From: Ignavibacteriota bacterium
Lineage (GTDB): Bacteria > Bacteroidota > Ignavibacteria > Ignavibacteriales > Melioribacteraceae
Direction: 5' to 3'
Assembly (NCBI GenBank): GCA_013112585.1
Contig: JABFGH010000010.1
Location: 62,001 to 126,000 of the forward strand
Length of the DNA: 64,000 bases
Made by a program: the position numbers and the translations under genes. This document shows positions 1-64,000 of the stretch, in pieces. Under the pieces are notes generated by a model. That model had not been told where the DNA came from. It saw nothing but the letters and a program-made list of their open reading frames with translations, and did not search any database. The first letter of the stretch is position 1, and every line of letters starts with the position of its first letter.

Positions 1-213
1 CCACAATTCTTCCCAACTGGCATTTATGTTTTCCCTTTTATAAAGTGAACCATCTTGTAAACCGGCAAAAAGAGTTCCGTTAGGTGATTTTGCAATATTG
101 CGTATATCACCGCCATACATAGGTCCGGTAGGCTGCCATTGATCCTGAGCATTAATTGATACGAAGATAGAAATAAGAATTGTGAGCAGAAGAAATTTTT
201 TGCCAATTTGCAT
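1..213 (-). CDS. Exported protein, N-terminal 71 residues only (runs off the window)
   Basis: The reverse strand reads open from an ATG at 213 to the window edge. The first 23 residues form a signal peptide (MQIGKKFLLLTILISIFVSI then NAQ) with likely cleavage after the Gln. The mature part begins WQPTGPMYGGDIRNIA and continues with a short LFAGLQDGSLYK strand pattern, which resembles the first blade of BNR/sortilin-type propeller proteins in this group; that family guess is inference from a short stretch. A GGAGG lies four bases before this ATG, whereas a second ATG at 217 abuts the GGAGG and is in another frame, so 213 is the chosen start. The 3' end is not in the window. Confidence 0.75.
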   Translation of the reverse strand, partial: MQIGKKFLLLTILISIFVSINAQDQWQPTGPMYGGDIRNIAKSPNGTLFAGLQDGSLYKRENINASWEELW

Positions 214-449
214 GCATCCTCCGATGACTATTGACTTACCCTTAATATTGTTTATAACTATTATACAGTTATTCCACAAAACAAAAATACAAATAGTTCT
301 ACTTAATGTAAATTTGGTTTTGAAAATTGTGTTTTGAATATTGATTTGTTACAGATTGGTTTTCAATAAAATTCAAAAAGTGAATCTGTTAGTTTTAACA
401 AAAAAGATGATTCTTTTTGAATAATTAATATGAAAATATTTGAATAATT

Positions 450-473
450 GGGCGGACAAACTTTGCCCGCCCC
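450..473 (-). terminator. Hairpin downstream of the 483-905 gene
   Basis: GGGCGG at 450-455 pairs with CCGCCC at 467-472, and CAAA/TTTG can pair inside. It lies just past the stop of the reverse-strand gene at 483. The following reverse-strand bases are only moderately T-rich, so this is a probable rather than classical terminator. Confidence 0.5.
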
Positions 474-482
474 ACTAAAATA

Positions 483-905
483 TTATTTTCTTTGCGGTGC
501 GGGGTATTGGTTTCTAATTGTATAAATATTATCCTTATGAGCTTGAAAATGTTTAACCATTTTACCCCAAGCGCCAGGATGTCTCTCACGGACTCTCTTT
601 ACGTATTCAGCCCAAAATTTATCGAATGATCCCAAATCTTTTGCAGTGTACCAATAATTAACGTTCCACTCATCTCCCCATGTGTGAGTAAAGTTTCCAA
701 AACTGTAAATAAAACCCTCATCAACGAGTTCCTCTAAAATAGGTACAAATATGGAATCACCTATTTGGTTTACTGTTCCTACGGCACCCATGTGAACCAT
801 GTTAGAACTTACAATTAATAATGGCTGATCATTATCCTGTGCAAAACTACTTCCGGCAAGAAAAAGGAAAAATACTGCGGCAAAGATTTTTGTAGTCTGT
901 TTCAT
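483..905 (-). CDS. Small exported protein of unknown function
   Basis: 140 residues with a clear signal peptide ending in SSFAQ (about residues 1-22). The mature chain is rich in aromatic residues (HTWGDEWNVNYWY, FDKFWAEYV) and has a helix-strand pattern that could be a small alpha/beta barrel, but I do not recognise the family. GGAG sits seven bases before the ATG. The leader is nearly the same as that of the next gene upstream (994-1368), with MKQ-TKIFA and SFAQD in common, so the two probably share origin at their 5' ends. Probably exported to the periplasm. Confidence 0.7.
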   Translation of the reverse strand: MKQTTKIFAAVFFLFLAGSSFAQDNDQPLLIVSSNMVHMGAVGTVNQIGDSIFVPILEELVDEGFIYSFGNFTHTWGDEWNVNYWYTAKDLGSFDKFWAEYVKRVRERHPGAWGKMVKHFQAHKDNIYTIRNQYPAPQRK

Positions 906-993
906 TTATTACTCCATTTTGATTGTTAAATAATTAAATAAATATGCTTACGAGTTTTCATATTCATAAAAACCATTAGCACTTTTTGAATTA

Positions 994-1368
994 TTATTTC
1001 TTTTTAGTTTTCAACTCAATTTGAATTGCTTCGAAAGGTTTATCACCCAAATTTTCAGGTTGATGTTTACTTTTATCAGTCCAAATTACCATACCTGCCT
1101 TAGGATCCATTTCTTTTGATTTACCATCCGGTAAATTCATTTTCAGAACTCCATCTGTTAAGAAAACCACAACACCTTCGGGATGAGAATGCATTGTTGA
1201 TTTTTCATTTGGACCGTAAGTAATTCGAAGTACTCTTACTTCGTCATTTTCAAACTCTACTTTGTAACGTTTGGAATCAACTTTAACTGCATCCTGTGCG
1301 AAACTATTTCCGCCAAGAAAAAGAAATGCAATTAAGGCTATTGCAAAGATTTTTGTGATCTGTTTCAT
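994..1368 (-). CDS. Exported cupin-domain protein
   Basis: 124 residues: signal peptide to about residue 25 (GGNSFAQ), then a single small cupin barrel. The first cupin motif is visible as H60-S-H62-P-E64 and the second as PKAG at 89-92 with H102, giving a plausible three-His/one-Glu metal site. GAGGAG precedes the ATG. Exported single-cupin proteins of this size are common in Bacteroidota-like bacteria and are usually uncharacterised, so the ligand or reaction cannot be named. It lies 88 bases upstream of the similarly headed gene at 483-905 and may be co-transcribed with it. Confidence 0.85.
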   Translation of the reverse strand: MKQITKIFAIALIAFLFLGGNSFAQDAVKVDSKRYKVEFENDEVRVLRITYGPNEKSTMHSHPEGVVVFLTDGVLKMNLPDGKSKEMDPKAGMVIWTDKSKHQPENLGDKPFEAIQIELKTKKK

Positions 1369-1826
1369 CTATAACTCCTCATATTATTATTGAACATTGT
1401 TTTTGCAATTAATTGAACTGGTGCTTTCAATCTATTGCTTATTATTTATTTCCTGTTGTATCATCAAATAATTGATCCGGGCGGTGAATTCTAATAACCT
1501 AATTTTATTACCGTTATTGTCTGTCGAATGCAAAATCTCTTCAGGTATTTTGCTTGTTTTCCATGGATAGTCTAGAAGCCTAAACTTATTATTTCGGATG
1601 AAAGGTTTTGCGGAGAGAATTATAATAAGATAAGATGTCTTATAATATAAAATAAATTAAATTAAAACAAACAATATTTATTAATAAATTTAGAGGACTA
1701 TTTATTTTGAAATAATAAGACATTAAGTTGTTTGAAGTATTAACAGAATAACATTACCTTCCAACTAAATCCTTCTGGTTACTAAAAATTGTATTCAATT
1801 TTATAAATAAAATCGGAGGTAGAAAA
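1369..1826. other. Divergent intergenic region, 458 bp
   Basis: AT-rich gap between the reverse-strand cupin gene and the forward OmpA-like gene, which must hold promoters in both directions. A weak forward candidate is TTG at 1732-1734, a 20-base spacer, and TACCTT at 1755-1760, the same spacing as the better promoters elsewhere in this window. No coding sequence or repeat stands out. Confidence 0.35.
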
Positions 1827-3044
1827 ATGAAGAAATTATTTTTTCTATTAGCAGCATTACTTTTTATCCTGCCGCAAACACTTATTCATCCCCAGTTTGG
1901 TATCCTCAAGAAAAAAATCAAAAAGAAAGTTGAAAACAAAGTTGAGCGAAAAGTTGATAAGGAAATTGATAAAACTATTGACGATGCGCTTGACGGGAAT
2001 ACTAAAGGTGAGGGTAAAGTTGAACCGGGAAAAAAGGCAGCGGATACCAAATCGGAGCAGAAAATAGAAACGGAAACCACTGAAGAAAATACTGCATTAT
2101 TAAAAGCCTGGTCTAAGTATGATTTTGTTCCGGGTGATGAAATTATTTTTTATGATGATTTGATTGATGAAGAAAATGGTGAGTTTCCTTCAAGGTGGGA
2201 TTTACTGCAAGGGAATGTGGAAATTGCGGTTTACGGCGATGAAAATGTTATTAACTTCGCTTCTGTGCAGCCATGCAGCATTGTACCCTTAATGAAAGAG
2301 GAAGGTGATTACCTGCCCGAAAAATTTACAATTGAGTTTGATGCATACTTCAGTGAATTTTGTACTCGATACTATGTAGAATTATATGATATGATTAGTC
2401 AAAAACCTCCAAAGACAATTCCACGAATAAGTATTGATCCCACTCATGTTGGCGTTGAAAGCTTCGGAGGAACAAATTTAGCAGATCGGGATTATCCATT
2501 TTGGGAACACATATCAATCTCATTTAATACACGGGCTTTAAAAGTTTACTTTGGGGAACAAAGAGTAAGCAACATTCCAAACTTACGAGCCGAACCGATT
2601 GGAATAACAATCAGCAGCAGGCAATGCCACAAAGATAATCAGGCACTTATTAAAAATATTAGAGTTGCTAAAGGAAGTAAAAAACTTTACGATAGAATTA
2701 TGACCGATGGAAAATTTGTAACTCGCGGAATTTTATTTGATGTGAATAAGGCGACATTAAAACCGGAATCGATGGGAGTAATTAACAAAGTTGCAAAGCT
2801 GATGAAAAAACATCCGGAACTGAATTTTAGTATTGAAGGACACACCGACAGCGATGGTGACGATGCGATGAACCTGCAATTATCGGAACAGCGTGCAGAA
2901 TCAGTAAAATTAGCACTCGTTAATCTTGGTATAGATGCCTCACATTTTAAAGTTAAAGGCTTAGGCGAAAGCAAACCAGTTGACAGCAACGCTAATCCGG
3001 AAGGTAAAGCAAATAATAGGCGAGTTGAGTTTGTTAAGTTTTAA
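1827..3044 (+). CDS. OmpA-family peptidoglycan-binding protein
   Basis: 405 residues. A signal peptide (about 1-23) is followed by a highly charged Lys/Glu/Asp-rich segment (about 28-90), a beta-rich middle domain (about 100-285), and a C-terminal OmpA-like domain (about 298-405). The OmpA domain shows ILFDVNKATLKPES, IEGHTDSDGDD, SEQRAESVK and a terminal NNRRVEF, which are the family's peptidoglycan-contact landmarks. The middle portion looks like a concanavalin/jelly-roll fold but this is not certain. It probably bridges outer membrane and peptidoglycan, or is periplasmic. GGAGG precedes the ATG. Confidence 0.9.
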   Translation: MKKLFFLLAALLFILPQTLIHPQFGILKKKIKKKVENKVERKVDKEIDKTIDDALDGNTKGEGKVEPGKKAADTKSEQKIETETTEENTALLKAWSKYDFVPGDEIIFYDDLIDEENGEFPSRWDLLQGNVEIAVYGDENVINFASVQPCSIVPLMKEEGDYLPEKFTIEFDAYFSEFCTRYYVELYDMISQKPPKTIPRISIDPTHVGVESFGGTNLADRDYPFWEHISISFNTRALKVYFGEQRVSNIPNLRAEPIGITISSRQCHKDNQALIKNIRVAKGSKKLYDRIMTDGKFVTRGILFDVNKATLKPESMGVINKVAKLMKKHPELNFSIEGHTDSDGDDAMNLQLSEQRAESVKLALVNLGIDASHFKVKGLGESKPVDSNANPEGKANNRRVEFVKF

Positions 3045-3088
3045 TTCCTATATTATTTTATTCCGCAAATTTATTAAGGAGTAAGTAT

Positions 3089-3337
3089 ATGAGTTTTGTT
3101 TGGTTTATTATAATTGGAGGAATTGCAGGCTGGTTAGCCGGTTTAATAATGAAGGGCGAAGGTTTTGGAATTCTTGGTAATATTGTTGTTGGAATTGTCG
3201 GTGCAGTTTTGGGAGGCTGGGTGTTTAGTATCTTAGGCATTACTGTAGCCGGTGAACTTGTTGGATCACTCATAACAGCTTTGGTTGGAGCCGTTATTCT
3301 ATTATTCTTAATTAGGCTTATAAAAAAAGGGAAATAG
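3089..3337 (+). CDS. GlsB/YeaQ/YmgE-type small membrane protein
   Basis: 82 residues made of three glycine-rich membrane segments: FVWFIIIGGIAGWLAGLIM, ILGNIVVGIVGAVLGGWVF and LITALVGAVILLFLIRLI. The pattern GGIAGWLAG...G-G-LGNIVVGIVGAVLGG is typical of the transglycosylase-associated/GlsB family, inner-membrane proteins induced by general stress whose biochemical role is unclear. AAGGAG precedes the ATG. It lies 44 bases after the OmpA gene and is followed by a terminator, so the two may form one unit. Confidence 0.9.
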   Translation: MSFVWFIIIGGIAGWLAGLIMKGEGFGILGNIVVGIVGAVLGGWVFSILGITVAGELVGSLITALVGAVILLFLIRLIKKGK

Positions 3338-3357
3338 ATTTTCTACTATTTGATTTT

Positions 3358-3386
3358 AAAGCCCCGCAGTTTAGCGGGGTTTTTTA
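3358..3386 (+). terminator. Rho-independent terminator
   Basis: CCCCGC at 3362-3367, a six-base loop, GCGGGG at 3374-3379, then a run of T. It closes the glsB-like gene. Confidence 0.9.
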
Positions 3387-3471
3387 TTTGAAAAAATGAA
3401 CAAAATTGATTCTCGTGGATTATACTATTATCAGCAGTACTATAACTAATAGAAAAATAATTGAGGAAAAG

Positions 3472-4749
3472 ATGAAAAAGTTAAATCTGTTCAACGTAGC
3501 TTTTCTTTTGATGCCTATATTAATAAGCGGATGTAAGATTGATATTAAAAATATTGAGCGACCGGAAAAAATTGTAAGCATGCGTCAAGTAGTTTACGAT
3601 ACGGATACTTATGCAAAACTTGCAGAATTATGGCAGGCATATTATGATGAGTTTCCATCCGAGGATGCTTATGCAAATTGGATGTATGCAGCAAGGTACG
3701 CCGGCTTAGAAAATTATGAATCACTTTTAAAAGAGGGAGTAAATAAATATCACGCAAACCCAACTCTTCTTTATCTCTCCGCCCTATTAAAGCATGGTGC
3801 TAAAAATAATCTTGAGGCAATCAGTCTTCTTGAACGCTCGGTTGCATTGGACCCCACATATTTGGACCCTTGGTTTGCATTAGCTGTTGATTATATGGGC
3901 AGCGGCAATATGGAAAAAGCTGATGCAGCTTTTAGAAAACTTTTAGAAGAGGGTGCAATTAGTGAAGAAGTAATGGATTATAATTATAACGTAATTACTC
4001 TGCTTGACAAAAATGCAATACTAATTACAAATGGCGATAACGATACTTATCCTGTTTGGATTCTTACAAGAATATTAAAATATAGACCTGATGTGACGGT
4101 AGTAAATCGTTCACTCCTAAATTCCGAATGGTATCCAATTCATATAATTAAAAATGAAGGCATACCTAATTATATAACGCAAAGTGAATTAAATGATTTA
4201 AGAAATGAAACATTTGAAAAGATGAAGCAGCGTAAAATTAAAATACCGCCTATGGGACCCTTTAGTGACACACTGCTTACTCAAATTGTTAAACTCGCAG
4301 AAAAGGAAAACAGACCGGTTTATTTATCCGCTACTCTTTATTCTACCGAAGTTATAGAAAATTATAAAAATGATGGGGCAGATTTTGGTTTGGTTACGCA
4401 AATAGTTCCGCAGAATAAAAACTATTCATCACAATTAAAAGAAGTTATAAATAAATGGCTTGGTGAATTTAGAACCGCCGGATTAAAAAGCTGGCAGCTT
4501 AATTATAGCACTAAAGCTGATGCAGGTAAACGACTAACACTAAATTATGCCGGTGCTCTTAGTTCATTGATGGAAGCAATAAATAAATATGTGCCGGAAA
4601 AAAGACTTGAATTATTTAACTGGTATAAGAACTACATATTAAATTTGATACCGGCTGAAAAAGTAGATAAGATGAGTTCAGCTTGGTGTAAATCTACTGA
4701 CATAAAAGAGATAAGCGATTGGTGCAAAAGTAAAAATTATATAAAATGA
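3472..4749 (+). CDS. Lipoprotein with TPR-like repeats and a DUF2723-type C-terminal region
   Basis: About 425 residues. The start at 3472 is chosen because GAGG precedes it and it gives a clean lipoprotein signal ending LISGC; the upstream in-frame ATG at 3406 would bury this signal. TPR-like helices (around LEAISLLERSVALDPTYLDPW and NMEKADAAFRKLLEEG) fill the first half. The second half has TNGDNDTYPVWIL and RPDVTVVNRSLLNSEWYP, a signature I know from the soluble part of DUF2723 proteins of Bacteroidota, here without their membrane domain. Its stop overlaps the sigma factor start by four bases (ATGA), so translation is probably coupled. A role in sensing or envelope stress with the sigma/anti-sigma pair is inference. 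Confidence 0.8.
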   Translation: MKKLNLFNVAFLLMPILISGCKIDIKNIERPEKIVSMRQVVYDTDTYAKLAELWQAYYDEFPSEDAYANWMYAARYAGLENYESLLKEGVNKYHANPTLLYLSALLKHGAKNNLEAISLLERSVALDPTYLDPWFALAVDYMGSGNMEKADAAFRKLLEEGAISEEVMDYNYNVITLLDKNAILITNGDNDTYPVWILTRILKYRPDVTVVNRSLLNSEWYPIHIIKNEGIPNYITQSELNDLRNETFEKMKQRKIKIPPMGPFSDTLLTQIVKLAEKENRPVYLSATLYSTEVIENYKNDGADFGLVTQIVPQNKNYSSQLKEVINKWLGEFRTAGLKSWQLNYSTKADAGKRLTLNYAGALSSLMEAINKYVPEKRLELFNWYKNYILNLIPAEKVDKMSSAWCKSTDIKEISDWCKSKNYIK

Positions 4750-5279
4750 AAACTGACTGGGATCATTTAGCCAACGCAAAAAATGGTGATGAAAAATCTG
4801 CTGAGATTCTTTTTAGCAAATACAGTAAATCCATAATTAAAATGGCAGCTTTAATAACCGGCTCGCTCGATTCCGGGAAAGACGTTGCACAGGAAACATT
4901 TTTGCGATTGATAAACAAAAAAGCTAAACACCACGAAGGCAGTTTTAAAACCTATGTTACAACTATTGCATATAGATTGGCTTTGAAAGAAAAATACAGA
5001 ACTAATAAAAGTCACTCGATAAATGAAAAAGATTTTATAGATGAAAATGATTCACAAATTAACAATCAATGTGAAGAAGAAACTAAAATAAATATTTTTG
5101 AAGCGATCAATTCGCTGCCCTTAAATCAAAAAGAAATTTTAGTATTAAGATTTTACGGCTGCCACAGTTATGAAGAAATTGCCGGAATAACCAAGCTGCC
5201 GATAGGTACTGTTAAATCAAGAATATTTTACGCTGTTAAAGCTTGCGGTAAAAAATTAAAACAGAAAGGAATAATATGA
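4746..5279 (+). CDS. ECF-type RNA polymerase sigma factor
   Basis: 177 residues with the two-domain ECF layout. Region 2 spans about 22-90 (DSGKDVAQETFLRLINK is the region 2.2 core). Region 4 spans about 118-172 (LPLNQKEILVLRFYGCHSYEEIAGI then IGTVKSRIFYAVK, the helix-turn-helix that reads the -35). It sits between a lipoprotein gene (4-base overlap) and an anti-sigma gene (4-base overlap), the usual sigma/anti-sigma arrangement with an extra upstream partner. It should direct a small regulon in response to an envelope signal; the signal is unknown. Confidence 0.93.
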   Translation: MKTDWDHLANAKNGDEKSAEILFSKYSKSIIKMAALITGSLDSGKDVAQETFLRLINKKAKHHEGSFKTYVTTIAYRLALKEKYRTNKSHSINEKDFIDENDSQINNQCEEETKINIFEAINSLPLNQKEILVLRFYGCHSYEEIAGITKLPIGTVKSRIFYAVKACGKKLKQKGII

Positions 5280-5671
5280 TGAAGCACATTGTTGAAGATA
5301 CTTTACTAAAGTATCAATTAGAATTATTGGAAGGTGAGGAATTGGTAAATGTGAAAAATCATTTAACTCTTTGTGAAACTTGTAGGTTAAAGTTAGATAA
5401 AATAAAATCTGAATTAGAATTGATAAGCAGTTATGATCCGGAAGTTGAAGATGTTCACATACCTATTGCTAAAAAAAGAAGAAGTTCTACTCTTTGGCTG
5501 AGAAGGGCGGCAGTACTGCTTGTTGGCTTCGTTTCGGGATATTCTACATCCCTTTATTTACAGCCCGATCAAGTTGTGGTTGTTAGCCAATACTTAAATA
5601 CGAATAAAACAAATATTTCATTTGATGATTATACTTTTTGCCCGAGTGTGGATATTTATCCTACTGAATAA
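5276..5671 (+). CDS. Membrane anti-sigma factor with zinc-finger (HxxxCxxC)
   Basis: 131 residues. The N-terminal cytoplasmic part carries H29-LTL-C33-ET-C36, the zinc-binding HxxxCxxC motif of ZAS-type anti-sigma domains. A single membrane span follows at about 73-95 (LWLRRAAVLLVGFVSGYSTSLYL), and then a short exported tail of about 35 residues. The start may be 5276 or the adjacent ATG at 5279; AAAGGA lies upstream of both. The overlap with the sigma gene supports the pairing. The exported tail is too short for an obvious sensory domain, so the lipoprotein encoded upstream could supply that function (inference). Confidence 0.88.
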   Translation: MMKHIVEDTLLKYQLELLEGEELVNVKNHLTLCETCRLKLDKIKSELELISSYDPEVEDVHIPIAKKRRSSTLWLRRAAVLLVGFVSGYSTSLYLQPDQVVVVSQYLNTNKTNISFDDYTFCPSVDIYPTE

Positions 5672-5973
5672 ATTAAACATTAACCAGCATTTCGCGAAAA
5701 AACTAACTGTACATTTTATATAATTTGAACTAAGTTTGTTAAAAGACTATTTTAAATAAAAGAAAATGTGAACATATGTTTTAAAACCGGAAGCGACTAT
5801 GCCTAACTACATTTAGGTAGCTTTCTGTGGATAAAAGTCTCTTATGATGTATGTTTATCTCTTAGTTGATTGAGAAAATTAAATTCACTTAGTACTGCCA
5901 TAAAAATGTAATCAACCACTTTTTTGTTAATTACATTAAATGGCTAAAACTCAAAAAAAATTGCGGAATCAAA
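5672..5973. other. Intergenic region, 302 bp
   Basis: AT-rich, no reading frame of note. A bulged hairpin is possible at 5791-5823 (AAG/CTT, CTA/TAG and CCTAA/TTAGG arms), which might end the sigma operon, although no T-run follows. The promoter of the FG-GAP gene at 5974 must lie here but I cannot place it. Confidence 0.35.
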
Positions 5974-7563
5974 ATGAACGGAATTAGTTTAATGAAGGTA
6001 TGCATAATTCATTTCATTTTATTAGCACTTTTCAGCTCACAAACCAAAGCTCAAGACAGCCTCTACCTTGTCGGAACAATAACAGGCGAATCCACAGAAA
6101 AACAAATTACTGATATTAGTGGTGTAGGCGATGTAAATGGAGACGGTTATGATGATTTTATGGTTTCATCAAGGACTGGATTGATCAGAAAAGACCAAGG
6201 TATTGTTAAACTTTATTTAGGCGCAGCAGATGGAAATTTAATACCCGATGTTATTTTTCATTACCCGGGAACAGATAGTTTGAATGACTTTGGAAGAGGT
6301 TCGGGAATAGGCGATGTAAATGGCGATGATTATAATGATTTTCTTATAACAGGCAGTTTTGGGGATTGGGGTTTTCCAAAAGGGAAAGCATTTCTTTATT
6401 TGGGCGGAGCATCAATTGATACATTACCGGTAAAGGAATTCTATGAACCATGGATACAAGATAATTTTGGGTATCCAGCAGAAGCAGTAGGCGATATAAA
6501 TAAAGATGGGTATGATGATTTTATAATAAGTTCACCCTATAACTGGACAGATGGCAAAGGATATGTATATTTATTCTGGGGTGGTGATACCATTTCTTTT
6601 ATAAGATGTGATACACTAAAAGGATATGAAAGCGGAGATCAATTTGGATTATCTGCTGCTAATATAGGAGATATAAACAATGATGGTTTTGATGATATTG
6701 CTGTTGGGGCATTGTATTCATCAATTCCCGACTCACCTCTAGTTCGTATTTATTTTGGTGGAAATAGGATCGATACAATTCCAAAATATTTTTTAAGTGG
6801 TGGAGATATTTATAATGCTGGAGATATTAATGGTGATAAGAATTTAGATTTCATTGTTTTTAATGGAATGATTAATCTTTATCTATCATTAGATAGTAAC
6901 ATTACTTTTAAAGGTAGTTATTATGTAGGCACAAATGGTGATATTAACAACGATAGTTATGATGATTTTATACTTGGAGAACCTAATTATACCGACAGTT
7001 CAGGGACAATGATAGGTTGCATTCTTGGTTTTTATGGTGATGCTCTATTTGATACATTATTTGATTTCAAAATGACCGGTGAAAATAAATGGGATGAATA
7101 TGGTAAATATGTTTCAATCATTGGTGATATAAATGGAGACGGTTATACAGAAGTTGCAGTAGGAGCACTTAACTATCCTGATTACCAGTATCCACTTGGT
7201 AAAGTATACGTATATTCCTATAAAAAGTTAACAAATGTAAAAGATGGTATTAAAAATACACCTAATAATTTTCAATTGTATCAAAATTATCCCAATCCTT
7301 TTAACCCACGTACTTCAATAACATATAATTTACCAAGGGCATCAGCAGTTACAATAACGATATTTGATATTCTTGGAAATAAAATTAGATCGATCTCAAA
7401 TTCTTCACAATCTGCTGGAATTCAGAGTATTGTATGGAACGGTACAAATAATAATAATTCACAGGTCGCTAGTGGACTTTATCTGTATCATTTTAAAGCT
7501 GTGTCATTAGAAGGCAAGAATGAAATATTTGAAAGTACCGGAAAGTTGTTGTTATTAAAATAA
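5974..7563 (+). CDS. FG-GAP repeat surface protein with type IX sorting domain (copy 1)
   Basis: 529 residues. Signal peptide to about residue 27 (SSQTKAQ); translation may instead begin at the ATG at 5992. Seven calcium-binding FG-GAP/VCBS-like repeats are visible, each with a D-x-N-x-D core, for example DVNGDGYDDF, DINKDGYDDF, DINNDGFDDI and DINGDGYTEV, as in integrin-alpha type beta propellers. The last 90 residues form the sorting domain beginning QLYQNYPNPFNPRTSITYNLP and ending in a strand plus KLLLLK. The protein should cross the outer membrane by type IX secretion and sit on the surface or be released. It is a tandem paralog of 7706-9325; both share the mature start QDSLYLVGTITGES. 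Confidence 0.88.
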   Translation: MNGISLMKVCIIHFILLALFSSQTKAQDSLYLVGTITGESTEKQITDISGVGDVNGDGYDDFMVSSRTGLIRKDQGIVKLYLGAADGNLIPDVIFHYPGTDSLNDFGRGSGIGDVNGDDYNDFLITGSFGDWGFPKGKAFLYLGGASIDTLPVKEFYEPWIQDNFGYPAEAVGDINKDGYDDFIISSPYNWTDGKGYVYLFWGGDTISFIRCDTLKGYESGDQFGLSAANIGDINNDGFDDIAVGALYSSIPDSPLVRIYFGGNRIDTIPKYFLSGGDIYNAGDINGDKNLDFIVFNGMINLYLSLDSNITFKGSYYVGTNGDINNDSYDDFILGEPNYTDSSGTMIGCILGFYGDALFDTLFDFKMTGENKWDEYGKYVSIIGDINGDGYTEVAVGALNYPDYQYPLGKVYVYSYKKLTNVKDGIKNTPNNFQLYQNYPNPFNPRTSITYNLPRASAVTITIFDILGNKIRSISNSSQSAGIQSIVWNGTNNNNSQVASGLYLYHFKAVSLEGKNEIFESTGKLLLLK

Positions 7564-7586
7564 ATCTTAATATCAAAGTTGATAAT

Positions 7587-7620
7587 AGCCGGTTCATAAT
7601 AATTGAGCCGGCTTAATATT
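7587..7620 (+). terminator. Probable terminator after FG-GAP copy 1
   Basis: AGCCGGTTC at 7587-7595 pairs with GAGCCGGCT at 7605-7613 (one G-T pair), with a nine-base loop. The tail is T/A rich but not a pure T run. Confidence 0.65.
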
Positions 7621-7705
7621 AACCTATTGCTAAGTTTATTACAATAATTAGATATTTTTTCAATAATCATGACAATAAAATTATTCTTTAAAAATAGGTG
7701 ACACA

Positions 7706-9325
7706 ATGTTCGCAAATAAAAATATTCCCAAATTATCATTTCTTTTTACAATAATGTTTTTTCTTAACACACTTATAATACATGCCCAAGACAGTCTATA
7801 CCTTGTCGGCACAATAACCGGCGAATCCGTAGAAAAACAAATTACTGATGTAAAAGGAGTTGGAGATATAAATGGAGACGGATATGATGATTTTATGGTT
7901 TCATCAAGGACAGGTAAATTAGTTAGAGATCAGGGGATTATAAAACTATATTTAGGGGCATCAGATGGCAATTTAATCCCCGATGTTACATTCCATTATC
8001 CCGGGGCAGACACATTAAATTATTTCGGAACAGCTTACGGTATAGGTGATATAAATAATGACAGCTATGACGATTTTGCAATATCAGGCTTATTTGCTGA
8101 TTTTGCTGGATATGCAAAAGGAAAGGTTTTTATTTATCTCGGCGGGTCAACAATTGATACAATACCGGTGAAAGAATTTTATGAACCTTTGTGGATACAA
8201 GATGATTTTGGTTATCCGACAGAAGCAATAGGAGATATTAATAAAGATGGCTATGATGATTTTATTGTAAACTCACCACATAACTGGTCAAACTTTGAAG
8301 GATATGCATATTTATTTTGGGGCGGCGATACAATATCCTGGGAAAGGTGTGATACTCTTTCCGGCGACTTATTCTATCCGCAAAGTTTTGCAAATATTGG
8401 CGATATAAATAATGATAGTTTTGATGATCTCGCAATTGGGGTTTTTGAACACCCCTTGGACCCTGATACCGGTAAAGTTTTTATTTATTATGGCGGAAAA
8501 CAAATGGATACCCAACCCGATACGGTACTTACTTCAGATAGCTCGGATTATGCTTTTGGAAGAATAATAAAAAATGCAGGAGATTTGAACAATGATGGAA
8601 TTATTGACTTTTGCATTCTAGGGGATCCGCACATATTAATTTATGTTAATTATTTTGTTGATCCTTTAAAAGTTGATAGTTATAGTTTAGGTGCGGGGGG
8701 TGATATCAATTATGATGGTTTTAGTGATTTACTTGTAGGCAATGATAAAAAAATAAAAGTTTATTGGGGAAGTGAAAATTTTGATACGACTAATTATTCA
8801 ATTATTGAACCTCCGGACTCGTCAAGTTTATCTGCAAGTATCTCTATTGTAGGTGATATAAATAATGACGGATATGATGAATTAGCAAGCTATACTATTA
8901 ATTATCCCAGTACTCAAAATCCACGAGGTATAGTGTACATCTATTCCTATATAAAAATAACTAATGTAAAAGATGATATTAAAACTACACCTAATAATTT
9001 TCAATTGTATCAAAACTACCCAAATCCTTTTAATCCAATTACAACAATAAAGTATGCTGTGCCAAGTGTAGCCGACGCATTGAATGCGTCAACTACAAAC
9101 ATTTTATTAAAAGTATATGATGTACTCGGCAATGAAATAGCAACATTGGTTGATGAACAAAAACATCCCGGCATTTATGAGGTAGAACTTGATGCCCGCC
9201 TGCCGAACAGGCAGGGAAGTAATTTGTCATCGGGTGTTTATTTTTATCGTTTACAAGCGGGTAACCCTTCGCCAGGCTCAGGGCAAGTTTTTACAGAAAC
9301 TAAAAAATTTATTTTGATGAAATAG
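7706..9325 (+). CDS. FG-GAP repeat surface protein with type IX sorting domain (copy 2, palindrome-bearing)
   Basis: 539 residues, paralog of 5974-7563 with the same exported start (IIHAQDSLYLVGTI) and seven FG-GAP repeats (DINGDGYDDF, DINNDSYDDF, DINKDGYDDF, DINNDSFDDL, DLNNDGIIDF, DINYDGFSDL, DINNDGYDEL). The sorting domain starts QLYQNYPNPFNPITTIKYAVP. Compared with related sorting domains it contains three extra short in-frame segments, ADALNAST, RLPNRQG and PSPGSGQ, each encoded by a DNA palindrome (9074-9090, 9199-9215, 9265-9283). The terminal ETKKFILMK strand is intact, so the domain is probably still functional. AGGTG precedes the ATG. Confidence 0.88.
   Translation: MFANKNIPKLSFLFTIMFFLNTLIIHAQDSLYLVGTITGESVEKQITDVKGVGDINGDGYDDFMVSSRTGKLVRDQGIIKLYLGASDGNLIPDVTFHYPGADTLNYFGTAYGIGDINNDSYDDFAISGLFADFAGYAKGKVFIYLGGSTIDTIPVKEFYEPLWIQDDFGYPTEAIGDINKDGYDDFIVNSPHNWSNFEGYAYLFWGGDTISWERCDTLSGDLFYPQSFANIGDINNDSFDDLAIGVFEHPLDPDTGKVFIYYGGKQMDTQPDTVLTSDSSDYAFGRIIKNAGDLNNDGIIDFCILGDPHILIYVNYFVDPLKVDSYSLGAGGDINYDGFSDLLVGNDKKIKVYWGSENFDTTNYSIIEPPDSSSLSASISIVGDINNDGYDELASYTINYPSTQNPRGIVYIYSYIKITNVKDDIKTTPNNFQLYQNYPNPFNPITTIKYAVPSVADALNASTTNILLKVYDVLGNEIATLVDEQKHPGIYEVELDARLPNRQGSNLSSGVYFYRLQAGNPSPGSGQVFTETKKFILMK
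9074..9090. repeat. Palindrome inside the sorting-domain coding sequence (first)
   Basis: GACGCAT at 9074-9080 and ATGCGTC at 9084-9090 are perfect 7-bp arms around TGA. Read in the gene's frame it encodes the ADALNAST segment, which is absent from copy 1. Confidence 0.75.
9199..9215. repeat. Palindrome inside the sorting-domain coding sequence (second)
   Basis: CCTGCC at 9199-9204 and GGCAGG at 9210-9215 flank a five-base loop. The same CCTGC/GCAGG family recurs in intergenic DNA at 52487, 59383 and 59462. In frame it encodes RLPNRQG between DA and SNLSSGVYFYR, where sorting domains normally run DASNLSSGVYF. Confidence 0.78.
9265..9283. repeat. Palindrome inside the sorting-domain coding sequence (third)
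   Basis: CCCTTCGCCAGGCTCAGGG is an interrupted palindrome (CCCT/AGGG outside, GCC/GGC inside). It is one base from CCCTTCGACAGGCTCAGGG, an inverted repeat I know to be widespread in intergenic DNA of many bacteria. In frame it adds PSPGSGQ just before VFTETKKFILMK. Confidence 0.75.
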
Positions 9326-9354
9326 TTTAAAATGAAAATCAAGATATAACATTT

Positions 9355-9380
9355 TGGCGAACTAAGGTTCGCCATTTTTA
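9355..9380 (+). terminator. Rho-independent terminator
   Basis: TGGCGAAC at 9355-9362, loop TAAG, GTTCGCCA at 9367-9374, followed by TTTTTA. It separates the FG-GAP genes from the operon that starts at 9513. Confidence 0.93.
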
Positions 9381-9512
9381 TTATATCAGTTATTCCAATT
9401 TTAAAACTAATTTCGTACATTTCAATCGGTTAGTATAAATCCACATCGCACTATTTTGATTTACAGAAGTTGCATATAAATACTAATTAATAATTTATGG
9501 TTTAATAAATTA

Positions 9513-10709
9513 ATGAAGCAATTTCTAAGGATTGATAATCTTATTATAACAGTCATAATATTTGTTTTTATGTGGCTGTTTACACTTATTCCTTTCAAAC
9601 TGATTTTTCTTGACCCAATAACAAAATCATTAGCGGATTTTGAAATGTATGATGTAGTGTTTTCCAAAATTAGAGAAGAGCAGCAAGTGGATACAAATAT
9701 TGTTTTAATAAATATCCGCCAGCTTGATAGAAAAGGAATTGCACAGCAAATAGCTCTGGTTAATAACTACCAGCCAAAAGTTATTGGTATTGATGCTTTA
9801 TTTTTAGAAAGACGTGACACACTCTCAGATAACCTTCTTGCTTTATCATTTTCGTTTTGCAGCAATTTAGTACTGGCAAGCAAACTCAATAATTTTATCG
9901 AAGAACTGAACCGTTACGATAGTCTGGTATTGCCACATCCATTATTCATGGGTTATGCTAATACGGGCTTTGCGAACTTACCTACCAACAATATTAATTC
10001 AAAAACGATCAGAATGTTCAAACCCACTGCAAAATTAAAAAACGGACTTGCATCATCATTTGCGCTTGAGGTTGTAAAAGCGTTTGATAAATCTGCATAC
10101 CTGGAATTATTTGAGCGTGGTAATTCTTCTGAGACAATTAACTACAGGGGTAACTTTAATAAGTTTTACTTGCTCGACTATGCCGATCTAAATTCTTCAG
10201 CAGTTGATCTTTCATTCATCAAAGATAAAATTGTAATTATGGGTTATATTGGTCCCAGCGTTGCACAAAAGGATTTAGAAGATATTTATTTTACACCGCT
10301 TAACGAAAACTACGCCGGCAGATCATACCCTGATATGTATGGTGTTGTAATTCATGCGAACATCATATCAATGATACTTAATCGTAACTATATTAATGTA
10401 ATGCCCAAATGGCTTAGTTTTCTTTTAGCATTTTTAATGTGCTACGTTAATGTTTATTTAGTAAAACTGATCTATGAAAACATAACCGATTACTACGGCG
10501 GCTTGGTAAAATTACTTATCTCTTTTCAAATGATACTTTCACTTATTGTCACAGTTCAAATATTCCACCTGCTTAATTATAAAATTAGTTTAACAATTGC
10601 ATTGATTGCGATTGTATTAACACCAAGCTCGGTAGTATTTTATGAAAAACTTTTTAAGAACTATGCAAAATCATACAAGAAAAAATTAAAAGCGAAAAAA
10701 ATAAAATGA
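9513..10709 (+). CDS. CHASE2-domain membrane protein
   Basis: 398 residues. One N-terminal membrane segment (about 10-32) is followed by a large extracytoplasmic domain (about 33-295) and three closely spaced C-terminal membrane segments (about 298-320, 330-352, 356-378) with a lysine-rich cytoplasmic tail. This layout and the motifs VLINIRQLDR, PKVIGIDALFLERRD, KDKIVIMGYIG and YGVVIHANIISMIL match CHASE2, an extracellular sensory domain usually attached to adenylate cyclases or kinases. Here no effector domain follows, so signalling would have to go through partners. The stop overlaps the next start by four bases. First gene of the six-gene operon. Confidence 0.88.
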   Translation: MKQFLRIDNLIITVIIFVFMWLFTLIPFKLIFLDPITKSLADFEMYDVVFSKIREEQQVDTNIVLINIRQLDRKGIAQQIALVNNYQPKVIGIDALFLERRDTLSDNLLALSFSFCSNLVLASKLNNFIEELNRYDSLVLPHPLFMGYANTGFANLPTNNINSKTIRMFKPTAKLKNGLASSFALEVVKAFDKSAYLELFERGNSSETINYRGNFNKFYLLDYADLNSSAVDLSFIKDKIVIMGYIGPSVAQKDLEDIYFTPLNENYAGRSYPDMYGVVIHANIISMILNRNYINVMPKWLSFLLAFLMCYVNVYLVKLIYENITDYYGGLVKLLISFQMILSLIVTVQIFHLLNYKISLTIALIAIVLTPSSVVFYEKLFKNYAKSYKKKLKAKKIK

Positions 10710-11668
10710 AAGCTTGCAAGATCATCATAACTATATTTTTGTTTTTCTTACTTTGCTTAAATGTGTATTCGCAAAAACAGCTTTTTACGATAATTGCATC
10801 AGGGGGTAACTCAGAGATTAAGCATAACGGTGAAACTAATTGGCAAAAAATTTCTACCGGGAAAAAAATATTCACAGGCGATACAATAAAAATATTTGCT
10901 AAAGGATATTTGGGATTAGCACACTCAACCTTAAATACTGTTGAACTGAATGAAGAAGGAATTTATTCTGCTGACACCTTAGCAGCGCAGATTGATCTTA
11001 CATCGAAAACCGTGACTAAAAAATTAGTTGCATTTATTATTGATGAAATGGCTGAGAAGAAAAAATCTACCGGAGAGATGCGAACACTTGGTGCAGTGGT
11101 GAGATTGAGCAGAGAAAAAATTGATGTTAATCTGCCAAGTGATGTGTTTTTATTTGATACCACTTTTACTTTTTCGTGGTATCCAAATTCTAGTTCAGAG
11201 GAATATATTTTTCAGCTTCTTAATCCATCATTGAAAACCATCTATATGAAAGAGACAAGTGATACTGTATTGAATTTAGATTTACAAGATTTGAATTTAC
11301 AGGAAACGGAAACATATAAATGGTTAGTATTTGATAGAGAAAATGATAAATCAGCATCCGATACAATTAATTTTAATGTGATATCAAAGGCTCGGAAAAA
11401 TAGCATCAAAAACGATCTTTACTCCCTTTCGTTGGAGAACAATGATGATCAAGAATTGCTAAGTCATCTGATTCTTGCCGCTTACTACAAAGAAAATCAT
11501 CTATATCTTGAGGCAATAAAAGAATATAAAAAAATTGTTGAGATGCAGCCCAATGTAGATGAATTTTGGGAAGAGTACCTTCAATTTCTAATTGATGTCG
11601 GACTCAAACGGGAAGCATTAAGCGAATGGGAAAGAAGTTCATTTGCATTAAAAAGAAATCAAAACTAA
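10706..11668 (+). CDS. Exported FecR-like protein with C-terminal TPR region
   Basis: 320 residues. Signal peptide to about residue 22 (LCLNVYSQ). Residues about 25-120 look like a FecR domain: a beta-rich segment with TGDTIKIFAKGYLGLAHSTL and a following acidic EGIYS strand, as in FecR proteins that are paired with CHASE2 proteins in other bacteria. A middle Ig-like segment follows (about 145-225). The C-terminus (about 245-315) has a TPR-like unit, LEAIKEYKKIVEMQPNVDEF and FLIDVGLKREALSEWE. No membrane anchor beyond the signal is visible, so it is probably periplasmic and a partner of the CHASE2 protein. FecR assignment is moderate because the domain is short and divergent. Confidence 0.72.
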   Translation: MKACKIIITIFLFFLLCLNVYSQKQLFTIIASGGNSEIKHNGETNWQKISTGKKIFTGDTIKIFAKGYLGLAHSTLNTVELNEEGIYSADTLAAQIDLTSKTVTKKLVAFIIDEMAEKKKSTGEMRTLGAVVRLSREKIDVNLPSDVFLFDTTFTFSWYPNSSSEEYIFQLLNPSLKTIYMKETSDTVLNLDLQDLNLQETETYKWLVFDRENDKSASDTINFNVISKARKNSIKNDLYSLSLENNDDQELLSHLILAAYYKENHLYLEAIKEYKKIVEMQPNVDEFWEEYLQFLIDVGLKREALSEWERSSFALKRNQN

Positions 11669-11680
11669 AACTAAACTATT

Positions 11681-13048
11681 ATGAAAAGTTATTTAAAAAC
11701 TATAATAATACTGTTTGTTCTTGTCGTTACTGCTTACGCTCAAAAACCGGGTATGGGACTTTTTCTCGATGACAAATATTTTGAAAATAGTCCTAAAGCT
11801 GCACCGTTAATGCGCGGTGATTATGATAATTTACCTTCGGCGTATTCACTTAAGGAATTTGCGCCAACGCCTGGTTCACAAGGACTGCACGGCACATGTA
11901 CAGGATGGTCAACTTCGTATGCAGGCAGAACTATTTTAGAGGCACTAAGAAATAGATGGAGCAGGGAAGAGGTAGATAAAAATTCATTTTCACCATCCTA
12001 TGTTTACAATCAAATTCGCACAACTAATGATTGCTTTGGCGGTGCTTCTATTATCGATGCCTTAGATGTCCTAAGGCTGCAAGGCGATGTAAAGCTAAAT
12101 GACTTCGGTTATTTGTGTGAGCGTGATGTTACAGCGGATGATAAAACTAAAGCATTGGAATATAAAATTATTGAGTATCGTGAGGTAGCTTATAAAACAA
12201 CAAATAACAAAACTGAGCGGGTTAAAAAAAGTTTATCGGAGGACAAACCTGTTGTAATCGCAATGGATATTCCTAATTCATTTATTGATGCCGGTGAAGT
12301 TTGGCTTCCCGATTCCGGTGATTACAGAAGATGGTCGCAGGGGCACGGAATGGCTATTGTTGGGTATGATGATAACAAGTTCGGCGGAGCTTTTGAAATT
12401 ATGAATAGCTGGGGCACAGATTGGGGTAATAATGGTTTTACCTGGATGCGTTATTCCGACTTTGAATATTTTGTGCTATTTGCTTTTGAACTTATTGATG
12501 AATCAAAACCGGAACCGACTGTGCCGGATCTATCCGGTAAACTTAGCTTTATAGAAAGCAGCGGCTACCCGATGGAATCTACATTTAATGGAAAATATTT
12601 TGAGACAGACGAACCATATTACTCCGGGACATTATTTGAATTGAGAGTAAGCAACAGTGAACCGGCTTATGTTTATGCCTTCAGTTATGATCTCTCCAAT
12701 TCTGTTTATAAAATATTTCCCTTTCACAATAAAATGGTGGCTTATTTGCCCTACCGTCAAAATAATGTAGCTATTCCTGATGAAGAAAGCTACAATATGC
12801 TTGACGCAACTACGGGGACTACATTTTATTGTTTTCTTTATTCTAAGGAGGAATTAAAGATTGATGAAATTATGGATGCAGTAAAAAGTAGTAATGGCAA
12901 TTTTTGGCAAAGACTTACAAACTCAATTGGTCATAAATTTGTTGATCAAAATTTCATTACTTACAAAGATGGAAATAATATCGAGTTCAGTGCTTTCAGT
13001 AACGGCAAATCTGTAGTTCCTGTAATTTTGGAAATACCGCATAATTAA
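11681..13048 (+). CDS. Exported papain-type (C1A) cysteine protease with DUF4384-like C-terminal domain
   Basis: 455 residues: signal peptide to about residue 20 (VVTAYAQ), then a C1A protease domain (about 50-275). Catalytic residues are all present: oxyanion Gln67, nucleophile Cys73 in GTCTGWST, His222 in SQGHGMAIVGYDD, and Asn242 in MNSWGTDWGNNGF. The Gln-Cys spacing of six is the papain spacing. Residues about 285-400 (YPMESTFNGKYFETDEPYY, LFELRVSNSEPAYVYAFSYD) resemble DUF4384, a domain often fused to bacterial caspases. No obvious inhibitory propeptide is seen; only about 30 residues precede the core. Third gene of the operon, 12 bases after the FecR-like gene. Substrates unknown. Confidence 0.88.
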   Translation: MKSYLKTIIILFVLVVTAYAQKPGMGLFLDDKYFENSPKAAPLMRGDYDNLPSAYSLKEFAPTPGSQGLHGTCTGWSTSYAGRTILEALRNRWSREEVDKNSFSPSYVYNQIRTTNDCFGGASIIDALDVLRLQGDVKLNDFGYLCERDVTADDKTKALEYKIIEYREVAYKTTNNKTERVKKSLSEDKPVVIAMDIPNSFIDAGEVWLPDSGDYRRWSQGHGMAIVGYDDNKFGGAFEIMNSWGTDWGNNGFTWMRYSDFEYFVLFAFELIDESKPEPTVPDLSGKLSFIESSGYPMESTFNGKYFETDEPYYSGTLFELRVSNSEPAYVYAFSYDLSNSVYKIFPFHNKMVAYLPYRQNNVAIPDEESYNMLDATTGTTFYCFLYSKEELKIDEIMDAVKSSNGNFWQRLTNSIGHKFVDQNFITYKDGNNIEFSAFSNGKSVVPVILEIPHN

Positions 13049-13077
13049 TTAAGTATAAATTTTTAATCGGTAGAAAA

Positions 13078-13563
13078 ATGAAAAAACAATTTACCATTCA
13101 AATAGTGTTTTTGATGCTGATGTTATTTTCATCAAAAATAATTTTAGCACAGGAAAAAATTGATATCACTTTCGAATCGAAGGAGGATAAGATTTTCATC
13201 TACTATACTCTGGATGCAAACTTAAATGATGAATATGAAATCAGCGTCGTTCTAAAACGAACGAGCATTCCTTCGTTTGAATACGTGCCCGAAGATGTAA
13301 CCGGTGATATTGGTACAGGCAAGTATGCCGGAAGTCAAAAAACAATTATTTGGCAGGTGAGCGAAAGTGAAATGGAAATGTTTGACGGTGATGATTTTTA
13401 TTTTGAAATAGATGCGGTTAAAATTGAAGACGGCGGGGGAATTCCCTGGTACGTTTGGGTTGGCGGAATTGCGGCTGGTGGAGTAGCAGCAGTTGTCGTA
13501 TTACTTGGCGGTGATGATGAAGCTGAATCGACTGAATTTGCTAAACCGCCGGCAAGACCTTAA
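13078..13563 (+). CDS. Small exported membrane-anchored protein of unknown function
   Basis: 161 residues. Signal peptide (about 1-25, ending IILAQ), a beta-sandwich-like segment of about 95 residues (IDITFESKEDKIFIYYTLD to EIDAVKIED), then one glycine/alanine-rich membrane span (about 123-145, WYVWVGGIAAGGVAAVVVLL) and a short acidic tail with PPARP at the end. I do not recognise a family, but the build suggests an anchored accessory subunit with its folded part on the same side as the proteases. It lies between the papain gene and the caspase gene with gaps of 29 and 20 bases. Confidence 0.72.
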   Translation: MKKQFTIQIVFLMLMLFSSKIILAQEKIDITFESKEDKIFIYYTLDANLNDEYEISVVLKRTSIPSFEYVPEDVTGDIGTGKYAGSQKTIIWQVSESEMEMFDGDDFYFEIDAVKIEDGGGIPWYVWVGGIAAGGVAAVVVLLGGDDEAESTEFAKPPARP

Positions 13564-13583
13564 AATTAATTTAGGTAATTACT

Positions 13584-15290
13584 ATGAAACGATTATTTAT
13601 CATTTTTTTAATTTTATTTATTTCGACTGAAACATTCAGCCAGATATCAGGCAAATCAAAAACCGGAAGATTATTCGGGAAAAAGAAAATTGAAAAAAAA
13701 GTTGAAGCAGCTCCTCCGGTTATAATTTTAACATCTCCTTTAATTGATGCTTCAAATAAATTATTTACAGATGAAAATTCTATTCTGATCGAAGGATTTG
13801 CCGAAGACAAAAACGGAATCAAAAGTATTGAGATTAATTACTCGCTAATTGAACTAAATAGTTCAAATGGGTTTTCGAAAGTGATTGATCTTAATCCCGG
13901 AGATAATTTCATAAATATTAAAGCGGTGAACAATGAAGGTGTTGCCGCAGAAAAAAACTTTTCCGTAACGCTGAATATTCAAGAAGACCTGCCTCAAATA
14001 GTAATTGATGAACCGATGCTGGGGATTGATAATTCCGTAGATCATTTTGAAAGTATTATTACAGTGAGAGGGAAAGTTACCGGTGATTACGGAATAAAGG
14101 AAGTACGCGTTAATGATATAACCGCAACAATAATGCAGGGCAACAGTTTTTTTGCAAACGTAAAACTTAAAGATGGTATAAATAATATCTTTGTTACGGC
14201 GACTAATGTGAATGAAAAGAAAACGCAAAAAAGTTTTAAGGTTATTACTCCTATTGATTTAGATGGACCAAAAATTACATTGCTGGAGCCTGCAGTATCA
14301 AGGGGAATAAAAGTTATTCGAAAGAAAGATGTATTAAAGGTCAGAGGTACAGTATCCGATCCAAGCGGAATATCGGAAGTTACTGTAAACAATAGAAGAA
14401 CAAGAGTATTGGCGAATAATGAATTTTCGATTGATATGTTTTTAGCAATGGGTGAAAATAGAATAATTGTTAAGGCAGTTGATAATAAATTTAATACATC
14501 AACCGATACATTTTATGTTATGCGAAAACTGGATGAAATAATTAAATCCGGTAAATACATTGCACTTGTTATCGGCATCAACTCATACGAAGGGTACTGG
14601 AACCCTTTGAACAATGCAGTAAATGACGCAGCCGAATTAGCGGAAGTTTTAAGAAGTGAATATAGTTTTGATGAAGTATATACTTTAATTGATAAAGAGG
14701 CGACCAGACGAAATATAATTCAAAAGCTTGAATGGTTAACAAACAATGTTTCCAAGGATGATAATGTTTTAATTTTTTATGCAGGGCATGGTCAATTCAA
14801 TAAAAATTTAAATAAAGGTTATTGGGTTCCTGCTGATGCGAAAACAAAATCAGTAGCTGATTATATTTCTAATAACGATGTAAAAACTTTTATTGGCGGA
14901 ATACCTTCGAAGCATACGTTGTTAATTACCGATGCATGTTTTGCAGGTGATATTTTCAGAGGACCGAAAACTGAAAGTATTGAATTTGATCCGAATGATA
15001 TGAGTCGTTATTATAGAGAAGTTTATAGAAAGCCTTCCAGGATTGCACTTACGTCCGGTTCAATTGAACCTGTAATGGATTCGGGGCGCGACAACCATTC
15101 TATTTTTGCATACTATTTATTAAAAGCATTAAAGGAGAATAGACGGAAGTACCTGGATGCAAGCCAGCTTTTTAATGAGTTTAGAATGGCTGTTGCCAAT
15201 AACTCCGAACAGACTCCGCAGCTTAATGTAGTTAGAGATACGGATGATGAAGGCGGACAGTTTATTTTTATTAAAAGAGATATAGAATAA
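13584..15290 (+). CDS. Exported Ig-like/caspase (C14) protease
   Basis: 568 residues: signal peptide to about 20 (ETFSQ), three Ig-like beta domains (about 44-130, 136-222, 228-314, each with a GxxxD-x-GI-x-V pattern), and a caspase-fold domain (about 323-562). The caspase core has YIALVIGINSYEG, NDAAELAEVLR, the His402 motif FYAGHG and the Cys452 motif LITDACFAG, so the catalytic dyad is intact. Caspase-like proteins in bacteria are usually cytoplasmic; the signal peptide and Ig domains put this one outside. Fifth gene of the operon. Whether it cleaves after Arg/Lys like other prokaryotic members, and whether it processes the neighbouring papain, are open questions. Confidence 0.9.
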   Translation: MKRLFIIFLILFISTETFSQISGKSKTGRLFGKKKIEKKVEAAPPVIILTSPLIDASNKLFTDENSILIEGFAEDKNGIKSIEINYSLIELNSSNGFSKVIDLNPGDNFINIKAVNNEGVAAEKNFSVTLNIQEDLPQIVIDEPMLGIDNSVDHFESIITVRGKVTGDYGIKEVRVNDITATIMQGNSFFANVKLKDGINNIFVTATNVNEKKTQKSFKVITPIDLDGPKITLLEPAVSRGIKVIRKKDVLKVRGTVSDPSGISEVTVNNRRTRVLANNEFSIDMFLAMGENRIIVKAVDNKFNTSTDTFYVMRKLDEIIKSGKYIALVIGINSYEGYWNPLNNAVNDAAELAEVLRSEYSFDEVYTLIDKEATRRNIIQKLEWLTNNVSKDDNVLIFYAGHGQFNKNLNKGYWVPADAKTKSVADYISNNDVKTFIGGIPSKHTLLITDACFAGDIFRGPKTESIEFDPNDMSRYYREVYRKPSRIALTSGSIEPVMDSGRDNHSIFAYYLLKALKENRRKYLDASQLFNEFRMAVANNSEQTPQLNVVRDTDDEGGQFIFIKRDIE

Positions 15291-15331
15291 AAAATATTAC
15301 TAAAACATATATTTTAATTAGAGGTTGAATT

Positions 15332-17314
15332 ATGAAACTGCAATTTAGAATAATTTTAATTCTTGTAATTTCAGTTTTGGTTTATAATACTGCACTTATT
15401 GCTCAGGTTAATAAGTTAAGTAATTTACAATACTCCGCAGATTGCCAAATAACTTTGGGCGATAAATTTAATTCAACTTCTACAGTTGTTTTTGAAGATG
15501 GCATGAACGGAGATAATTCTATCACCGGTTTGCAATCACGGAATTGGGTTATCATTAATCAAGATGGCGGGGGTGAATCTGACCCATGGTTTACGGGTAA
15601 CGATGCTGTCTTTAATGCCTACGAAGGACCTTCGACCGGATTTGCAGCCTCAAATTTTAGCGGTGCAAATAGTTCAAGTACGGTCAATCATTGGTTAATA
15701 TCACCATTGCTAAATCTTAATGAAAATGATACACTCTCTTTTTGGCTAAGGGCTCCGGATTCATCTCAATTTGATGATTCAATCTCAATATACCTTGCTC
15801 TTGATGGCGGTACGGCAATTTCATCATTTTCAATTAATTATGTAAACGCTTCAGATAATAATAATCCGAGATGGCTTGTGCCTAAAAATAATTGGATGAA
15901 CTGGCGGGGTGTAATACCGCAATCGGGTAATATCCGCTTTGCAATTCAATATTATCTTTTTGATGCTGACTTAAACGGTGATTATATAGGATTAGACCTG
16001 TTTCAAATATTAGGCGCCGGAGGAGGAAGTAATTATCCGCAGAATATCACTCTTTCAAATACTCAAAGTTTTGGCGACCCTGCAAATAGCGCAAGCTTTA
16101 AAATGATTGGACTGCCCGGAAATATTAATGCTTCTATTTCCCAATACTTATCGGGCAGCAGCGGTACCGATTGGGTTGCTTATTATGATAACGGTGCTGC
16201 TCAGGATTATCTAACTGCTTTCAACTCAACCTCAACATTTAATTTTTCACCCGGTAAAGGATTTTGGATTTTGAGCAAAAATAATTTCAATATTAATCAG
16301 CAGGTAAGTACTGTTCCTTTAGCGGGGGATAACAGTTACTCAATTCCGCTGCACAGCGGCTGGAATATTATTTCTAATCCGTTTGAAATAAATGTGAGCT
16401 GGGCAAGCATCCGTGCAGCAAATACAATCACAGAGAACCTGCATTCATTCAATGGCTCATATTCACAAGCTTCAGTACTGGTTCCGTATCAAGGCTACTA
16501 TTATTTTAATACCGGCAATGCACCGACTCTAAAAATACCCTACACACAAACCGGTTTATTTAAAGGAACGCCGCAAAATAAATCTTCAAAAAATAATTTG
16601 GAAATTGCATTAAATATATCCGGGCAAATTAAATCTAAAATTGAAATAGGTTTTGATGATAGTGCTGAGAAAGTTTATGATGCACTGGATAAATTTGCAC
16701 CTCCTTATGACTTTGCAGAACACAGCATAATAATTGAGAATAAAAATTATGATAAAGATTACAAAAATTTAATAAGTGATTATCGACCGGCATTTGAAGA
16801 TGGAGAAGTTTACGATATCATTATTAAAACAAGTGAAAGTGAAAATGCTCACTTAAATATAAGTGGTTGTGATAAATTCAAAGAATCAAATGTAATTCTT
16901 TTCAATACAGATAATTCCATTGTTATTGATTTAAATCAGAGAGAAAACATTAAACTAGAGCAAGTTGGAAAGATCAATGAATATAAGCTGGTTATAGGCA
17001 ATGACGAATTTGTAAAAAATATTTCATCAGAATTACAGCCAACTGAATTTTCACTTTCTCAAAATTTCCCAAATCCTTTTAATCCTGAAACGATAATCGA
17101 ATTTACTATTCCGAAAAAGACGGATGTTAAAATTATTGTTTATAATCTGCTCGGATCAGAAATTGCAAAAATAATTAATGAAGAAAAAAATCCCGGTAAC
17201 TATAGAATCAGCTTTAATGCTTCTGAATATGATGCTCTTTCAAGCGGTGTATATTTTTACTCAATTCAAGCTGATGAATATTCTTCAGTAAAAAAAATGA
17301 TCTATTTAAAGTAG
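15332..17314 (+). CDS. Large surface protein with jelly-roll N-terminus and type IX sorting domain
   Basis: 660 residues. Signal peptide (about 1-25, ALIAQ), then a choice-of-anchor/MAM-like jelly roll (about 50-230: VFEDGMNGDNS, WLISPLLNLNENDTLSFWLR). A second beta region follows (about 240-410) with SLHSGW-like repeats such as IPLHSGWNIISNPFEINVSW, and the C-terminal 90 residues are a sorting domain (FSLSQNFPNPFNPETIIEF to KKMIYLK). It is the last gene of the operon, 41 bases after the caspase gene, and may be its surface effector or a substrate. That functional link is inference from gene order. Confidence 0.85.
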   Translation: MKLQFRIILILVISVLVYNTALIAQVNKLSNLQYSADCQITLGDKFNSTSTVVFEDGMNGDNSITGLQSRNWVIINQDGGGESDPWFTGNDAVFNAYEGPSTGFAASNFSGANSSSTVNHWLISPLLNLNENDTLSFWLRAPDSSQFDDSISIYLALDGGTAISSFSINYVNASDNNNPRWLVPKNNWMNWRGVIPQSGNIRFAIQYYLFDADLNGDYIGLDLFQILGAGGGSNYPQNITLSNTQSFGDPANSASFKMIGLPGNINASISQYLSGSSGTDWVAYYDNGAAQDYLTAFNSTSTFNFSPGKGFWILSKNNFNINQQVSTVPLAGDNSYSIPLHSGWNIISNPFEINVSWASIRAANTITENLHSFNGSYSQASVLVPYQGYYYFNTGNAPTLKIPYTQTGLFKGTPQNKSSKNNLEIALNISGQIKSKIEIGFDDSAEKVYDALDKFAPPYDFAEHSIIIENKNYDKDYKNLISDYRPAFEDGEVYDIIIKTSESENAHLNISGCDKFKESNVILFNTDNSIVIDLNQRENIKLEQVGKINEYKLVIGNDEFVKNISSELQPTEFSLSQNFPNPFNPETIIEFTIPKKTDVKIIVYNLLGSEIAKIINEEKNPGNYRISFNASEYDALSSGVYFYSIQADEYSSVKKMIYLK

Positions 17315-17461
17315 TATCACTTATAAAATCTGTAAAAACCTACATCATGTCTTAAAAAGGCTATTTTTACATCCCTTCGGTAACAATTTCCAAGTGAATA
17401 ATCTTATAATACTGAAATTGCAAAAAAACCTTGATTAGAGCATAAAAACGCAATAATGCTA

Positions 17462-17477
17462 TGGCACATATATTGCA
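17462..17477 (+). promoter_or_regulatory. Sigma-54 (-24/-12) promoter
   Basis: TGGCACATATATTGCA matches the sigma-54 consensus TGGCAC-N5-TTGCW, with exactly ten bases between the invariant GG and GC. Transcription would start near 17488, giving a leader of about 250 bases for the gene at 17737. A sigma-54 activator gene is present at 35148-36500, though not adjacent. Confidence 0.72.
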
Positions 17478-17549
17478 AAATTAGTTCTTAGAAAATAAAA
17501 GCTAGTCCGTTTTTGGGGATTAGTTTTGTGCATATTAAGGGAAAATATA

Positions 17550-17575
17550 GGTTTTACCTTGGGGAAGGTAAAACC
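17550..17575 (+). promoter_or_regulatory. Strong hairpin in the 17737 leader
   Basis: GGTTTTACCTT at 17550-17560 and AAGGTAAAACC at 17565-17575 form a perfect 11-bp stem with a GGGG loop. No T-run follows on the forward strand, so it is not an ordinary terminator. It lies about 62 bases downstream of the predicted sigma-54 start and may be a regulatory or stabilising leader structure. Confidence 0.55.
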
Positions 17576-17736
17576 GCAATTAGAGATCGAAGAGAAATAT
17601 CTATTCGATTCTAATATCATCAAGATTAAAAATTATTTTAATCTCTCCTAAAATAACCGCCCAAAATTAATCTCCTTCAAAAGAAAAAATAAATTGAACA
17701 AATATAATTGAATAACTTTTTTGAAGAGAGAGGAAA

Positions 17737-19590
17737 ATGAAAACGAAGTTTACAACACTAACGGTTTTAATCACATTTCTAATTTTCGGTTCACAGTCTG
17801 CATTTGGGCAGGTAATTTTCAGTGATGATTTTGAATCAGGAACCAGTCAGTGGATTTTGGAAGGGCAATGGGGATTAACAAGTTCGGAATCCCATTCGCC
17901 AAGCAATTCACTAACAGAAAGTCCATCCGGCAATTACAACAATAATTGGGAATTCTCTGCAACAATGGCATCGGATGTGGACCTTTCGGGTGCACTTGGC
18001 GCCGACGTTAAATTTTGGGCTAAGTATGATATTGAAGTTGGTCTGGAGTTCGACAATATGTATTTGGAAGCAACTAAGGATGGAACAACCTGGACACAGC
18101 TTGCGAGATTTGAAGGGGAAGGAGTTCCCTGGACTCAATTCAGTTATCAGCTTGATGGTTTTCTTGGTAACTCAAATGTTAAGCTTAGATTTAGATTTTA
18201 TAGTGACCAGGGCTACCGTGTTGACGGAATGTATATCGATGATTTTGAAATAAGCACTTCAGATGCCGATACTGTGCAGCCGCTAATTGTACATGACGCA
18301 CCGCAATTTTACGAAGGAAGTTTTTCTTCTCATAACGTTGTTGCAACTATTACTGATATCTCTTCAATTCAATCTGCCGAGGTTCATTATATGGTAGATT
18401 CAGGCACAGTTCAGATAATTTCGCCATCAAGCATTGTTGGAGATGTTTATACATTTACAATTCCGCCTGCTGATCATGGCAGCCAGATTGATTATCAAAT
18501 ATTTGCAACTGACACCTTGAATAATACAACACAAAATCCGCCAACTCATTCATTTATTTCGGGCGAGTATTTGTTTTACGATAACCCGGTTGTATCCTAC
18601 TTAAATCGGGTAAATGCTAATAGGGGAGTTGCAGTTCGAATAACACCCACCGCCGGTAATGAGCGATTGGTTTATGCTTTAATCAGAAATTATACCGACA
18701 TAAATAATCCGAATGATGATTTTGAGTTTCATGTTTGGGCAGATGATAACGGTACTCCGGGTGCTGATTTAATTACACCTTTTATTGTTACTCCTGAAGC
18801 AAATTTGCAGGTTACAAGTCCTATGACGAGGATTGACTTGCGTGCCTATGGCGAACAGTTATCCAATATTACAAGTGATTATTTTATCGGATTTACCGTA
18901 CCGAGCGGAACAACAAATATCACTCAGCATTCCCCTGTTACTGCTAACCGCTCATTTGCATGGAACGGAAGTGCATGGAACAGTGTAAATTATGATTATC
19001 ATTTCAGAGCAGTTATGAGCGATCAAAATGCTCTGCCTGTTGAACTCACTTCATTTACTGTTTCAAATAAAGGCAGTTCAGTTCAATTAGAATGGAACAC
19101 AGCTACTGAAATAAATAATTATGGATTTGAAGTTGAACGTGCATCCCTTGCAGGCAATTGGAGTAACATTGGTTTTGTTCAAGGCTACGGAAATAGTAAT
19201 GCACCTAAAAGTTATTCATTTACCGATAATCCGAATAACGGAACAAAATTTCTTTATCGATTAAAACAAATTGATACAGACGGACAGTTTGAATATTCTG
19301 ATATTGTTGAAGTTGAAATTACCCCTACAGAATTTGTATTGGAACAAAATTTCCCAAATCCTTTTAATCCTACTACAAAGATCAGTTATACTTTGCCCGA
19401 AAGATCATCAGTAAGTATTAAAGTATATGATGCTATTGGAAATGAGATTGCAGAGTTAGCAAACGGTGAAAAGGAAGCCGGTGTTTATGAAGTAGAATTT
19501 ATTGCAGAAAATCTACCTACGGGAATTTATTTTTATCATTTTAATTCCGGCAAATTTTCTCAGACTAAAAAAATGATGCTCCTAAAATAG
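17737..19590 (+). CDS. Surface protein with MAM-like domain and type IX sorting domain
   Basis: 617 residues. Signal peptide to about residue 25 (SAFGQ). Residues about 28-180 form a jelly-roll carbohydrate- or adhesion-type domain (FSDDFESGTSQWILEGQWGL, VKLRFRFYSDQGYRVDGMYIDD, the usual choice-of-anchor ending). A fibronectin/Ig-like segment (about 185-275) and a further beta domain follow, then an Ig-like unit with LPVELTSFTVSNKGSSVQLE. The C-terminus is a sorting domain (FVLEQNFPNPFNPTTKISYT to KKMMLLK). GAGAGAGG precedes the ATG. Its promoter looks sigma-54 dependent, unlike its neighbours, so its expression is probably conditional. Confidence 0.88.
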   Translation: MKTKFTTLTVLITFLIFGSQSAFGQVIFSDDFESGTSQWILEGQWGLTSSESHSPSNSLTESPSGNYNNNWEFSATMASDVDLSGALGADVKFWAKYDIEVGLEFDNMYLEATKDGTTWTQLARFEGEGVPWTQFSYQLDGFLGNSNVKLRFRFYSDQGYRVDGMYIDDFEISTSDADTVQPLIVHDAPQFYEGSFSSHNVVATITDISSIQSAEVHYMVDSGTVQIISPSSIVGDVYTFTIPPADHGSQIDYQIFATDTLNNTTQNPPTHSFISGEYLFYDNPVVSYLNRVNANRGVAVRITPTAGNERLVYALIRNYTDINNPNDDFEFHVWADDNGTPGADLITPFIVTPEANLQVTSPMTRIDLRAYGEQLSNITSDYFIGFTVPSGTTNITQHSPVTANRSFAWNGSAWNSVNYDYHFRAVMSDQNALPVELTSFTVSNKGSSVQLEWNTATEINNYGFEVERASLAGNWSNIGFVQGYGNSNAPKSYSFTDNPNNGTKFLYRLKQIDTDGQFEYSDIVEVEITPTEFVLEQNFPNPFNPTTKISYTLPERSSVSIKVYDAIGNEIAELANGEKEAGVYEVEFIAENLPTGIYFYHFNSGKFSQTKKMMLLK

Positions 19591-19618
19591 GAGTTAGTAG
19601 TTAGGAGTTAGTAGTTAG
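19591..19618. repeat. 14-bp direct repeat, two copies
   Basis: GAGTTAGTAGTTAG occurs at 19591-19604 and again, identically, at 19605-19618, immediately after the stop codon of the surface protein gene. Confidence 0.85.
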
Positions 19619-19640
19619 AATAAAAAAATAAAAATTATTA

Positions 19641-19680
19641 AAAGCCGCCTCTCACTGATGATTGGCGGCTTTTTATTTTT
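19641..19680 (+). terminator. Rho-independent terminator
   Basis: AAAGCCGCC at 19641-19649 pairs with GGCGGCTTT at 19664-19672, and a T-rich tail follows. It ends the 17737 transcript. Confidence 0.9.
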
Positions 19681-19719
19681 TTCCCAAACATCATTAAATG
19701 TAAAAACTTTGAGAGATTA

Positions 19720-19817
19720 AGATTTGAAATTTGTCAATTGAGATTTGTCATTTGAGATTTGTCATTTGAGATTTGTCATTTGAGATTTGAGATTTGTTAT
19801 TTGAAATTTGTTATTTG
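19720..19817. repeat. Tandem repeat with a 14-bp unit
   Basis: About seven units related to AGATTTGTCATTTG fill 98 bases exactly, with three identical copies at 19741-19782 and decayed copies on both sides. A seven-base half-unit (AGATTTG) is also present on its own at 19720 and 19783. No spacers, so not a CRISPR. Confidence 0.88.
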
Positions 19818-19940
19818 AAGTTCAGAATTTGTTTTTGTCATTTCTTTCAGTTAGCTATTGAATCCTATCTCAAAATTTTTAGATTGTAATTATTCATCCT
19901 CCTGTAAATATTTTTATCAATAAAAATTTGGAGGCACAAA

Positions 19941-20339
19941 ATGCATAACAACTATTTATGTCCGCACTGCAGGGGTTTTATTAACATCGAAGATGAAATT
20001 ATTTTTAGTGTAAATACCGAAGCAGGTAAACCGGGTTTGATTTCTCTCAATACCGAGTTAGGTAACTATAACATCAGGCAAAACAAATATTTTGATTTGC
20101 AGCAGGGAAAATATCACGTGTTCTATTGTCCTATTTGTCATAAAGACTTAAGCTCAAACGACCATGCCGGCTTGGTTTGGATTATATTGAAAGATACGGA
20201 TGGAAAAGAGTTTAATATTTATTTTTCCGGTATTGCAGGAGAAAAAAGTACGTTCAAAGTGATTGGTGATTCGGCTGAAATTTTCGGTGATGATTCAAAT
20301 AAGTATGTGGATTATTTTAATTTGATTCAGATGACATAA
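19941..20339 (+). CDS. Zinc-ribbon-like hypothetical protein
   Basis: 132 residues, no signal peptide. Cys7-PH-Cys10 at the N-terminus and Cys63-PI-Cys66 in the middle make a likely four-Cys zinc site. The remainder is beta-rich (HAGLVWIILKDTDGKEFNIYFSG). I do not recognise the family; it may bind nucleic acid or protein in the cytoplasm. GGAGG lies seven bases before the ATG. It stands alone between a tandem-repeat patch and a hairpin shared with the convergent transporter gene. Confidence 0.7.
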   Translation: MHNNYLCPHCRGFINIEDEIIFSVNTEAGKPGLISLNTELGNYNIRQNKYFDLQQGKYHVFYCPICHKDLSSNDHAGLVWIILKDTDGKEFNIYFSGIAGEKSTFKVIGDSAEIFGDDSNKYVDYFNLIQMT

Positions 20340-20376
20340 TTATTTTTGGAAGGATAACCTGTGAGTATTTAAAACT

Positions 20377-20407
20377 CTGTCGCTCATTATAAATTAATGA
20401 GCGACAG
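20377..20407. terminator. Hairpin between convergent genes
   Basis: CTGTCGCTCATT at 20377-20388 and AATGAGCGACAG at 20396-20407 are perfect 12-bp arms with a seven-base loop. It lies between the stops of the zinc-ribbon gene and the reverse-strand transporter, and probably serves both, although T-runs are short. Confidence 0.75.
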
Positions 20408-20428
20408 TAAAATTATTTTCAAAAAAAA

Positions 20429-21958
20429 CTAATGCTTAATTCTTTTTATAACAAACTTATCATAAAGCCATACGAGCATTGCGGTTCCCAAAGCAATAAG
20501 TGCAAATGTTAGCCACATTAAATCTGGGCGATTCATTTTAATGGCGAACAATGCATAAAACTGACCTGATAAAATTCCGCCGAAAAGATTACCGAGTGCA
20601 ACACACCAATAAAAATATCCCATATACATTGCAACCTTATCGGGCGGTGCAATTTTACCGGTGTACTCTTTCGACTTTGGACTTGCCATCATTTCACCAA
20701 AAGAGAAAACTAAAAGCCCGGCAACAACTATCCATCCCGTTGTACCGAAAATTAAAACCGTAAAACTTAGCACAGTGATAATTGTTCCCCAAAATATTGT
20801 TGTAAACGGTTTTAATCTTGTTACCAGATAAGAAACTAATACTTGAAAAAATATGATTCCAAATGCGTTAATGTTAATAATATATTCAGGATTCATTTGC
20901 CCTTCATTAACCATCGAATCTCTGAAACCTTGTATTGAACCTTCCAATCCGATAAATGCCATAAAAGAAGTTGCTGCATTCATCAAATCTGACGTATCAA
21001 CAAAATCCTGTATATATAGATTTAGTGTATAAAAAATTTGATTAAATGAAGTCCAGAACCCTGACATTAAAAGTAAGAAAAGTCCGAATCTCCAATCGCC
21101 TATTTTCATCGGCTGGCGGAACCAAGCTTTTTCTGCCGCTTTATTTTTCTTTAGGAAGAGATCGAGTGCAACATTAATTCCGCTCCAAATAACCACCATC
21201 CAAATTATCTGCATCCAGGTTAAAGTTTCATCGGCAGTAAATTTTGATCCCATAACTAAAATTACGAGCAGACCAAAAACAAATACAAAAAATCTACCAT
21301 TTCCAAGAACTTCAACCATACCGCCGAAAACATCTTTCAGCTTTCTGTCTTGGGTTTTGTCAACCTCAACGGGATCTTTATAAAAAATTGCTAAGATCAA
21401 AAAGTTTATTGAAATCCAAATAGCCGAAGCAATAAAAACATATTCCCAGCTTATTGCTCTTACAATGCCTGCTACTATTGGTCCAACAAACCCGCCAACG
21501 TTAACCATCATGTAAAATATTCCAAAACCCATTGAGGATGTTCTATCATCGGTGGTTTTACTTATGGTTCCGATTATTACCGGCTTAAAAGTACCGGCGC
21601 CTACTGCCACAAGCATGTAAGCCAAAAAGAAAGTAGGGAAGGTTGTGAACTGACCCAATAAATAATAAGCGGGAGTTAATATTAGATATGCTGCAAACAA
21701 AACTTTCTTAAAGCCGTATCTATCGGCTAATGTGCCTGAAACTACCGGAAATAAATAAAGGAAAAATGTAACCACACCTTGCAGCACGCCTCTATCTTCA
21801 TGACTGAATCCAAGTCCGCCATCTTCAACTGAACCGCTGATGTACAATGATGAAACTGCAAAGAAGCCGTACCACGCCATCCGTTCAAAAATTTCCATGG
21901 TATTGGCTGCCCAAAATGCTGCGGGAAAATCACTTAGTTTAATTTTTGTTTTTGCCAT
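20429..21958 (-). CDS. POT/PTR-type proton-coupled oligopeptide transporter
   Basis: 509 residues with 12 or more predicted membrane segments of the major facilitator fold. The N-terminal segment has MEIFERMAWYGFFAV, containing the ExxER proton-coupling motif of the POT family. It is followed by LADRYGFKKVLFAAY, an MFS loop motif, and VGAGTFKPVIIGTI, a POT-family signature region. It should import di- or tripeptides with protons across the inner membrane, but related bacterial proteins have other substrates. A long helical insert after the sixth segment (DPVEVDKTQDRKLKDVFGGM) is normal for bacterial members. It is monocistronic and divergent from purC. Confidence 0.85.
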   Translation of the reverse strand: MAKTKIKLSDFPAAFWAANTMEIFERMAWYGFFAVSSLYISGSVEDGGLGFSHEDRGVLQGVVTFFLYLFPVVSGTLADRYGFKKVLFAAYLILTPAYYLLGQFTTFPTFFLAYMLVAVGAGTFKPVIIGTISKTTDDRTSSMGFGIFYMMVNVGGFVGPIVAGIVRAISWEYVFIASAIWISINFLILAIFYKDPVEVDKTQDRKLKDVFGGMVEVLGNGRFFVFVFGLLVILVMGSKFTADETLTWMQIIWMVVIWSGINVALDLFLKKNKAAEKAWFRQPMKIGDWRFGLFLLLMSGFWTSFNQIFYTLNLYIQDFVDTSDLMNAATSFMAFIGLEGSIQGFRDSMVNEGQMNPEYIININAFGIIFFQVLVSYLVTRLKPFTTIFWGTIITVLSFTVLIFGTTGWIVVAGLLVFSFGEMMASPKSKEYTGKIAPPDKVAMYMGYFYWCVALGNLFGGILSGQFYALFAIKMNRPDLMWLTFALIALGTAMLVWLYDKFVIKRIKH

Positions 21959-22087
21959 AGATTATAAACCTTTTGATATCAGAAAATTAAATGTTGAAAA
22001 TACCCCTGTAGGGATGAATAATCAAGTTAAATCCATAGCTGAATCAAACTAAATTAAATTAATGTAATAAAAATTAATTAGAACAAG

Positions 22088-22118
22088 TTGAATTAACAAC
22101 CCACTCTAACTATATTTG
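22088..22118 (+). promoter_or_regulatory. Probable purC promoter, Bacteroidota type
   Basis: TTG at 22088-22090, a 20-base spacer and TATATTTG at 22111-22118 match the -33/-7 form TTG-N19/20-TAnnTTTG known from Bacteroidota. It would start transcription about 20 bases before the GTG at 22143. Confidence 0.6.
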
Positions 22119-22142
22119 ATTTTTCAAATTGATGGAGAAAAG

Positions 22143-23030
22143 GTGAGCAAAAAAGTACTATTACAAACAGACTATAAAGACTTAAAATTATTTAAACGCG
22201 GCAAGGTAAGGGATATTTATGAAGTAGATGATAACTACTTAATAATTTCTTCGGACCGCATATCTGCATTTGATGTAATAATGAATGAAGGTATTCCATA
22301 CAAAGGTCAAATACTTACCGAGATTTCAAAATTCTGGTTCGAATTTTCAGAAAAGATGATTGATAATCATTTAATCTCAACAGATGTAAATGAGTTTCCC
22401 GAAGAAGTGAAAAAATACTCGGATGATTTAACTGGCAGAACTATGCTTGTTAAAAAAGCTGAGCTAATTCCCTTGGAGTGCATTGTTCGCGGATTCATTT
22501 CAGGTTCGGGCTGGAAAGATTATCAAAAATCCGGCAGCATTTGCGGCATCAATTTACCCGCCGGCATGGTAGAGTCAGAAAAAATATCTGAACCAATATT
22601 TACTCCTTCAACCAAAGCTGATATTGGTGATCATGATGAAAATATTTCTGAAAACAAAGCCATTGATCTGGTTGGCAAAGAAGTATATGATACTCTGATG
22701 GAAAAATCATTAGATATTTACAAAGCTGCTTATGAATATGCTTTGGAGAAGGGAATCATAATTGCCGATACAAAAATGGAGTTCGGTTTTTTCAATGGTA
22801 AGATAATTCTAATTGATGAACTGCTGACGCCCGATTCATCAAGGTTTTGGCGGCATGATAAATATGAAAAAGGAAGATCGCAGGAAAGTTTTGATAAGCA
22901 GTATGTGCGAGATTATCTGCTGTCAATCAAATTTAATAAAGAACCGCCGGCGCCTGAATTACCGGAAGAAGTGATTACTAATACTAGCAAAAAATATAAA
23001 GAAGCTCTTGATAAATTAACCGGTGAATAG
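22143..23030 (+). CDS. purC: SAICAR synthase
   Basis: About 295 residues from a GTG at 22143. This start is preferred over an in-frame ATG at 22116 because GGAG sits five bases upstream and the protein then begins at the usual family position. The enzyme joins CAIR and aspartate using ATP to form SAICAR in purine synthesis. Landmarks are KRGKVRDIYE, SSDRISAFDVIMNEGIPYKG, GRTMLVKKAELIPLECIVRG and DELLTPDSSRFWR. It heads a compact run of genes (DUF971, pgsA, pgpA, cinA, thpR, recA) spaced by 8-27 bases or overlapping, so these may be one operon. Confidence 0.96.
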   Translation: MSKKVLLQTDYKDLKLFKRGKVRDIYEVDDNYLIISSDRISAFDVIMNEGIPYKGQILTEISKFWFEFSEKMIDNHLISTDVNEFPEEVKKYSDDLTGRTMLVKKAELIPLECIVRGFISGSGWKDYQKSGSICGINLPAGMVESEKISEPIFTPSTKADIGDHDENISENKAIDLVGKEVYDTLMEKSLDIYKAAYEYALEKGIIIADTKMEFGFFNGKIILIDELLTPDSSRFWRHDKYEKGRSQESFDKQYVRDYLLSIKFNKEPPAPELPEEVITNTSKKYKEALDKLTGE

Positions 23031-23038
23031 GATAATAA

Positions 23039-23332
23039 ATGTCTCCCCAAAAAATTCAAGTTAAAGATAGTTTGCTGGTTATTGATTGGAGTGACGGCAA
23101 AAAAAGTGAAATTAAACTTAGCAATCTTAGAAAAAACTGTCCTTGTGCATTATGTGCAGCAGAGGAAGAAGAACAAGGAGCCAAGTATATTCCGCTTTAT
23201 TCCGGTGATCAGCTTAAAATTACCGAGATTAAAATTGTTGGTCACTATGCTGTAAGCATCAATTGGAAAGATGGACACAATACCGGTATTTATGAATTTG
23301 ACCACTTGAGAGAATTAGGCGGCAGTAAATGA
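23039..23332 (+). CDS. DUF971-family protein
   Basis: 97 residues that match the DUF971 (gamma-butyrobetaine-hydroxylase-N-like) fold: IDWSDGKKSEIKLSNLR, then NCPCALC, a cysteine cluster likely to bind metal, and HYAVSINWKDGHNTGIYEF. The family is found alone or near iron-sulfur and Mrp-type genes; its role is not settled. It starts eight bases after purC and is probably co-transcribed. Confidence 0.88.
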   Translation: MSPQKIQVKDSLLVIDWSDGKKSEIKLSNLRKNCPCALCAAEEEEQGAKYIPLYSGDQLKITEIKIVGHYAVSINWKDGHNTGIYEFDHLRELGGSK

Positions 23333-23351
23333 TAAAAGCCCGAAGTAATTA

Positions 23352-23957
23352 ATGATACTACCTAATCAATTAACTGTATTGCGTATAATATTAACTCCCA
23401 TTTTTGTTTGGTTGTTTTTATCCGATTCGGTTTTGTTAAATCAAATATCATTTTTTGTTTATGTGGTAGCTGCAATAACCGATTGGTACGATGGCTGGCT
23501 GGCTCGTAAATTTAACTACATAACAAAATGGGGAGAATTTTTAGATCCATTGGCTGATAAAATTTTAACCTCAAGTGCGTTTCTTGTGTTTGCCGCTATT
23601 GATGTTTTGGAACTTTGGATGGTTATTGTAATTATTGTTAGAGATTTTTTAATGACCGGATTAAGATTGTATGCCGATATGAAGAAAAAAACATTTACAA
23701 CAAGCAGCTTAGCTAAATGGAAAACATTTATTCAAATGGGATTTATCTATTATCTACTGGGGATTTTTACCTTGCAAACTGTTAACTCTTTATATTATGG
23801 AAATGAGAAAATATTTAATACATTAACTGATAGCACTTTTATTTACTTTACTATGTTGGTAATAACAATCTTAACATTATTTACGGGTGTTTCATATCTT
23901 TATAAAAACAGACTCTTAATCAAAAGTATATTTTCATTTGAAACTAAATCTAATTGA
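23352..23957 (+). CDS. pgsA: CDP-diacylglycerol--glycerol-3-phosphate 3-phosphatidyltransferase
   Basis: 201 residues, several membrane helices. The CDP-alcohol phosphotransferase motif is complete: DWYDGWLAR then GEFLDPLADK (D-x2-D-G-x2-A-R-x8-G-x3-D-x3-D). It makes phosphatidylglycerol phosphate from CDP-diacylglycerol in the inner membrane. The next gene encodes the phosphatase that completes the pathway and overlaps it by 20 bases. Confidence 0.95.
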   Translation: MILPNQLTVLRIILTPIFVWLFLSDSVLLNQISFFVYVVAAITDWYDGWLARKFNYITKWGEFLDPLADKILTSSAFLVFAAIDVLELWMVIVIIVRDFLMTGLRLYADMKKKTFTTSSLAKWKTFIQMGFIYYLLGIFTLQTVNSLYYGNEKIFNTLTDSTFIYFTMLVITILTLFTGVSYLYKNRLLIKSIFSFETKSN

Positions 23958-24390
23958 AAGAATAATCGGCTCCGGAATTTTTACCGGCTATATTCCCTTT
24001 GCTTCGGGTACATTCGGCAGCTTAGCTGCTATAATTATTTATCTAATACCCGGTTTTGAAAATCCAACAATAATGTTAATAGCAATATCATTTTTTTTGG
24101 TTTTAGGCGCACAAATTGGGAGCAAGTTCGAGAAAATTTATGGCAAGGACCCTAAAGAATGTACCATCGATGAGTTTGTCGGCACTTGGATTAGTCTTCT
24201 ATTTTTGCCGAAAAACGCAATATATATTGCGGGAGCATTTTTAATCTGGCGTTTTTTTGATATCATTAAACCCTTTCCGGCAAATGTAATAGAAAAAATA
24301 AAAGGCGGATGGGGAATAATGCTTGATGATGTTGTCGCCGGATTCTATTCCTTCATTGTTATTCAAATTATCATATATTTTATATACTAA
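23938..24390 (+). CDS. pgpA: Phosphatidylglycerophosphatase A
   Basis: 150 residues from a TTG at 23938, chosen because it gives the conserved start MKLNLIERIIGSGIFTGYIP; the codon lies inside pgsA, so the two overlap by 20 bases. Membrane protein of the PgpA family with FASGTFGSLAAI, CTIDEFVGTWI and GGWGIMLDDVVAGFYS, the last carrying the acidic residues typical of the active site. It removes phosphate from phosphatidylglycerol phosphate, directly following PgsA in the pathway. Confidence 0.93.
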   Translation: MKLNLIERIIGSGIFTGYIPFASGTFGSLAAIIIYLIPGFENPTIMLIAISFFLVLGAQIGSKFEKIYGKDPKECTIDEFVGTWISLLFLPKNAIYIAGAFLIWRFFDIIKPFPANVIEKIKGGWGIMLDDVVAGFYSFIVIQIIIYFIY

Positions 24391-24417
24391 TTATTTTTAA
24401 AACAAAATTGTGAAAAA

Positions 24418-25674
24418 ATGAAAGCTCAAATTATAACTATTGGCGATGAAATTCTGATTGGGCAAACTGTGAATACTAATTCTGCATTCATCGGAGAAAG
24501 ATTAACTGAAATTCAGCTCGATGTAGCTAAGTCAGTTACAATTGGCGATACCGCCGCAATTATACTGCACGAATTTGCAGAGGCATTTAAAAATAGCAGC
24601 ATTGTAATTGTAACCGGCGGGTTAGGACCTACACACGATGATGTAACAAGAAAATGCATTGCAGATTTTTTTGAAACAGAACTAGTCTTTGATGAAAAAG
24701 TTCTTGCTGATGTTCATGAGATATTTAAGAAAAAAGGAAGAGAAGTAACCAAGACAAATGAAGATCAGGCTCTTGTACCAAAAATTGCCGAAGTAATCAG
24801 AAATAAAAGAGGTACAGCACCGGGTACCTGGATTGAAAAGGATGGTAAGATATTTATCTCCCTGCCGGGCGTACCTTACGAAATGAAACTAATGATGGAT
24901 GAATTTGTAATTCCAAAGTTAAAAGAAAGATATAAAACGATTGAAGGAAGAATACTAACAAAAAATTTGTTAACAACAGGAATACCTGAATCGTACCTTT
25001 ACGAAAAGTTAGGTGATTTAGATGAATTATTAAACGGTGCCAAGCTTGCATTTTTGCCTAATCAGTTTGGGGTAAAAATGAGAATAACAGTTATAGGTGA
25101 AAGCGAAGAAGACGCAAAAGATACAATGGTAGAAATCGAACAGAAAATTCGATCACTTATAGGAAGATACATTTACGGATACGGTGAAATTTTAATTGAA
25201 GAGGTAACCGGCAGATTGCTGAAAGAAAGGGGACTAAAAATTGCAGTTGCCGAATCATGCACCGGCGGATTAATATCTTCCCGTTTCACGGACATTAGCG
25301 GCAGCAGCGAATACTTCGATCAAGGAATGGTTACTTACAATAATGTAGCAAAAGTTGAAAGCTTAAAAGTAAATGAAGACTCCCTGGAAAAATTCGGCGC
25401 CGTAAGTATTGAAATTGCAAGACAAATGGCTGAAGGTGTAAAAGCTGTTAGCGGTTCAGATATTGGTCTTGCAGTTACTGGTATTATGGGACCTACCGGT
25501 GCTACCGAAGATAAACCTGTTGGATTAGTTTACATTGGTATTTGTGATGATAAAGTTTGTACAGCTAAAGAATTTATGTTTGGTGATGATAGGCTTTTAA
25601 ATAAGGATAGAACCGCACAAGCTGCAATAGATATGGTACGAAGACATTTACTCGGTATTCCTTACGATGAGTAG
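24418..25674 (+). CDS. cinA: CinA-like protein / nicotinamide-nucleotide amidase
   Basis: 418 residues. The N-terminal domain (about 1-170) is the MoaB/MogA-like CinA fold (IITIGDEILIGQTVNTNSAF, VTGGLGPTHDDVTRK). The C-terminal domain (about 255-415) is the NMN deamidase with the AESCTGGLISSRFTDISGSS active-site region and GIMGPTGAT. The full-length two-domain form can hydrolyse ADP-ribose and deamidate NMN, recycling pyridine nucleotides. It overlaps thpR by eight bases and lies close to recA, a pairing seen in many bacteria. Confidence 0.95.
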   Translation: MKAQIITIGDEILIGQTVNTNSAFIGERLTEIQLDVAKSVTIGDTAAIILHEFAEAFKNSSIVIVTGGLGPTHDDVTRKCIADFFETELVFDEKVLADVHEIFKKKGREVTKTNEDQALVPKIAEVIRNKRGTAPGTWIEKDGKIFISLPGVPYEMKLMMDEFVIPKLKERYKTIEGRILTKNLLTTGIPESYLYEKLGDLDELLNGAKLAFLPNQFGVKMRITVIGESEEDAKDTMVEIEQKIRSLIGRYIYGYGEILIEEVTGRLLKERGLKIAVAESCTGGLISSRFTDISGSSEYFDQGMVTYNNVAKVESLKVNEDSLEKFGAVSIEIARQMAEGVKAVSGSDIGLAVTGIMGPTGATEDKPVGLVYIGICDDKVCTAKEFMFGDDRLLNKDRTAQAAIDMVRRHLLGIPYDE

Positions 25675-26218
25675 AGTGTTTGCAGCACTTCATATTCCGG
25701 ATGATGCAATTGAGCAAATAATAGGTCTGCGCAATAAACTTTACCCGGATGATAAACTTGTACGATGGGAATCGAAATCCAAACTGCACATTACATTAAA
25801 GTTTTTAGGTGAATTACCCCCGGAAAAAATTAATGATATTTTGAATGATTTGGAAAATGTAATTAAAGATTATTCCGCGCTAAATTTAGCATTTAATAAG
25901 TTTGGTATTTTCCGCCATAAAGGTAAACCTAAAATTGTTTGGGCTGGATTAAAACCTAATGATACTTTACTTAGCGTTGTAAATGATATTAATTCTACAT
26001 TAAAAAATATTGGTTTTGAAAACGAAAAAAGAAAATTTCATCCTCACCTTACCTTACTTAGAATACGAGGTAAAGAAAAAATGGAATTAATTAATAAATT
26101 TGAAAACTATAATTACGAAGAAATTAAATTTGTCGGGAATAAAATATCATTATTTGAGAGCAGACTTTTAAGCGGCGGCTCGGAATATAAAATATTAAAA
26201 AGTTTTGAATTAAATTAA
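25667..26218 (+). CDS. thpR: RNA 2',3'-cyclic phosphodiesterase
   Basis: 183 residues of the 2H phosphoesterase family. Both catalytic motifs are present: H41-ITLKFLGE and H127-LTLLRI. The protein opens cyclic phosphate ends on RNA; it was formerly annotated as 2'-5' RNA ligase. It overlaps cinA by eight bases and ends 13 bases before recA. Confidence 0.94.
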
Positions 26219-26231
26219 CAATGGAGGAATA

Positions 26232-27278
26232 ATGGCTACAGATAAAGAAGCTAGATTAAAAACACTCGAAGATACGCTCTACAATATCGAAAAGACATAC
26301 GGCAAGGGCGCCATAATGAAACTTGGTGATGGCGTTATAAACAAGGTTGAATCCATTTCTACCGGATCGGTGTCACTCGATAATATTTTAGGTATCGGCG
26401 GGGTTCCGAGGGGAAGAATTATTGAAATTTACGGACCCGAATCATCGGGTAAAACAACCTTGTGCTTACATATAATTGCTGAAGCACAAAAAGCCGGCGG
26501 ACTTGCCGCATTTATAGATGCTGAGCATGCACTTGATGTTGGCTATGCAAAAAAACTTAAAGTTGATGTGAACAATTTATTGCTTTCTCAGCCCGATTAC
26601 GGTGAACAAGCTTTAGAAATTGTTGATACACTTGTAAGAAGCAATGCACTTGATATTATAGTAGTCGACTCAGTTGCTGCTCTTGTTCCGCGGTCTGAAA
26701 TTGAAGGAGAAATGGGCGATGCACAGATGGGAGTACAAGCACGTTTGATGTCTCAAGCACTTCGTAAAATAACCGGTGCTGTAAGTAGGTCTAAAACATC
26801 TGTGATCTTCACTAATCAGCTAAGAAGCAAAATAGGAGTAATGTTCGGCAGCCCCGAAACCACAACCGGCGGTAATGCACTTAAATTTTACGCTTCCTTA
26901 CGTATGGATATTAGAAGAATTGCAGCCATTAAAAATGGTGATGATGTTGTTGGCAACCGTACTAAAGTTAAAGTAGTTAAAAGTAAGGTAGCACCGCCAT
27001 TTAAAATTACAGAATTTGATATTCTCTATAATGAAGGAATAAGCAAAGCCGGCGAACTGATTGACTTGGGCGTTAATAATGGTATCATTAAAAAGAGCGG
27101 CGCATGGTTTACCTACGGTGAAGACAGATTCCAGGGCAGAGAAGGATTTAGAAATAAACTTAAGGAAAATGAGGATTTACTGAATTCACTTGAGAAAGAA
27201 GTTAGAACAAAGCTGGGAATGATTGAAGAAGAAACTGTTGAAGAAAAGGAAACAGCAGAACCTAAAAAGAAAAAATAA
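26232..27278 (+). CDS. recA: Recombinase A
   Basis: 348 residues, the usual length. Walker A GPESSGKT lies at 68-75; other landmarks are [36 protein letters not shown] and [19 protein letters not shown] (loop 2 region). The C-terminus ends in a Glu/Lys-rich tail (EEETVEEKE, then PKKKK), normal for RecA. It forms filaments on single-stranded DNA, drives strand exchange and triggers LexA cleavage. GGAGG precedes the ATG; a terminator follows before recX. Confidence 0.98.
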
Positions 27279-27303
27279 AATCGAACTTAATTTTAATTGA
27301 ATG

Positions 27304-27332
27304 ACCCCGCTGAATGCGGGGTTACTTTTATT
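27304..27332 (+). terminator. Rho-independent terminator after recA
   Basis: CCCCGC at 27305-27310, loop TGAAT, GCGGGG at 27316-27321, then a T-rich tail. It may only partly block recX, whose start is 25 bases on. Confidence 0.85.
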
Positions 27333-27346
27333 TCTGATTCTTACAA

Positions 27347-27970
27347 ATGATTATAGAAAAACTTACTAAAAAGGGTGATAACGTTCTCATCAAATTTGAT
27401 GATGAAACTGAATTGCTGCTGGACTTGAATTCAGTTCTTGATAAGGGGTATCGTAGGAATGATGAGTTAAGTGAAGATGAAATTGAAAATCTGAAAAAAT
27501 TAAGCAATAAAACTTTAGTTAAAAATTCCGCATTTAATTACCTCTCACGTAGAATTCATTCAAGAGGAGAATTATATCAGAAATTAAAGAAGAAAAATTT
27601 TGAAAGTGAAATAATCAATGAAACACTTAATGAACTTGAGGAAAAAAAATTTTTAGATGATGAATTTTTTGCAAATCGATATGCAGAAGAAAAATTATTT
27701 AGAAAAAAATGGGGAATCGAAAAAGTTCGGTCTAACTTGTTTCTAAAAGGAATTAAAAGAAAAACGATCGATGAAGTTTTGTCAGCTTATTCCGGTGATA
27801 AAGTAATTTTAGAAAATGCAATTTTTCTGATCACGAAAAAGAAAAAGTTCTACTCCAATAAAAATTATACTGAGCAGCAAATGAAGCAAAAATTATTTTC
27901 TTTTTTAAGATCACGCGGATTTGAATATGAATTGATTTCAAAAGCGCTGAATGTGGTTTTAGAAAAGTAA
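27347..27970 (+). CDS. recX: RecA regulator RecX
   Basis: 207 residues, made of helical repeats typical of RecX: RRIHSRGELYQKLKKKNF, EKKFLDDEFFANRYAEEKL and KKWGIEKVRSNLFLKGI. RecX caps or inhibits RecA filaments. The place directly after recA supports it. The N-terminal 50 residues are a short beta segment seen in Bacteroidota/Chlorobi-type RecX. The gene starts just past the recA terminator, so its level probably depends on readthrough or its own promoter. Confidence 0.93.
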   Translation: MIIEKLTKKGDNVLIKFDDETELLLDLNSVLDKGYRRNDELSEDEIENLKKLSNKTLVKNSAFNYLSRRIHSRGELYQKLKKKNFESEIINETLNELEEKKFLDDEFFANRYAEEKLFRKKWGIEKVRSNLFLKGIKRKTIDEVLSAYSGDKVILENAIFLITKKKKFYSNKNYTEQQMKQKLFSFLRSRGFEYELISKALNVVLEK

Positions 27971-28093
27971 CCACTTATTTTTTTAGTGGAATGAGGTTTT
28001 TATTGTAACATTTAATGGACAATTTTATTCATATTAGTTGATTTTAGTAAGTCCTTTCCATTAACTTTACTAATTATTTTTTAAGGAATGTAG

Positions 28094-29263
28094 ATGCAGA
28101 AATTTAAAGGTATTGATTATTTTAATTTAGAAAGTCTTCTCACAGAAGATGAAAAAATGGTGCGTAATTCAGTGCGCGAATTTGTTGATTCAGAGATTAT
28201 TCCAATAATTGAAGATCATTACATGCAAGGAACATTCCCGCATGAATTAGTGAAAAAACTTGCAGAGCTTGGCGTCTTCGGAATTACACTGCCGCAAAAA
28301 TACGGCTGCGCTGAAATGAACAATGTTGCTTACGGACTTGTTATGCAGGAGTTAGAAAGAGGGGACAGCGGAGTAAGAAGTTTTGCTTCGGTTCAGAGTG
28401 CACTTGTAATGTATCCAATTTTTACATTCGGAAACGATGAACAAAAAGATTACTGGCTGCCAAAATTGGCAAGTGGAGAAAAAATAGGATGCTTCGGTTT
28501 GACTGAGCCTGACTACGGCTCTAACCCCGGCGGAATGGTTACCCAAGCCGAAAAAGTTGACGGCGGCTACAAACTGAACGGCGCAAAAATGTGGATAACA
28601 AACGGAACAATTTCAGATGTTGCCGTAGTGTGGGCAAAGCTCGATGGTGTTGTACACGGATTTCTTGTCGAAAAAGAATTTGATGGTTTTACTGCTCCGG
28701 AAATGAAAGGGAAGCATTCATTGCGCGCTTCTATAACTTCGGAACTGATATTGCAGGATGTGTTTGTTCCTGAAAAAAACTTGCTGCCGAATACTAATAA
28801 TTTACGTTCTCCCCTTATGTGCTTGAACCAGGCACGGTATGGTATTGCCTGGGGCGTTGTCGGTTCAATGATGGAATGCTATTCAACTGCATTAAGCTAT
28901 GCACAATCACGTATTCAATTCAGCAAACCTATTGCCGCTTATCAATTAACACAAAACAAATTGGTTTATATGTTAACTGAAATCACCAAAGCACAATTTC
29001 TTAATTTACAGCTTGCAAAACTGAAAGATAAAGAAGAAGTAAAGCATACACATATTTCATTAGCTAAAAGAAATAATTGTGAAATTGCTCTTGACATTGC
29101 AAGAGTTGCACGAGAAATATTAGGAGCAAACGGAATATTAAGTGAGTACCCGATAATGAGGCATTCGGCTAATTTAGAATCAGTTAAAACCTATGAAGGC
29201 ACGCACGAAATGCACACCCTAATTTTAGGTGCCGATATTACAGGGTTTGAAGCCTTTGAATAA
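28094..29263 (+). CDS. Acyl-CoA dehydrogenase, glutaryl-CoA dehydrogenase-like
   Basis: 389 residues with the three-domain acyl-CoA dehydrogenase fold. FAD/substrate motifs CFGLTEPDYGSNPGGM and KMWITNGTISDVAVVW are clear. The catalytic base is Glu368 in TYEGTHEMHTLILG, the position and context typical of glutaryl-CoA dehydrogenases. RARYGIAWG-type and QFSKPIAAYQLTQNKLVYM motifs also fit that group. It would oxidise glutaryl-CoA (lysine/tryptophan breakdown) or a related short acyl-CoA; the exact substrate is not certain. AAGGA precedes the ATG, and a TTG-N21-TAACTTTA promoter-like pair lies at 28038-28069. Confidence 0.9.
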   Translation: MQKFKGIDYFNLESLLTEDEKMVRNSVREFVDSEIIPIIEDHYMQGTFPHELVKKLAELGVFGITLPQKYGCAEMNNVAYGLVMQELERGDSGVRSFASVQSALVMYPIFTFGNDEQKDYWLPKLASGEKIGCFGLTEPDYGSNPGGMVTQAEKVDGGYKLNGAKMWITNGTISDVAVVWAKLDGVVHGFLVEKEFDGFTAPEMKGKHSLRASITSELILQDVFVPEKNLLPNTNNLRSPLMCLNQARYGIAWGVVGSMMECYSTALSYAQSRIQFSKPIAAYQLTQNKLVYMLTEITKAQFLNLQLAKLKDKEEVKHTHISLAKRNNCEIALDIARVAREILGANGILSEYPIMRHSANLESVKTYEGTHEMHTLILGADITGFEAFE

Positions 29264-29289
29264 AGAAGAATTTTAATTTTGAGGATTAA

Positions 29290-30768
29290 ATGCAATTAGA
29301 TAAAATTATTTACGAAGCATTAACGTTTGATGATATTTTATTAATTCCGGCAAAGTCTCAAGTGCTGCCGCGGGATGTAAATTTATCCTCAAATTTAACT
29401 TCCGAAATTAAACTAAACATACCTTTTGTATCAGCAGCAATGGATACGGTAACCGAAGCGGAAATGGCAATAGCCATGGCAGCGCAAGGCGGTATTGGTG
29501 TTGTTCATAAAAACTTAAGCATTGAAAGACAAGCAGAAGAAGTCGATAAAGTTAAACGGTCTGAAAGCGGGATGATACATAATCCGATTACCATGACTTC
29601 AGACAGATTAGTTAAGGATGCACTTGAGTTAATGTCAAAATATAGAATTTCAGGAATACCGATAGTAGATGAAGCTAATAAACTTATAGGAATTTTAACA
29701 AACAGGGATTTACGTTTTGATGTGGATATTAATAGTTCCATAAGTGAATTTATGACTAAGGATAATTTAATAACTACCTCTGTTGGCACAACACTGGAAC
29801 AAGCTGAACATTTACTTCAAAAATATAGAATTGAAAAACTGCCGGTAGTTGATAACTCAGGTATATTAAAAGGTTTAATAACATTTAAAGATATTTCAAA
29901 AAAGAAAAAATACCCTAACGCCTGCAAGGATGAATTAGGCAGATTGAGAGTTGCCGCTGCAGTGGGAATTTCAGCAGATACAAAGGATAGAGTTTCGGCA
30001 TTGGTTAAGGCTAACGCGGATGTAATTATTGTTGATACCGCCCACGGGCATTCAAACGGAGTTTTAAGCATGGTTAAAGATGTGAGGAAAAACTTCCCTG
30101 ATCTTCAGCTAATTGCCGGAAACATTGTTACTAAAGAAGCGGCGCTGGATCTGGTTGAATGCGGAGTAAATGCCGTTAAGGTTGGAATTGGTGCGGGCTC
30201 AATCTGTACAACAAGGGTTATTGCGGGAGTAGGTGTTCCTCAAATAAGTGCGGTTATCGAAGTTTCTCAAGCATTAAAAGGTACAGGCATTCCCTTAATT
30301 GCCGATGGCGGAGTAAAACAAACCGGTGATATTGCAAAAGCAATTGCCGCCGGTGCCGATACTGTAATGTTCGGCGGAATGCTTGCCGGTGTTGATGAAA
30401 CTCCAGGTGAAAAAGTTTTATTCGAAGGGAGGAGTTTCAAAGTTTATCGCGGAATGGGATCCTTGGGCGCAATGAAAAAGGGGAGTAAGGACAGATATTT
30501 TCAGGATGCTGAAGACGATATTAAAAAATTAGTACCTGAAGGAGTTGAAGGACGTGTACCCTACAAAGGTCCATTGGCTGATACAGTTTATCAGTTTATT
30601 GGCGGATTAAGAGCCGCTATGGGTTACTGCGGAGCTAAAGATATTCAGGCATTGAAGAATGATGCAAAGTTTGTTAAAATATCTAACGCCGGTTTGCGCG
30701 AAAGCCATCCGCATGATGTAATTATTATGAAGGAATCTCCAAATTATCAATCGAAATCAAATTACTAA
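29290..30768 (+). CDS. guaB: IMP dehydrogenase
   Basis: 492 residues. The TIM barrel is interrupted by a CBS-domain pair (about 95-205). Nucleophile Cys306 lies in [10 protein letters not shown]; the flap and NAD regions include [36 protein letters not shown] and RGMGSLGAM. It converts IMP to XMP, the first committed step to GMP. GAGG precedes the ATG. It stands 26 bases after the acyl-CoA dehydrogenase gene and 14 bases before a glycosyltransferase. Confidence 0.97.
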
Positions 30769-30782
30769 AAATAGAGTGATGG

Positions 30783-32060
30783 ATGTTTAAAGTTCTTGTA
30801 ATTGCATATTATTATCCGCCGATGGGGCTCAGCGGTGTTCAGCGGACTCTTAAGTTTACTAAGTATATGAGTGAATATGGATGGGAACCGACTGTATTAA
30901 CATCAACAAAAACCGGTTATTTTGCCCATGACTACACGCTTTTAGAAGAGGTAGAGGCAAGCAAAATTAATGTTGTACGTGTTGGCGCCAATGATCTGAA
31001 TTCAGTATTGAAAAAATTTGGAACAATAAAAATTCCAAGTGAATGGATCCGGAGGATTTATAATAGGATCATCCAATCAGTGTTCATTCCCGACAATAAA
31101 AAATCATGGGCAAAAAAGGCGGCAGAAAAAGCAAGGGAAATTTTATCGAATGAAAATTTTGATGCAATTTTTGTTACCATTCCTCCTTTTTCTTCATTTG
31201 TAGAATTTGCTAAAATTAAAAAAGAATTTAATCTGCCCCTAATAGTTGACTACAGGGATTTGTGGTATGACAGTTATTTTTCATTTTATTTAACACTGTT
31301 TCATAAAATGGCTCACAAAAAACTTGAATATAATTCTCTAAAAAATGCAAATAGAATTATTGTAACGAATAGAAATATAAAAGAAAGTCTCTTGAAAAAT
31401 TTTCCATTTCTTTCTTTTGAAGATGTTACGATTATAAGACACGGGTATGATGCACATGATTTTGACGAAATAAATATTGCTCCGAGAGAAAATAAAAAGA
31501 TAATAATTACACACTCCGGAAATTTTATTGAATATACAACCCCGCAATATTTATTTGAAGCTTACAAACTTCTAAAAAAAGAAAATCCTGAGATTGCAGC
31601 AAAATTCGAGCTTCATTTTGTAGGTTTGCTTGGGAGAAATTTTATAGGTTTAATAAAAAAATTAAAATTAGTTAGTAATGTAAAACTTCACGGCTATGTC
31701 AATCATAAAGAAAGTGTAAAAAAACTTCTCGAAAGTGATGTGCTTTGGATGATGATTGATAATCGTAAAAATATTGAAGCAATACTACCCGGTAAAACGT
31801 TGGAATATGCTGGAGCGAGGAAACTAATTTTTGCAAATATACCTAACGGAGCAGCTAAAATAGTTTTGGAAGAATATAAGTCAGCCATCATTACTCCTCC
31901 CAGAGATATTAAAAAAATTAAGGAGGGATTTATTCAGATTTACGAGATGTTTTCCCAAGGCGAAGTTCCTGCACATGATGAAGACTTTGTTCTGAATCAT
32001 GAAAGAAAATGTTTAACACAACATCTAACTAAAGAATTTCAATTTCTTTTGAAGACCTAA
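30783..32060 (+). CDS. Glycosyltransferase, family 4-like
   Basis: 425 residues with the two Rossmann-type halves of GT-B enzymes. The N-terminal half begins VLVIAYYYPPMGLSGVQRTLK, the usual start of family 4 enzymes that act on polysaccharides or glycolipids. The C-terminal half has ITHSGNFIEYTTPQYLFEA, LHGYVNHKESVKKLLESD and ILPGKTLEYAGARKLIF, the nucleotide-sugar binding part. Donor and acceptor cannot be told from sequence. It follows guaB by 14 bases and precedes purD by one base, so it is embedded in a nucleotide-metabolism run without obvious functional link. Confidence 0.85.
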   Translation: MFKVLVIAYYYPPMGLSGVQRTLKFTKYMSEYGWEPTVLTSTKTGYFAHDYTLLEEVEASKINVVRVGANDLNSVLKKFGTIKIPSEWIRRIYNRIIQSVFIPDNKKSWAKKAAEKAREILSNENFDAIFVTIPPFSSFVEFAKIKKEFNLPLIVDYRDLWYDSYFSFYLTLFHKMAHKKLEYNSLKNANRIIVTNRNIKESLLKNFPFLSFEDVTIIRHGYDAHDFDEINIAPRENKKIIITHSGNFIEYTTPQYLFEAYKLLKKENPEIAAKFELHFVGLLGRNFIGLIKKLKLVSNVKLHGYVNHKESVKKLLESDVLWMMIDNRKNIEAILPGKTLEYAGARKLIFANIPNGAAKIVLEEYKSAIITPPRDIKKIKEGFIQIYEMFSQGEVPAHDEDFVLNHERKCLTQHLTKEFQFLLKT

Positions 32061-32061
32061 T

Positions 32062-33342
32062 ATGAATGTACTTCTAATAGGCTCGGGCGGTAGGGAGCAT
32101 GCAATTGCCCGCCAAATCCACTTATCCGCAAAACTTGATAATTTATACATATCCCCGGGAAATCCGGGTATAGCTGAGTATGGAAAGAATACCATACTAA
32201 ATATTTCAGATCATCAAAGTGTAATAAATTTCTGCAAGGAAAATTCAATAGATTTGGTTGTTGTTGGACCGGAGCAGCCATTAATTGAAGGACTTGCAGA
32301 TAGTTTAATAGAAAACAGCATAAAAGTATTCGGACCAAATAAAGAAGCAGCAAAGATTGAGGGTGATAAGTCTTTTGCAAAAGAGATTATGCAGAAAGCT
32401 AATGTACCGACAGGTGAGTATAAAAAGTTCAATAAAATTAATAAAGAAGCAGCACTTACTTATTTAGAAACAACAAGTTATCCCACTGTAATTAAAGCTA
32501 TAGGTCTAGCTGCAGGTAAAGGAGTGTTAATATGTAACAATTATAAAGAAGCTGCTGAAGCGGTAATCAATTGTTTTGAAAAAAGAATTTTTGGTGAATC
32601 GGGTGATTCAATAATTATTGAAGAGTTTTTAACGGGACAGGAAGCATCGGTATTTGCAATTTGCGATGGTAAGGAATTCGTAACTCTGCCTGTTTCACAA
32701 GATCATAAAAGAATATTTGACGGTGATAATGGCAAAAACACCGGCGGAATGGGATCATATGCTCCGGCTCCAATCGTAAATGATAAATTATTAACTGAGA
32801 TAGAAACAAGAATAATTCAACCTGTTTTAGATACTTTAGCAAGTGAAGGGAAAAAATATACCGGCTGCCTTTATGCGGGATTAATTTTAACAGAGGCAGG
32901 TCCAAAAGTTATTGAGTTCAATTGCAGATTCGGAGACCCTGAAACTCAAGTTGTACTTCCGATTTTAGAGGGTGATTTTTTAGAACTTTTATATTCCGCT
33001 GCTAGTGGAAATGTTTCGAAAAACTCTGTTTCTTACAAAGGAAAATCTGCTGTATGCGTAGTTGCTTCTTCAAAAGGTTACCCTGATGAATATAAAAAGG
33101 GTTTTGAAATATCCGGTATCGAAAAGGCAGAAAAAAGCGGCGCTATAGTTTTTCATGCAGGAACAAAGTTTGAGGATGGAAAATTATTAACAAACGGCGG
33201 CAGAGTGCTTGGTGTTACTGCCGTTGTCAACAACAACGATTTAAAATTGTGTAAAGAAAAAGCCTATGAATTTATATCAAAAATTAATTTTGAGGGTATG
33301 TATTTTAGAAAAGATATTTCTGATAAGGCAATTTATTTATAA
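32062..33342 (+). CDS. purD: Phosphoribosylamine--glycine ligase
   Basis: 426 residues. N-terminal GSGGREHAIARQIHLS, the ATP-grasp core VIKAIGLAAGKGVLICNNY, EEFLTGQEASVFAICDG and DHKRIFDGDNGKNTGGMGS are all PurD landmarks, followed by FNCRFGDPETQVVLP. It makes glycinamide ribonucleotide, the second step of purine synthesis. One base separates it from the glycosyltransferase stop. Confidence 0.97.
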   Translation: MNVLLIGSGGREHAIARQIHLSAKLDNLYISPGNPGIAEYGKNTILNISDHQSVINFCKENSIDLVVVGPEQPLIEGLADSLIENSIKVFGPNKEAAKIEGDKSFAKEIMQKANVPTGEYKKFNKINKEAALTYLETTSYPTVIKAIGLAAGKGVLICNNYKEAAEAVINCFEKRIFGESGDSIIIEEFLTGQEASVFAICDGKEFVTLPVSQDHKRIFDGDNGKNTGGMGSYAPAPIVNDKLLTEIETRIIQPVLDTLASEGKKYTGCLYAGLILTEAGPKVIEFNCRFGDPETQVVLPILEGDFLELLYSAASGNVSKNSVSYKGKSAVCVVASSKGYPDEYKKGFEISGIEKAEKSGAIVFHAGTKFEDGKLLTNGGRVLGVTAVVNNNDLKLCKEKAYEFISKINFEGMYFRKDISDKAIYL

Positions 33343-33397
33343 AGATATATTTTAAAAATTACTTAAAAATAGATCATATTTAAATATTAGGTGTTTT

Positions 33398-33955
33398 ATG
33401 CCGTATAGAGAAAAGGCTGTTCAAGATCATTTCTATCATTTGTATAATCGAGGTAATAATTTTGAAAATATATTTTTTGAGGAAAGAAACTATAAGTTTT
33501 TGCTCAACAGAATGATTTATTACTTTGATATTCACATCGATATAATAGCATATGTTTTGATGCCAAATCACTATCACTTCATTGTTGAAGTTAAGAAAAA
33601 TGATTTTCTTGAAAAGGCACTTCAAAAATTTTGTACTAGCTATACTAAAGCAATTAATAAGAGTAGAAATAGAGTCGGACACTTATTTCAGGGAAGATAT
33701 AAACTAAAGTTAGTTCCTGAGAACAATTACCTACTTCATTTATCAAGGTATATTCATTTAAATCCAGTTAGAAAAGGGTTGGTCAATCATCCTATTGAAT
33801 GGAAGTTTTCAAGTTATTCAAAGTATTTGGGTGAGATGGGACAAGCATTTGTTAAGCCAGACATTATTTTGGATCAGGTAAATGATTATGAAGATTTTGT
33901 TTTAAGTTTTCAAGAAAATCAAAATTTTTACTTGAAAGATATTCTGTTTGATTGA
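33398..33955 (+). mobile_element. REP-associated tyrosine transposase (RAYT), first copy
   Basis: 185 residues of the transposase-17/RAYT family, related to IS200 TnpA. The HUH motif is MPNHYHFIV (H-Y-H), the family's RYIHLNPVRKGLV supplies the conserved Tyr/Asn-Pro region, and GHLFQGRYK lies between them. These enzymes cut single-stranded palindromic repeats and are thought to spread REP-type elements without moving themselves. The gene ends just before a 34-bp perfect palindrome at 33971-34004. It shares only the family pattern with the second copy at 34449-35051, so the two are different lineages. Confidence 0.9.
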
Positions 33956-33970
33956 ATTGTAACAGGACAA

Positions 33971-34004
33971 AAAAGCCCAACTTTTTTAAAAAAGTTGGGC
34001 TTTT
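33971..34004. terminator. Perfect 34-bp palindrome, bidirectional terminator
   Basis: AAAAGCCCAACTTTTTT at 33971-33987 is followed directly by its reverse complement to 34004. The T-rich arms let it end transcription from both the RAYT gene and the convergent HIT gene. Confidence 0.85.
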
Positions 34005-34044
34005 GTAAAGGCAATTTTATTCAAGAAATAACCAAGTAGTTAAA

Positions 34045-34392
34045 TCAGCCGGGGGGCCAATTCATTTTTCTACCGCCAAGCAAGTGCATGTGAATATGAT
34101 AAACTTCTTGCCCGCCATTTGATCCGCAGTTAAAAACTAGACGAAAACCTTCTTCAGCAATTCCTTCTTTTTCAGCAATTTGATTCGCTGCATCGTACAT
34201 TTCTCCAAGCAATTTAGAGTGCTCATTTCCTTTAATTTCTCTTACAGTCGGAATTTCAATTTTAGGAATTATTAAAATATGCGTAGGCGCTTGCGGATTG
34301 ATATCCCGGAAAGCCAATAGTGAATCACTCTCAAAAACAATATCCGCCGGAATTTCTCTGTTAATTATTTTAGTAAATATTGTATTTCCCAT
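34045..34392 (-). CDS. HIT-family nucleotide hydrolase
   Basis: About 115 residues from the ATG at 34392, chosen because GGAGG lies just before it and the protein then begins MGNTIFTKIINREIPADIV, the usual family start; an in-frame ATG at 34428 would add 12 unlikely residues. The active-site triad is HIHMHLLGGR near the C-terminus. HINT-type members hydrolyse AMP-amine or AMP-lysine conjugates, but the natural substrate varies. Cytoplasmic. It lies between the two transposase genes. Confidence 0.93.
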   Translation of the reverse strand: MGNTIFTKIINREIPADIVFESDSLLAFRDINPQAPTHILIIPKIEIPTVREIKGNEHSKLLGEMYDAANQIAEKEGIAEEGFRLVFNCGSNGGQEVYHIHMHLLGGRKMNWPPG

Positions 34393-34415
34393 AGTACCTC
34401 CAACTAATGTATAAT

Positions 34416-34431
34416 AGATTGCTTGCAATCT
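34416..34431. repeat. 16-bp palindrome, left flank of second RAYT
   Basis: AGATTGCTTGCAATCT: 7-bp arms AGATTGC and GCAATCT around TT. Its exact reverse complement occurs at 35129-35144 on the other side of the transposase gene. Confidence 0.85.
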
Positions 34432-34448
34432 GTTAATCTGTTATTAAT

Positions 34449-35051
34449 TTAATTATAAAACTCACTTGATAAATAAGTATGCTGCCAATCTTCCCAATTA
34501 TTAACCAGTCCGGCTTTTACAGGATTTAGAACCACATATTTCATTACTTTAAAAAGTTCTTCAGTATCTCGTATCACATGATCATAACTCTCAGCCTGCC
34601 AGAATTTACATTTTTTATTTAAAACACGATTACTATAATAGGCAGAAATCCTTTTTATTTCCTGCATAATTTTGCTGATCGGTTTAGAATGTTCATACAG
34701 GTTAAAAACTATATGTATGTGATTAGGCATGATAGTAAAACAATAGAGCGAATATTCATGTTTATCAAGCTTAAATATTTGTGTTTTTACAATCTCGGCA
34801 ATTTCAAAATTACTTAGATAATTGATCTTTGAATTTTTATGGAGTAGTTGATCATATTCATAAAAGAATTTACTTTCCTGCTTGTATTTCTCTCCCTTGT
34901 TCAAAGGTGTTTTTAAGTTTCCAAATCGATTCTTTAATTCATAGAGTTTATGTTTTGGAATACTGCCATGTAATCGGGTTGTAATGAAGTAAGCTGAGTT
35001 CGGAATATATATATGTGGTAGGTTTCTTTTATGAAAGTGAGGTTCATTCAT
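34449..35051 (-). mobile_element. REP-associated tyrosine transposase (RAYT), second copy
   Basis: 200 residues with the HUH motif MPNHIHIVF (H-I-H), FWQAESYDHVIRD and MKYVVLNPVKAGLV. The N-terminus (LPHIYIPNSAYFITTRLHG) is the form seen in the larger RAYT subgroup. It is bracketed by identical 16-bp palindromes in opposite orientation (34416-34431 and 35129-35144), which together with the gene span 729 bases. RAYTs are usually flanked by the REP elements they recognise, so this palindrome is a good candidate for its substrate. Confidence 0.9.
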
Positions 35052-35128
35052 TTGTAATTCGTTAAAGTAATTTAAATATTTATTGAATGATTAATATTTC
35101 AAAATAAATATTGATAAAGTTAATACGC

Positions 35129-35144
35129 AGATTGCAAGCAATCT
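35129..35144. repeat. 16-bp palindrome, right flank of second RAYT
   Basis: AGATTGCAAGCAATCT, the exact reverse complement of the copy at 34416-34431. It lies four bases beyond the stop of the sigma-54 regulator gene and could also help end that transcript. Confidence 0.85.
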
Positions 35145-35147
35145 ACG

Positions 35148-36500
35148 TTACTTTTTTTCTATTTCATACTTTTTCATTTTGCCGTATAAATGACTTCTTT
35201 GAATCCCCAACACCTCTGCGGTCTTACTGATATTCCAGCCGTTTACTTCAAGCTGTTTTTCAATAAATGCTTTTTCAGATTTTTCTTTGAACTGCTGAAA
35301 TGAATTAGCAACATTTAAAAATTCAGTGTCCTTACTTTTTACTGTAGGGGAGAGATGAATAATATCCTTCTCTGTAATTTCATTTTCGGGAACCATTATA
35401 ACTACACGCTCAATTAAATTTCTGAGTTCGCGTACATTACCTGTCCAGCTAAAATTTTGCAGTGCATTTAATGCATCTTTTGAAAATGATTTTTGCACAA
35501 ATCCATTTTTTTTGCATATCTGGGTTATAAAGTGATTAGCCAGCAGGGGAATATCATCTTTTCGTTCACGCAGCGGCGGAACATTAATTGGAATTACATT
35601 TAGTCTGTGAAATAAATCCTCACGGAAATTTCCTTCTGCAATTTCTTTTTCTAAATCCTTATTTGTTGCGGCTACAATTCTTACATCAACTTCTATATTT
35701 TCACCGCCGCCAACTTTTTCAATTGTACCATCCTCAATGGCTTTAAGTACTTTTGCCTGTGCCTGCAAACTCATATCGCCAATCTCATCTAAAAACAATG
35801 TGCCTTTATGTGCAAGCTGAAATTTACCCATTCTATCCTTATGTGCCCCGGTAAAGGATCCTTTTTCATGTCCGAATAATTCAGACTCGATTAATTCATT
35901 GGGAATTGCAGCACAGTTTACTTCTACTAATTTATTATCAGCCCTGCTGCTTTGTTGATGAATTGCTTTAGCAATTAATTCTTTTCCTGTTCCATTTTCA
36001 CCGGTTATTAAAACACGCGCTTCAGTTTTAGCAACCCGTTCTACTGTTTCCAAAATTGATTTAAGAGCTTTGCTCTCACCTATTATTACATCTTCTGAGA
36101 TCAGTTCTTGTTTTAATTCTATATTTTCTTTCAGCAGGTTATTCTGCTTAACTGCATTGCGTACACTTATTAAAAGTTTATCCCGGTCAATAGGTTTTTC
36201 GATAAAATCATAAGCTCCGAGTTTTGTAGCTTTAACAGCATTTTCTAAACTGCTGAATGCTGAAATCATAATAACAGTAATGGAAATATTGTTTTTGTTA
36301 ATCCAGTCAAGCACTTCAAAACCATTTTTATCCGGCATCTGTATATCAAGAAGTGCAGCATCGAATGAAGAATATTTTAATTTTTCCAATCCCTTATTCA
36401 CATCGGTCGAATAATCAACATGATAATCTTCATATTCCAAAATCATTTTTATGCTTTCGCAAATTTCTTTTTCGTCGTCAATTACAATTATTGATTTCAT
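35148..36500 (-). CDS. Sigma-54-dependent response regulator (NtrC family)
   Basis: 450 residues in three domains. The receiver domain (about 1-120) has acid-pocket D8/D9 and phospho-acceptor Asp52 in LLDIQMPDKNG. The AAA+ domain (about 140-375) has Walker A TGENGTGKE, the sigma-54 contact loop GSFTGAHKDRMG (a common GAFTGA variant) and LDEIGDMSLQAQAK. A Fis-type helix-turn-helix (ISKTAEVLGIQRSHLYGKM) ends the protein. No kinase gene is adjacent. It may act at sigma-54 promoters such as that at 17462-17477, but nothing here ties the two together directly. Confidence 0.94.
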   Translation of the reverse strand: MKSIIVIDDEKEICESIKMILEYEDYHVDYSTDVNKGLEKLKYSSFDAALLDIQMPDKNGFEVLDWINKNNISITVIMISAFSSLENAVKATKLGAYDFIEKPIDRDKLLISVRNAVKQNNLLKENIELKQELISEDVIIGESKALKSILETVERVAKTEARVLITGENGTGKELIAKAIHQQSSRADNKLVEVNCAAIPNELIESELFGHEKGSFTGAHKDRMGKFQLAHKGTLFLDEIGDMSLQAQAKVLKAIEDGTIEKVGGGENIEVDVRIVAATNKDLEKEIAEGNFREDLFHRLNVIPINVPPLRERKDDIPLLANHFITQICKKNGFVQKSFSKDALNALQNFSWTGNVRELRNLIERVVIMVPENEITEKDIIHLSPTVKSKDTEFLNVANSFQQFKEKSEKAFIEKQLEVNGWNISKTAEVLGIQRSHLYGKMKKYEIEKK

Positions 36501-36502
36501 AT

Positions 36503-37183
36503 TTAAATGTTTGAATGTTTATAAAATAATATTGAATAAATTTTTAGAATTTCTGAAGGAAGCAAATTGTTAGTATCATCTAATTTGCTTCCGAACAATT
36601 CGCCAAGATGATTAATTGTAATATCTTTCCAATCCACTAAACCTCCCTTACTAAAAACATCTTCAATCAACTCAACCAAAATACCTAAAAATTTTGATAA
36701 ATTGAAAAAGCCGATGCTGTTTGCTAAAAAGGCATTGCCAAAAAAATGAGCCAGTTTATCCTTATCACCAAAGTCGTTTTGACGTGAATCGAAGAATAAA
36801 TGTTTCGGCAGATTTTTATTTTTTTGAATAAATATTGAATCACTTGCAGCCGGTAACGGAATTCCGAAAGCAATATTTAATAAAGAAATTTCGAAGGGAA
36901 ATTCATTAAAAGGGAGAGTTACAAAAGTTAATAGCAGCAATGCTTCCGATTGATCATACTCCATATGTCTTAATGCTCGTAAGTAGATTGTATCAACTAA
37001 TGAATGTGCATCATTGGTTTTAGTTAAATTTGAAAAATAATCTGAGGCTATAAATTCTGACAGCTTTTGAATTGAAGAATAAATTTCAGTATTACTGCTT
37101 TTATTTTCATCCTTGCAATAAATTTGCAATGAACAAAAAATTACTGAAATAAAAATTATAGTATGTAGTGTTTTAGATTTCAT
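36503..37183 (-). CDS. Exported protein, possibly YfiM/DUF2279-like
   Basis: 226 residues. A signal peptide of about 23 residues (SVIFCSLQIYCK) may be a lipoprotein signal with Cys, but the lipobox is weak. The C-terminal half has DKLAHFFGNAFLANSIGFF, LVELIEDVFSKGG and VDWKDITINHLGELFG, a spacing of His, Glu, Asp and Asn that resembles small DUF2279/YfiM-type membrane-associated proteins. That match is from memory of the pattern, not certain. Its stop is two bases before the sigma-54 regulator start, so the two are co-transcribed and may act together. Confidence 0.6.
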   Translation of the reverse strand: MKSKTLHTIIFISVIFCSLQIYCKDENKSSNTEIYSSIQKLSEFIASDYFSNLTKTNDAHSLVDTIYLRALRHMEYDQSEALLLLTFVTLPFNEFPFEISLLNIAFGIPLPAASDSIFIQKNKNLPKHLFFDSRQNDFGDKDKLAHFFGNAFLANSIGFFNLSKFLGILVELIEDVFSKGGLVDWKDITINHLGELFGSKLDDTNNLLPSEILKIYSILFYKHSNI

Positions 37184-37189
37184 TCATAT

Positions 37190-37223
37190 TTAAAATAAAA
37201 AAGGGGACAATCAATGTCCCCTT
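37190..37223 (-). terminator. Rho-independent terminator after clpP
   Basis: AAGGGGACA at 37201-37209 and TGTCCCCTT at 37215-37223 form a 9-bp stem with a five-base loop; on the reverse strand a T-rich run follows (37190-37200). It ends the tig-clpP unit. Confidence 0.92.
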
Positions 37224-37241
37224 AGTTTAAGTAATTAAATA

Positions 37242-37868
37242 CTATTTGCTCTCATCTTTCTTATTAATTCTATGTTCCAGTACATTATCAATAAGCTGAT
37301 ATTCTTTGGATTCATCAGCAGTTAAATAATAATCTCTATCACAATCTTTTGCTATTTGCTCTATGGATTTTTCAGTATGCTTTGACAAAATGCTGTATAA
37401 TTTATCACGGGTTTTAATCATTTCCTTGGCATGAATTTCAATATCTGAAGTTTGCCCCTGCAGCCCGCCGATCCACGGCTGGTGAATCATAATTTTTGCA
37501 TGAGGTAATGCGAACCGTTTTTTCTCGTGACCGCCTGCTAATAGCACTGCGCCCATACTTGCAGCGAGTCCAACACATATAGTTGAAACATCAGATTTTA
37601 TATATTGCATCGTGTCATAAATTGCAAGTCCCGCAGAAACACTTCCACCCGGTGAATTTACGTATAGTTTAATATCTTTTTCAGGGTCTTCCGCTTCCAA
37701 AAATAAAAGCTGGGCAATTAAAAGACTTGCAACATGATCATCAACCGCGGTACCAAGAAAAATAATTCTTTCTCTAAGCAGTCGAGAAAATATATCCATT
37801 CCGCGTTCACCGCGTCCGGTTTGTTCTATTACATACGGTACTAATTGATTATAAATTTCCGGTTTCAT
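37242..37868 (-). CDS. clpP: ATP-dependent Clp protease proteolytic subunit
   Basis: 208 residues. Catalytic triad: Ser104 in [11 protein letters not shown], His129 in MIHQPWIGG, and Asp179 in [29 protein letters not shown] is the family's oligomer/oxyanion segment. ClpP forms the 14-mer chamber used with ClpX or ClpA; no clpX is seen downstream in this window. It overlaps the tig stop by one base (TAATG), so translation is coupled. Confidence 0.97.
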
Positions 37869-39232
37869 TAATTTTTTTCCTTATCATCTTTATTTTTCTT
37901 GGTTGATTTGGCAGCAGCTTTTTTTGCAGGAGCTTTCTTTTTTGTCTCCTTTTTAGCTTGTGCTTTTTCCGGATCAACTTCGTTTACTTTTGCATTCTCT
38001 TTTAAAAACTTTAAAACTTTTTCTTCGAGCAATGCTTCTGTTCTATTATTTTGCTTGTAAAACTCAACTAACTTTTCAGCAGGCAAACCAATTGAAGGAG
38101 CTTCTTTTTCTGCTAAATCCATTAATTCAGAATCTTCAACAACTATATTTTCTGCTCTTGCAATATTATCAAGCAGTATTTGCCATTTAGCATTCCAAAC
38201 TGAACGAGGTTTTAACTGCTCCTTCATCGCTTCCTCATTAAAGTTTGGCGTTTTATTGCGCTGAGCATTTTGTTTCTCGTATTCTAATAATTTATTAAAT
38301 AATGTATCAACATATCCCGGAGGCGGAGTAAAATCATTATTTTCTACAAGTTTGGTAAGTAGGGCATTACTGAATATATTGTCGGATTGCCCCTCAAAAT
38401 ACTTTTCAAAGTTATCTCTAATCTGTGCTCTAAACTCATCTAAAGCTTTTGCTTTATTATTAGAAATCTTTTGAACAAACTCCTCATTAACTTCTGGTAA
38501 TTTTATCTTTTGAATTTTTATTACTTCAGCAGTGTATTTGAATTCCTCTTTATGAGTTTCTTCGCCATGTTTATGTTCATCTACAAATGTAAAATTGAAA
38601 TTATCTCCAACCTTTTTACCTTTAGCTGCTTCAACAATTTCGGGATTAACAGTAGGAGCTCCTAAATCAATTTCAATATTTTCTGATAGGCTTCCTTCCA
38701 TCGGAGTATTATCATCATTAACCCTTTGTAAATTGGCTGTTATTTTGAAACCATCATCTTCAATAACATCAGCATCTTCAAAAGTTGCATTGGACTTCAT
38801 TAAATGTTCGATTTCTTTTTCAACGTCTTCATCTTTAACTTTGAATACCGGTTTATCAACTTCAATTCCTTTGTAATTTTTTAATTCCAAAGTAGGCATT
38901 ACTTCATACTTAACTTTAAAGCTAAGTTTGGAGCCGGGTTCAAACTTTAAGTCGGTTAGCTGAGGAGTACTTATAGGTTTGTTTTCTTCATCGTTAACAA
39001 TATCCCAAAACTTTTTATTGGCTATATCTTCACTTGCTTTATATTCAATAGCATCACCGTAAACGTTTTTAAGAATTGCGGCGGGTACTTTACCTTTTCT
39101 AAATCCGGGATGAGTTAAATTTTTGCGTTCTTTCTTATATGCTTCATCAATCTCTGGTTTTATTTCATCATATTCTAAACTTACTTCAATTTCATTTTCA
39201 TAATCTGAAACTTTATTAACTGTTTTTTCCAA
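37868..39232 (-). CDS. tig: Trigger factor
   Basis: 454 residues from a TTG at 39232 with GAGG upstream. The N-terminal ribosome-binding domain has the signature [20 protein letters not shown] divergent FKBP-like middle (about 145-255) and a helical C-terminal chaperone region (about 260-420) follow. The last 30 residues are a Lys/Ala-rich tail ([15 protein letters not shown]) not typical of the family. It helps nascent chains fold at the ribosome exit. It precedes clpP, the common gene order. Confidence 0.95.
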
Positions 39233-39274
39233 ATTAAAACCTCGTCAAATTTATTAGGGAACATGCGATAAGCT

Positions 39275-39360
39275 TGGTGCGAGAGGGGGGACTCGAACCC
39301 CCACGTCCTAGGGACACTAGATCCTAAGTCTAGCGTGTATGCCAATTTCACCACTCTCGC
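39275..39360 (-). tRNA. tRNA-Leu (anticodon TAG)
   Basis: Acceptor arms GCGAGAG (39360-39354) and CTCTCGC (39285-39279) pair, with discriminator A and an encoded CCA at 39277-39275. The anticodon loop reads CTTAGGA, anticodon TAG, for CUA leucine codons. A long variable arm and GGTTCGAGTCC T-arm fit a class II leucine tRNA. It lies 42 bases before tig on the same strand. Confidence 0.96.
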
Positions 39361-39370
39361 AAATAGCTTA

Positions 39371-39401
39371 CAAAATTATAGAAATGAATATTAAAAAGCA
39401 A
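39371..39401 (-). promoter_or_regulatory. Probable promoter of tRNA-Leu (and tig-clpP)
   Basis: On the reverse strand, TTG at 39401-39399, a 20-base spacer, then TAATTTTG at 39378-39371 match TTG-N20-TAnnTTTG. The predicted start is only a few bases before the tRNA at 39360. Confidence 0.62.
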
Positions 39402-39556
39402 CATTTCTTACTAATAATTAGTAAACTAAAAAATTAAGCAGGCAGTAGAATCAAAAATTATAATTTTAAGATCAAAATTAAAATCGAGTTGAAAGATTCA
39501 AAAACTTCTTTTTACTATATTTAGTTATAAAAAATTAAAATAAATGCAGAGGTAAA

Positions 39557-40822
39557 GTGGATAAGTATCTAATCAACGGCGGCATTCCCCTTAAAGGCAA
39601 AGTAAAAGCAAGCGGAGCAAAAAACTCGGCTTTGGCACTAATGCCTGCAACTCTTTTATCAAGCGGAAAAAATATTATTAGAAACACTCCCGAAGTAAAT
39701 GACATTTTTACAATGAAAAAGCTTCTTACATTCATGGGAGCTGATGTTTCATTTGAGAACCATGTTCTTGAAATTGATACGGATAGTCTAAATACACAAG
39801 TTGCTCCTTATGAACACGTTAAAAAAATGCGGGCTTCGGTTTATGTACTGGGTCCTTTACTGGCAAGATACGGATATACAAAAGTAAGTATGCCCGGCGG
39901 ATGTGCATGGGGACCACGACCAATTAACCTGCACCTTGAAGCAATGGAAAAGTTAGGTGCGAAAATAGAGTTAGAGGAAGGTTATATAATAGCTGAGTGT
40001 AAAAAATTACAAGGAGCAAAAATACACTTTGATATTCCTTCAGTGGGAGCTACGGGAAATGCTCTGATGGCATCGGTACTTGCAAAGGGATCAACACAGA
40101 TAACTAATGCCGCAATTGAACCGGAAATAACTCTGCTTGCAGAATATCTAAAAGATATGGGAGCACATATTGATGGTGTTGGTACTTCAACATTGGAAAT
40201 TGAAGGTGTTGATGAGCTTAAAGCTGCTGAAGTAGAAAACATATCCGATAGAATTGAGGCAGGTACTTTGCTTATTGCAGGTGCAATTACCAAAGGTGAA
40301 GTTGAAGTTGAAACAACAAATGTAAATCACTTAACTTCGGTATTGAAAAAACTTGAGAAAAGTGGTGTTAAAGTGTTTCTAAAAAACAATATAATAAATA
40401 TTAATGCAAGTGAATTATCTATAAAAAATGTTAATGTTGATACCTCAGTTTATCCCGGCTTCCCCACTGACATGCAGGCGCAATGGACAGCCTTTATGTG
40501 TCTTGCAGATGGAATATCAAGAGTTACCGATAACATCTATTTTGATCGATTTAAGCATGTTCCGGAGTTAAATAGATTGGGAGCATCGATTGAAGTTGAT
40601 AAAAATAGTGCAATTATTAGCGGAGTTAATCAATTAAAAGGTGCAAAAGTAATGTCCACTGATTTACGTGCCAGTGCATCATTAGTTTTAGCAGGGTTAG
40701 CTGCTGAAGGAACTACTGAAGTACTGCGAATTTATCACATTGACAGAGGATATCAGAAGTTGGAGGAAAAACTTAGAAGTTTGGGAGCAGATATACAAAG
40801 AGTTGATACTGAGGAATTTTAA
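39557..40822 (+). CDS. murA: UDP-N-acetylglucosamine 1-carboxyvinyltransferase
   Basis: 421 residues from a GTG at 39557 with AGAGG upstream; the protein starts MDKYLINGGIPLKGKVKASG, the standard family start. The active-site Cys116 is in MPGGCAWGPRPINLHL. GYDVETSG-type loop and DRFKHVPELNRLGASIEV are typical of the second half. It transfers enolpyruvate to UDP-GlcNAc, the first step of peptidoglycan synthesis. It is followed by a metallopeptidase gene after two bases. Confidence 0.97.
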   Translation: MDKYLINGGIPLKGKVKASGAKNSALALMPATLLSSGKNIIRNTPEVNDIFTMKKLLTFMGADVSFENHVLEIDTDSLNTQVAPYEHVKKMRASVYVLGPLLARYGYTKVSMPGGCAWGPRPINLHLEAMEKLGAKIELEEGYIIAECKKLQGAKIHFDIPSVGATGNALMASVLAKGSTQITNAAIEPEITLLAEYLKDMGAHIDGVGTSTLEIEGVDELKAAEVENISDRIEAGTLLIAGAITKGEVEVETTNVNHLTSVLKKLEKSGVKVFLKNNIININASELSIKNVNVDTSVYPGFPTDMQAQWTAFMCLADGISRVTDNIYFDRFKHVPELNRLGASIEVDKNSAIISGVNQLKGAKVMSTDLRASASLVLAGLAAEGTTEVLRIYHIDRGYQKLEEKLRSLGADIQRVDTEEF

Positions 40823-40824
40823 TT

Positions 40825-43053
40825 TTGTGGGAGCACAAAAACAATATCAAGTTTGTTTCTTCAGTCTTTATTGTTCTTTCTTTTGTCATAAGTCTGCTGC
40901 TTCAAAAACTGCCGCTAACAAATGTAATTGGTTATGAGTTTTCAATTATATCTGCATTCTACTTATTTATTTTTGTAGGAATAGTAACCTTACTATTTGC
41001 TAAAAATGAAGATGCTGACACTCTCTCGTTTTTCACTTTATTAAAAAAGCATAAACTGTTTTATCTTCTAATTACAACTCTGCCGTTTTTAATTTCATTT
41101 TTTAATACTCTTCTCTTTAGTGTTTGCCCCGTTTGGCAGGGAATAGCTTTTTATTTTGTTATAACTTTTATATCAGTTTCATTTAGTTTTCTGCTCGCAA
41201 TAACTATAGCTAAGTTATTTTTGAGATTTAGAATTTCAATTTTCATTTCAATATTTATCCTTCTCTGTTTAGGTCCCGTAATTGAACTTTATTCTAATCC
41301 ACAAGTTTATTTTTACAATCCTATTATTGGTTTTTTCCCCGGTAACATATATGATGAAGATATTTCAATCAGCACTAATTTGATAATCTATCGACTATTA
41401 AATCTTACATTTCTTACAATCATCCTCTTATCAATTAAGAATATTAAAAACAGGGTTAATTATTACAGACAATTTGTAATTATAATTTCAATAGTTCTAA
41501 GTGTTGGTTTTAGCTTGCTCAAGCCTTTACTCGGATTCGCGACCACAGATTATATTTTGATAAACAAACTTGGCGGAAAACTCTCTACTGAAAATTTTAA
41601 TATTATTTATCCGAAAAATACTGATGAAAAATTCGTTGACCTTTTAGGGCTTCATCACGAATATTATTTTGAACTACTAAGCGATAAGTTAGAATTTAAA
41701 CCGGATAAGAAAATAACTGCGTACATTTTTGAAAATGATGAGCAGAAACGAAAGTTATTTGGAGCCGGTGCAGCAGATGTAGCAAAGCCATGGCTGAATC
41801 AAATATATATTGAATTAAATAGTTTTGATAAATCTCTTAAACATGAATTAGTACATGTATATTTTGCCGAAGTTGGGACCACCCCATTTAAAATAGCAGA
41901 ATCTTTTAATCCCGCAATGATAGAGGGAGTTGCTGTAGCATTCGAAGATAATTATAATGATAATGACCCTCATTACATTGCCGCATTAGCAAAAAACTTT
42001 AAATATAATGTTTCTATTAAAAAATTATTCAGCGGGTTTAACTTTTTCTCCGGTTTATCAAGCATAGCATATATTTATTCGGGTTCATTTATAAAATATT
42101 TGGCTGAAAAATATGGGAGCGAAAAAATAAGCAAGCTCTATTCTGATATTAATTTTCAAAAATATTACGGAAAAAGTATTGAACAACTTGAAACAGAGTA
42201 TTGGAAATTTATTGATTCACTTGATTATGAGTTTAATGAACATAAAGCAAATTTATATTTTGGGCGTAAACCTTTACTCAAAAGGGTTTGCCCCCGTTAT
42301 ACAGCAAACCAATTAAAAAATGCCTGGCAATTTTACAATAATAAAGATTATAAAACCGCCGAAGCTGAGTTTAGTAAATTGCTGAAACTCACTGAATCTT
42401 ATTCAGCCCTTCTTGGAAAAGTTTACTCGCTGAGAAAATTAAATAAGAATGAGGAAGCATTAACAGAATTAAATTCGCAGATTGATAAGTACCTTAAAAC
42501 ATCTTACTTATATAATATAGAATTGGTGCTTGCTGATACTTACCTTCAGGCAGATAATGAATTAAAGTCCGACTCACTTCTTACACTTATCAAAAATCAA
42601 TCGCCGAGTAAGAATCATTATTTTGCTGCTCTAAATAGACAAGTTCTGCTCAATCAAGATGTTGAAATAGCGAAATCCTACATTTCGTCAGATGCAGAAA
42701 CTAAATGGGAAATACTTTCCGAATTGAACAGAGATACCCTATATTTGGAATCATTTTTAAGCATGATTAATTTGATTGGCGGAGACGAAGATAAATACAA
42801 TGAATTAAGCAAAATCTTAAACAATAACTTTACTGTTAACAATGAAAATGAAGCATTCCTTGCATTCAAGTTCTCAAAAACAGCTTTAAGATTTTCAAAA
42901 TTTTTAACTGCTCAGCGCTGGGCAGCGGCAGCGGTTAAGTATGCTCCGAAAAGATTTAGTACTATTTATAAAGAAAATTTAAGAACCATAAACTGGATTG
43001 TTAATAATCGAGATTCAGTAAAAAAATACTTTAGATTAAGTAATAATGATTGA
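40825..43053 (+). CDS. Polytopic membrane protein with HELVH metallopeptidase and TPR-like regions
   Basis: 742 residues from a TTG two bases after murA. The first 240 residues contain about seven membrane segments. The soluble part begins with a beta/alpha unit and carries KSLKHELVHVYFAEV, with His340-Glu-Leu-Val-His344 as a zincin HExxH motif. Glu367 or Glu374 in MIEGVAVAFE is a likely third ligand, as in gluzincin (peptidase MA-like) proteins. Residues about 490-740 are helical repeats of TPR type (AWQFYNNKDYKTAEAEFSKL). I do not know a named family with this whole build. It is translated with murA and overlaps cca by eight bases, so a cell-wall or envelope role is possible but unproven. 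Confidence 0.78.
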   Translation: MWEHKNNIKFVSSVFIVLSFVISLLLQKLPLTNVIGYEFSIISAFYLFIFVGIVTLLFAKNEDADTLSFFTLLKKHKLFYLLITTLPFLISFFNTLLFSVCPVWQGIAFYFVITFISVSFSFLLAITIAKLFLRFRISIFISIFILLCLGPVIELYSNPQVYFYNPIIGFFPGNIYDEDISISTNLIIYRLLNLTFLTIILLSIKNIKNRVNYYRQFVIIISIVLSVGFSLLKPLLGFATTDYILINKLGGKLSTENFNIIYPKNTDEKFVDLLGLHHEYYFELLSDKLEFKPDKKITAYIFENDEQKRKLFGAGAADVAKPWLNQIYIELNSFDKSLKHELVHVYFAEVGTTPFKIAESFNPAMIEGVAVAFEDNYNDNDPHYIAALAKNFKYNVSIKKLFSGFNFFSGLSSIAYIYSGSFIKYLAEKYGSEKISKLYSDINFQKYYGKSIEQLETEYWKFIDSLDYEFNEHKANLYFGRKPLLKRVCPRYTANQLKNAWQFYNNKDYKTAEAEFSKLLKLTESYSALLGKVYSLRKLNKNEEALTELNSQIDKYLKTSYLYNIELVLADTYLQADNELKSDSLLTLIKNQSPSKNHYFAALNRQVLLNQDVEIAKSYISSDAETKWEILSELNRDTLYLESFLSMINLIGGDEDKYNELSKILNNNFTVNNENEAFLAFKFSKTALRFSKFLTAQRWAAAAVKYAPKRFSTIYKENLRTINWIVNNRDSVKKYFRLSNND

Positions 43054-44452
43054 TATAAAAACACATATTAGTAAAATTAAGCTGTTCAAAATAACATCTG
43101 AAATTGCAGAAGAATTAGACAAGAAAGTTTACATAGTCGGCGGGTTTGTGCGCGATTTGTATTTGGAAAGAGAAAGAAGTGATATCGACTTTCTGGTTGT
43201 GGGTAACGGGCTTAAATTTGCTTCAAGACTTGCAGAAAAATTAAAGGTTAAAAATGTGCAGACCTTTAAAAATTTCGGAACTGCTCATTTTATTTATAAT
43301 GACTTCGATTTAGAATTTGTAGGAGCGAGGAAAGAATCATACGACAGGGACAGCAGAAAACCAATCGTACAAGATGGAACTTTTGACGACGATATTAACC
43401 GGCGGGATTTTACAATTAACTCTATAGCGGTTTCACTTAATAAAAATAGCTTTGGTGAAGTTATTGATAAATTTAACGGGCTTAAGGATATAGAAAATAA
43501 GATTATCAAAACACCGCTTGACCCGCTGATTACATTTGATGATGACCCTTTGAGGATAATGCGGGCATTTAGATTTGCGGCGCAGTTAAATTTTGAAGTT
43601 GAAGGTATGCTGATGATTGCTGCTGAGAAAATGGCGGATAGACTCAACATTGTTTCGCAGGAAAGAATTACTGAAGAATTCTTAAAAATACTTGAAACAC
43701 CAACACCATCTATTGGATTGAAACTCCTTTATAATTCCGGAGTTATGAAAGTTGTTTTCCCTGAAATCTCAATGCTCGGCGGAGTAGAGCAGATCAATGA
43801 GCATCATCATAAAGATGTTTTTCTTCATACATGTAAAGTTGTTGATAATATTTCTGCCGATACAAATAATGTTTGGTTAAGATTTGCGGCACTGGTTCAT
43901 GATATTGCAAAACCTCAGACCAAAAAATATGTTGAAGGCACCGGTTGGACGTTTCATGCACATGATGAAATTGGTGCAAGAATGATGAAGAAAATTTTTA
44001 AGAGAATGAAATTACCGTTCAATAAATTAGAGTATGTTAAAAAATTAGTTAGGCTTCATTTGCGTCCAATTGCTTTGGTTAATGACGGTGTTACGGATTC
44101 AGCAATTAGAAGATTGGTTGTAGCCGCAGGGGAAGACTTGGATGATTTAATTACTTTATGCCGTGCAGATATTACAAGTAAAAATCCCGCAAAGGTAAAT
44201 AAATACCTTAACAATTATGAAAAAGTAGTTAAAAAAATAAAAGAAGTAGAAGAGAAAGATAGATTACGTGCCTTTCAATCTCCTGTAAGGGGAGAGGAGA
44301 TTATGAAAATTTGCGGCATCCCTCCATCAAAAACCGTAGGAGATATAAAATCTGCTATTGAAGAAGCAATACTTGAAGGAGAAATTGCAAATGACTACGA
44401 TGAGGCTTTAGAATTTTTGTTAAAGATTAAAGATGGTTATCTTAAACAATAA
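43046..44452 (+). CDS. CCA tRNA nucleotidyltransferase / poly(A) polymerase family, with HD domain
   Basis: 468 residues. The nucleotidyltransferase head has YIVGGFVRDLYLERERSDID with the GG and D-x-D motifs, then RRDFTINSIAVSL and DDPLRIMRAFRFAAQL. A downstream HD domain has AALVHDIAKPQTK with the His-Asp pair and a second HLRPIAL. It should add or repair the CCA end of tRNAs; the HD part may give 2',3'-phosphodiesterase activity. It overlaps the preceding metallopeptidase gene by eight bases. Confidence 0.92.
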   Translation: MIDIKTHISKIKLFKITSEIAEELDKKVYIVGGFVRDLYLERERSDIDFLVVGNGLKFASRLAEKLKVKNVQTFKNFGTAHFIYNDFDLEFVGARKESYDRDSRKPIVQDGTFDDDINRRDFTINSIAVSLNKNSFGEVIDKFNGLKDIENKIIKTPLDPLITFDDDPLRIMRAFRFAAQLNFEVEGMLMIAAEKMADRLNIVSQERITEEFLKILETPTPSIGLKLLYNSGVMKVVFPEISMLGGVEQINEHHHKDVFLHTCKVVDNISADTNNVWLRFAALVHDIAKPQTKKYVEGTGWTFHAHDEIGARMMKKIFKRMKLPFNKLEYVKKLVRLHLRPIALVNDGVTDSAIRRLVVAAGEDLDDLITLCRADITSKNPAKVNKYLNNYEKVVKKIKEVEEKDRLRAFQSPVRGEEIMKICGIPPSKTVGDIKSAIEEAILEGEIANDYDEALEFLLKIKDGYLKQ

Positions 44453-44606
44453 AGCTATACCCTTTGAATTTTTAAATAATTAAAATTTCAAATTCTTTGT
44501 AACTTTTTTTTATGGTTTTGCGTCCAATATGCGGGGGGAACAAAATAACGATTAAAACTATTAATATTTATAAATACTTAGATTGATGTTCTAAAAGGAG
44601 AATGTA

Positions 44607-45950
44607 ATGAGAAAATACTTGATAATTATCTTTACTATGATAATATCTAACTCTTTATTTGCAGAAAAGAAATTGACTTTAGATGAAGCAGTATCAATAG
44701 CCCTTCAAAGAAATTCCAACTTAATTAAAACTTCAAATAGTATTGAGATCAACAGATCGCAGGTTAAAAGCGCTTACGGTGATCTGCTGCCGGACTTTGG
44801 TTTAACCGGAAGATGGGGATGGTCTAAATACGACGATGAGAGAAACTCACAAATAATTCAAGGTCAAGAGTTTCAGACCGGGACTGTCTCAAATGAATTT
44901 AGAACTTATTCCTTATCGGCAGGCGGCGGAATTACTTTATTTAACGGACTGGCAAACTATAAGCGAATTGGGCAGACTGAAGATGAACTTGATGCAGCAG
45001 AGTATAATCTTGAAAAAGTAAAGCAGGACATCGTCCTTAATACTATTGATTTATACTATGGCGTGCTTAAGGCAAAGTCACTTCTTAAAGTGAGAGAAGA
45101 TAATCTTGAATTCAACAAAAAATTGTTTGAAACAATTGATGAGAGAAACAGACTCGGTGTTATTCCAATTGCCGATGTTTATACTCAGCAAGTTCAATTG
45201 GGTAATGCACAGCTTGCAGTTATCCAAGCAGAAAATGCCTACCAAAATATTGTTAGTAACTTTTTAGACTTTTTAGCTTTAGATGTTCTTGAAGAATATG
45301 AATTTGAAAATCCGTTCGGCAATATTGATGATCCTGATTACGATGATTTAATGAACGACTTTTCTGATTTAGGAAGTATGGTTCAAGAAGCTTTAGCTAA
45401 TCGTTATGATTACAAAGGACAAAAAGCAGCGGTAAGCGGAGCAGAAAAAGGTGTTGGTATTTCTTACGGTGGACTATTTCCAATATTAACCGGTACTTAT
45501 GGCTTTTCAACATCAGTTAATAAAACTTCAGATCTATTCGATCAGAGAACCTGGAACCTTGGATTAACATTAAATTTACCAATTTTCTCTAATTGGAATA
45601 CTGAAACTCAGATTCAAATTGCGAAGGTGCAGGAAAAAAATGCTTATGAAGACCTATCTGCTCTCGAACGATTAATTAAAATTGAAGTAAAGCAGGGGTA
45701 CTTAAATTTAGCAGCTTCAAAAAAAGCATTAGAAGTAAGCAACAAAAATGTGAAGGCAGCCGGTGAAAATAGAAGAGTAAATACCGAACGTTATAATTTA
45801 GGTTCGGGAACTATACTTGATGTTCTTCAAGCGGATAAAGATTATACCGATGCATTAAATAATAAGATTGAATCTACATACCAGTTTTTAATTGATTATG
45901 ATGATTTGAAAAACAGATTAGGCAAACTTGATTATCAAAAATATGAATAA
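44607..45950 (+). CDS. TolC-family outer-membrane efflux protein
   Basis: 447 residues. Signal peptide (about 1-19, SLFAEK), then the two helical hairpin repeats and beta strands of TolC: LTLDEAVSIALQRNSNLIK, LNLAASKKALEVSNKNVKAA and LGSGTILDVLQADKDYTDAL. It would form the trimeric outer-membrane channel for the HlyD-type adaptor and ABC genes that follow. AAGGAG precedes the ATG. It heads a six-gene export cluster with gaps of 0-21 bases until a 110-base gap before the last permease. Confidence 0.92.
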   Translation: MRKYLIIIFTMIISNSLFAEKKLTLDEAVSIALQRNSNLIKTSNSIEINRSQVKSAYGDLLPDFGLTGRWGWSKYDDERNSQIIQGQEFQTGTVSNEFRTYSLSAGGGITLFNGLANYKRIGQTEDELDAAEYNLEKVKQDIVLNTIDLYYGVLKAKSLLKVREDNLEFNKKLFETIDERNRLGVIPIADVYTQQVQLGNAQLAVIQAENAYQNIVSNFLDFLALDVLEEYEFENPFGNIDDPDYDDLMNDFSDLGSMVQEALANRYDYKGQKAAVSGAEKGVGISYGGLFPILTGTYGFSTSVNKTSDLFDQRTWNLGLTLNLPIFSNWNTETQIQIAKVQEKNAYEDLSALERLIKIEVKQGYLNLAASKKALEVSNKNVKAAGENRRVNTERYNLGSGTILDVLQADKDYTDALNNKIESTYQFLIDYDDLKNRLGKLDYQKYE

Positions 45951-45971
45951 ATTTTTCGGGAGAAAATTATA

Positions 45972-47276
45972 ATGGGAAAATCTAAACCTAAAAAATCCAA
46001 AAAGAAAATTATTGTATTCGGCATAATTGGATTAGTGTTGTTAGTGGTGATTTTACTTCTTGTCTTCGGCGGTGATAAAGAAAGAATAATTTCTGTTCAA
46101 ACAGAATTAGTTAAGGAAAGAAATATTACGCAAGTTGTTTCGGCAACGGGAAAAATTAATCCGATAAACAAAGTAGAGCTTAGACCTGAAGTGACCGCTG
46201 AAATTGTAGAACTTCCGGTTGAAGAAGGTGATAGAGTTAAAAAGGGTCAACTGCTTATAAGATTAAAACCCGAAACTTATATTGCGAGAAAGAACAGTGC
46301 GCAGGCAAGTTTAAATGCTGCAAAAGCTACTCTTAAAATTAGAAAAGCAACCTTGGATCAGTTGGAAGCTGACCTGGAAAGAATTAAAGGTTTGTATAAA
46401 AAAGAACTTGCCAGTGATAAGGAATTAGAAGCTGCAAAAGCCGGTTACCTACAAGCAGAGGGTTCTTACGAAGCACAGAAAGCTCAGATATCTCAAGCAG
46501 AAGCCAGTCTAAAAGATGCAAATGAAGAACTGGCAAAAACTGCAATCTACTCTCCAATGAACGGAATCATCACTCAACTACCGGTTGAACTGAATGAAAG
46601 AGTATTAGGAAGTTCTTTTAGTCAAGGAACACTTTTAATGACAGTGGCAGATCTTAGTCAAATGGAAGCCAGAGTTGATGTTGATGAAAATGATATTGTA
46701 CTAATTTCATTGGGTGATACAGCAAGGGTAGAAATTGATGCATTTGCGGATCAAAAATTTAATGCTATTGTTAGCCATATTGGCAACAGTGCAATAACAA
46801 CAGGTTTGGGCAGCCAAAATGAAGTAGTTAACTTTGAAGTTAGAATTAAGCTTATTGAATTAGACCCGAAATTAAGACCTGGTATGTCTTGCGATGCAGA
46901 TATAGAAACTGATACTCGTTTATCTGTACTTTCAGTTCCAATTCAAAGTGTTACCGCTAGAATGCCTTTACCTGAAAAAAATGAAAATAAGGATGGAGAA
47001 GATGCCGATTCAAATGATGTAGTTACTGAAGAGGATGAAGAAAGCAATAAACCAAAAGATCCCGTAGAAGTTGTTTTTACGGTTGATGCCGGTAAGGCTA
47101 AAATGGCTGAAGTGAAGACAGGTATTAGTGATGACACCTATATTCAAATTATGGAAGGACTTGAAAATGAACAGGAAATTATCAGCGGTCCTTACAGAGC
47201 AATTTCTAAAGAGCTTGAAGATGATGTAAAAGTTAGTGTAAGTAAAAAAAGAGGTTCTAAACGAAACACTAAATAA
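45972..47276 (+). CDS. HlyD/MacA-type periplasmic adaptor protein
   Basis: 434 residues. One N-terminal membrane anchor (about 14-36), lipoyl halves (VEEGDRVKKGQLLIRLKPE and IYSPMNGIITQLPVE), a long coiled-coil hairpin of about 110 residues, and a beta-barrel domain with RVDVDENDIVLISLGDTARV. It should join the TolC-type channel to the inner-membrane ABC transporter. An unusual very acidic stretch (about 335-364, Asp/Glu/Asn rich) interrupts the membrane-proximal domain. The C-terminus ends in a basic tail. Confidence 0.93.
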   Translation: MGKSKPKKSKKKIIVFGIIGLVLLVVILLLVFGGDKERIISVQTELVKERNITQVVSATGKINPINKVELRPEVTAEIVELPVEEGDRVKKGQLLIRLKPETYIARKNSAQASLNAAKATLKIRKATLDQLEADLERIKGLYKKELASDKELEAAKAGYLQAEGSYEAQKAQISQAEASLKDANEELAKTAIYSPMNGIITQLPVELNERVLGSSFSQGTLLMTVADLSQMEARVDVDENDIVLISLGDTARVEIDAFADQKFNAIVSHIGNSAITTGLGSQNEVVNFEVRIKLIELDPKLRPGMSCDADIETDTRLSVLSVPIQSVTARMPLPEKNENKDGEDADSNDVVTEEDEESNKPKDPVEVVFTVDAGKAKMAEVKTGISDDTYIQIMEGLENEQEIISGPYRAISKELEDDVKVSVSKKRGSKRNTK

Positions 47277-47297
47277 GAAATTAAAAATGGAATTTGT

Positions 47298-48020
47298 ATG
47301 AACATTATTAACATTGAACATATAGCTAAAATATATGAAGTCGGTACTGAAAAAGTTCACGCTCTTGCAGATGTATCTCTTACGATTGATAAAAATGAGT
47401 ACGTTGCTATTATGGGACCTTCGGGATCGGGAAAGTCAACTTTAATGAATATGCTTGGCTGTTTGGATACACCGACAAAAGGACTGTATGAATTTAAGAA
47501 TGAAAACGTCAGTCAAATGACTGATAATGAATTGGCTAAAATTAGAAATAGAGAAATTGGCTTTGTATTCCAGACCTTTAATCTGCTTCCTCGTTCCGAT
47601 GCGCTTCATAATGTAGAACTGCCGCTTATATATTCCGGAATGGCAAGCTATGAGAGAAAAGAAAGAGCGAAAGCAGCATTGGAAAGCGTAGGACTTTCAG
47701 ACAGAATTCATCATAAACCGAATGAACTTTCCGGCGGTCAGCGGCAGAGGGTGGCTGTGGCAAGAGCTTTAGTTACCTCGCCTGCAATAATACTTGCCGA
47801 TGAACCGACCGGTAACCTGGATACAAAAACCGGTGAAGAGATAATGTCTTTATTCAATGATATTTATGAGCAGGGGAATACAATTATACTTGTAACTCAC
47901 GAAGAGTATATAGCCGAACATGCTAAAAGAATTATACGCTTACGGGACGGTTTAGTTGAAAGTGATGAATTTGTTAAAAATAGAATATTGCCGAATGGAA
48001 ATAAAAATGTACCGGTATAA
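47298..48020 (+). CDS. ABC transporter ATP-binding protein (MacB/LolD type)
   Basis: 240 residues. Walker [20 protein letters not shown], signature [15 protein letters not shown], Walker [17 protein letters not shown] and an H-loop [12 protein letters not shown] are intact. The [10 protein letters not shown] pattern is typical of MacB/LolD/FtsE-type ATPases that pair with FtsX-fold permeases. It is the only ATPase in the cluster and must serve all three permeases if they work together. TolC and HlyD partners upstream make an efflux role likely. Confidence 0.95.
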
Positions 48021-48038
48021 TTTGAAGGGAGTAATCAA

Positions 48039-49280
48039 ATGAAGAATTATTTATTCGAATTAAAGGAAGGATTATTAATATCCTTAAAAGCTATCGGTGC
48101 AAATAAAATGCGCTCGGTTTTAACTACGGCGGGTATTATAATTGGTGTGTGGGCAGTTGTTCTTATGTCAACCGCGGTTAAGGGTGTTGATACATCCTTT
48201 CAAGAAGGTGTGGCTTCTCTTGGTTCCGATAATTTATATATAGATAAATGGGCTTGGTTTAATAATGATATTCCATGGTGGGAACTTAGAAACCGTAGAA
48301 ATATTGACATGGACGATTATAAAAAGTTTAAGGATCTTGCTAAACTTCCTGCTGCTGTCTCGCCAAGTATGTTTACAAATCAAACGGTAAAGCATGGAGA
48401 TTACACAGCCGAATTTATTATGGTTGTAGGTACTACAAATGAATATGTGAATACAACAAATTTAACATTCAGCCAGGGCAGGTTTTTTACTGAACTGGAA
48501 AGCAGGGGTAACCGAAATGTAATTGTATTAGGAAGTGAAATTGCGAATACTCTTTTTCCCCGTGGAAACGGCTTGAACAAACATGTTAAAATTAAAGGTA
48601 TAAAATATAAAGTTGTTGGATTACTTGAAGAACAAGGCAGTTGGGTTATGGGTAATTTTAATCCCGATAAACAAGCATTTATTCCAATTGGCGGTTTGTT
48701 TAAATACTTCAGGTCTCAGCGCAGAGCAAGTATAACAATTAATGTTCGTGCCGAAAACAGCGCAATGGTTGCCGCTGTTAATGAAGAAGCAATTGAGGTT
48801 ATGCGCAGAGTTCGAGGACTTTCATACAAAGAGAGAAATGATTTTTCAATAAATAAACAAGATGGTTTATTAGACATTATTGATCAGCAAGTTGGTGTGA
48901 TACAAATAGCAGGTTATTTTATCACCGGGTTAGCACTTTTTGTCGGCGCAATAGGAATTATGAATATCATGTTTGTTTCTGTTAAAGAGCGGACAAAAGA
49001 AATTGGTGTTCGTAAAGCTATTGGCGCAAAAAAAAGAACAATCCTTGGTCAATTTATTTCTGAATCTGCAATAATATGTTTACTTGGGGGAATGATAGGA
49101 CTTGCACTTGCCGTAGTTGTTGCCATGATTATAAGGCAATACGATTTTCCTATGGTAATTCAAGTTGATGCAGTTATATTAGCTGTAGTTATTTCACTAA
49201 TTACAGGAGTTCTTTCGGGGTTTGCACCGGCATATACTGCCGCCGTAATGGATCCTGTAGAAGCATTAAGGTACGAGTAA
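48039..49280 (+). CDS. ABC transporter permease, MacB/FtsX type (first)
   Basis: 413 residues. One N-terminal membrane segment (MRSVLTTAGIIIGVWAVVLM), a large periplasmic MacB core domain, and three C-terminal membrane segments. The C-terminal part has IGIMNIMFVSVKERTKEIGVRKAIGAKKRTI, the coupling-helix region conserved in MacB permeases, and ends in DPVEALRYE. GGGAG precedes the ATG. It abuts the next permease without a gap. Confidence 0.93.
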   Translation: MKNYLFELKEGLLISLKAIGANKMRSVLTTAGIIIGVWAVVLMSTAVKGVDTSFQEGVASLGSDNLYIDKWAWFNNDIPWWELRNRRNIDMDDYKKFKDLAKLPAAVSPSMFTNQTVKHGDYTAEFIMVVGTTNEYVNTTNLTFSQGRFFTELESRGNRNVIVLGSEIANTLFPRGNGLNKHVKIKGIKYKVVGLLEEQGSWVMGNFNPDKQAFIPIGGLFKYFRSQRRASITINVRAENSAMVAAVNEEAIEVMRRVRGLSYKERNDFSINKQDGLLDIIDQQVGVIQIAGYFITGLALFVGAIGIMNIMFVSVKERTKEIGVRKAIGAKKRTILGQFISESAIICLLGGMIGLALAVVVAMIIRQYDFPMVIQVDAVILAVVISLITGVLSGFAPAYTAAVMDPVEALRYE

Positions 49281-50507
49281 ATGGAAACAATTATAGTTGC
49301 GTTAAGATCTTTAGCTGCTAACAAGTTAAGGTCTGCACTTACAGTTCTTGGAATTATAGTAGGAATTTTTTCAATAATCTCTATCAGTACGGTAATTTCT
49401 ATGCTTCAAGGAAGTATTGAAGAAGGATTATCCGGACTCGGTCAAAATACATTTCAAATTCAAAAGTGGCCCAGAGTAAGAACAAGCGGAGATAGAAGCG
49501 AATGGGCTAAAATTAGAAATCGAAAAGAAATTACTCTTGAAAATTATTTTAACCTGAAAGATAAATTAACCGAAGCTAAATCCGTTGGTGCCGAAATGTG
49601 GCAGGGAGGAAGAACATTTAAGTACAGAAGTGCAGAAACTAATCCGAATGTATCTGTTGCCGGAGTTACACCGGAAGCATTTCCTAATAACGATTGGAAT
49701 GTTGCAAAAGGCAGGAGCATTAATTATAACGATGTTGACCGATACGCACTTGTGGTTGTTTTAGGTACTGATATAGCAAATAAACTTTTTGAGTTTATGG
49801 ACCCTGTTGGACAAAAGGTTTGGATGAACGGTAAAAAATTGAGAGTGATTGGAGTGTTAGAAGATCAAGGGCAGTTCTTTGGTCAAAGCCAAGGCAACAA
49901 AGCAATAATACCAATTACGACATTTCAATCATTTTACGGTAAACGGAGCCGCAGTATTAATATTACTGTTATGTCATACGATAAGGAAAGCTATAATAAT
50001 TTAATTCAGCGAGCCGAAGGACACATGAGGCTTGTACGCAAAGTGCCGCCGGGAGAAGATAATGATTTTGATATTTGGTCAAATGAATCTGTGATTGATC
50101 AGATGAATGACATAACTGCAAGTGTTAGAATTGGTGCATTTATAATTGCCGGAATAGCACTGCTCGCCGCAGGTGTTGGCATTATGAATATTATGCTGGT
50201 ATCTGTTACCGAGAGAACTAAGGAAATTGGAATAAGAAAAGCAGTGGGTGCAAAAAAGACTACAATTTTATACCAGTTTTTAACAGAGGCTATTCTTCTA
50301 TGTCAACTTGGCGGTATTATTGGAATTGTGCTGGGAATTTTAGTAGGCAACTTAGCAGGCTCTATGCTGGAAGCTACTGCCGCAGTTCCTATTGATTGGA
50401 TTGTTATAGGCGTGCTGCTTTGTGTTATTATAGGTGTAACATTTGGAACATACCCGGCAGCAAAGGCAGCTAATCTCGATCCGATTGAAGCTCTTAGATA
50501 TGAGTAA
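49281..50507 (+). CDS. ABC transporter permease, MacB/FtsX type (second)
   Basis: 408 residues with the same layout as the first permease, starting directly at the base after its stop. It is much closer to the third permease (50618-51850): both have VGIFSIISIST-ISMLQ-SIEEGLS-LG-NTFQIQKWP and end DPIEALRYE, so these two arose by duplication. The coupling region is TERTKEIGIRKAVGAKKTTI. No separate ribosome site is visible, so translation probably follows from the first permease. Confidence 0.93.
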   Translation: METIIVALRSLAANKLRSALTVLGIIVGIFSIISISTVISMLQGSIEEGLSGLGQNTFQIQKWPRVRTSGDRSEWAKIRNRKEITLENYFNLKDKLTEAKSVGAEMWQGGRTFKYRSAETNPNVSVAGVTPEAFPNNDWNVAKGRSINYNDVDRYALVVVLGTDIANKLFEFMDPVGQKVWMNGKKLRVIGVLEDQGQFFGQSQGNKAIIPITTFQSFYGKRSRSINITVMSYDKESYNNLIQRAEGHMRLVRKVPPGEDNDFDIWSNESVIDQMNDITASVRIGAFIIAGIALLAAGVGIMNIMLVSVTERTKEIGIRKAVGAKKTTILYQFLTEAILLCQLGGIIGIVLGILVGNLAGSMLEATAAVPIDWIVIGVLLCVIIGVTFGTYPAAKAANLDPIEALRYE

Positions 50508-50535
50508 TTTATCCTAGTTCTTTAATTATTTAAAG

Positions 50536-50576
50536 CTTAGACTAATTGAACTTCTCAACTTTCGTGAGAGTCTAAG
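50536..50576. repeat. Inverted repeat between permease genes
   Basis: CTTAGACT at 50536-50543 and AGTCTAAG at 50569-50576 are perfect arms; TCTCA/TGAGA pair inside. It occupies most of the 110-base gap between the second and third permeases and may be a mobile palindrome or an RNA processing site. Confidence 0.7.
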
Positions 50577-50617
50577 TGTATATCATATAAATTTATTGTC
50601 CGTGGGGGGACGAAAAA

Positions 50618-51850
50618 ATGCGAATATTTGAATTTATCCGAATTGCCCTATCATCACTTCATGCAAATAAATTACGATCTTCACTAACCATACTTGGAAT
50701 TGTTGTTGGTATCTTTTCTATCATTTCTATTAGCACACTTATATCCATGCTTCAATTAAGCATTGAAGAAGGATTATCCATGCTTGGTAAAAATACATTC
50801 CAGATTCAGAAATGGCCCGCAATGATGGAAGGCGGACCTGGTGCAAGAGCAAGATATCGTAATCGAAAGGATATCACTTATGAGGATTATCAGCAATTCA
50901 AAAATAAATTAGTTGATGCAAAATATGTTGGTGCCGAGCAGTGGAGTTTCGGTAAACTTGTTAAGTACGGCAATAAAGAAACAAACCCGAATATTCAAAT
51001 TTGCGGTTCAACTCCTGAAGCTTTTCCAAACAACAAATGGTATCCTGAAATAGGCAGAACCTTTAATAACCAGGATGTTTTCAGACATGAAAAAGTTATC
51101 GTTATCGGTAAAGATATTGCTGATGCATTATTCGAATTTATTGATCCTATAGGGCAGGAAGTTAGAGTTGACGGGCACAAGTTAAGAGTGATTGGAGTTT
51201 TTGAAAAACAGGGTGCTATGTTCGGTGAATCGCAGGATAATTTTGCAATAATGCCTATAACTACTTTTCAATCTTTTTACGGTAAGCGAAGCAGAAGTAT
51301 TAATATAACCGTTTCCTCATACGATAGAGAATCTTATGAAGACTTGATTGAAAAAGCTGTAGGTGAAATGAGAATAATTAGGAAAGTTCCGCCGGGTGAG
51401 GAAAACGATTTTGGAATATTTTCAAATCAATCATTATTAACCACAATGGACGGTATAACATCCGGAGTGAGAATTGGAGCATTTGTAATAGCCGGTATTG
51501 CGCTTCTAGCTGCTGGTGTTGGTATTATGAATATTATGCTTGTCTCGGTAACAGAGCGTACAAAAGAAATTGGAATTCGTAAAGCTATAGGTGCGCGTAA
51601 ATCGAGTATATTAATTCAGTTTTTATCGGAGGCGATAATTCTTTGTCAGATTGGAGGCATTGTTGGAATTGTGCTCGGAGTTATAGTTGGCAACTTTGCC
51701 GGTTCAATGCTTAATGCGGCAGCAACAATTCCAATGGATTGGGTAGCGATCGGAGTTTTTATGTGTGTACTTATCGGGGTAACATTTGGAACGTACCCGG
51801 CAGTAAAAGCCGCAAGTCTTGATCCGATAGAAGCATTGAGATATGAATAA
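50618..51850 (+). CDS. ABC transporter permease, MacB/FtsX type (third)
   Basis: 410 residues, paralog of the second permease (see 49281-50507). GGGGGGA precedes the ATG. It keeps the full permease domain: N-terminal segment, periplasmic core and three C-terminal segments ending DPIEALRYE. Since only one ATPase is encoded, either the two near-identical permeases form alternative pairings with the first one, or one of them works with an ATPase elsewhere. Confidence 0.93.
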   Translation: MRIFEFIRIALSSLHANKLRSSLTILGIVVGIFSIISISTLISMLQLSIEEGLSMLGKNTFQIQKWPAMMEGGPGARARYRNRKDITYEDYQQFKNKLVDAKYVGAEQWSFGKLVKYGNKETNPNIQICGSTPEAFPNNKWYPEIGRTFNNQDVFRHEKVIVIGKDIADALFEFIDPIGQEVRVDGHKLRVIGVFEKQGAMFGESQDNFAIMPITTFQSFYGKRSRSINITVSSYDRESYEDLIEKAVGEMRIIRKVPPGEENDFGIFSNQSLLTTMDGITSGVRIGAFVIAGIALLAAGVGIMNIMLVSVTERTKEIGIRKAIGARKSSILIQFLSEAIILCQIGGIVGIVLGVIVGNFAGSMLNAAATIPMDWVAIGVFMCVLIGVTFGTYPAVKAASLDPIEALRYE

Positions 51851-52003
51851 TTGATTTGTTTTTTAATTTTCAAATAGTAAAAATAGTTCAAAGAAAATTT
51901 AAGAACATCGGGATTCTCCCGAAGGGATTCCTTTGGAAGCAATGACAAAACATATGTTATTCAAAGGTTTCTTATATGTAATACTCCAAATCCTTATTAT
52001 TTT

Positions 52004-52051
52004 CGATTACACGATTACACGATTACACGATTACACGATTATTCGATTTCC
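52004..52051. repeat. Octamer tandem repeat CGATTACA
   Basis: Four exact copies of CGATTACA (52004-52035) followed by decayed units. A second tract of the same octamer lies at 52439-52470. Confidence 0.9.
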
Positions 52052-52125
52052 GATTATCGCTTCTATCCGTCTCTACGTTTCCGCATCTCCACGTTTCTAC
52101 GTCTCTACGTCTCCACAAAAATGTC

Positions 52126-52138
52126 ACTCCTACGGAGA
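52126..52138. repeat. Short palindrome CTCC-TAC-GGAG
   Basis: ACTCCTACGGAGA; arms CTCC/GGAG around TAC. Same family as 52316-52328 and, with different arms, 52368-52380. Confidence 0.65.
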
Positions 52139-52192
52139 TCGATCAATACTTCTCAATCAAAGTTTTAGCTAATTATGAAATAAAAAATGAAT

Positions 52193-52247
52193 CAACCTCT
52201 CCCTTAATCCCTCTCCTTACTAAGGAGAGGGACACAGGGTGAGGTTG
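52193..52247. repeat. Compound palindrome, CCCTCTCCTTA type
   Basis: Outer arms CAACCTC (52193-52199) and GAGGTTG (52241-52247); inner arms CCCTCTCCTTA (52209-52219) and TAAGGAGAGGG (52221-52231). An inverted-repeat element of a kind common in intergenic DNA. Confidence 0.85.
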
Positions 52248-52315
52248 AAAAGAATAACAAACCGATATAACAGAAAACAAGAATTTACGTCTTCACGTCT
52301 CCACAAAAGAATGCC

Positions 52316-52328
52316 ACTCCTACGGAGT
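52316..52328. repeat. Short palindrome ACTCC-TAC-GGAGT
   Basis: Perfect 5-bp arms around TAC; embedded in a block of about 40 bases also present near 52110-52150. Confidence 0.65.
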
Positions 52329-52367
52329 TCTATCGAAACTTCTCTTTCATTCTTCTATAAAAATTTC

Positions 52368-52380
52368 ATCCCTACGGGAT
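52368..52380. repeat. Short palindrome ATCCC-TAC-GGGAT
   Basis: Perfect 5-bp arms around TAC, the same loop as the two ACTCC copies just upstream. Confidence 0.65.
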
Positions 52381-52438
52381 CATAATTCACTGCCCATAAA
52401 CTTAAAGCCTGACAGCATATATAAATTATTTTTATTTT

Positions 52439-52470
52439 CGATTACACGATTACTCGATTATTCGATTACC
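52439..52470. repeat. Octamer tandem repeat CGATTACN
   Basis: Four octamers (CGATTACA, CGATTACT, CGATTATT, CGATTACC), the same unit as at 52004. Confidence 0.85.
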
Positions 52471-52486
52471 GCAAACTCATTTCACT

Positions 52487-52502
52487 CCTGCCGGCAGGCA
52501 GG
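52487..52502. repeat. CCTGC/GCAGG palindrome
   Basis: CCTGCCGGCAGG (52487-52498, fully self-complementary) followed by CAGG. Same family as the in-frame copy at 9199-9215. Confidence 0.75.
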
Positions 52503-52681
52503 TTTCACATCTGCCATTTTACCTCTCTACGTTTCTACGTCTCTACGTTTAACGTCTCAACGTAACCCCCGCAAATAAATTAACCTTGCAATAGTTTGTT
52601 AAGCAGATTAGATTTGAAAAGTGTAAAAAATGTTGAATGAAAATACACCCTCAAACAAATAATAATAATCCGCGACATTAG

Positions 52682-55600
52682 TTGAAAAGTAGATCCCTTC
52701 TAATAAATATTATTTTGATTATGTTCATCTCGGCAAGCGGAGTATTTGCACAGGGCTACTATGCAACTACAACTGTTACTGATACAATTCCAATTAATTT
52801 TGATAACCGTTATTCTGTTTCTTCCGTTTCAATAATTCCGCTCACAGAAAAAATCATTTTACGCGGCAAAGTACTTAACAAAAATGATTACAAAATTTCA
52901 TATCAAAAAGGAAGTTTCTCTCTTTCGGGTTCACTTGCGTACTCAATTTTTGATACACTCTATGTTAGCTATGATGCATTAAAATTATCACTTAAAAAAA
53001 ATTACAGCAGAAGAAGTTTGGTTGTAAAGTATGACGAAGAAACCGGCGATACGATAAAAGTTTTTCAATCAGCAAACTCACTGCTAAGTTCTGAATCAAT
53101 TTTTGGTAGAGGAATACAAAAGAGCGGAACGTTGGTTAGAGGTTTTACAGTTGGTACAACCAGAGATTTTACAGTTAGCAGCGGATTACGGTTGCAATTA
53201 TCCGGTCAGCTTTCTGAAGATATTGAAATTGTTGCCGCTCTCACTGACGAAAACTCTCCCATTCAGCCGGAGGGGAACACAGAACGTTTAGAAGAATTGG
53301 ATAAAGTTTTCATTCAGGTACGGCACCCGAATGCAATTGGCACTTTTGGCGATTTTGATCTCAATGAAAGAATAGGTGAGTTTGGTTTAGTTACGAGAAA
53401 ACTGAAGGGATTAAAGAGTGAATTCATTTTTGATGATTATCAAGCTACGGTTGCTATTGCGGGATCACGAGGTAAGTTTAATACTAACCAGTTTAACGGC
53501 ACGGATGGACTGCAAGGTCCTTACCGCCTAAACGGTATTAACAATGAACGAGACATTATAGTTATTGCCGGAAGTGAGAAAGTTTTTATTGACGGCGAAC
53601 AGATGAAACGCGGCGAGAATAATGATTACGTGATAGAGTATTCCAGTGCGGAGCTTACATTTACGCCGCAGAGAGTTATCACATCTTCAACTAGAATTAC
53701 AGTTGATTTTGAATATACGGACAGGCAATACGATAGAAATTTCTTCGGTGCAAATTTTAAGTCATCCTTTTTTGATGATAAATTAAAAATTAAACTTAAC
53801 TATGCGCGTGAAGGTGATAATGAAGGCAGCCCAATTGATCTTATTCTTAGCGAAAGTGATATTAAAATTTTGGAAGATGCAGGTGACGATAGATTTAAAG
53901 CTGTAAAGACCGGTGTTGCTTTGGTTCCGCCGGATTCCACCGGCAGAAGAGTTGGAATCTACACTCAGATCGATACTACACTAAACGGTGAATCTTTTCA
54001 AATTTATAAATATGCTCCCGGGGATACTAACTCAGTTTATTCTGTAAAGTTTAGTCAGGTTGGCAACGGCAATGGCGACTATGTTAGAGAAAGCTTAGGC
54101 AACTACACTTTTATTGGAATTGGGCAGGGAGATTACCTTCCCATAAATCTATTGCCGCTGCCGCAACTAAAACAAATGGGTAATATTTTAATAGAGGCTG
54201 AGCCATTCAAAGATGTGAATATTGGTTTGGAGCTCGCCGGAAGTCTCTTTGATAAAAATACTTTTTCAAAACTGGATGGCAATGATGATGGCGGAGCTGC
54301 AAGAACAATTACCCTTAATATTAAACCGCGTGAATTAAATATCGGGAATATTAGTTTTGGCAAAGCGGGTCTAACATTTAAAGATAGGTTTGTACACAGC
54401 CGTTTTACAAGTCTTGATAGATTTAACGACATTGAGTTTAACAGAGATTATAATGTTGGAACCGATGCAGGTGAGAACGAGCAGCTTCGTGAATTTGGAC
54501 TAAAGTTGATTCCCGTGGATGAACTGAATGTGACCTCAAAATATGGATTTCTGAAAAGGGGAGAGAGCTTAACATCTAACAGGTTTTTAACCGATGTTAA
54601 TTTCAGTAATCAAAAAACGTATAACGTAGTTTATGATTTTGATTATGTAGAAACAAAACGACCAACACTTAAAAGTAATTGGACAAAACAGCTTGGTGAT
54701 GCTTCATATCAATTTGGAAAATTTAGACCGGGTGTTAATTTTCTATCGGAGGAAAAAAAAGATAAAATTCCAAATAAAGATTCATTAAGCAGCGGAAGCC
54801 TGAAATATCTTGAAGGTGCGCCATATATTGAAGTAAGTGATATTTCCGGTTTTAGTTTTCTTGCAAAGTATTCCATCCGTGATGAATCATTTCCGATTGA
54901 TGGTCAGCTTGAAAAAGAATCAAGAGCTTCGATGACAACATTTTCATCAAAGTATCGTGGAATTAAAGAAGTTTCAACATCACTGGATCTTACAGTTCGA
55001 AAGAAAAAATTTACCGACAAATTTAAGCAGCGCGGATTAAGCGATAATGAAACTGTGCTTATCAAATCTCAAACAAGATTAAACTTTTGGAACAAACTGG
55101 TTGACAGTGATATATTTTATGAGGCATCTACAAAAGCTTCATCACGATTAGAAAAAGTTTTTATTAAAGTTCCGAGAGGGGATGGGAATTATATTTTTCT
55201 AGGCGATTTGAACAACAACGGATTGCCTGACGAAAGTGAATTTGAGCAAGTGACTGATGACGGTGATTTTATTCAATCGACTGTGCCGACAACAAAACTT
55301 TTTCCGGTAATAGAATTAAAGGCGAGCACACGATGGAAGTTTGATCTGAAAAAACTTTTTAGAAATGCTGATAGTTTTATCGAGAAGATAGTAAAACCAA
55401 TTTCTACAGAAACATTTTTACGTGTTGAGGAGAACAGCACAGTTGAGGAGACGAGCAAAATTTATTTGATGAAGTTCTCCAACTTCCTAAATGATTCAAC
55501 GACAATACGCGGGTTTAACCAGCTTCAGCAGGATATTCATCTTTTCCGCAACCGCTCCGATCTTTCTCTCCGCTTTAGATATATCGAGCGTGAAAACTTA

Positions 55601-56155
55601 AACAGATTTACTGCCGGAATTGAGAGGGGATCATTCACTGAACGAAGTTTGCGGCTCCGTTTCAAATTAGTTAAAGAAGTTAGTAATCAGACCGAGATAA
55701 TTAATCAATCAGATAACGTAAGCGCACCTGCCTCATCAAATCGTGCAAGACAAGTAAGCAGCAACTCGTTTAACACAGATTTTTCCTACCGACCAATTAG
55801 AAATTTAGAAGTAGGATTTAAAGTAAGCTTTGGCAGGATTGAAGATAACTTTCCGACGACGCCAACTGTGATCGATAATAATTTTCAGTCACTTAGATTT
55901 AATTTATCATTTGCTGGTAAAGGGAGAATTAGAGCTGAAGCGGAACGTGATGAATTGCTTTCCAGTACAACAACTAACGCAATTCCATTTGAAGTTACGC
56001 GAGGAAAAGTGATTGGCAAAAATTATAGATGGCGTTTCAGCTTTGATTACAGAGTAGCGGCGAATTTTCAAACAACAGTTAGCTATGACGGCAGAAAGCA
56101 AGGTGAAGGAAAAGTTGTTCACACAATGCGCGCAGAAGCTCGTGCATATTTTTAA
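52682..56155 (+). CDS. Large outer-membrane beta-rich protein
   Basis: 1157 residues from a TTG at 52682 that gives a good signal peptide (LLINIILIMFISASGVFAQ). The chain is mostly alternating beta strands. A conserved block early on reads GTLVRGFTVGTTRDFTVSSG then LQLSGQLSEDIEIVAALTDE and PIQPEGNTERLEELDKVFIQ, which I associate with large exported proteins of Ignavibacteria and Bacteroidota but cannot name. A calcium-type LGDLNNNGLPDESEFEQ loop lies at about 840. The C-terminal 250 residues look like an outer-membrane barrel ending RAEARAYF with a terminal Phe. There is no type IX sorting domain, so it probably stays in the outer membrane via the BAM route. Confidence 0.8.
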   Translation: MKSRSLLINIILIMFISASGVFAQGYYATTTVTDTIPINFDNRYSVSSVSIIPLTEKIILRGKVLNKNDYKISYQKGSFSLSGSLAYSIFDTLYVSYDALKLSLKKNYSRRSLVVKYDEETGDTIKVFQSANSLLSSESIFGRGIQKSGTLVRGFTVGTTRDFTVSSGLRLQLSGQLSEDIEIVAALTDENSPIQPEGNTERLEELDKVFIQVRHPNAIGTFGDFDLNERIGEFGLVTRKLKGLKSEFIFDDYQATVAIAGSRGKFNTNQFNGTDGLQGPYRLNGINNERDIIVIAGSEKVFIDGEQMKRGENNDYVIEYSSAELTFTPQRVITSSTRITVDFEYTDRQYDRNFFGANFKSSFFDDKLKIKLNYAREGDNEGSPIDLILSESDIKILEDAGDDRFKAVKTGVALVPPDSTGRRVGIYTQIDTTLNGESFQIYKYAPGDTNSVYSVKFSQVGNGNGDYVRESLGNYTFIGIGQGDYLPINLLPLPQLKQMGNILIEAEPFKDVNIGLELAGSLFDKNTFSKLDGNDDGGAARTITLNIKPRELNIGNISFGKAGLTFKDRFVHSRFTSLDRFNDIEFNRDYNVGTDAGENEQLREFGLKLIPVDELNVTSKYGFLKRGESLTSNRFLTDVNFSNQKTYNVVYDFDYVETKRPTLKSNWTKQLGDASYQFGKFRPGVNFLSEEKKDKIPNKDSLSSGSLKYLEGAPYIEVSDISGFSFLAKYSIRDESFPIDGQLEKESRASMTTFSSKYRGIKEVSTSLDLTVRKKKFTDKFKQRGLSDNETVLIKSQTRLNFWNKLVDSDIFYEASTKASSRLEKVFIKVPRGDGNYIFLGDLNNNGLPDESEFEQVTDDGDFIQSTVPTTKLFPVIELKASTRWKFDLKKLFRNADSFIEKIVKPISTETFLRVEENSTVEETSKIYLMKFSNFLNDSTTIRGFNQLQQDIHLFRNRSDLSLRFRYIERENLNRFTAGIERGSFTERSLRLRFKLVKEVSNQTEIINQSDNVSAPASSNRARQVSSNSFNTDFSYRPIRNLEVGFKVSFGRIEDNFPTTPTVIDNNFQSLRFNLSFAGKGRIRAEAERDELLSSTTTNAIPFEVTRGKVIGKNYRWRFSFDYRVAANFQTTVSYDGRKQGEGKVVHTMRAEARAYF

Positions 56156-56181
56156 CCCGAATTATGCAAAATTGAAAATTG

Positions 56182-56201
56182 CACGGTGCTTCAGCTCCGT
56201 G
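56182..56201. repeat. CACGG/CCGTG palindrome
   Basis: CACGG at 56182-56186 and CCGTG at 56197-56201 with GCT/AGC pairing inside. Confidence 0.65.
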
Positions 56202-56222
56202 AATATTGAGCAGACAAGTTCA

Positions 56223-56238
56223 TTGGGTTTTAACCCAA
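56223..56238. repeat. TTGGGTT/AACCCAA palindrome
   Basis: Perfect 7-bp arms around TT. A GGGCTAAAGCCC palindrome follows at 56247-56258. Confidence 0.75.
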
Positions 56239-56246
56239 AAGGTTTT

Positions 56247-56258
56247 GGGCTAAAGCCC
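56247..56258. repeat. GGGCTAAAGCCC palindrome
   Basis: GGGCT/AGCCC arms around AA; a type often seen in intergenic repeat patches. Confidence 0.7.
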
Positions 56259-56280
56259 CCACATATTTCTTAAATTTTAT

Positions 56281-56300
56281 CACCGTCATAAATGACGGTG
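56281..56300. repeat. CACCGTCAT/ATGACGGTG palindrome
   Basis: Perfect 9-bp arms around AA. Confidence 0.82.
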
Positions 56301-56380
56301 CAATTAAAATGACAATTTTAATTAGGTTTTATAAATTTCTTCTAATGCTTATAAAAAGATTAAATAACTTTATCAATTAG

Positions 56381-56538
56381 GTTGTTGAGTAATTCAGCTA
56401 GGGATAATATTTAATATTATCGGCATTATATTTCCGGTTGAATAAATCGAAACAACCGGCAAGTAAAATGAAACTCATCACTGCCGTTTTCGATACGTCC
56501 GCTAAAATACAGCGGACTACTCAAACTCCGTTTTGATT
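56381..56538. repeat. 158-bp inverted-repeat element, copy 1
   Basis: Begins GTTGTTGAGTAATTCAGC and ends CGGACTACTCAAACTCCG then TTTTGATT. Its ends are imperfect inverted repeats (TTGAGTA against TACTCAA), and an inner pair (ATCGAAAC against GTTTTCGAT) gives a nested fold. It aligns without gaps to copy 2 at 56647-56804, with about 20 differences by hand count. No coding capacity; MITE-like. Confidence 0.88.
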
Positions 56539-56646
56539 GAAAATAGTTTTTCAATTTCTCACATCTATGGTCACTAGTAAATAAACTTGTGAGGTAATGT
56601 TCAAAGACTTAGAAATAATCAAAATAAAATCACACAATGAATTTAG

Positions 56647-56804
56647 GTTGTTGAGTAATTCAGCCGATGATAAACTTAAATATTGCCAGCATTATATTTC
56701 CGGCTGAATGTATCGAAACAACCGGCAAGAAAAATGAAATTGATCACTACCGTTTTCGATACATCCGCCAAAATACGGCGGACTACTCAAACTCCGTTTT
56801 GATT
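56647..56804. repeat. 158-bp inverted-repeat element, copy 2
   Basis: Same length and ends as copy 1, 108 bases downstream in the same orientation. The inner arms are better preserved here (GAATGTATCGAAAC against GTTTTCGATACATCC). Confidence 0.88.
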
Positions 56805-56870
56805 AAAATTGGTTTTTCCATTTGTTACATCTACGGTAATTAGATTTTAACCCCTTGTGGATTAAAATTA

Positions 56871-56887
56871 TGACTACGAAGTAGTCA
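56871..56887. repeat. TGACTAC/GTAGTCA palindrome
   Basis: Perfect 7-bp arms around GAA. Confidence 0.75.
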
Positions 56888-56899
56888 AACTTAAAATAG

Positions 56900-56918
56900 C
56901 CATAGGTGCAGCCTATGG
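56900..56918. repeat. CCATAGG/CCTATGG palindrome
   Basis: Perfect 7-bp arms with a five-base loop. Confidence 0.75.
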
Positions 56919-56942
56919 ACTTATGTGAGTTAGAAAGAAATA

Positions 56943-56959
56943 CAACCCCAACGGGGTTG
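56943..56959. repeat. CAACCCC/GGGGTTG palindrome
   Basis: Perfect 7-bp arms around AAC. Confidence 0.75.
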
Positions 56960-57025
56960 AAGTCAAATTAAGAAATCAATAATCAAATGAAGAAATAAAT
57001 TATTAAATTTGATAAAGAGAAAATC

Positions 57026-57490
57026 ATGAAAGTTGAATCCTATTTAATTGAAGCACACATGTTCCGCAAAACCAAGAGCGGACTTGAATACCTGTTGCTT
57101 AAACGTGCAAGTAACGAAAAATACCCCGGAGTTTGGCAAATGGTTACGGGCGCTGTAGAAGAAAATGAAAAGGGATACGAAACCGCAATTAGAGAAATTA
57201 AAGAAGAAACGAATTTAACTCCGGCTAAATTTTGGGTTGTGCCCCGCATGAATTCATTTTACTCACCTGAAAAAAATAGTGTTTGCATGGTTCCCGTATT
57301 TGCGACATTGGTAGAAGATGGAGAAGTAACTTTATCAGAGGAGCACACAGAATATAAATGGGTTAATAAAGCAGAAGCGCAAAAACTTTTGGCCTGGCCC
57401 GGACAAAGAAAATCTGTGCAGATAATTGAAGACTACTTTACTAATGAACAAAGTTTTCTGAAGTTTGTGGAGATAGAAATAAATGAATAA
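57026..57490 (+). CDS. Nudix hydrolase
   Basis: 154 residues with a complete Nudix box, GAVEENEKGYETAIREIKEE then TNL (G-x5-E-x7-REUxEExGU). The start SYLIEAHMFRKTKSGLEYLLLKR and VWQMVTGAVE are close to NudB-type dihydroneopterin triphosphate pyrophosphatases, but that sub-assignment is tentative. The box predicts cleavage of a nucleoside diphosphate linked to another group. It is the first gene after the palindrome-rich gap. Confidence 0.92.
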   Translation: MKVESYLIEAHMFRKTKSGLEYLLLKRASNEKYPGVWQMVTGAVEENEKGYETAIREIKEETNLTPAKFWVVPRMNSFYSPEKNSVCMVPVFATLVEDGEVTLSEEHTEYKWVNKAEAQKLLAWPGQRKSVQIIEDYFTNEQSFLKFVEIEINE

Positions 57491-57500
57491 TAATCTTTCA

Positions 57501-57519
57501 GTCACAGTGCGACCGTGAC
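57501..57519. repeat. GTCAC palindrome, copy 1
   Basis: GTCACAGTGCGACCGTGAC, arms GTCAC/GTGAC with one mismatch further in. Four copies of this family lie between 57501 and 59549. Confidence 0.78.
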
Positions 57520-57543
57520 TGCCAAGGTGGAGGTAAGTAGCAT

Positions 57544-58014
57544 ATGAAGAAGTCAAATTTTATTTACATATTACTTTTATTTATTGTGGGTTGTTCAAGA
57601 TATTTTGAATTAATACCAATATCATATGAAGGAAATCTTGATTCTGAAATAAATCAAGAAAAAATATTTTTATATTTCGATTCTGACACAGTGAGAATTA
57701 GCGCAAGCACTACTTATTATAATTTGGATAGTACATTGGATGCTTTTATTTACTTACACGTCAAAAATGAGGATGACAAATGGTATGATGAATACTCATT
57801 TTTTTTAACTGATGACAAGAAATTTAAATTATTCCCTTACAGCATCGGGAATAGAAAAGTAGGCAATTCTACTGATTCCTTGGATTATCGTTATAGTATA
57901 ATGTTCCATCCTGGAGACTTTATAAAATACCCTATCAATTTTCATATAGTTGGTTTAGATAATCGAGAGCACATAATTACATTTATTCCTAAAAGAATAG
58001 AGGATATAGAATAG
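57544..58014 (+). CDS. Lipoprotein of unknown function
   Basis: 156 residues. A short signal ends LLFIVGC, a good lipobox. The mature part is beta-rich and acidic (DSEINQEKIFLYFDSDTVRI, DDKWYDEYSFFLTDDKKF). No family recognised. GGAGG is 11 bases before the ATG. The gene lies between GTCAC-type palindromes at 57501 and 58031, which suggests that it sits in an inserted or rearranged patch. Confidence 0.7.
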   Translation: MKKSNFIYILLLFIVGCSRYFELIPISYEGNLDSEINQEKIFLYFDSDTVRISASTTYYNLDSTLDAFIYLHVKNEDDKWYDEYSFFLTDDKKFKLFPYSIGNRKVGNSTDSLDYRYSIMFHPGDFIKYPINFHIVGLDNREHIITFIPKRIEDIE

Positions 58015-58030
58015 CACCAAGTTAAGGGCA

Positions 58031-58049
58031 GTCACGGTCGCACCGTGAC
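58031..58049. repeat. GTCAC palindrome, copy 2
   Basis: GTCACGGTCGCACCGTGAC: perfect 8-bp arms around CGC. Confidence 0.85.
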
Positions 58050-58078
58050 TTTCAAGCAAACCTGATAAGGGAAAAAAT

Positions 58079-58468
58079 ATGTCGAACTTTAGAATTATTT
58101 TATTTCCCATGTTAATTTTGTTGTTACTAAATAATTGTTCCATGGAATGCGAAGTGGATAAAATTACAGTAATTAACGGATTATAAAATTATCAAAGCAT
58201 AATTGGTTATAGACGAAACTGCCATGCGACTTCAGCTTACTCAGTGAATGTTTCTTTTATTCATCCGGAATTAAATATTAAAAAAGAGAGAGGTCAAATT
58301 TTTCGGATTACTCATGCCTCAGATATAAAGCTTGAAAAAGTAAATAAGGATACAGTAAAAATTATTTATGGAGGTCCTGAAAGAAGAGTTTCAACAAAAG
58401 TTGAGAACATGTATGGTATAGAATTTATTTATGTAAATACATGGAAAATTAAAAAAAAGAAGAATTAA
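58079..58468 (+). pseudogene. Broken lipoprotein gene with one in-frame TAA
   Basis: An ATG at 58079 opens a 35-residue peptide with a lipoprotein signal (LILLLLNNC) that stops at TAA 58184-58186. The same frame then runs open to 58468 (NYQSIIGYRRNCHATSAYSV, then FIHPELNIKKERG onward). Together they would make one 129-residue lipoprotein, a size like that of its neighbour at 57544. The simplest reading is a single substitution or a sequencing error. The downstream part also has a GTG at 58244 that could be used alone, but without a signal peptide. Confidence 0.7.
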
Positions 58469-58622
58469 GCTTTTGCTCGATTGTTAAGTTTTGGAGTTAG
58501 ACACGGTACGAAAATAATTCTAGATCCTATTTTCAAATGGAACAACCTAATAAAAATCTGCACCCAGAAATTCAAAAACACTTTATACAAAATTTAGATA
58601 GACAACTTTCAAAAGAGACTGC

Positions 58623-58901
58623 TCAAGCGCTATGTCTAAGTTCACTATCAATTCTTTCCTTTAATATTATTTTAATTAAAGATTGGTAAGGAACGTCCCT
58701 TTTATTAGCAATTATTTTAATATCATTTAGTAAAAACTCAGGCAGCCTTAAGGAAATAGTTTTAGTTGAGGGCTTCAAGTTTGGAAATGATACTGATTTT
58801 GAAGTCTTCCAGTCCAAATATTCAGTTGAATCATTTTTTGACCAGAATTCTCTTTCTTCTTCTTCAGTTTTAAATTTCGGTATTCTTTTTAATTTCTTCA
58901 T
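58623..58901 (-). CDS. BrnA/CopG-family antitoxin
   Basis: 92 residues. The N-terminus (KRIPKFKTEEEEREFWSKND, STEYLDW) and the C-terminal ribbon-helix-helix (TISLRLPEFLLNDIKIIANK, VPYQSLIKIILKERI) are those of CopG antitoxins that partner BrnT toxins. It should bind and neutralise the toxin and repress the shared promoter. It overlaps the toxin gene by 32 bases and is encoded after it, the normal BrnT-BrnA order. Confidence 0.9.
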   Translation of the reverse strand: MKKLKRIPKFKTEEEEREFWSKNDSTEYLDWKTSKSVSFPNLKPSTKTISLRLPEFLLNDIKIIANKRDVPYQSLIKIILKERIDSELRHSA

Positions 58902-59187
58902 TGTAAGTTCTTCTTTCTTTTTTATTCATATCTCTTGCTGAAATAACTCTTATTAAATTTTTTCTAATTGTAAAAACAATAAATAATTTTCTATCTAATT
59001 CGGTTCTACCTAATGCAAACCATCTTATTTCATGTTGCGAATGTTTTGCATTTTCAGCAATTATTAAAGGTTCATTAAAAAATATTTGTTCGCACTCAAT
59101 ATGCAATACTTTATGTTTGAGCCAGTTTTTATCAATATTGCCTTTATCCCACTGAAATCCGGTAATATTTTCAAAAATATTTTTCAT
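58870..59187 (-). CDS. brnT: BrnT-type toxin (ribonuclease)
   Basis: 105 residues. Family landmarks are FQWDKGNIDKNWLKHKVLHI (the F-x-W-D-x2-K-x2-K-N-x2-K-H core), IRWFALGRTELDRKLFIVFT and ISARDMNKKERRTYNEE. BrnT toxins are RelE-fold ribonucleases that stop translation under stress. No good ribosome site precedes the ATG at 59187. A perfect inverted repeat (59193-59213) lies directly upstream and is a likely operator. Confidence 0.93.
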   Translation of the reverse strand: MKNIFENITGFQWDKGNIDKNWLKHKVLHIECEQIFFNEPLIIAENAKHSQHEIRWFALGRTELDRKLFIVFTIRKNLIRVISARDMNKKERRTYNEEIKKNTEI

Positions 59188-59192
59188 TCATG

Positions 59193-59213
59193 TGTATATT
59201 ACAAAAATATACA
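59193..59213 (-). promoter_or_regulatory. Probable BrnA operator
   Basis: TGTATATT at 59193-59200 and AATATACA at 59206-59213 are perfect 8-bp arms with a five-base spacer, 6 to 26 bases before the brnT start. Ribbon-helix-helix antitoxins bind such sites to repress their own operon. Confidence 0.6.
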
Positions 59214-59244
59214 AATATTTGCAACGGTCGAGCAATTATAAATT

Positions 59245-59322
59245 AACGAAGGCGAACTTGAAGACTTAATTGAAATTGCAGTTAGGGAACATGAGCTTGG
59301 AATTCAGGTTGCGAAAAAGTAA
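59245..59322 (+). pseudogene. C-terminal gene remnant
   Basis: The frame reads NEGELEDLIEIAVREHELG then IQVAKK and TAA. It has the composition of a real protein end but is preceded by a stop and has no start. Possibly the tail of a lost antitoxin or other small gene. Confidence 0.35.
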
Positions 59323-59335
59323 AACTAGTATGGTT

Positions 59336-59361
59336 GTCACGGTCGCAGGTCTGTCCGTGAA
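59336..59361. repeat. GTCAC palindrome, copy 3 (diverged)
   Basis: GTCACGGTCGCAGGTCTGTC then CGTGAAC; arms GTCACGG and CCGTGAAC with a longer, altered centre. Confidence 0.6.
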
Positions 59362-59374
59362 CTTGTAAATAGTT

Positions 59375-59420
59375 TTGCTGAACCTGCTTGTCGGCAGACA
59401 GGTTTATTTCAGCATCTAAA
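59375..59420. repeat. CCTGC-type palindrome nested in a GCTGAA/TTCAGC palindrome
   Basis: The inner palindrome AACCTG...CAGGTT (59381-59404) lies between GCTGAA (59378-59383 region) and TTCAGC (59408-59413). Removing it would leave an ordinary TGCTGAA...TTCAGCA inverted repeat. Confidence 0.6.
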
Positions 59421-59443
59421 AATAAAACAAAATCAATACGTTA

Positions 59444-59488
59444 GATTCTGAAACGAGTTTGCCTGCTGCAAGCAGGTTCAGAATGACT
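59444..59488. repeat. CCTGC-type palindrome nested in an ATTCTGA/TCAGAAT palindrome
   Basis: The inner palindrome CCTGCT-GCA-AGCAGG (59462-59476) lies between ATTCTGAAACGAGTT and TTCAGAATGAC. Without the insert the outer sequence reads like the widespread AGATTCTGAAACGAGTTCAG repeat. Confidence 0.68.
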
Positions 59489-59530
59489 CAAATCTTTAGT
59501 TCTAGCACAAGTTCCGCACCGTTAAAAACA

Positions 59531-59549
59531 GTTACGGTTGCACCGTGAC
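59531..59549. repeat. GTCAC palindrome, copy 4
   Basis: GTTACGGTTGCACCGTGAC, the same 19-base unit as copy 2 with two changes. Confidence 0.75.
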
Positions 59550-59642
59550 TGAACAAAAACAAATTTTACCTTTTAATAGACTTTTGCCTCACAATTTCAG
59601 ATTTTTACACTTCGAATTTAAAATCAATACATGGAGATAGTT

Positions 59643-60563
59643 TTGGGATTATTAATAGTCGGTTCTGTAGCACTTGACACAATTGAAACACCTTATGATA
59701 AAATAGATAACGCACTTGGCGGTTCAACAACTTACATTTCTGTAGCATCAAGTTACTTTACTGATCCGGTTGATATAATCGGTGTTGTAGGCGATGATTT
59801 TGACGAAGCACATATAAAAATGTTAAAGAGACACAACATTGGAATGGATGGACTGCAGATAATTAAAGGCGGCAAAACTTTCCGCTGGGGCGGCAGATAC
59901 CATGAAAATTTTAATGTCCGCGATACACTTTTCACCGACTTAAATGTGTTCGAAACATTTGATCCTAAAATTCCGGAAAACCTCCGCAACGCAGAATATG
60001 TAGTGCTTGGAAATATCCATCCAGCCTTGCAGATGAATGTGCTTGATCAAATGAACGACCCCGAATTTATTGTCTGCGATACAATGAACTTGTGGATAGA
60101 TATTTCAAAAAATGAATTGCTCGAAGTTATCAAGCGTGTTGATATTTTGATCATTAACGATTCCGAAGCGCAAATGCTTTCAGGTGAACCGAATATTATT
60201 AAAGCTGCAAAAATGATACAGGATATGGGTCCCGAATATTTAATAATTAAAAAGGGTGAACACGGCGCACTTCTATTCGGAGATGATAATATTTTTTCAG
60301 CTCCCGCATTTCCAATGTTCAACGTTTTTGATCCGACCGGAGCAGGAGATACTTTTGCCGGCGGATTTGCAGGTTATCTCCACAAGAAAAAAGATCTAAG
60401 TTTTGAATCTATGAAGCAGGCTGTAATTTACGGAAGTACACTCGCTTCATTCTGTGTTGAAAAATTCAGCACCAAGGGAATTGAAGATTTACCGAAAGAA
60501 AAAATTTATGAAAGATTTACCGCATTCAGAGACTTGAGTAGGTTCGAAGATGGGCAGCTTTAA
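59643..60563 (+). CDS. PfkB-family sugar or nucleoside kinase
   Basis: About 306 residues from a TTG at 59643, six bases after GGAG; an ATG at 59631 is in frame but contains that ribosome site. Ribokinase fold with GLLIVGSVALDTIETP at the start, LGGSTTYISVASSYF, and the active-site DPTGAGDTFAGGFAGYL near residue 230 with the catalytic Asp. It overlaps mtnA by 14 bases. The context suggests a substrate such as methylthioribose or 5-deoxyribose, for which PfkB-type kinases are not the textbook enzyme; this is inference. Confidence 0.88.
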   Translation: MGLLIVGSVALDTIETPYDKIDNALGGSTTYISVASSYFTDPVDIIGVVGDDFDEAHIKMLKRHNIGMDGLQIIKGGKTFRWGGRYHENFNVRDTLFTDLNVFETFDPKIPENLRNAEYVVLGNIHPALQMNVLDQMNDPEFIVCDTMNLWIDISKNELLEVIKRVDILIINDSEAQMLSGEPNIIKAAKMIQDMGPEYLIIKKGEHGALLFGDDNIFSAPAFPMFNVFDPTGAGDTFAGGFAGYLHKKKDLSFESMKQAVIYGSTLASFCVEKFSTKGIEDLPKEKIYERFTAFRDLSRFEDGQL

Positions 60564-61551
60564 AACCATGGAGTTTGCTGATAATAAATTAATTCTGCTG
60601 GATCAAACAAAACTTCCTTTAGTTGAGGAATATATTTCCACTGATGATCATGGAAGGATTGCCATTGCAATTGAACGGCTTGAAGTACGAGGAGCACCGG
60701 CAATTGGTGTTGCTGCTGCCTATGGAATTGCACTTGGTATGAAAAACTCGAATGGCAAGGATGTGGAACAGTTCGGTAAAGTTTATCAAAGATTAAAAAT
60801 TACACGTCCAACAGCCGTAAATTTATTCTGGGCTCTCGATGAGATGAAAAATGCATTTGAATCATCCGCAGCAAGTGAAAACATATATAAGGTCCTTTTA
60901 CAAAAGGCAAAAGATATCCATCAAGATGATATTGATAAATGCGATGGAATGGCAAAAAACGGTTTGCAGATATTCAAAAAAAGATCAGTTGTTTTGACTC
61001 ATTGCAATACCGGTCAATTAGCAACTGGCGGCGGCGGTACAGCTTTCTATGTAATTAAAAATGCTTTCGAAAATAATTTGGTTGAATTTGTCTATGCCGA
61101 TGAAACCAGACCTCTGCTGCAAGGTTCCAGATTAACAGCTTTTGAATTGGAGAAAGCGGGAATTCCATTTGCAATTAATACAGATTCAACAGCGGCGTTT
61201 TTGATGAAGCAGAATAAAATTGATCTGGTGATCACGGGAGCTGATAGAATTGCCGCAAATGGTGATTCGGCAAATAAGATCGGTACGTACAATCTTGCCG
61301 TACTTTGTAAACATCACAACATCCCGTTTTACATTGCAGCGCCGACTTCAACTATTGATTATAATTGCAAAGATGGATCGGAAATAAAAATTGAAGAAAG
61401 AGACAAAAAGGAAGTGACAGAAATAAACGGTACGCCGATCACAAAAAATGAATACAATGTTTACTCCCCGGCATTTGATGTTACTCCCGCCGAACTGATA
61501 ACCGGAATTATTACGGAAGAAAAATTACACTCACCCCCTTATAATTTTTAA
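60550..61551 (+). CDS. mtnA: S-methyl-5-thioribose-1-phosphate isomerase
   Basis: 333 residues of the MtnA/eIF2B-like family. Catalytic Cys152 is in LTHCNTGQLATGGGGTA and Asp232 in VITGADRIAANGDSANKIGTY; LEVRGAPAIGVAAAYGI and RPTAVNLFWALDEM are further landmarks. It converts methylthioribose-1-phosphate to the ribulose form in methionine salvage; some relatives act on 5-deoxyribose-1-phosphate. The start could also be the ATG at 60568. It overlaps the kinase gene and is followed by recO after one base. Confidence 0.94.
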   Translation: MGSFKTMEFADNKLILLDQTKLPLVEEYISTDDHGRIAIAIERLEVRGAPAIGVAAAYGIALGMKNSNGKDVEQFGKVYQRLKITRPTAVNLFWALDEMKNAFESSAASENIYKVLLQKAKDIHQDDIDKCDGMAKNGLQIFKKRSVVLTHCNTGQLATGGGGTAFYVIKNAFENNLVEFVYADETRPLLQGSRLTAFELEKAGIPFAINTDSTAAFLMKQNKIDLVITGADRIAANGDSANKIGTYNLAVLCKHHNIPFYIAAPTSTIDYNCKDGSEIKIEERDKKEVTEINGTPITKNEYNVYSPAFDVTPAELITGIITEEKLHSPPYNF

Positions 61552-61552
61552 C

Positions 61553-62287
61553 ATGGCAGAAATTCTAAAAACAGAAGCGCTCGTGCTCCGTAAAATAAAT
61601 TTCGGAGATTCAAGCAATATTGGTTCATTCTATTCGAGGGATCTCGGAAAAATATCGGCTATAATTAAAGGTGCACGATCTCCAAAATCAAAAATGGGTA
61701 AAATTGCCGATGTACTTAACCGTGTTGAAATTGTTATTTATAAAAAAGAGAGCCGGGAAGTTCAGCTAATCAGTCAAATTGATTTGGTGAGTCACTATCC
61801 CTCAATTAAAGATGATCTTGATAAACTTAAATATGCATCTGCAATTTTAGAATTGATAAATGAGTTTGTACTTGAGAATGAGACCAACGATAAACTTTAC
61901 AGAGGTACAACCAAAATACTGGATATGATAAACGCAAATAGCCAGCCGCTTTTCTTATTCAGCAAATATTTTATATTTTTTATCAACCAAATTGGTTTTG
62001 AAATTGAGTTTGAGAAATGCCAATCATGCGAAAAGCAATTGAACGGAAAAACTAAAGTGGGGTTTAATTATGAGGCAGGATTTTATTGTCCCGAATGCTC
62101 AAATGATCATCTAATTTCATTTGAATTTTCGGCGGAACTTTTTGAACTGCTAATTTGTCTAAGCTCCAAAAGAAATGATTGTTCGTTAAATGATAATTAC
62201 TTAAAAAAAATTGTGATATTTTTAGAAAAATTTTTAATATATCACATGCCGGAATTCAAAGGATTACAATCATTAAAAATGTTTTAA
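61553..62287 (+). CDS. recO: DNA repair protein RecO
   Basis: 244 residues. N-terminal OB fold with KTEALVLRKINFGDSSNIGS and GKISAIIKGARSPKSKMG, a helical middle, and a zinc site CQSC...CPEC at about 159-184. RecO loads RecA on SSB-coated DNA in the RecFOR pathway. It starts one base after mtnA and is followed by htrA after 27 bases. Confidence 0.94.
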   Translation: MAEILKTEALVLRKINFGDSSNIGSFYSRDLGKISAIIKGARSPKSKMGKIADVLNRVEIVIYKKESREVQLISQIDLVSHYPSIKDDLDKLKYASAILELINEFVLENETNDKLYRGTTKILDMINANSQPLFLFSKYFIFFINQIGFEIEFEKCQSCEKQLNGKTKVGFNYEAGFYCPECSNDHLISFEFSAELFELLICLSSKRNDCSLNDNYLKKIVIFLEKFLIYHMPEFKGLQSLKMF

Positions 62288-62314
62288 CTAAATTATAAAG
62301 TAAGGAGTAAATAA

Positions 62315-63811
62315 ATGAAGGCTGGAAAATTTATTGGTGCAATGTCATTGATAGTTATTGGTGTTATTTTCGGTGCTGTGTTAGTTTCAAATTTCGGGTT
62401 GGTAAGACCAAGCTATGCTGATGTAAATATTGGAAAAGAAACCGCCCCGGTTCAGCAAGTTGACCCATCGGCACAAGCTTTTAATAATGCGTTCGTAAAC
62501 GTTGCCGAAAAAGTAACACCTTCGATCGTGCAAATAAGGGTGATTACAAAAACTACACAAAAAACCCCCGACATATTCAAATTTTTCCACAATTTTAGAG
62601 ATGATATTCCACGTCGACAGCAAGGCGGCGGCAGTGGAGTTATAATTTCTTCCGATGGATATATCTTAACAAATAATCATGTTGTTGAAAATGCAACTGA
62701 AGTTGAAGTGGCGCTTTACGATAAAAGAAAATTTGATGCTGAAGTTATTGGACTTGATCCGCTTACTGATCTTGCCGTAATTAAAATTAATGCCGAAGAC
62801 TTACCTGCAGTTCATTTTGGAGATTCTGAACAATTGAAAGTCGGTCAGTGGGTAATGGCAATTGGCAACCCGCTTGCACTTACCTCAACGGTAACAGCCG
62901 GTATCATAAGTGCAAAAGGAAGAAGTCTGCGTCTTATTAAAGATAATGCAGGCGTTGAATACTTTATTCAAACAGATGCGGCAATTAACCCCGGCAATAG
63001 CGGCGGTGCATTGGTTGATCTTTCCGGTTCCGTAATCGGTATTAATTCCGCAATTGCTACAAACGGTATTTCAGGAAGTTATATCGGTTATGGTTTCGCA
63101 ATTCCAATTAATCTTGCAAAGGCTGTTTCTCAAGATCTAATTGCTCACGGAAAAGTCAGCAGAGGCTACATAGGCGTAAGCATTATGGAAGTTGATGCTT
63201 CAATGGCTAAGGCGGTTGGATTAGAAAAACCAATGGGAGTTTTAATTCAATCTGTAGTTGAAGATGGTGCTGCTTCTAAGGAAGATATTCAAGCCGGAGA
63301 TATTATTCTTAAAGTTGATGACAAGGAAGTGAATCAAGGAAATGAATTGCAGAATTATGTTGCAAGTCAGCGTGCCGGACAAACTGTAACTTTAGAGATC
63401 TACCGAGACGGTGAAAAAATTGAAAGAGAAGTAACTCTTAAAGCACCCGATGGCGAAAGTGTTGATGAAGTAGCAGCAGTTGAAAAGAAATCTAAAAAGA
63501 AAAAAGATGTTGAAATCAAAGAGAAGAATTTCTCCAACATTGGTATGACTGTTAAAAATATGACTGAAAGTCAGTACGATGCCTACGAGGTTGATAACGG
63601 TGTTCTGATAAGCAAAGTTGAAACTTACAGTGAGGCTTATAACCAAAGGCTGTTTGCAGGATTAGTAATTGTAACGGTTGATAAAAAGGAAGTTGATTCT
63701 GTAACAGAATTTGAAAGTATTATTGAAGATAAAAGAGGCGATGCCGTTCTGCTTAAAGTTGTTGACAAAGAAGGCAACGCGAGATTTGTAGGTTTAGAAA
63801 TTAAAGAATAA
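62315..63811 (+). CDS. Periplasmic serine protease of the HtrA/DegQ (Do) family
   Basis: 498 residues. N-terminal membrane segment or signal (about 5-27), trypsin-like domain with His122 in LTNNHVVENA, Asp152 in DPLTDLAVIKI and Ser229 in INPGNSGGALVDLSG, then two PDZ domains (about 283-380 and 405-495). It degrades or refolds damaged envelope proteins. A Lys-rich linker (KKSKKKKDVEIKEK) separates the PDZ domains. AAGGAG precedes the ATG; a terminator follows. Confidence 0.95.
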   Translation: MKAGKFIGAMSLIVIGVIFGAVLVSNFGLVRPSYADVNIGKETAPVQQVDPSAQAFNNAFVNVAEKVTPSIVQIRVITKTTQKTPDIFKFFHNFRDDIPRRQQGGGSGVIISSDGYILTNNHVVENATEVEVALYDKRKFDAEVIGLDPLTDLAVIKINAEDLPAVHFGDSEQLKVGQWVMAIGNPLALTSTVTAGIISAKGRSLRLIKDNAGVEYFIQTDAAINPGNSGGALVDLSGSVIGINSAIATNGISGSYIGYGFAIPINLAKAVSQDLIAHGKVSRGYIGVSIMEVDASMAKAVGLEKPMGVLIQSVVEDGAASKEDIQAGDIILKVDDKEVNQGNELQNYVASQRAGQTVTLEIYRDGEKIEREVTLKAPDGESVDEVAAVEKKSKKKKDVEIKEKNFSNIGMTVKNMTESQYDAYEVDNGVLISKVETYSEAYNQRLFAGLVIVTVDKKEVDSVTEFESIIEDKRGDAVLLKVVDKEGNARFVGLEIKE

Positions 63812-63831
63812 AAAATAAGTTTCACTCAATT

Positions 63832-63862
63832 AAAAGCGTCCAATTGTTGGACGCTTTTTTTA
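63832..63862 (+). terminator. Rho-independent terminator
   Basis: AAAAGCGTCCAA at 63832-63843, loop TTG, TTGGACGCTTTT at 63847-63858, then further T. Confidence 0.95.
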
Positions 63863-63895
63863 TATTTGCCTATCAAAAAAACATTAAGAGTTATA

Positions 63896-64000
63896 ATGAT
63901 TAGATATCTTACTGCAGGTGAATCACATGGCAAAGGTTTAGTTACAATTGTAGAAGGCTTTCCTTCCAATGTGCCTATCGATCTTGAAAAAATAAATTTG
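63896..64000 (+). CDS. aroC: Chorismate synthase, N-terminal 35 residues only
   Basis: An ATG at 63896 opens [20 protein letters not shown], then [15 protein letters not shown] to the window edge. GESHG near the start is the chorismate synthase signature involved in FMN/EPSP binding. AAGAG precedes the ATG. The rest of the gene lies outside the window. Confidence 0.93.

Follow-up and report, generated by a model that had tools for sequence, protein, structure and literature searches.

The window analysed here is a 64,000-nucleotide stretch of the genome of an Ignavibacteriota bacterium (G000 below). Within it, the gene of a REP-associated tyrosine transposase (RAYT) lies between two REPs at the junction of two conserved neighbouring genes, with the following layout.

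34409..35151, 743 bp: the whole REP-RAYT-REP unit, probably a one-piece insertion (the gap between the flanking genes is 758 nt here versus 7-37 nt in 26 of 29 genomes)
34409..34435, plus strand: class B REP, with the foot GTAT followed by the hairpin core AGATTG-CTTG-CAATCT; the 16-mer at 34416-34431 lies inside
34449..35051, minus strand: RAYT gene, 200 aa, with the HUH histidines H111/H113 and with Y172
35124..35151, minus strand: class A REP, with the foot GTAA followed by the hairpin ACGTAGATTG-CTTG-CAATCTGCGT; the 16-mer at 35129-35144 lies inside
34045..34392, minus strand: HIT-domain gene, one of the two conserved genes that flank the insertion
35148..36500, minus strand: sigma-54 response-regulator gene, the conserved neighbour on the other side, whose stop codon TAA lies within the REP foot

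A reading made from the sequence only had described a 16-mer to the left of the gene and its exact reverse complement to the right, spanning 729 bases, with the right copy four bases from the stop codon of the neighbouring gene. These details are confirmed: the exact 16-mer AGATTGCTTGCAATCT occurs at 34416-34431 on the plus strand and its reverse complement at 35129-35144, and the TAA of the regulator gene (35148-35150) starts four positions past the 16-mer, inside the GTAA foot (35148-35151). Since the 16-mer (AGATTGC-TT-GCAATCT) is self-complementary at 14 of its positions, its internal orientation rests only on the central TT/AA. The inversion is confirmed by the flanks, where the inverted repeat runs on to 27 nt with 85% identity and a GTAA/GTAT foot points outward at both ends, the left foot of the pair being GTAT, not GTAA. 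The REP thus exceeds the 16-mer; with the outer stem and the foot added to the core, the two copies occupy 34409-34435 and 35124-35151. Within the window, for which a rough ORF count gives a coding share of 87.5%, there are four matches to the 16-mer with at most three mismatches (two sites, each on both strands), a modest excess over a shuffle mean of 1.14, as 3 of 100 shuffles reach four.

The 200-aa product scores 92.2 bits with NF047646, the NCBI model of the REP-associated tyrosine transposase family (curated cut-off 80), and also matches the Y1_Tnp domain. Across 25 homologs, there is no variation at H111, H113, Y172 or the W-Q pair. The top PDB match by profile is the E. coli TnpA-REP structure 4er8 (E 4.1e-13), which is also the top Foldseek match (E 9.2e-10, TM 0.57/0.68) of the predicted structure (mean pLDDT 88.4). 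The RAYT family model has ten matches in the genome, three of them above the cut-off, and a second close copy of the 200-aa RAYT was not found in the genome.

As read from the loci, a REP consists of a foot (usually GTAA), a stem, and AGATTG and CAATCT around a CTTG loop. The pairs of the outer stem change together (ACG/CGT, AAA/TTT, AAG/CTT, GAG/CTC and GCG/CGC), and a mostly constant T-G pair stands between them and AGATTG. In addition, there is a long form with about 22 extra nucleotides at the tip, which contain two small hairpins. Pair counts from 15 short and 12 long REPs back the fold, and in either set none of 500 shuffles reached the observed covariation score; a caution is that the A arms form one lineage and the B arms another, which makes the REP sequences non-independent. 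Among 27 hand-aligned REPs, the foot is GTAA in 22, GTAG in three, GTAT in one and GTAC in one. The strict 5' tetranucleotide GT[AG]G is therefore not the REP consensus here (only 3 of the 27 fit), though a tetranucleotide foot is present.

In the 4.94 Mb genome, the exact 16-mer occurs seven times, against zero for the reversed-pattern control, and 35 sites match it when any central pair and at most two mismatches are allowed (control 4). At E<=1, one covariance model gave 26 matches and a second gave 29, combining to at least 29 REPs and a weak partial match on C6; scoring covered 150 of 4614 first-look candidates with the first model and 150 of 2577 with the second, and weak REPs may be missing. 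Besides the pair at the RAYT there are at least 16 element loci, comprising 12 two-armed REPINs (two inverted REPs with a short spacer) and four single REPs (L022, L023, L026 and L209). Every one of the 12 two-armed loci has one class A (GTAA[CA]GT-) and one class B (GTAAAAY-) arm, the decayed arm of L013 and L014 being classed from its 3' half, and the RAYT is likewise bracketed by one REP of each class. L016 additionally carries a third, central hairpin. None of the 16 loci lies within a long ORF, and 13 are free of overlap with any ORF of at least 60 aa; L023 overlaps the preceding ORF by 4 nt and a 64-aa antisense ORF, and the overlaps of L025 and L026 concern only 82- and 81-aa ORFs. The palindrome is thus one repeated between genes, with seven exact copies and with all 16 other loci essentially intergenic. 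The sequence-only reading, which would have failed if the 16-mer had occurred nowhere else or without enrichment between genes, is borne out by this count, by the inverted pairs at 12 of the 16 other loci and by the empty sites in relatives described below.

At gene ends, REPs provide the stop codon from the foot (GTAA, GTAG) or from the hairpin (window 35148-35151, L023:1221-1224 and L031:1380-1403). This may be a reason why insertion at 3' ends is tolerated.

For comparison among genomes, we used a sample of 97, namely the present one and 96 relatives. A RAYT homolog is found at E<=1e-10 in 39 of them, including G000, and in a tree of 25 homologs the present RAYT belongs to a clade of seven with support 91/85 (G000, G019, G012, G044, G054, G020 and G026). 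The exact 16-mer is present in 10 of the 97 genomes, and the reversed control is absent from all 97. Six of the seven genomes of the RAYT clade contain it (7 copies in G000, 1 in G019, 5 in G012, 56 in G044, 18 in G054 and 8 in G026); G020 has a RAYT of the clade and lacks the exact 16-mer. Conversely, 4 of the 90 other genomes have the 16-mer without a clade RAYT (20 copies in G042, 3 in G028, 3 in G036 and 1 in G024). One genus code is common to G042, G054 and G020, and another to G028 and G044; the available part of PMC3686654 describes REPs that persist after their RAYT is gone. The association of 16-mer and clade has a Fisher p of 1.4e-6, or 1.2e-5 without G000, values in which the kinship of the genomes overstates independence. 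The 16-mer therefore tracks the RAYT clade across genomes, which supports the earlier view of this locus as the arrangement expected of a RAYT with its own REP pair.

The same plan extends to other RAYTs of the order, which have different palindromes. Among RAYT loci with 350 nt on each side (10 of 43 were omitted for short flanks), GTAN-footed hairpins of the same core stand on both sides in 24 of 33, versus 0 of 27 control loci, which are gene-dense and thus an imperfect control. The other 9 of the 33 failed this test; the hairpin finder misses long-loop REPs, and such structures are visible by eye in L035 and L039. In longer RAYT homologs of relatives (L055, L056, L057, L059, L198-L202, L204, L206 and L207), a REP lies inside the gene with the reading frame kept.

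The HIT gene has 57 matches in 58 genomes; 30 were fetched as loci, and in 29 of these the sigma-54 regulator gene adjoins. The aligned gap between the two genes is 7-37 nt in 26 of the 29 genomes. In the other three it measures 231 nt (G025, where no RAYT is present), 758 nt (G000) and 794 nt (G019). Aligned with the empty site of G009, the sequence of G000 diverges immediately ahead of AAGTAA at the class A foot and matches again a few nucleotides past the class B foot (TTGGAGGT), these breakpoints being known to within a few nucleotides because the empty-site relatives belong to other genera. The regulator gene is now terminated by the TAA of the REP foot. Since the junction is opened at the REP feet, the REP-RAYT-REP unit probably arrived whole.

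G019 also has a RAYT at the regulator-HIT junction, in the same orientation, and its junction contains several palindromes whose sequence is partly different. As for an insertion shared by G000 and G019, the RAYT tree joins the two weakly (84/39). In the regulator-gene tree, G000 pairs with the empty-site genome G009 (96/95), and a grouping of G000 with G019 is not rejected (p 0.147, with G027 dropped as a long branch); a purD tree of 13 genomes does not reject this grouping either (p 0.177).

Across the HIT gene from the main RAYT, the window contains a second RAYT-like gene (33398-33955) with a score of 72 bits, under the cut-off. The purD-HIT gap is 8-124 nt in 12 of the 13 genomes having both genes and 708 nt here, so that the HIT gene probably stands between two separate RAYT insertions. 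A REP pair was not seen around the gene at 33398-33955.

Elsewhere in G000, another RAYT element exists in several copies.

L212:582-1266 (C9): open copy, encoding a 184-aa RAYT (NF047646, 119 bits)
L211:837-1519 (C37): open copy
L233:383-694 (C41): internally deleted copy, 312 bp
L234:436-747 (C47): internally deleted copy, 312 bp

The proteins of the two open copies are 88% identical, and the units are 84% identical over 685 bp. Each is bracketed by TGTCGAGGA-n4-TCCTCGACA palindromes, at which the similarity ends. The C41 and C47 copies are 97.4% identical to each other and keep both ends, with most of the gene missing. The genome contains 18 such palindromes with at most two mismatches (control 0). 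These copies show the pattern expected of a transposon and its miniature derivatives, and the alignments indicate that the unit moved as a whole.

The C9 copy sits between perfect 52-bp direct repeats (L212:534-585 and 1338-1389), which exceed any target duplication expected of the superfamily. A further RAYT-like gene of G000 (L210:851-1208, on C11) has GTAG-footed GAGACG..CGTCTC palindromes adjoining it and one inside, and this palindrome recurs near a REPIN on C7.

From these comparisons, we consider it very likely that the locus is a REPtron, that is, a RAYT gene flanked by inverted REPs, whose REPs recur as REPINs or singly, are predicted to be mobilised by the enzyme and probably came in with it as one unit. 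As the earlier reading had suggested, the REP is the putative substrate of this RAYT. REPs are usually abundant, and the small family found here (at least 29 REPs) counts against a REPtron.

A gene-and-repeat pair of this kind is known from other bacteria. In the available text of Nunvar 2010 (PMC2817692), RAYTs are always flanked by two inverted REPs with which they coevolve, and REP abundance follows the RAYT; the search criteria used there kept gammaproteobacterial RAYTs only. The present locus resembles the REPtrons of PMC2817692 and PMC6006769 in the enzyme family, in the inverted REP pair with a tetranucleotide foot, and in repeats that lie elsewhere between genes with an abundance following the RAYT. 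It differs in that the foot is mostly GTAA rather than GT[AG]G and in that the host is AT-rich. REPINs were described by Bertels and Rainey 2011 (PMC3116915), and the two-armed elements likewise have two inverted REPs with a short spacer, are intergenic and can fold into one hairpin, but the population here is small (at least 12) and the two arms each have a tip of their own, short or long. The strict pairing of A and B arms also differs from the REPINs of PMC3116915 and resembles that of the E. coli REPs Y and Z2 (PMC6006769). Among the TnpA-REP subclasses of Quentin 2018 (PMC6006769), which include REPs inside the genes of subclass 2.4, it is this subclass (Bertels group 4) that the RAYT resembles, in the motifs NH[IFV]H and WQ, in its length (about 194 aa in the subclass), in a distribution over Bacteroidetes and other phyla, and in the internal REPs of longer homologs. 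In contrast to the subclass as given there, the Y motif is YVxLNP (YVVLNP in the present protein) rather than YIxNNP, the gene has no internal REP and the foot is GTAA. New here are the GTAA foot, the empty sites, and the presence in G000 of another RAYT element that is duplicated and has miniature copies.

By analogy with studied relatives, the REP would fold when its strand is single, for example during replication, and the RAYT would read the foot and the hairpin and nick adjacent to them with Y172. Such nicking would mobilise REPINs as non-autonomous elements. The TnpA-REP of these relatives binds the single-stranded REP and nicks at CT beside it, and a GTAG foot can serve as guide (PMC8266576, as far as available); a GTAA foot under the same pairing rule would lead to nicking at TT. 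The empty sites suggest that the REP-RAYT-REP unit itself would have entered the regulator-HIT junction in one piece.

Alternatively, the RAYT and the REPs may have arrived separately, the REPIN or the gene first and the other later, so that the bracket reflects two events and the RAYT is immobile. We regard this as somewhat improbable but worth serious consideration. In the available parts of PMC2817692, PMC3116915 and PMC6006769, RAYT genes show no sign of movement of their own, the main RAYT is without a second close copy in the genome, and the RAYT of G019 at the same junction has partly different palindromes, as expected of REPs added around a resident gene. Evidence against two events comes from the junction, which stands closed in 26 of 29 genomes and opens here at both REP feet, and from the ends of the RAYT unit, one of class A and the other of class B as in all two-armed REPINs; in addition, the duplicated RAYT elsewhere in G000 clearly appears to have moved as a unit bounded by palindromes.

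We give very little credence to two further alternatives. In one, the palindromes serve as transcription terminators or as sites bound by a transcription regulator, and adjoin the RAYT by chance; a 16-bp, near-perfect intergenic palindrome does look like an operator, and several elements lie just past stop codons. We rejected both the operator and the terminator on account of the foot, the inverted pairing of A and B arms, the covarying outer stem, the presence of the repeat in step with the RAYT clade across genomes, the other palindromes on the same plan at related RAYTs and, from reading of the loci, the absence of a T run after the hairpins. In the other, the element is an ordinary insertion sequence of the IS200/IS605 kind, bearing repeats at its ends. 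Such elements (IS608, ISDra2) share the HUH-Y1 superfamily and fold as well as a guide tetranucleotide 5' of a hairpin, and an insertion sequence would account for insertion at a junction otherwise closed. However, the 200-aa product obtains 21.4 bits with the IS200 family model NF033573, well under the cut-off of 55, whereas the RAYT model passes; the element is bounded by two inverted REPs whose feet point outward, and a close second copy is absent, so this candidate was rejected too.

Returning to the REPtron, we tentatively propose, with slightly more doubt than belief, that the RAYTs of this lineage are not domesticated single-copy genes but move as REP-RAYT-REP units, with REPINs as their miniature derivatives, and that in the REPs of the main RAYT the guide has changed from GTAG to GTAA. 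The empty site and the second RAYT argue for self-movement of RAYTs in the lineage, less surely for the main RAYT. If the guide has indeed changed, nicking would be expected at TT, not CT, under the published guide model, and GTAA is a natural foot change for probing how that model accounts for the choice of cleavage site. With the junction closed in 26 of 29 genomes, the question of RAYT self-movement becomes testable in this lineage, and one REP core can be tracked across genera along with its RAYT.

Two further observations concern relatives. The 56 copies of the 16-mer in G044 (L213-L219) lie within a longer repeat whose flanks are shared on both sides, which may be a larger mobile unit. 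The RAYT homologs L044, L047 and L053, from G009 and G018 of one family and G070 of another, share neighbouring genes, which suggests another long-lived or preferred RAYT site.
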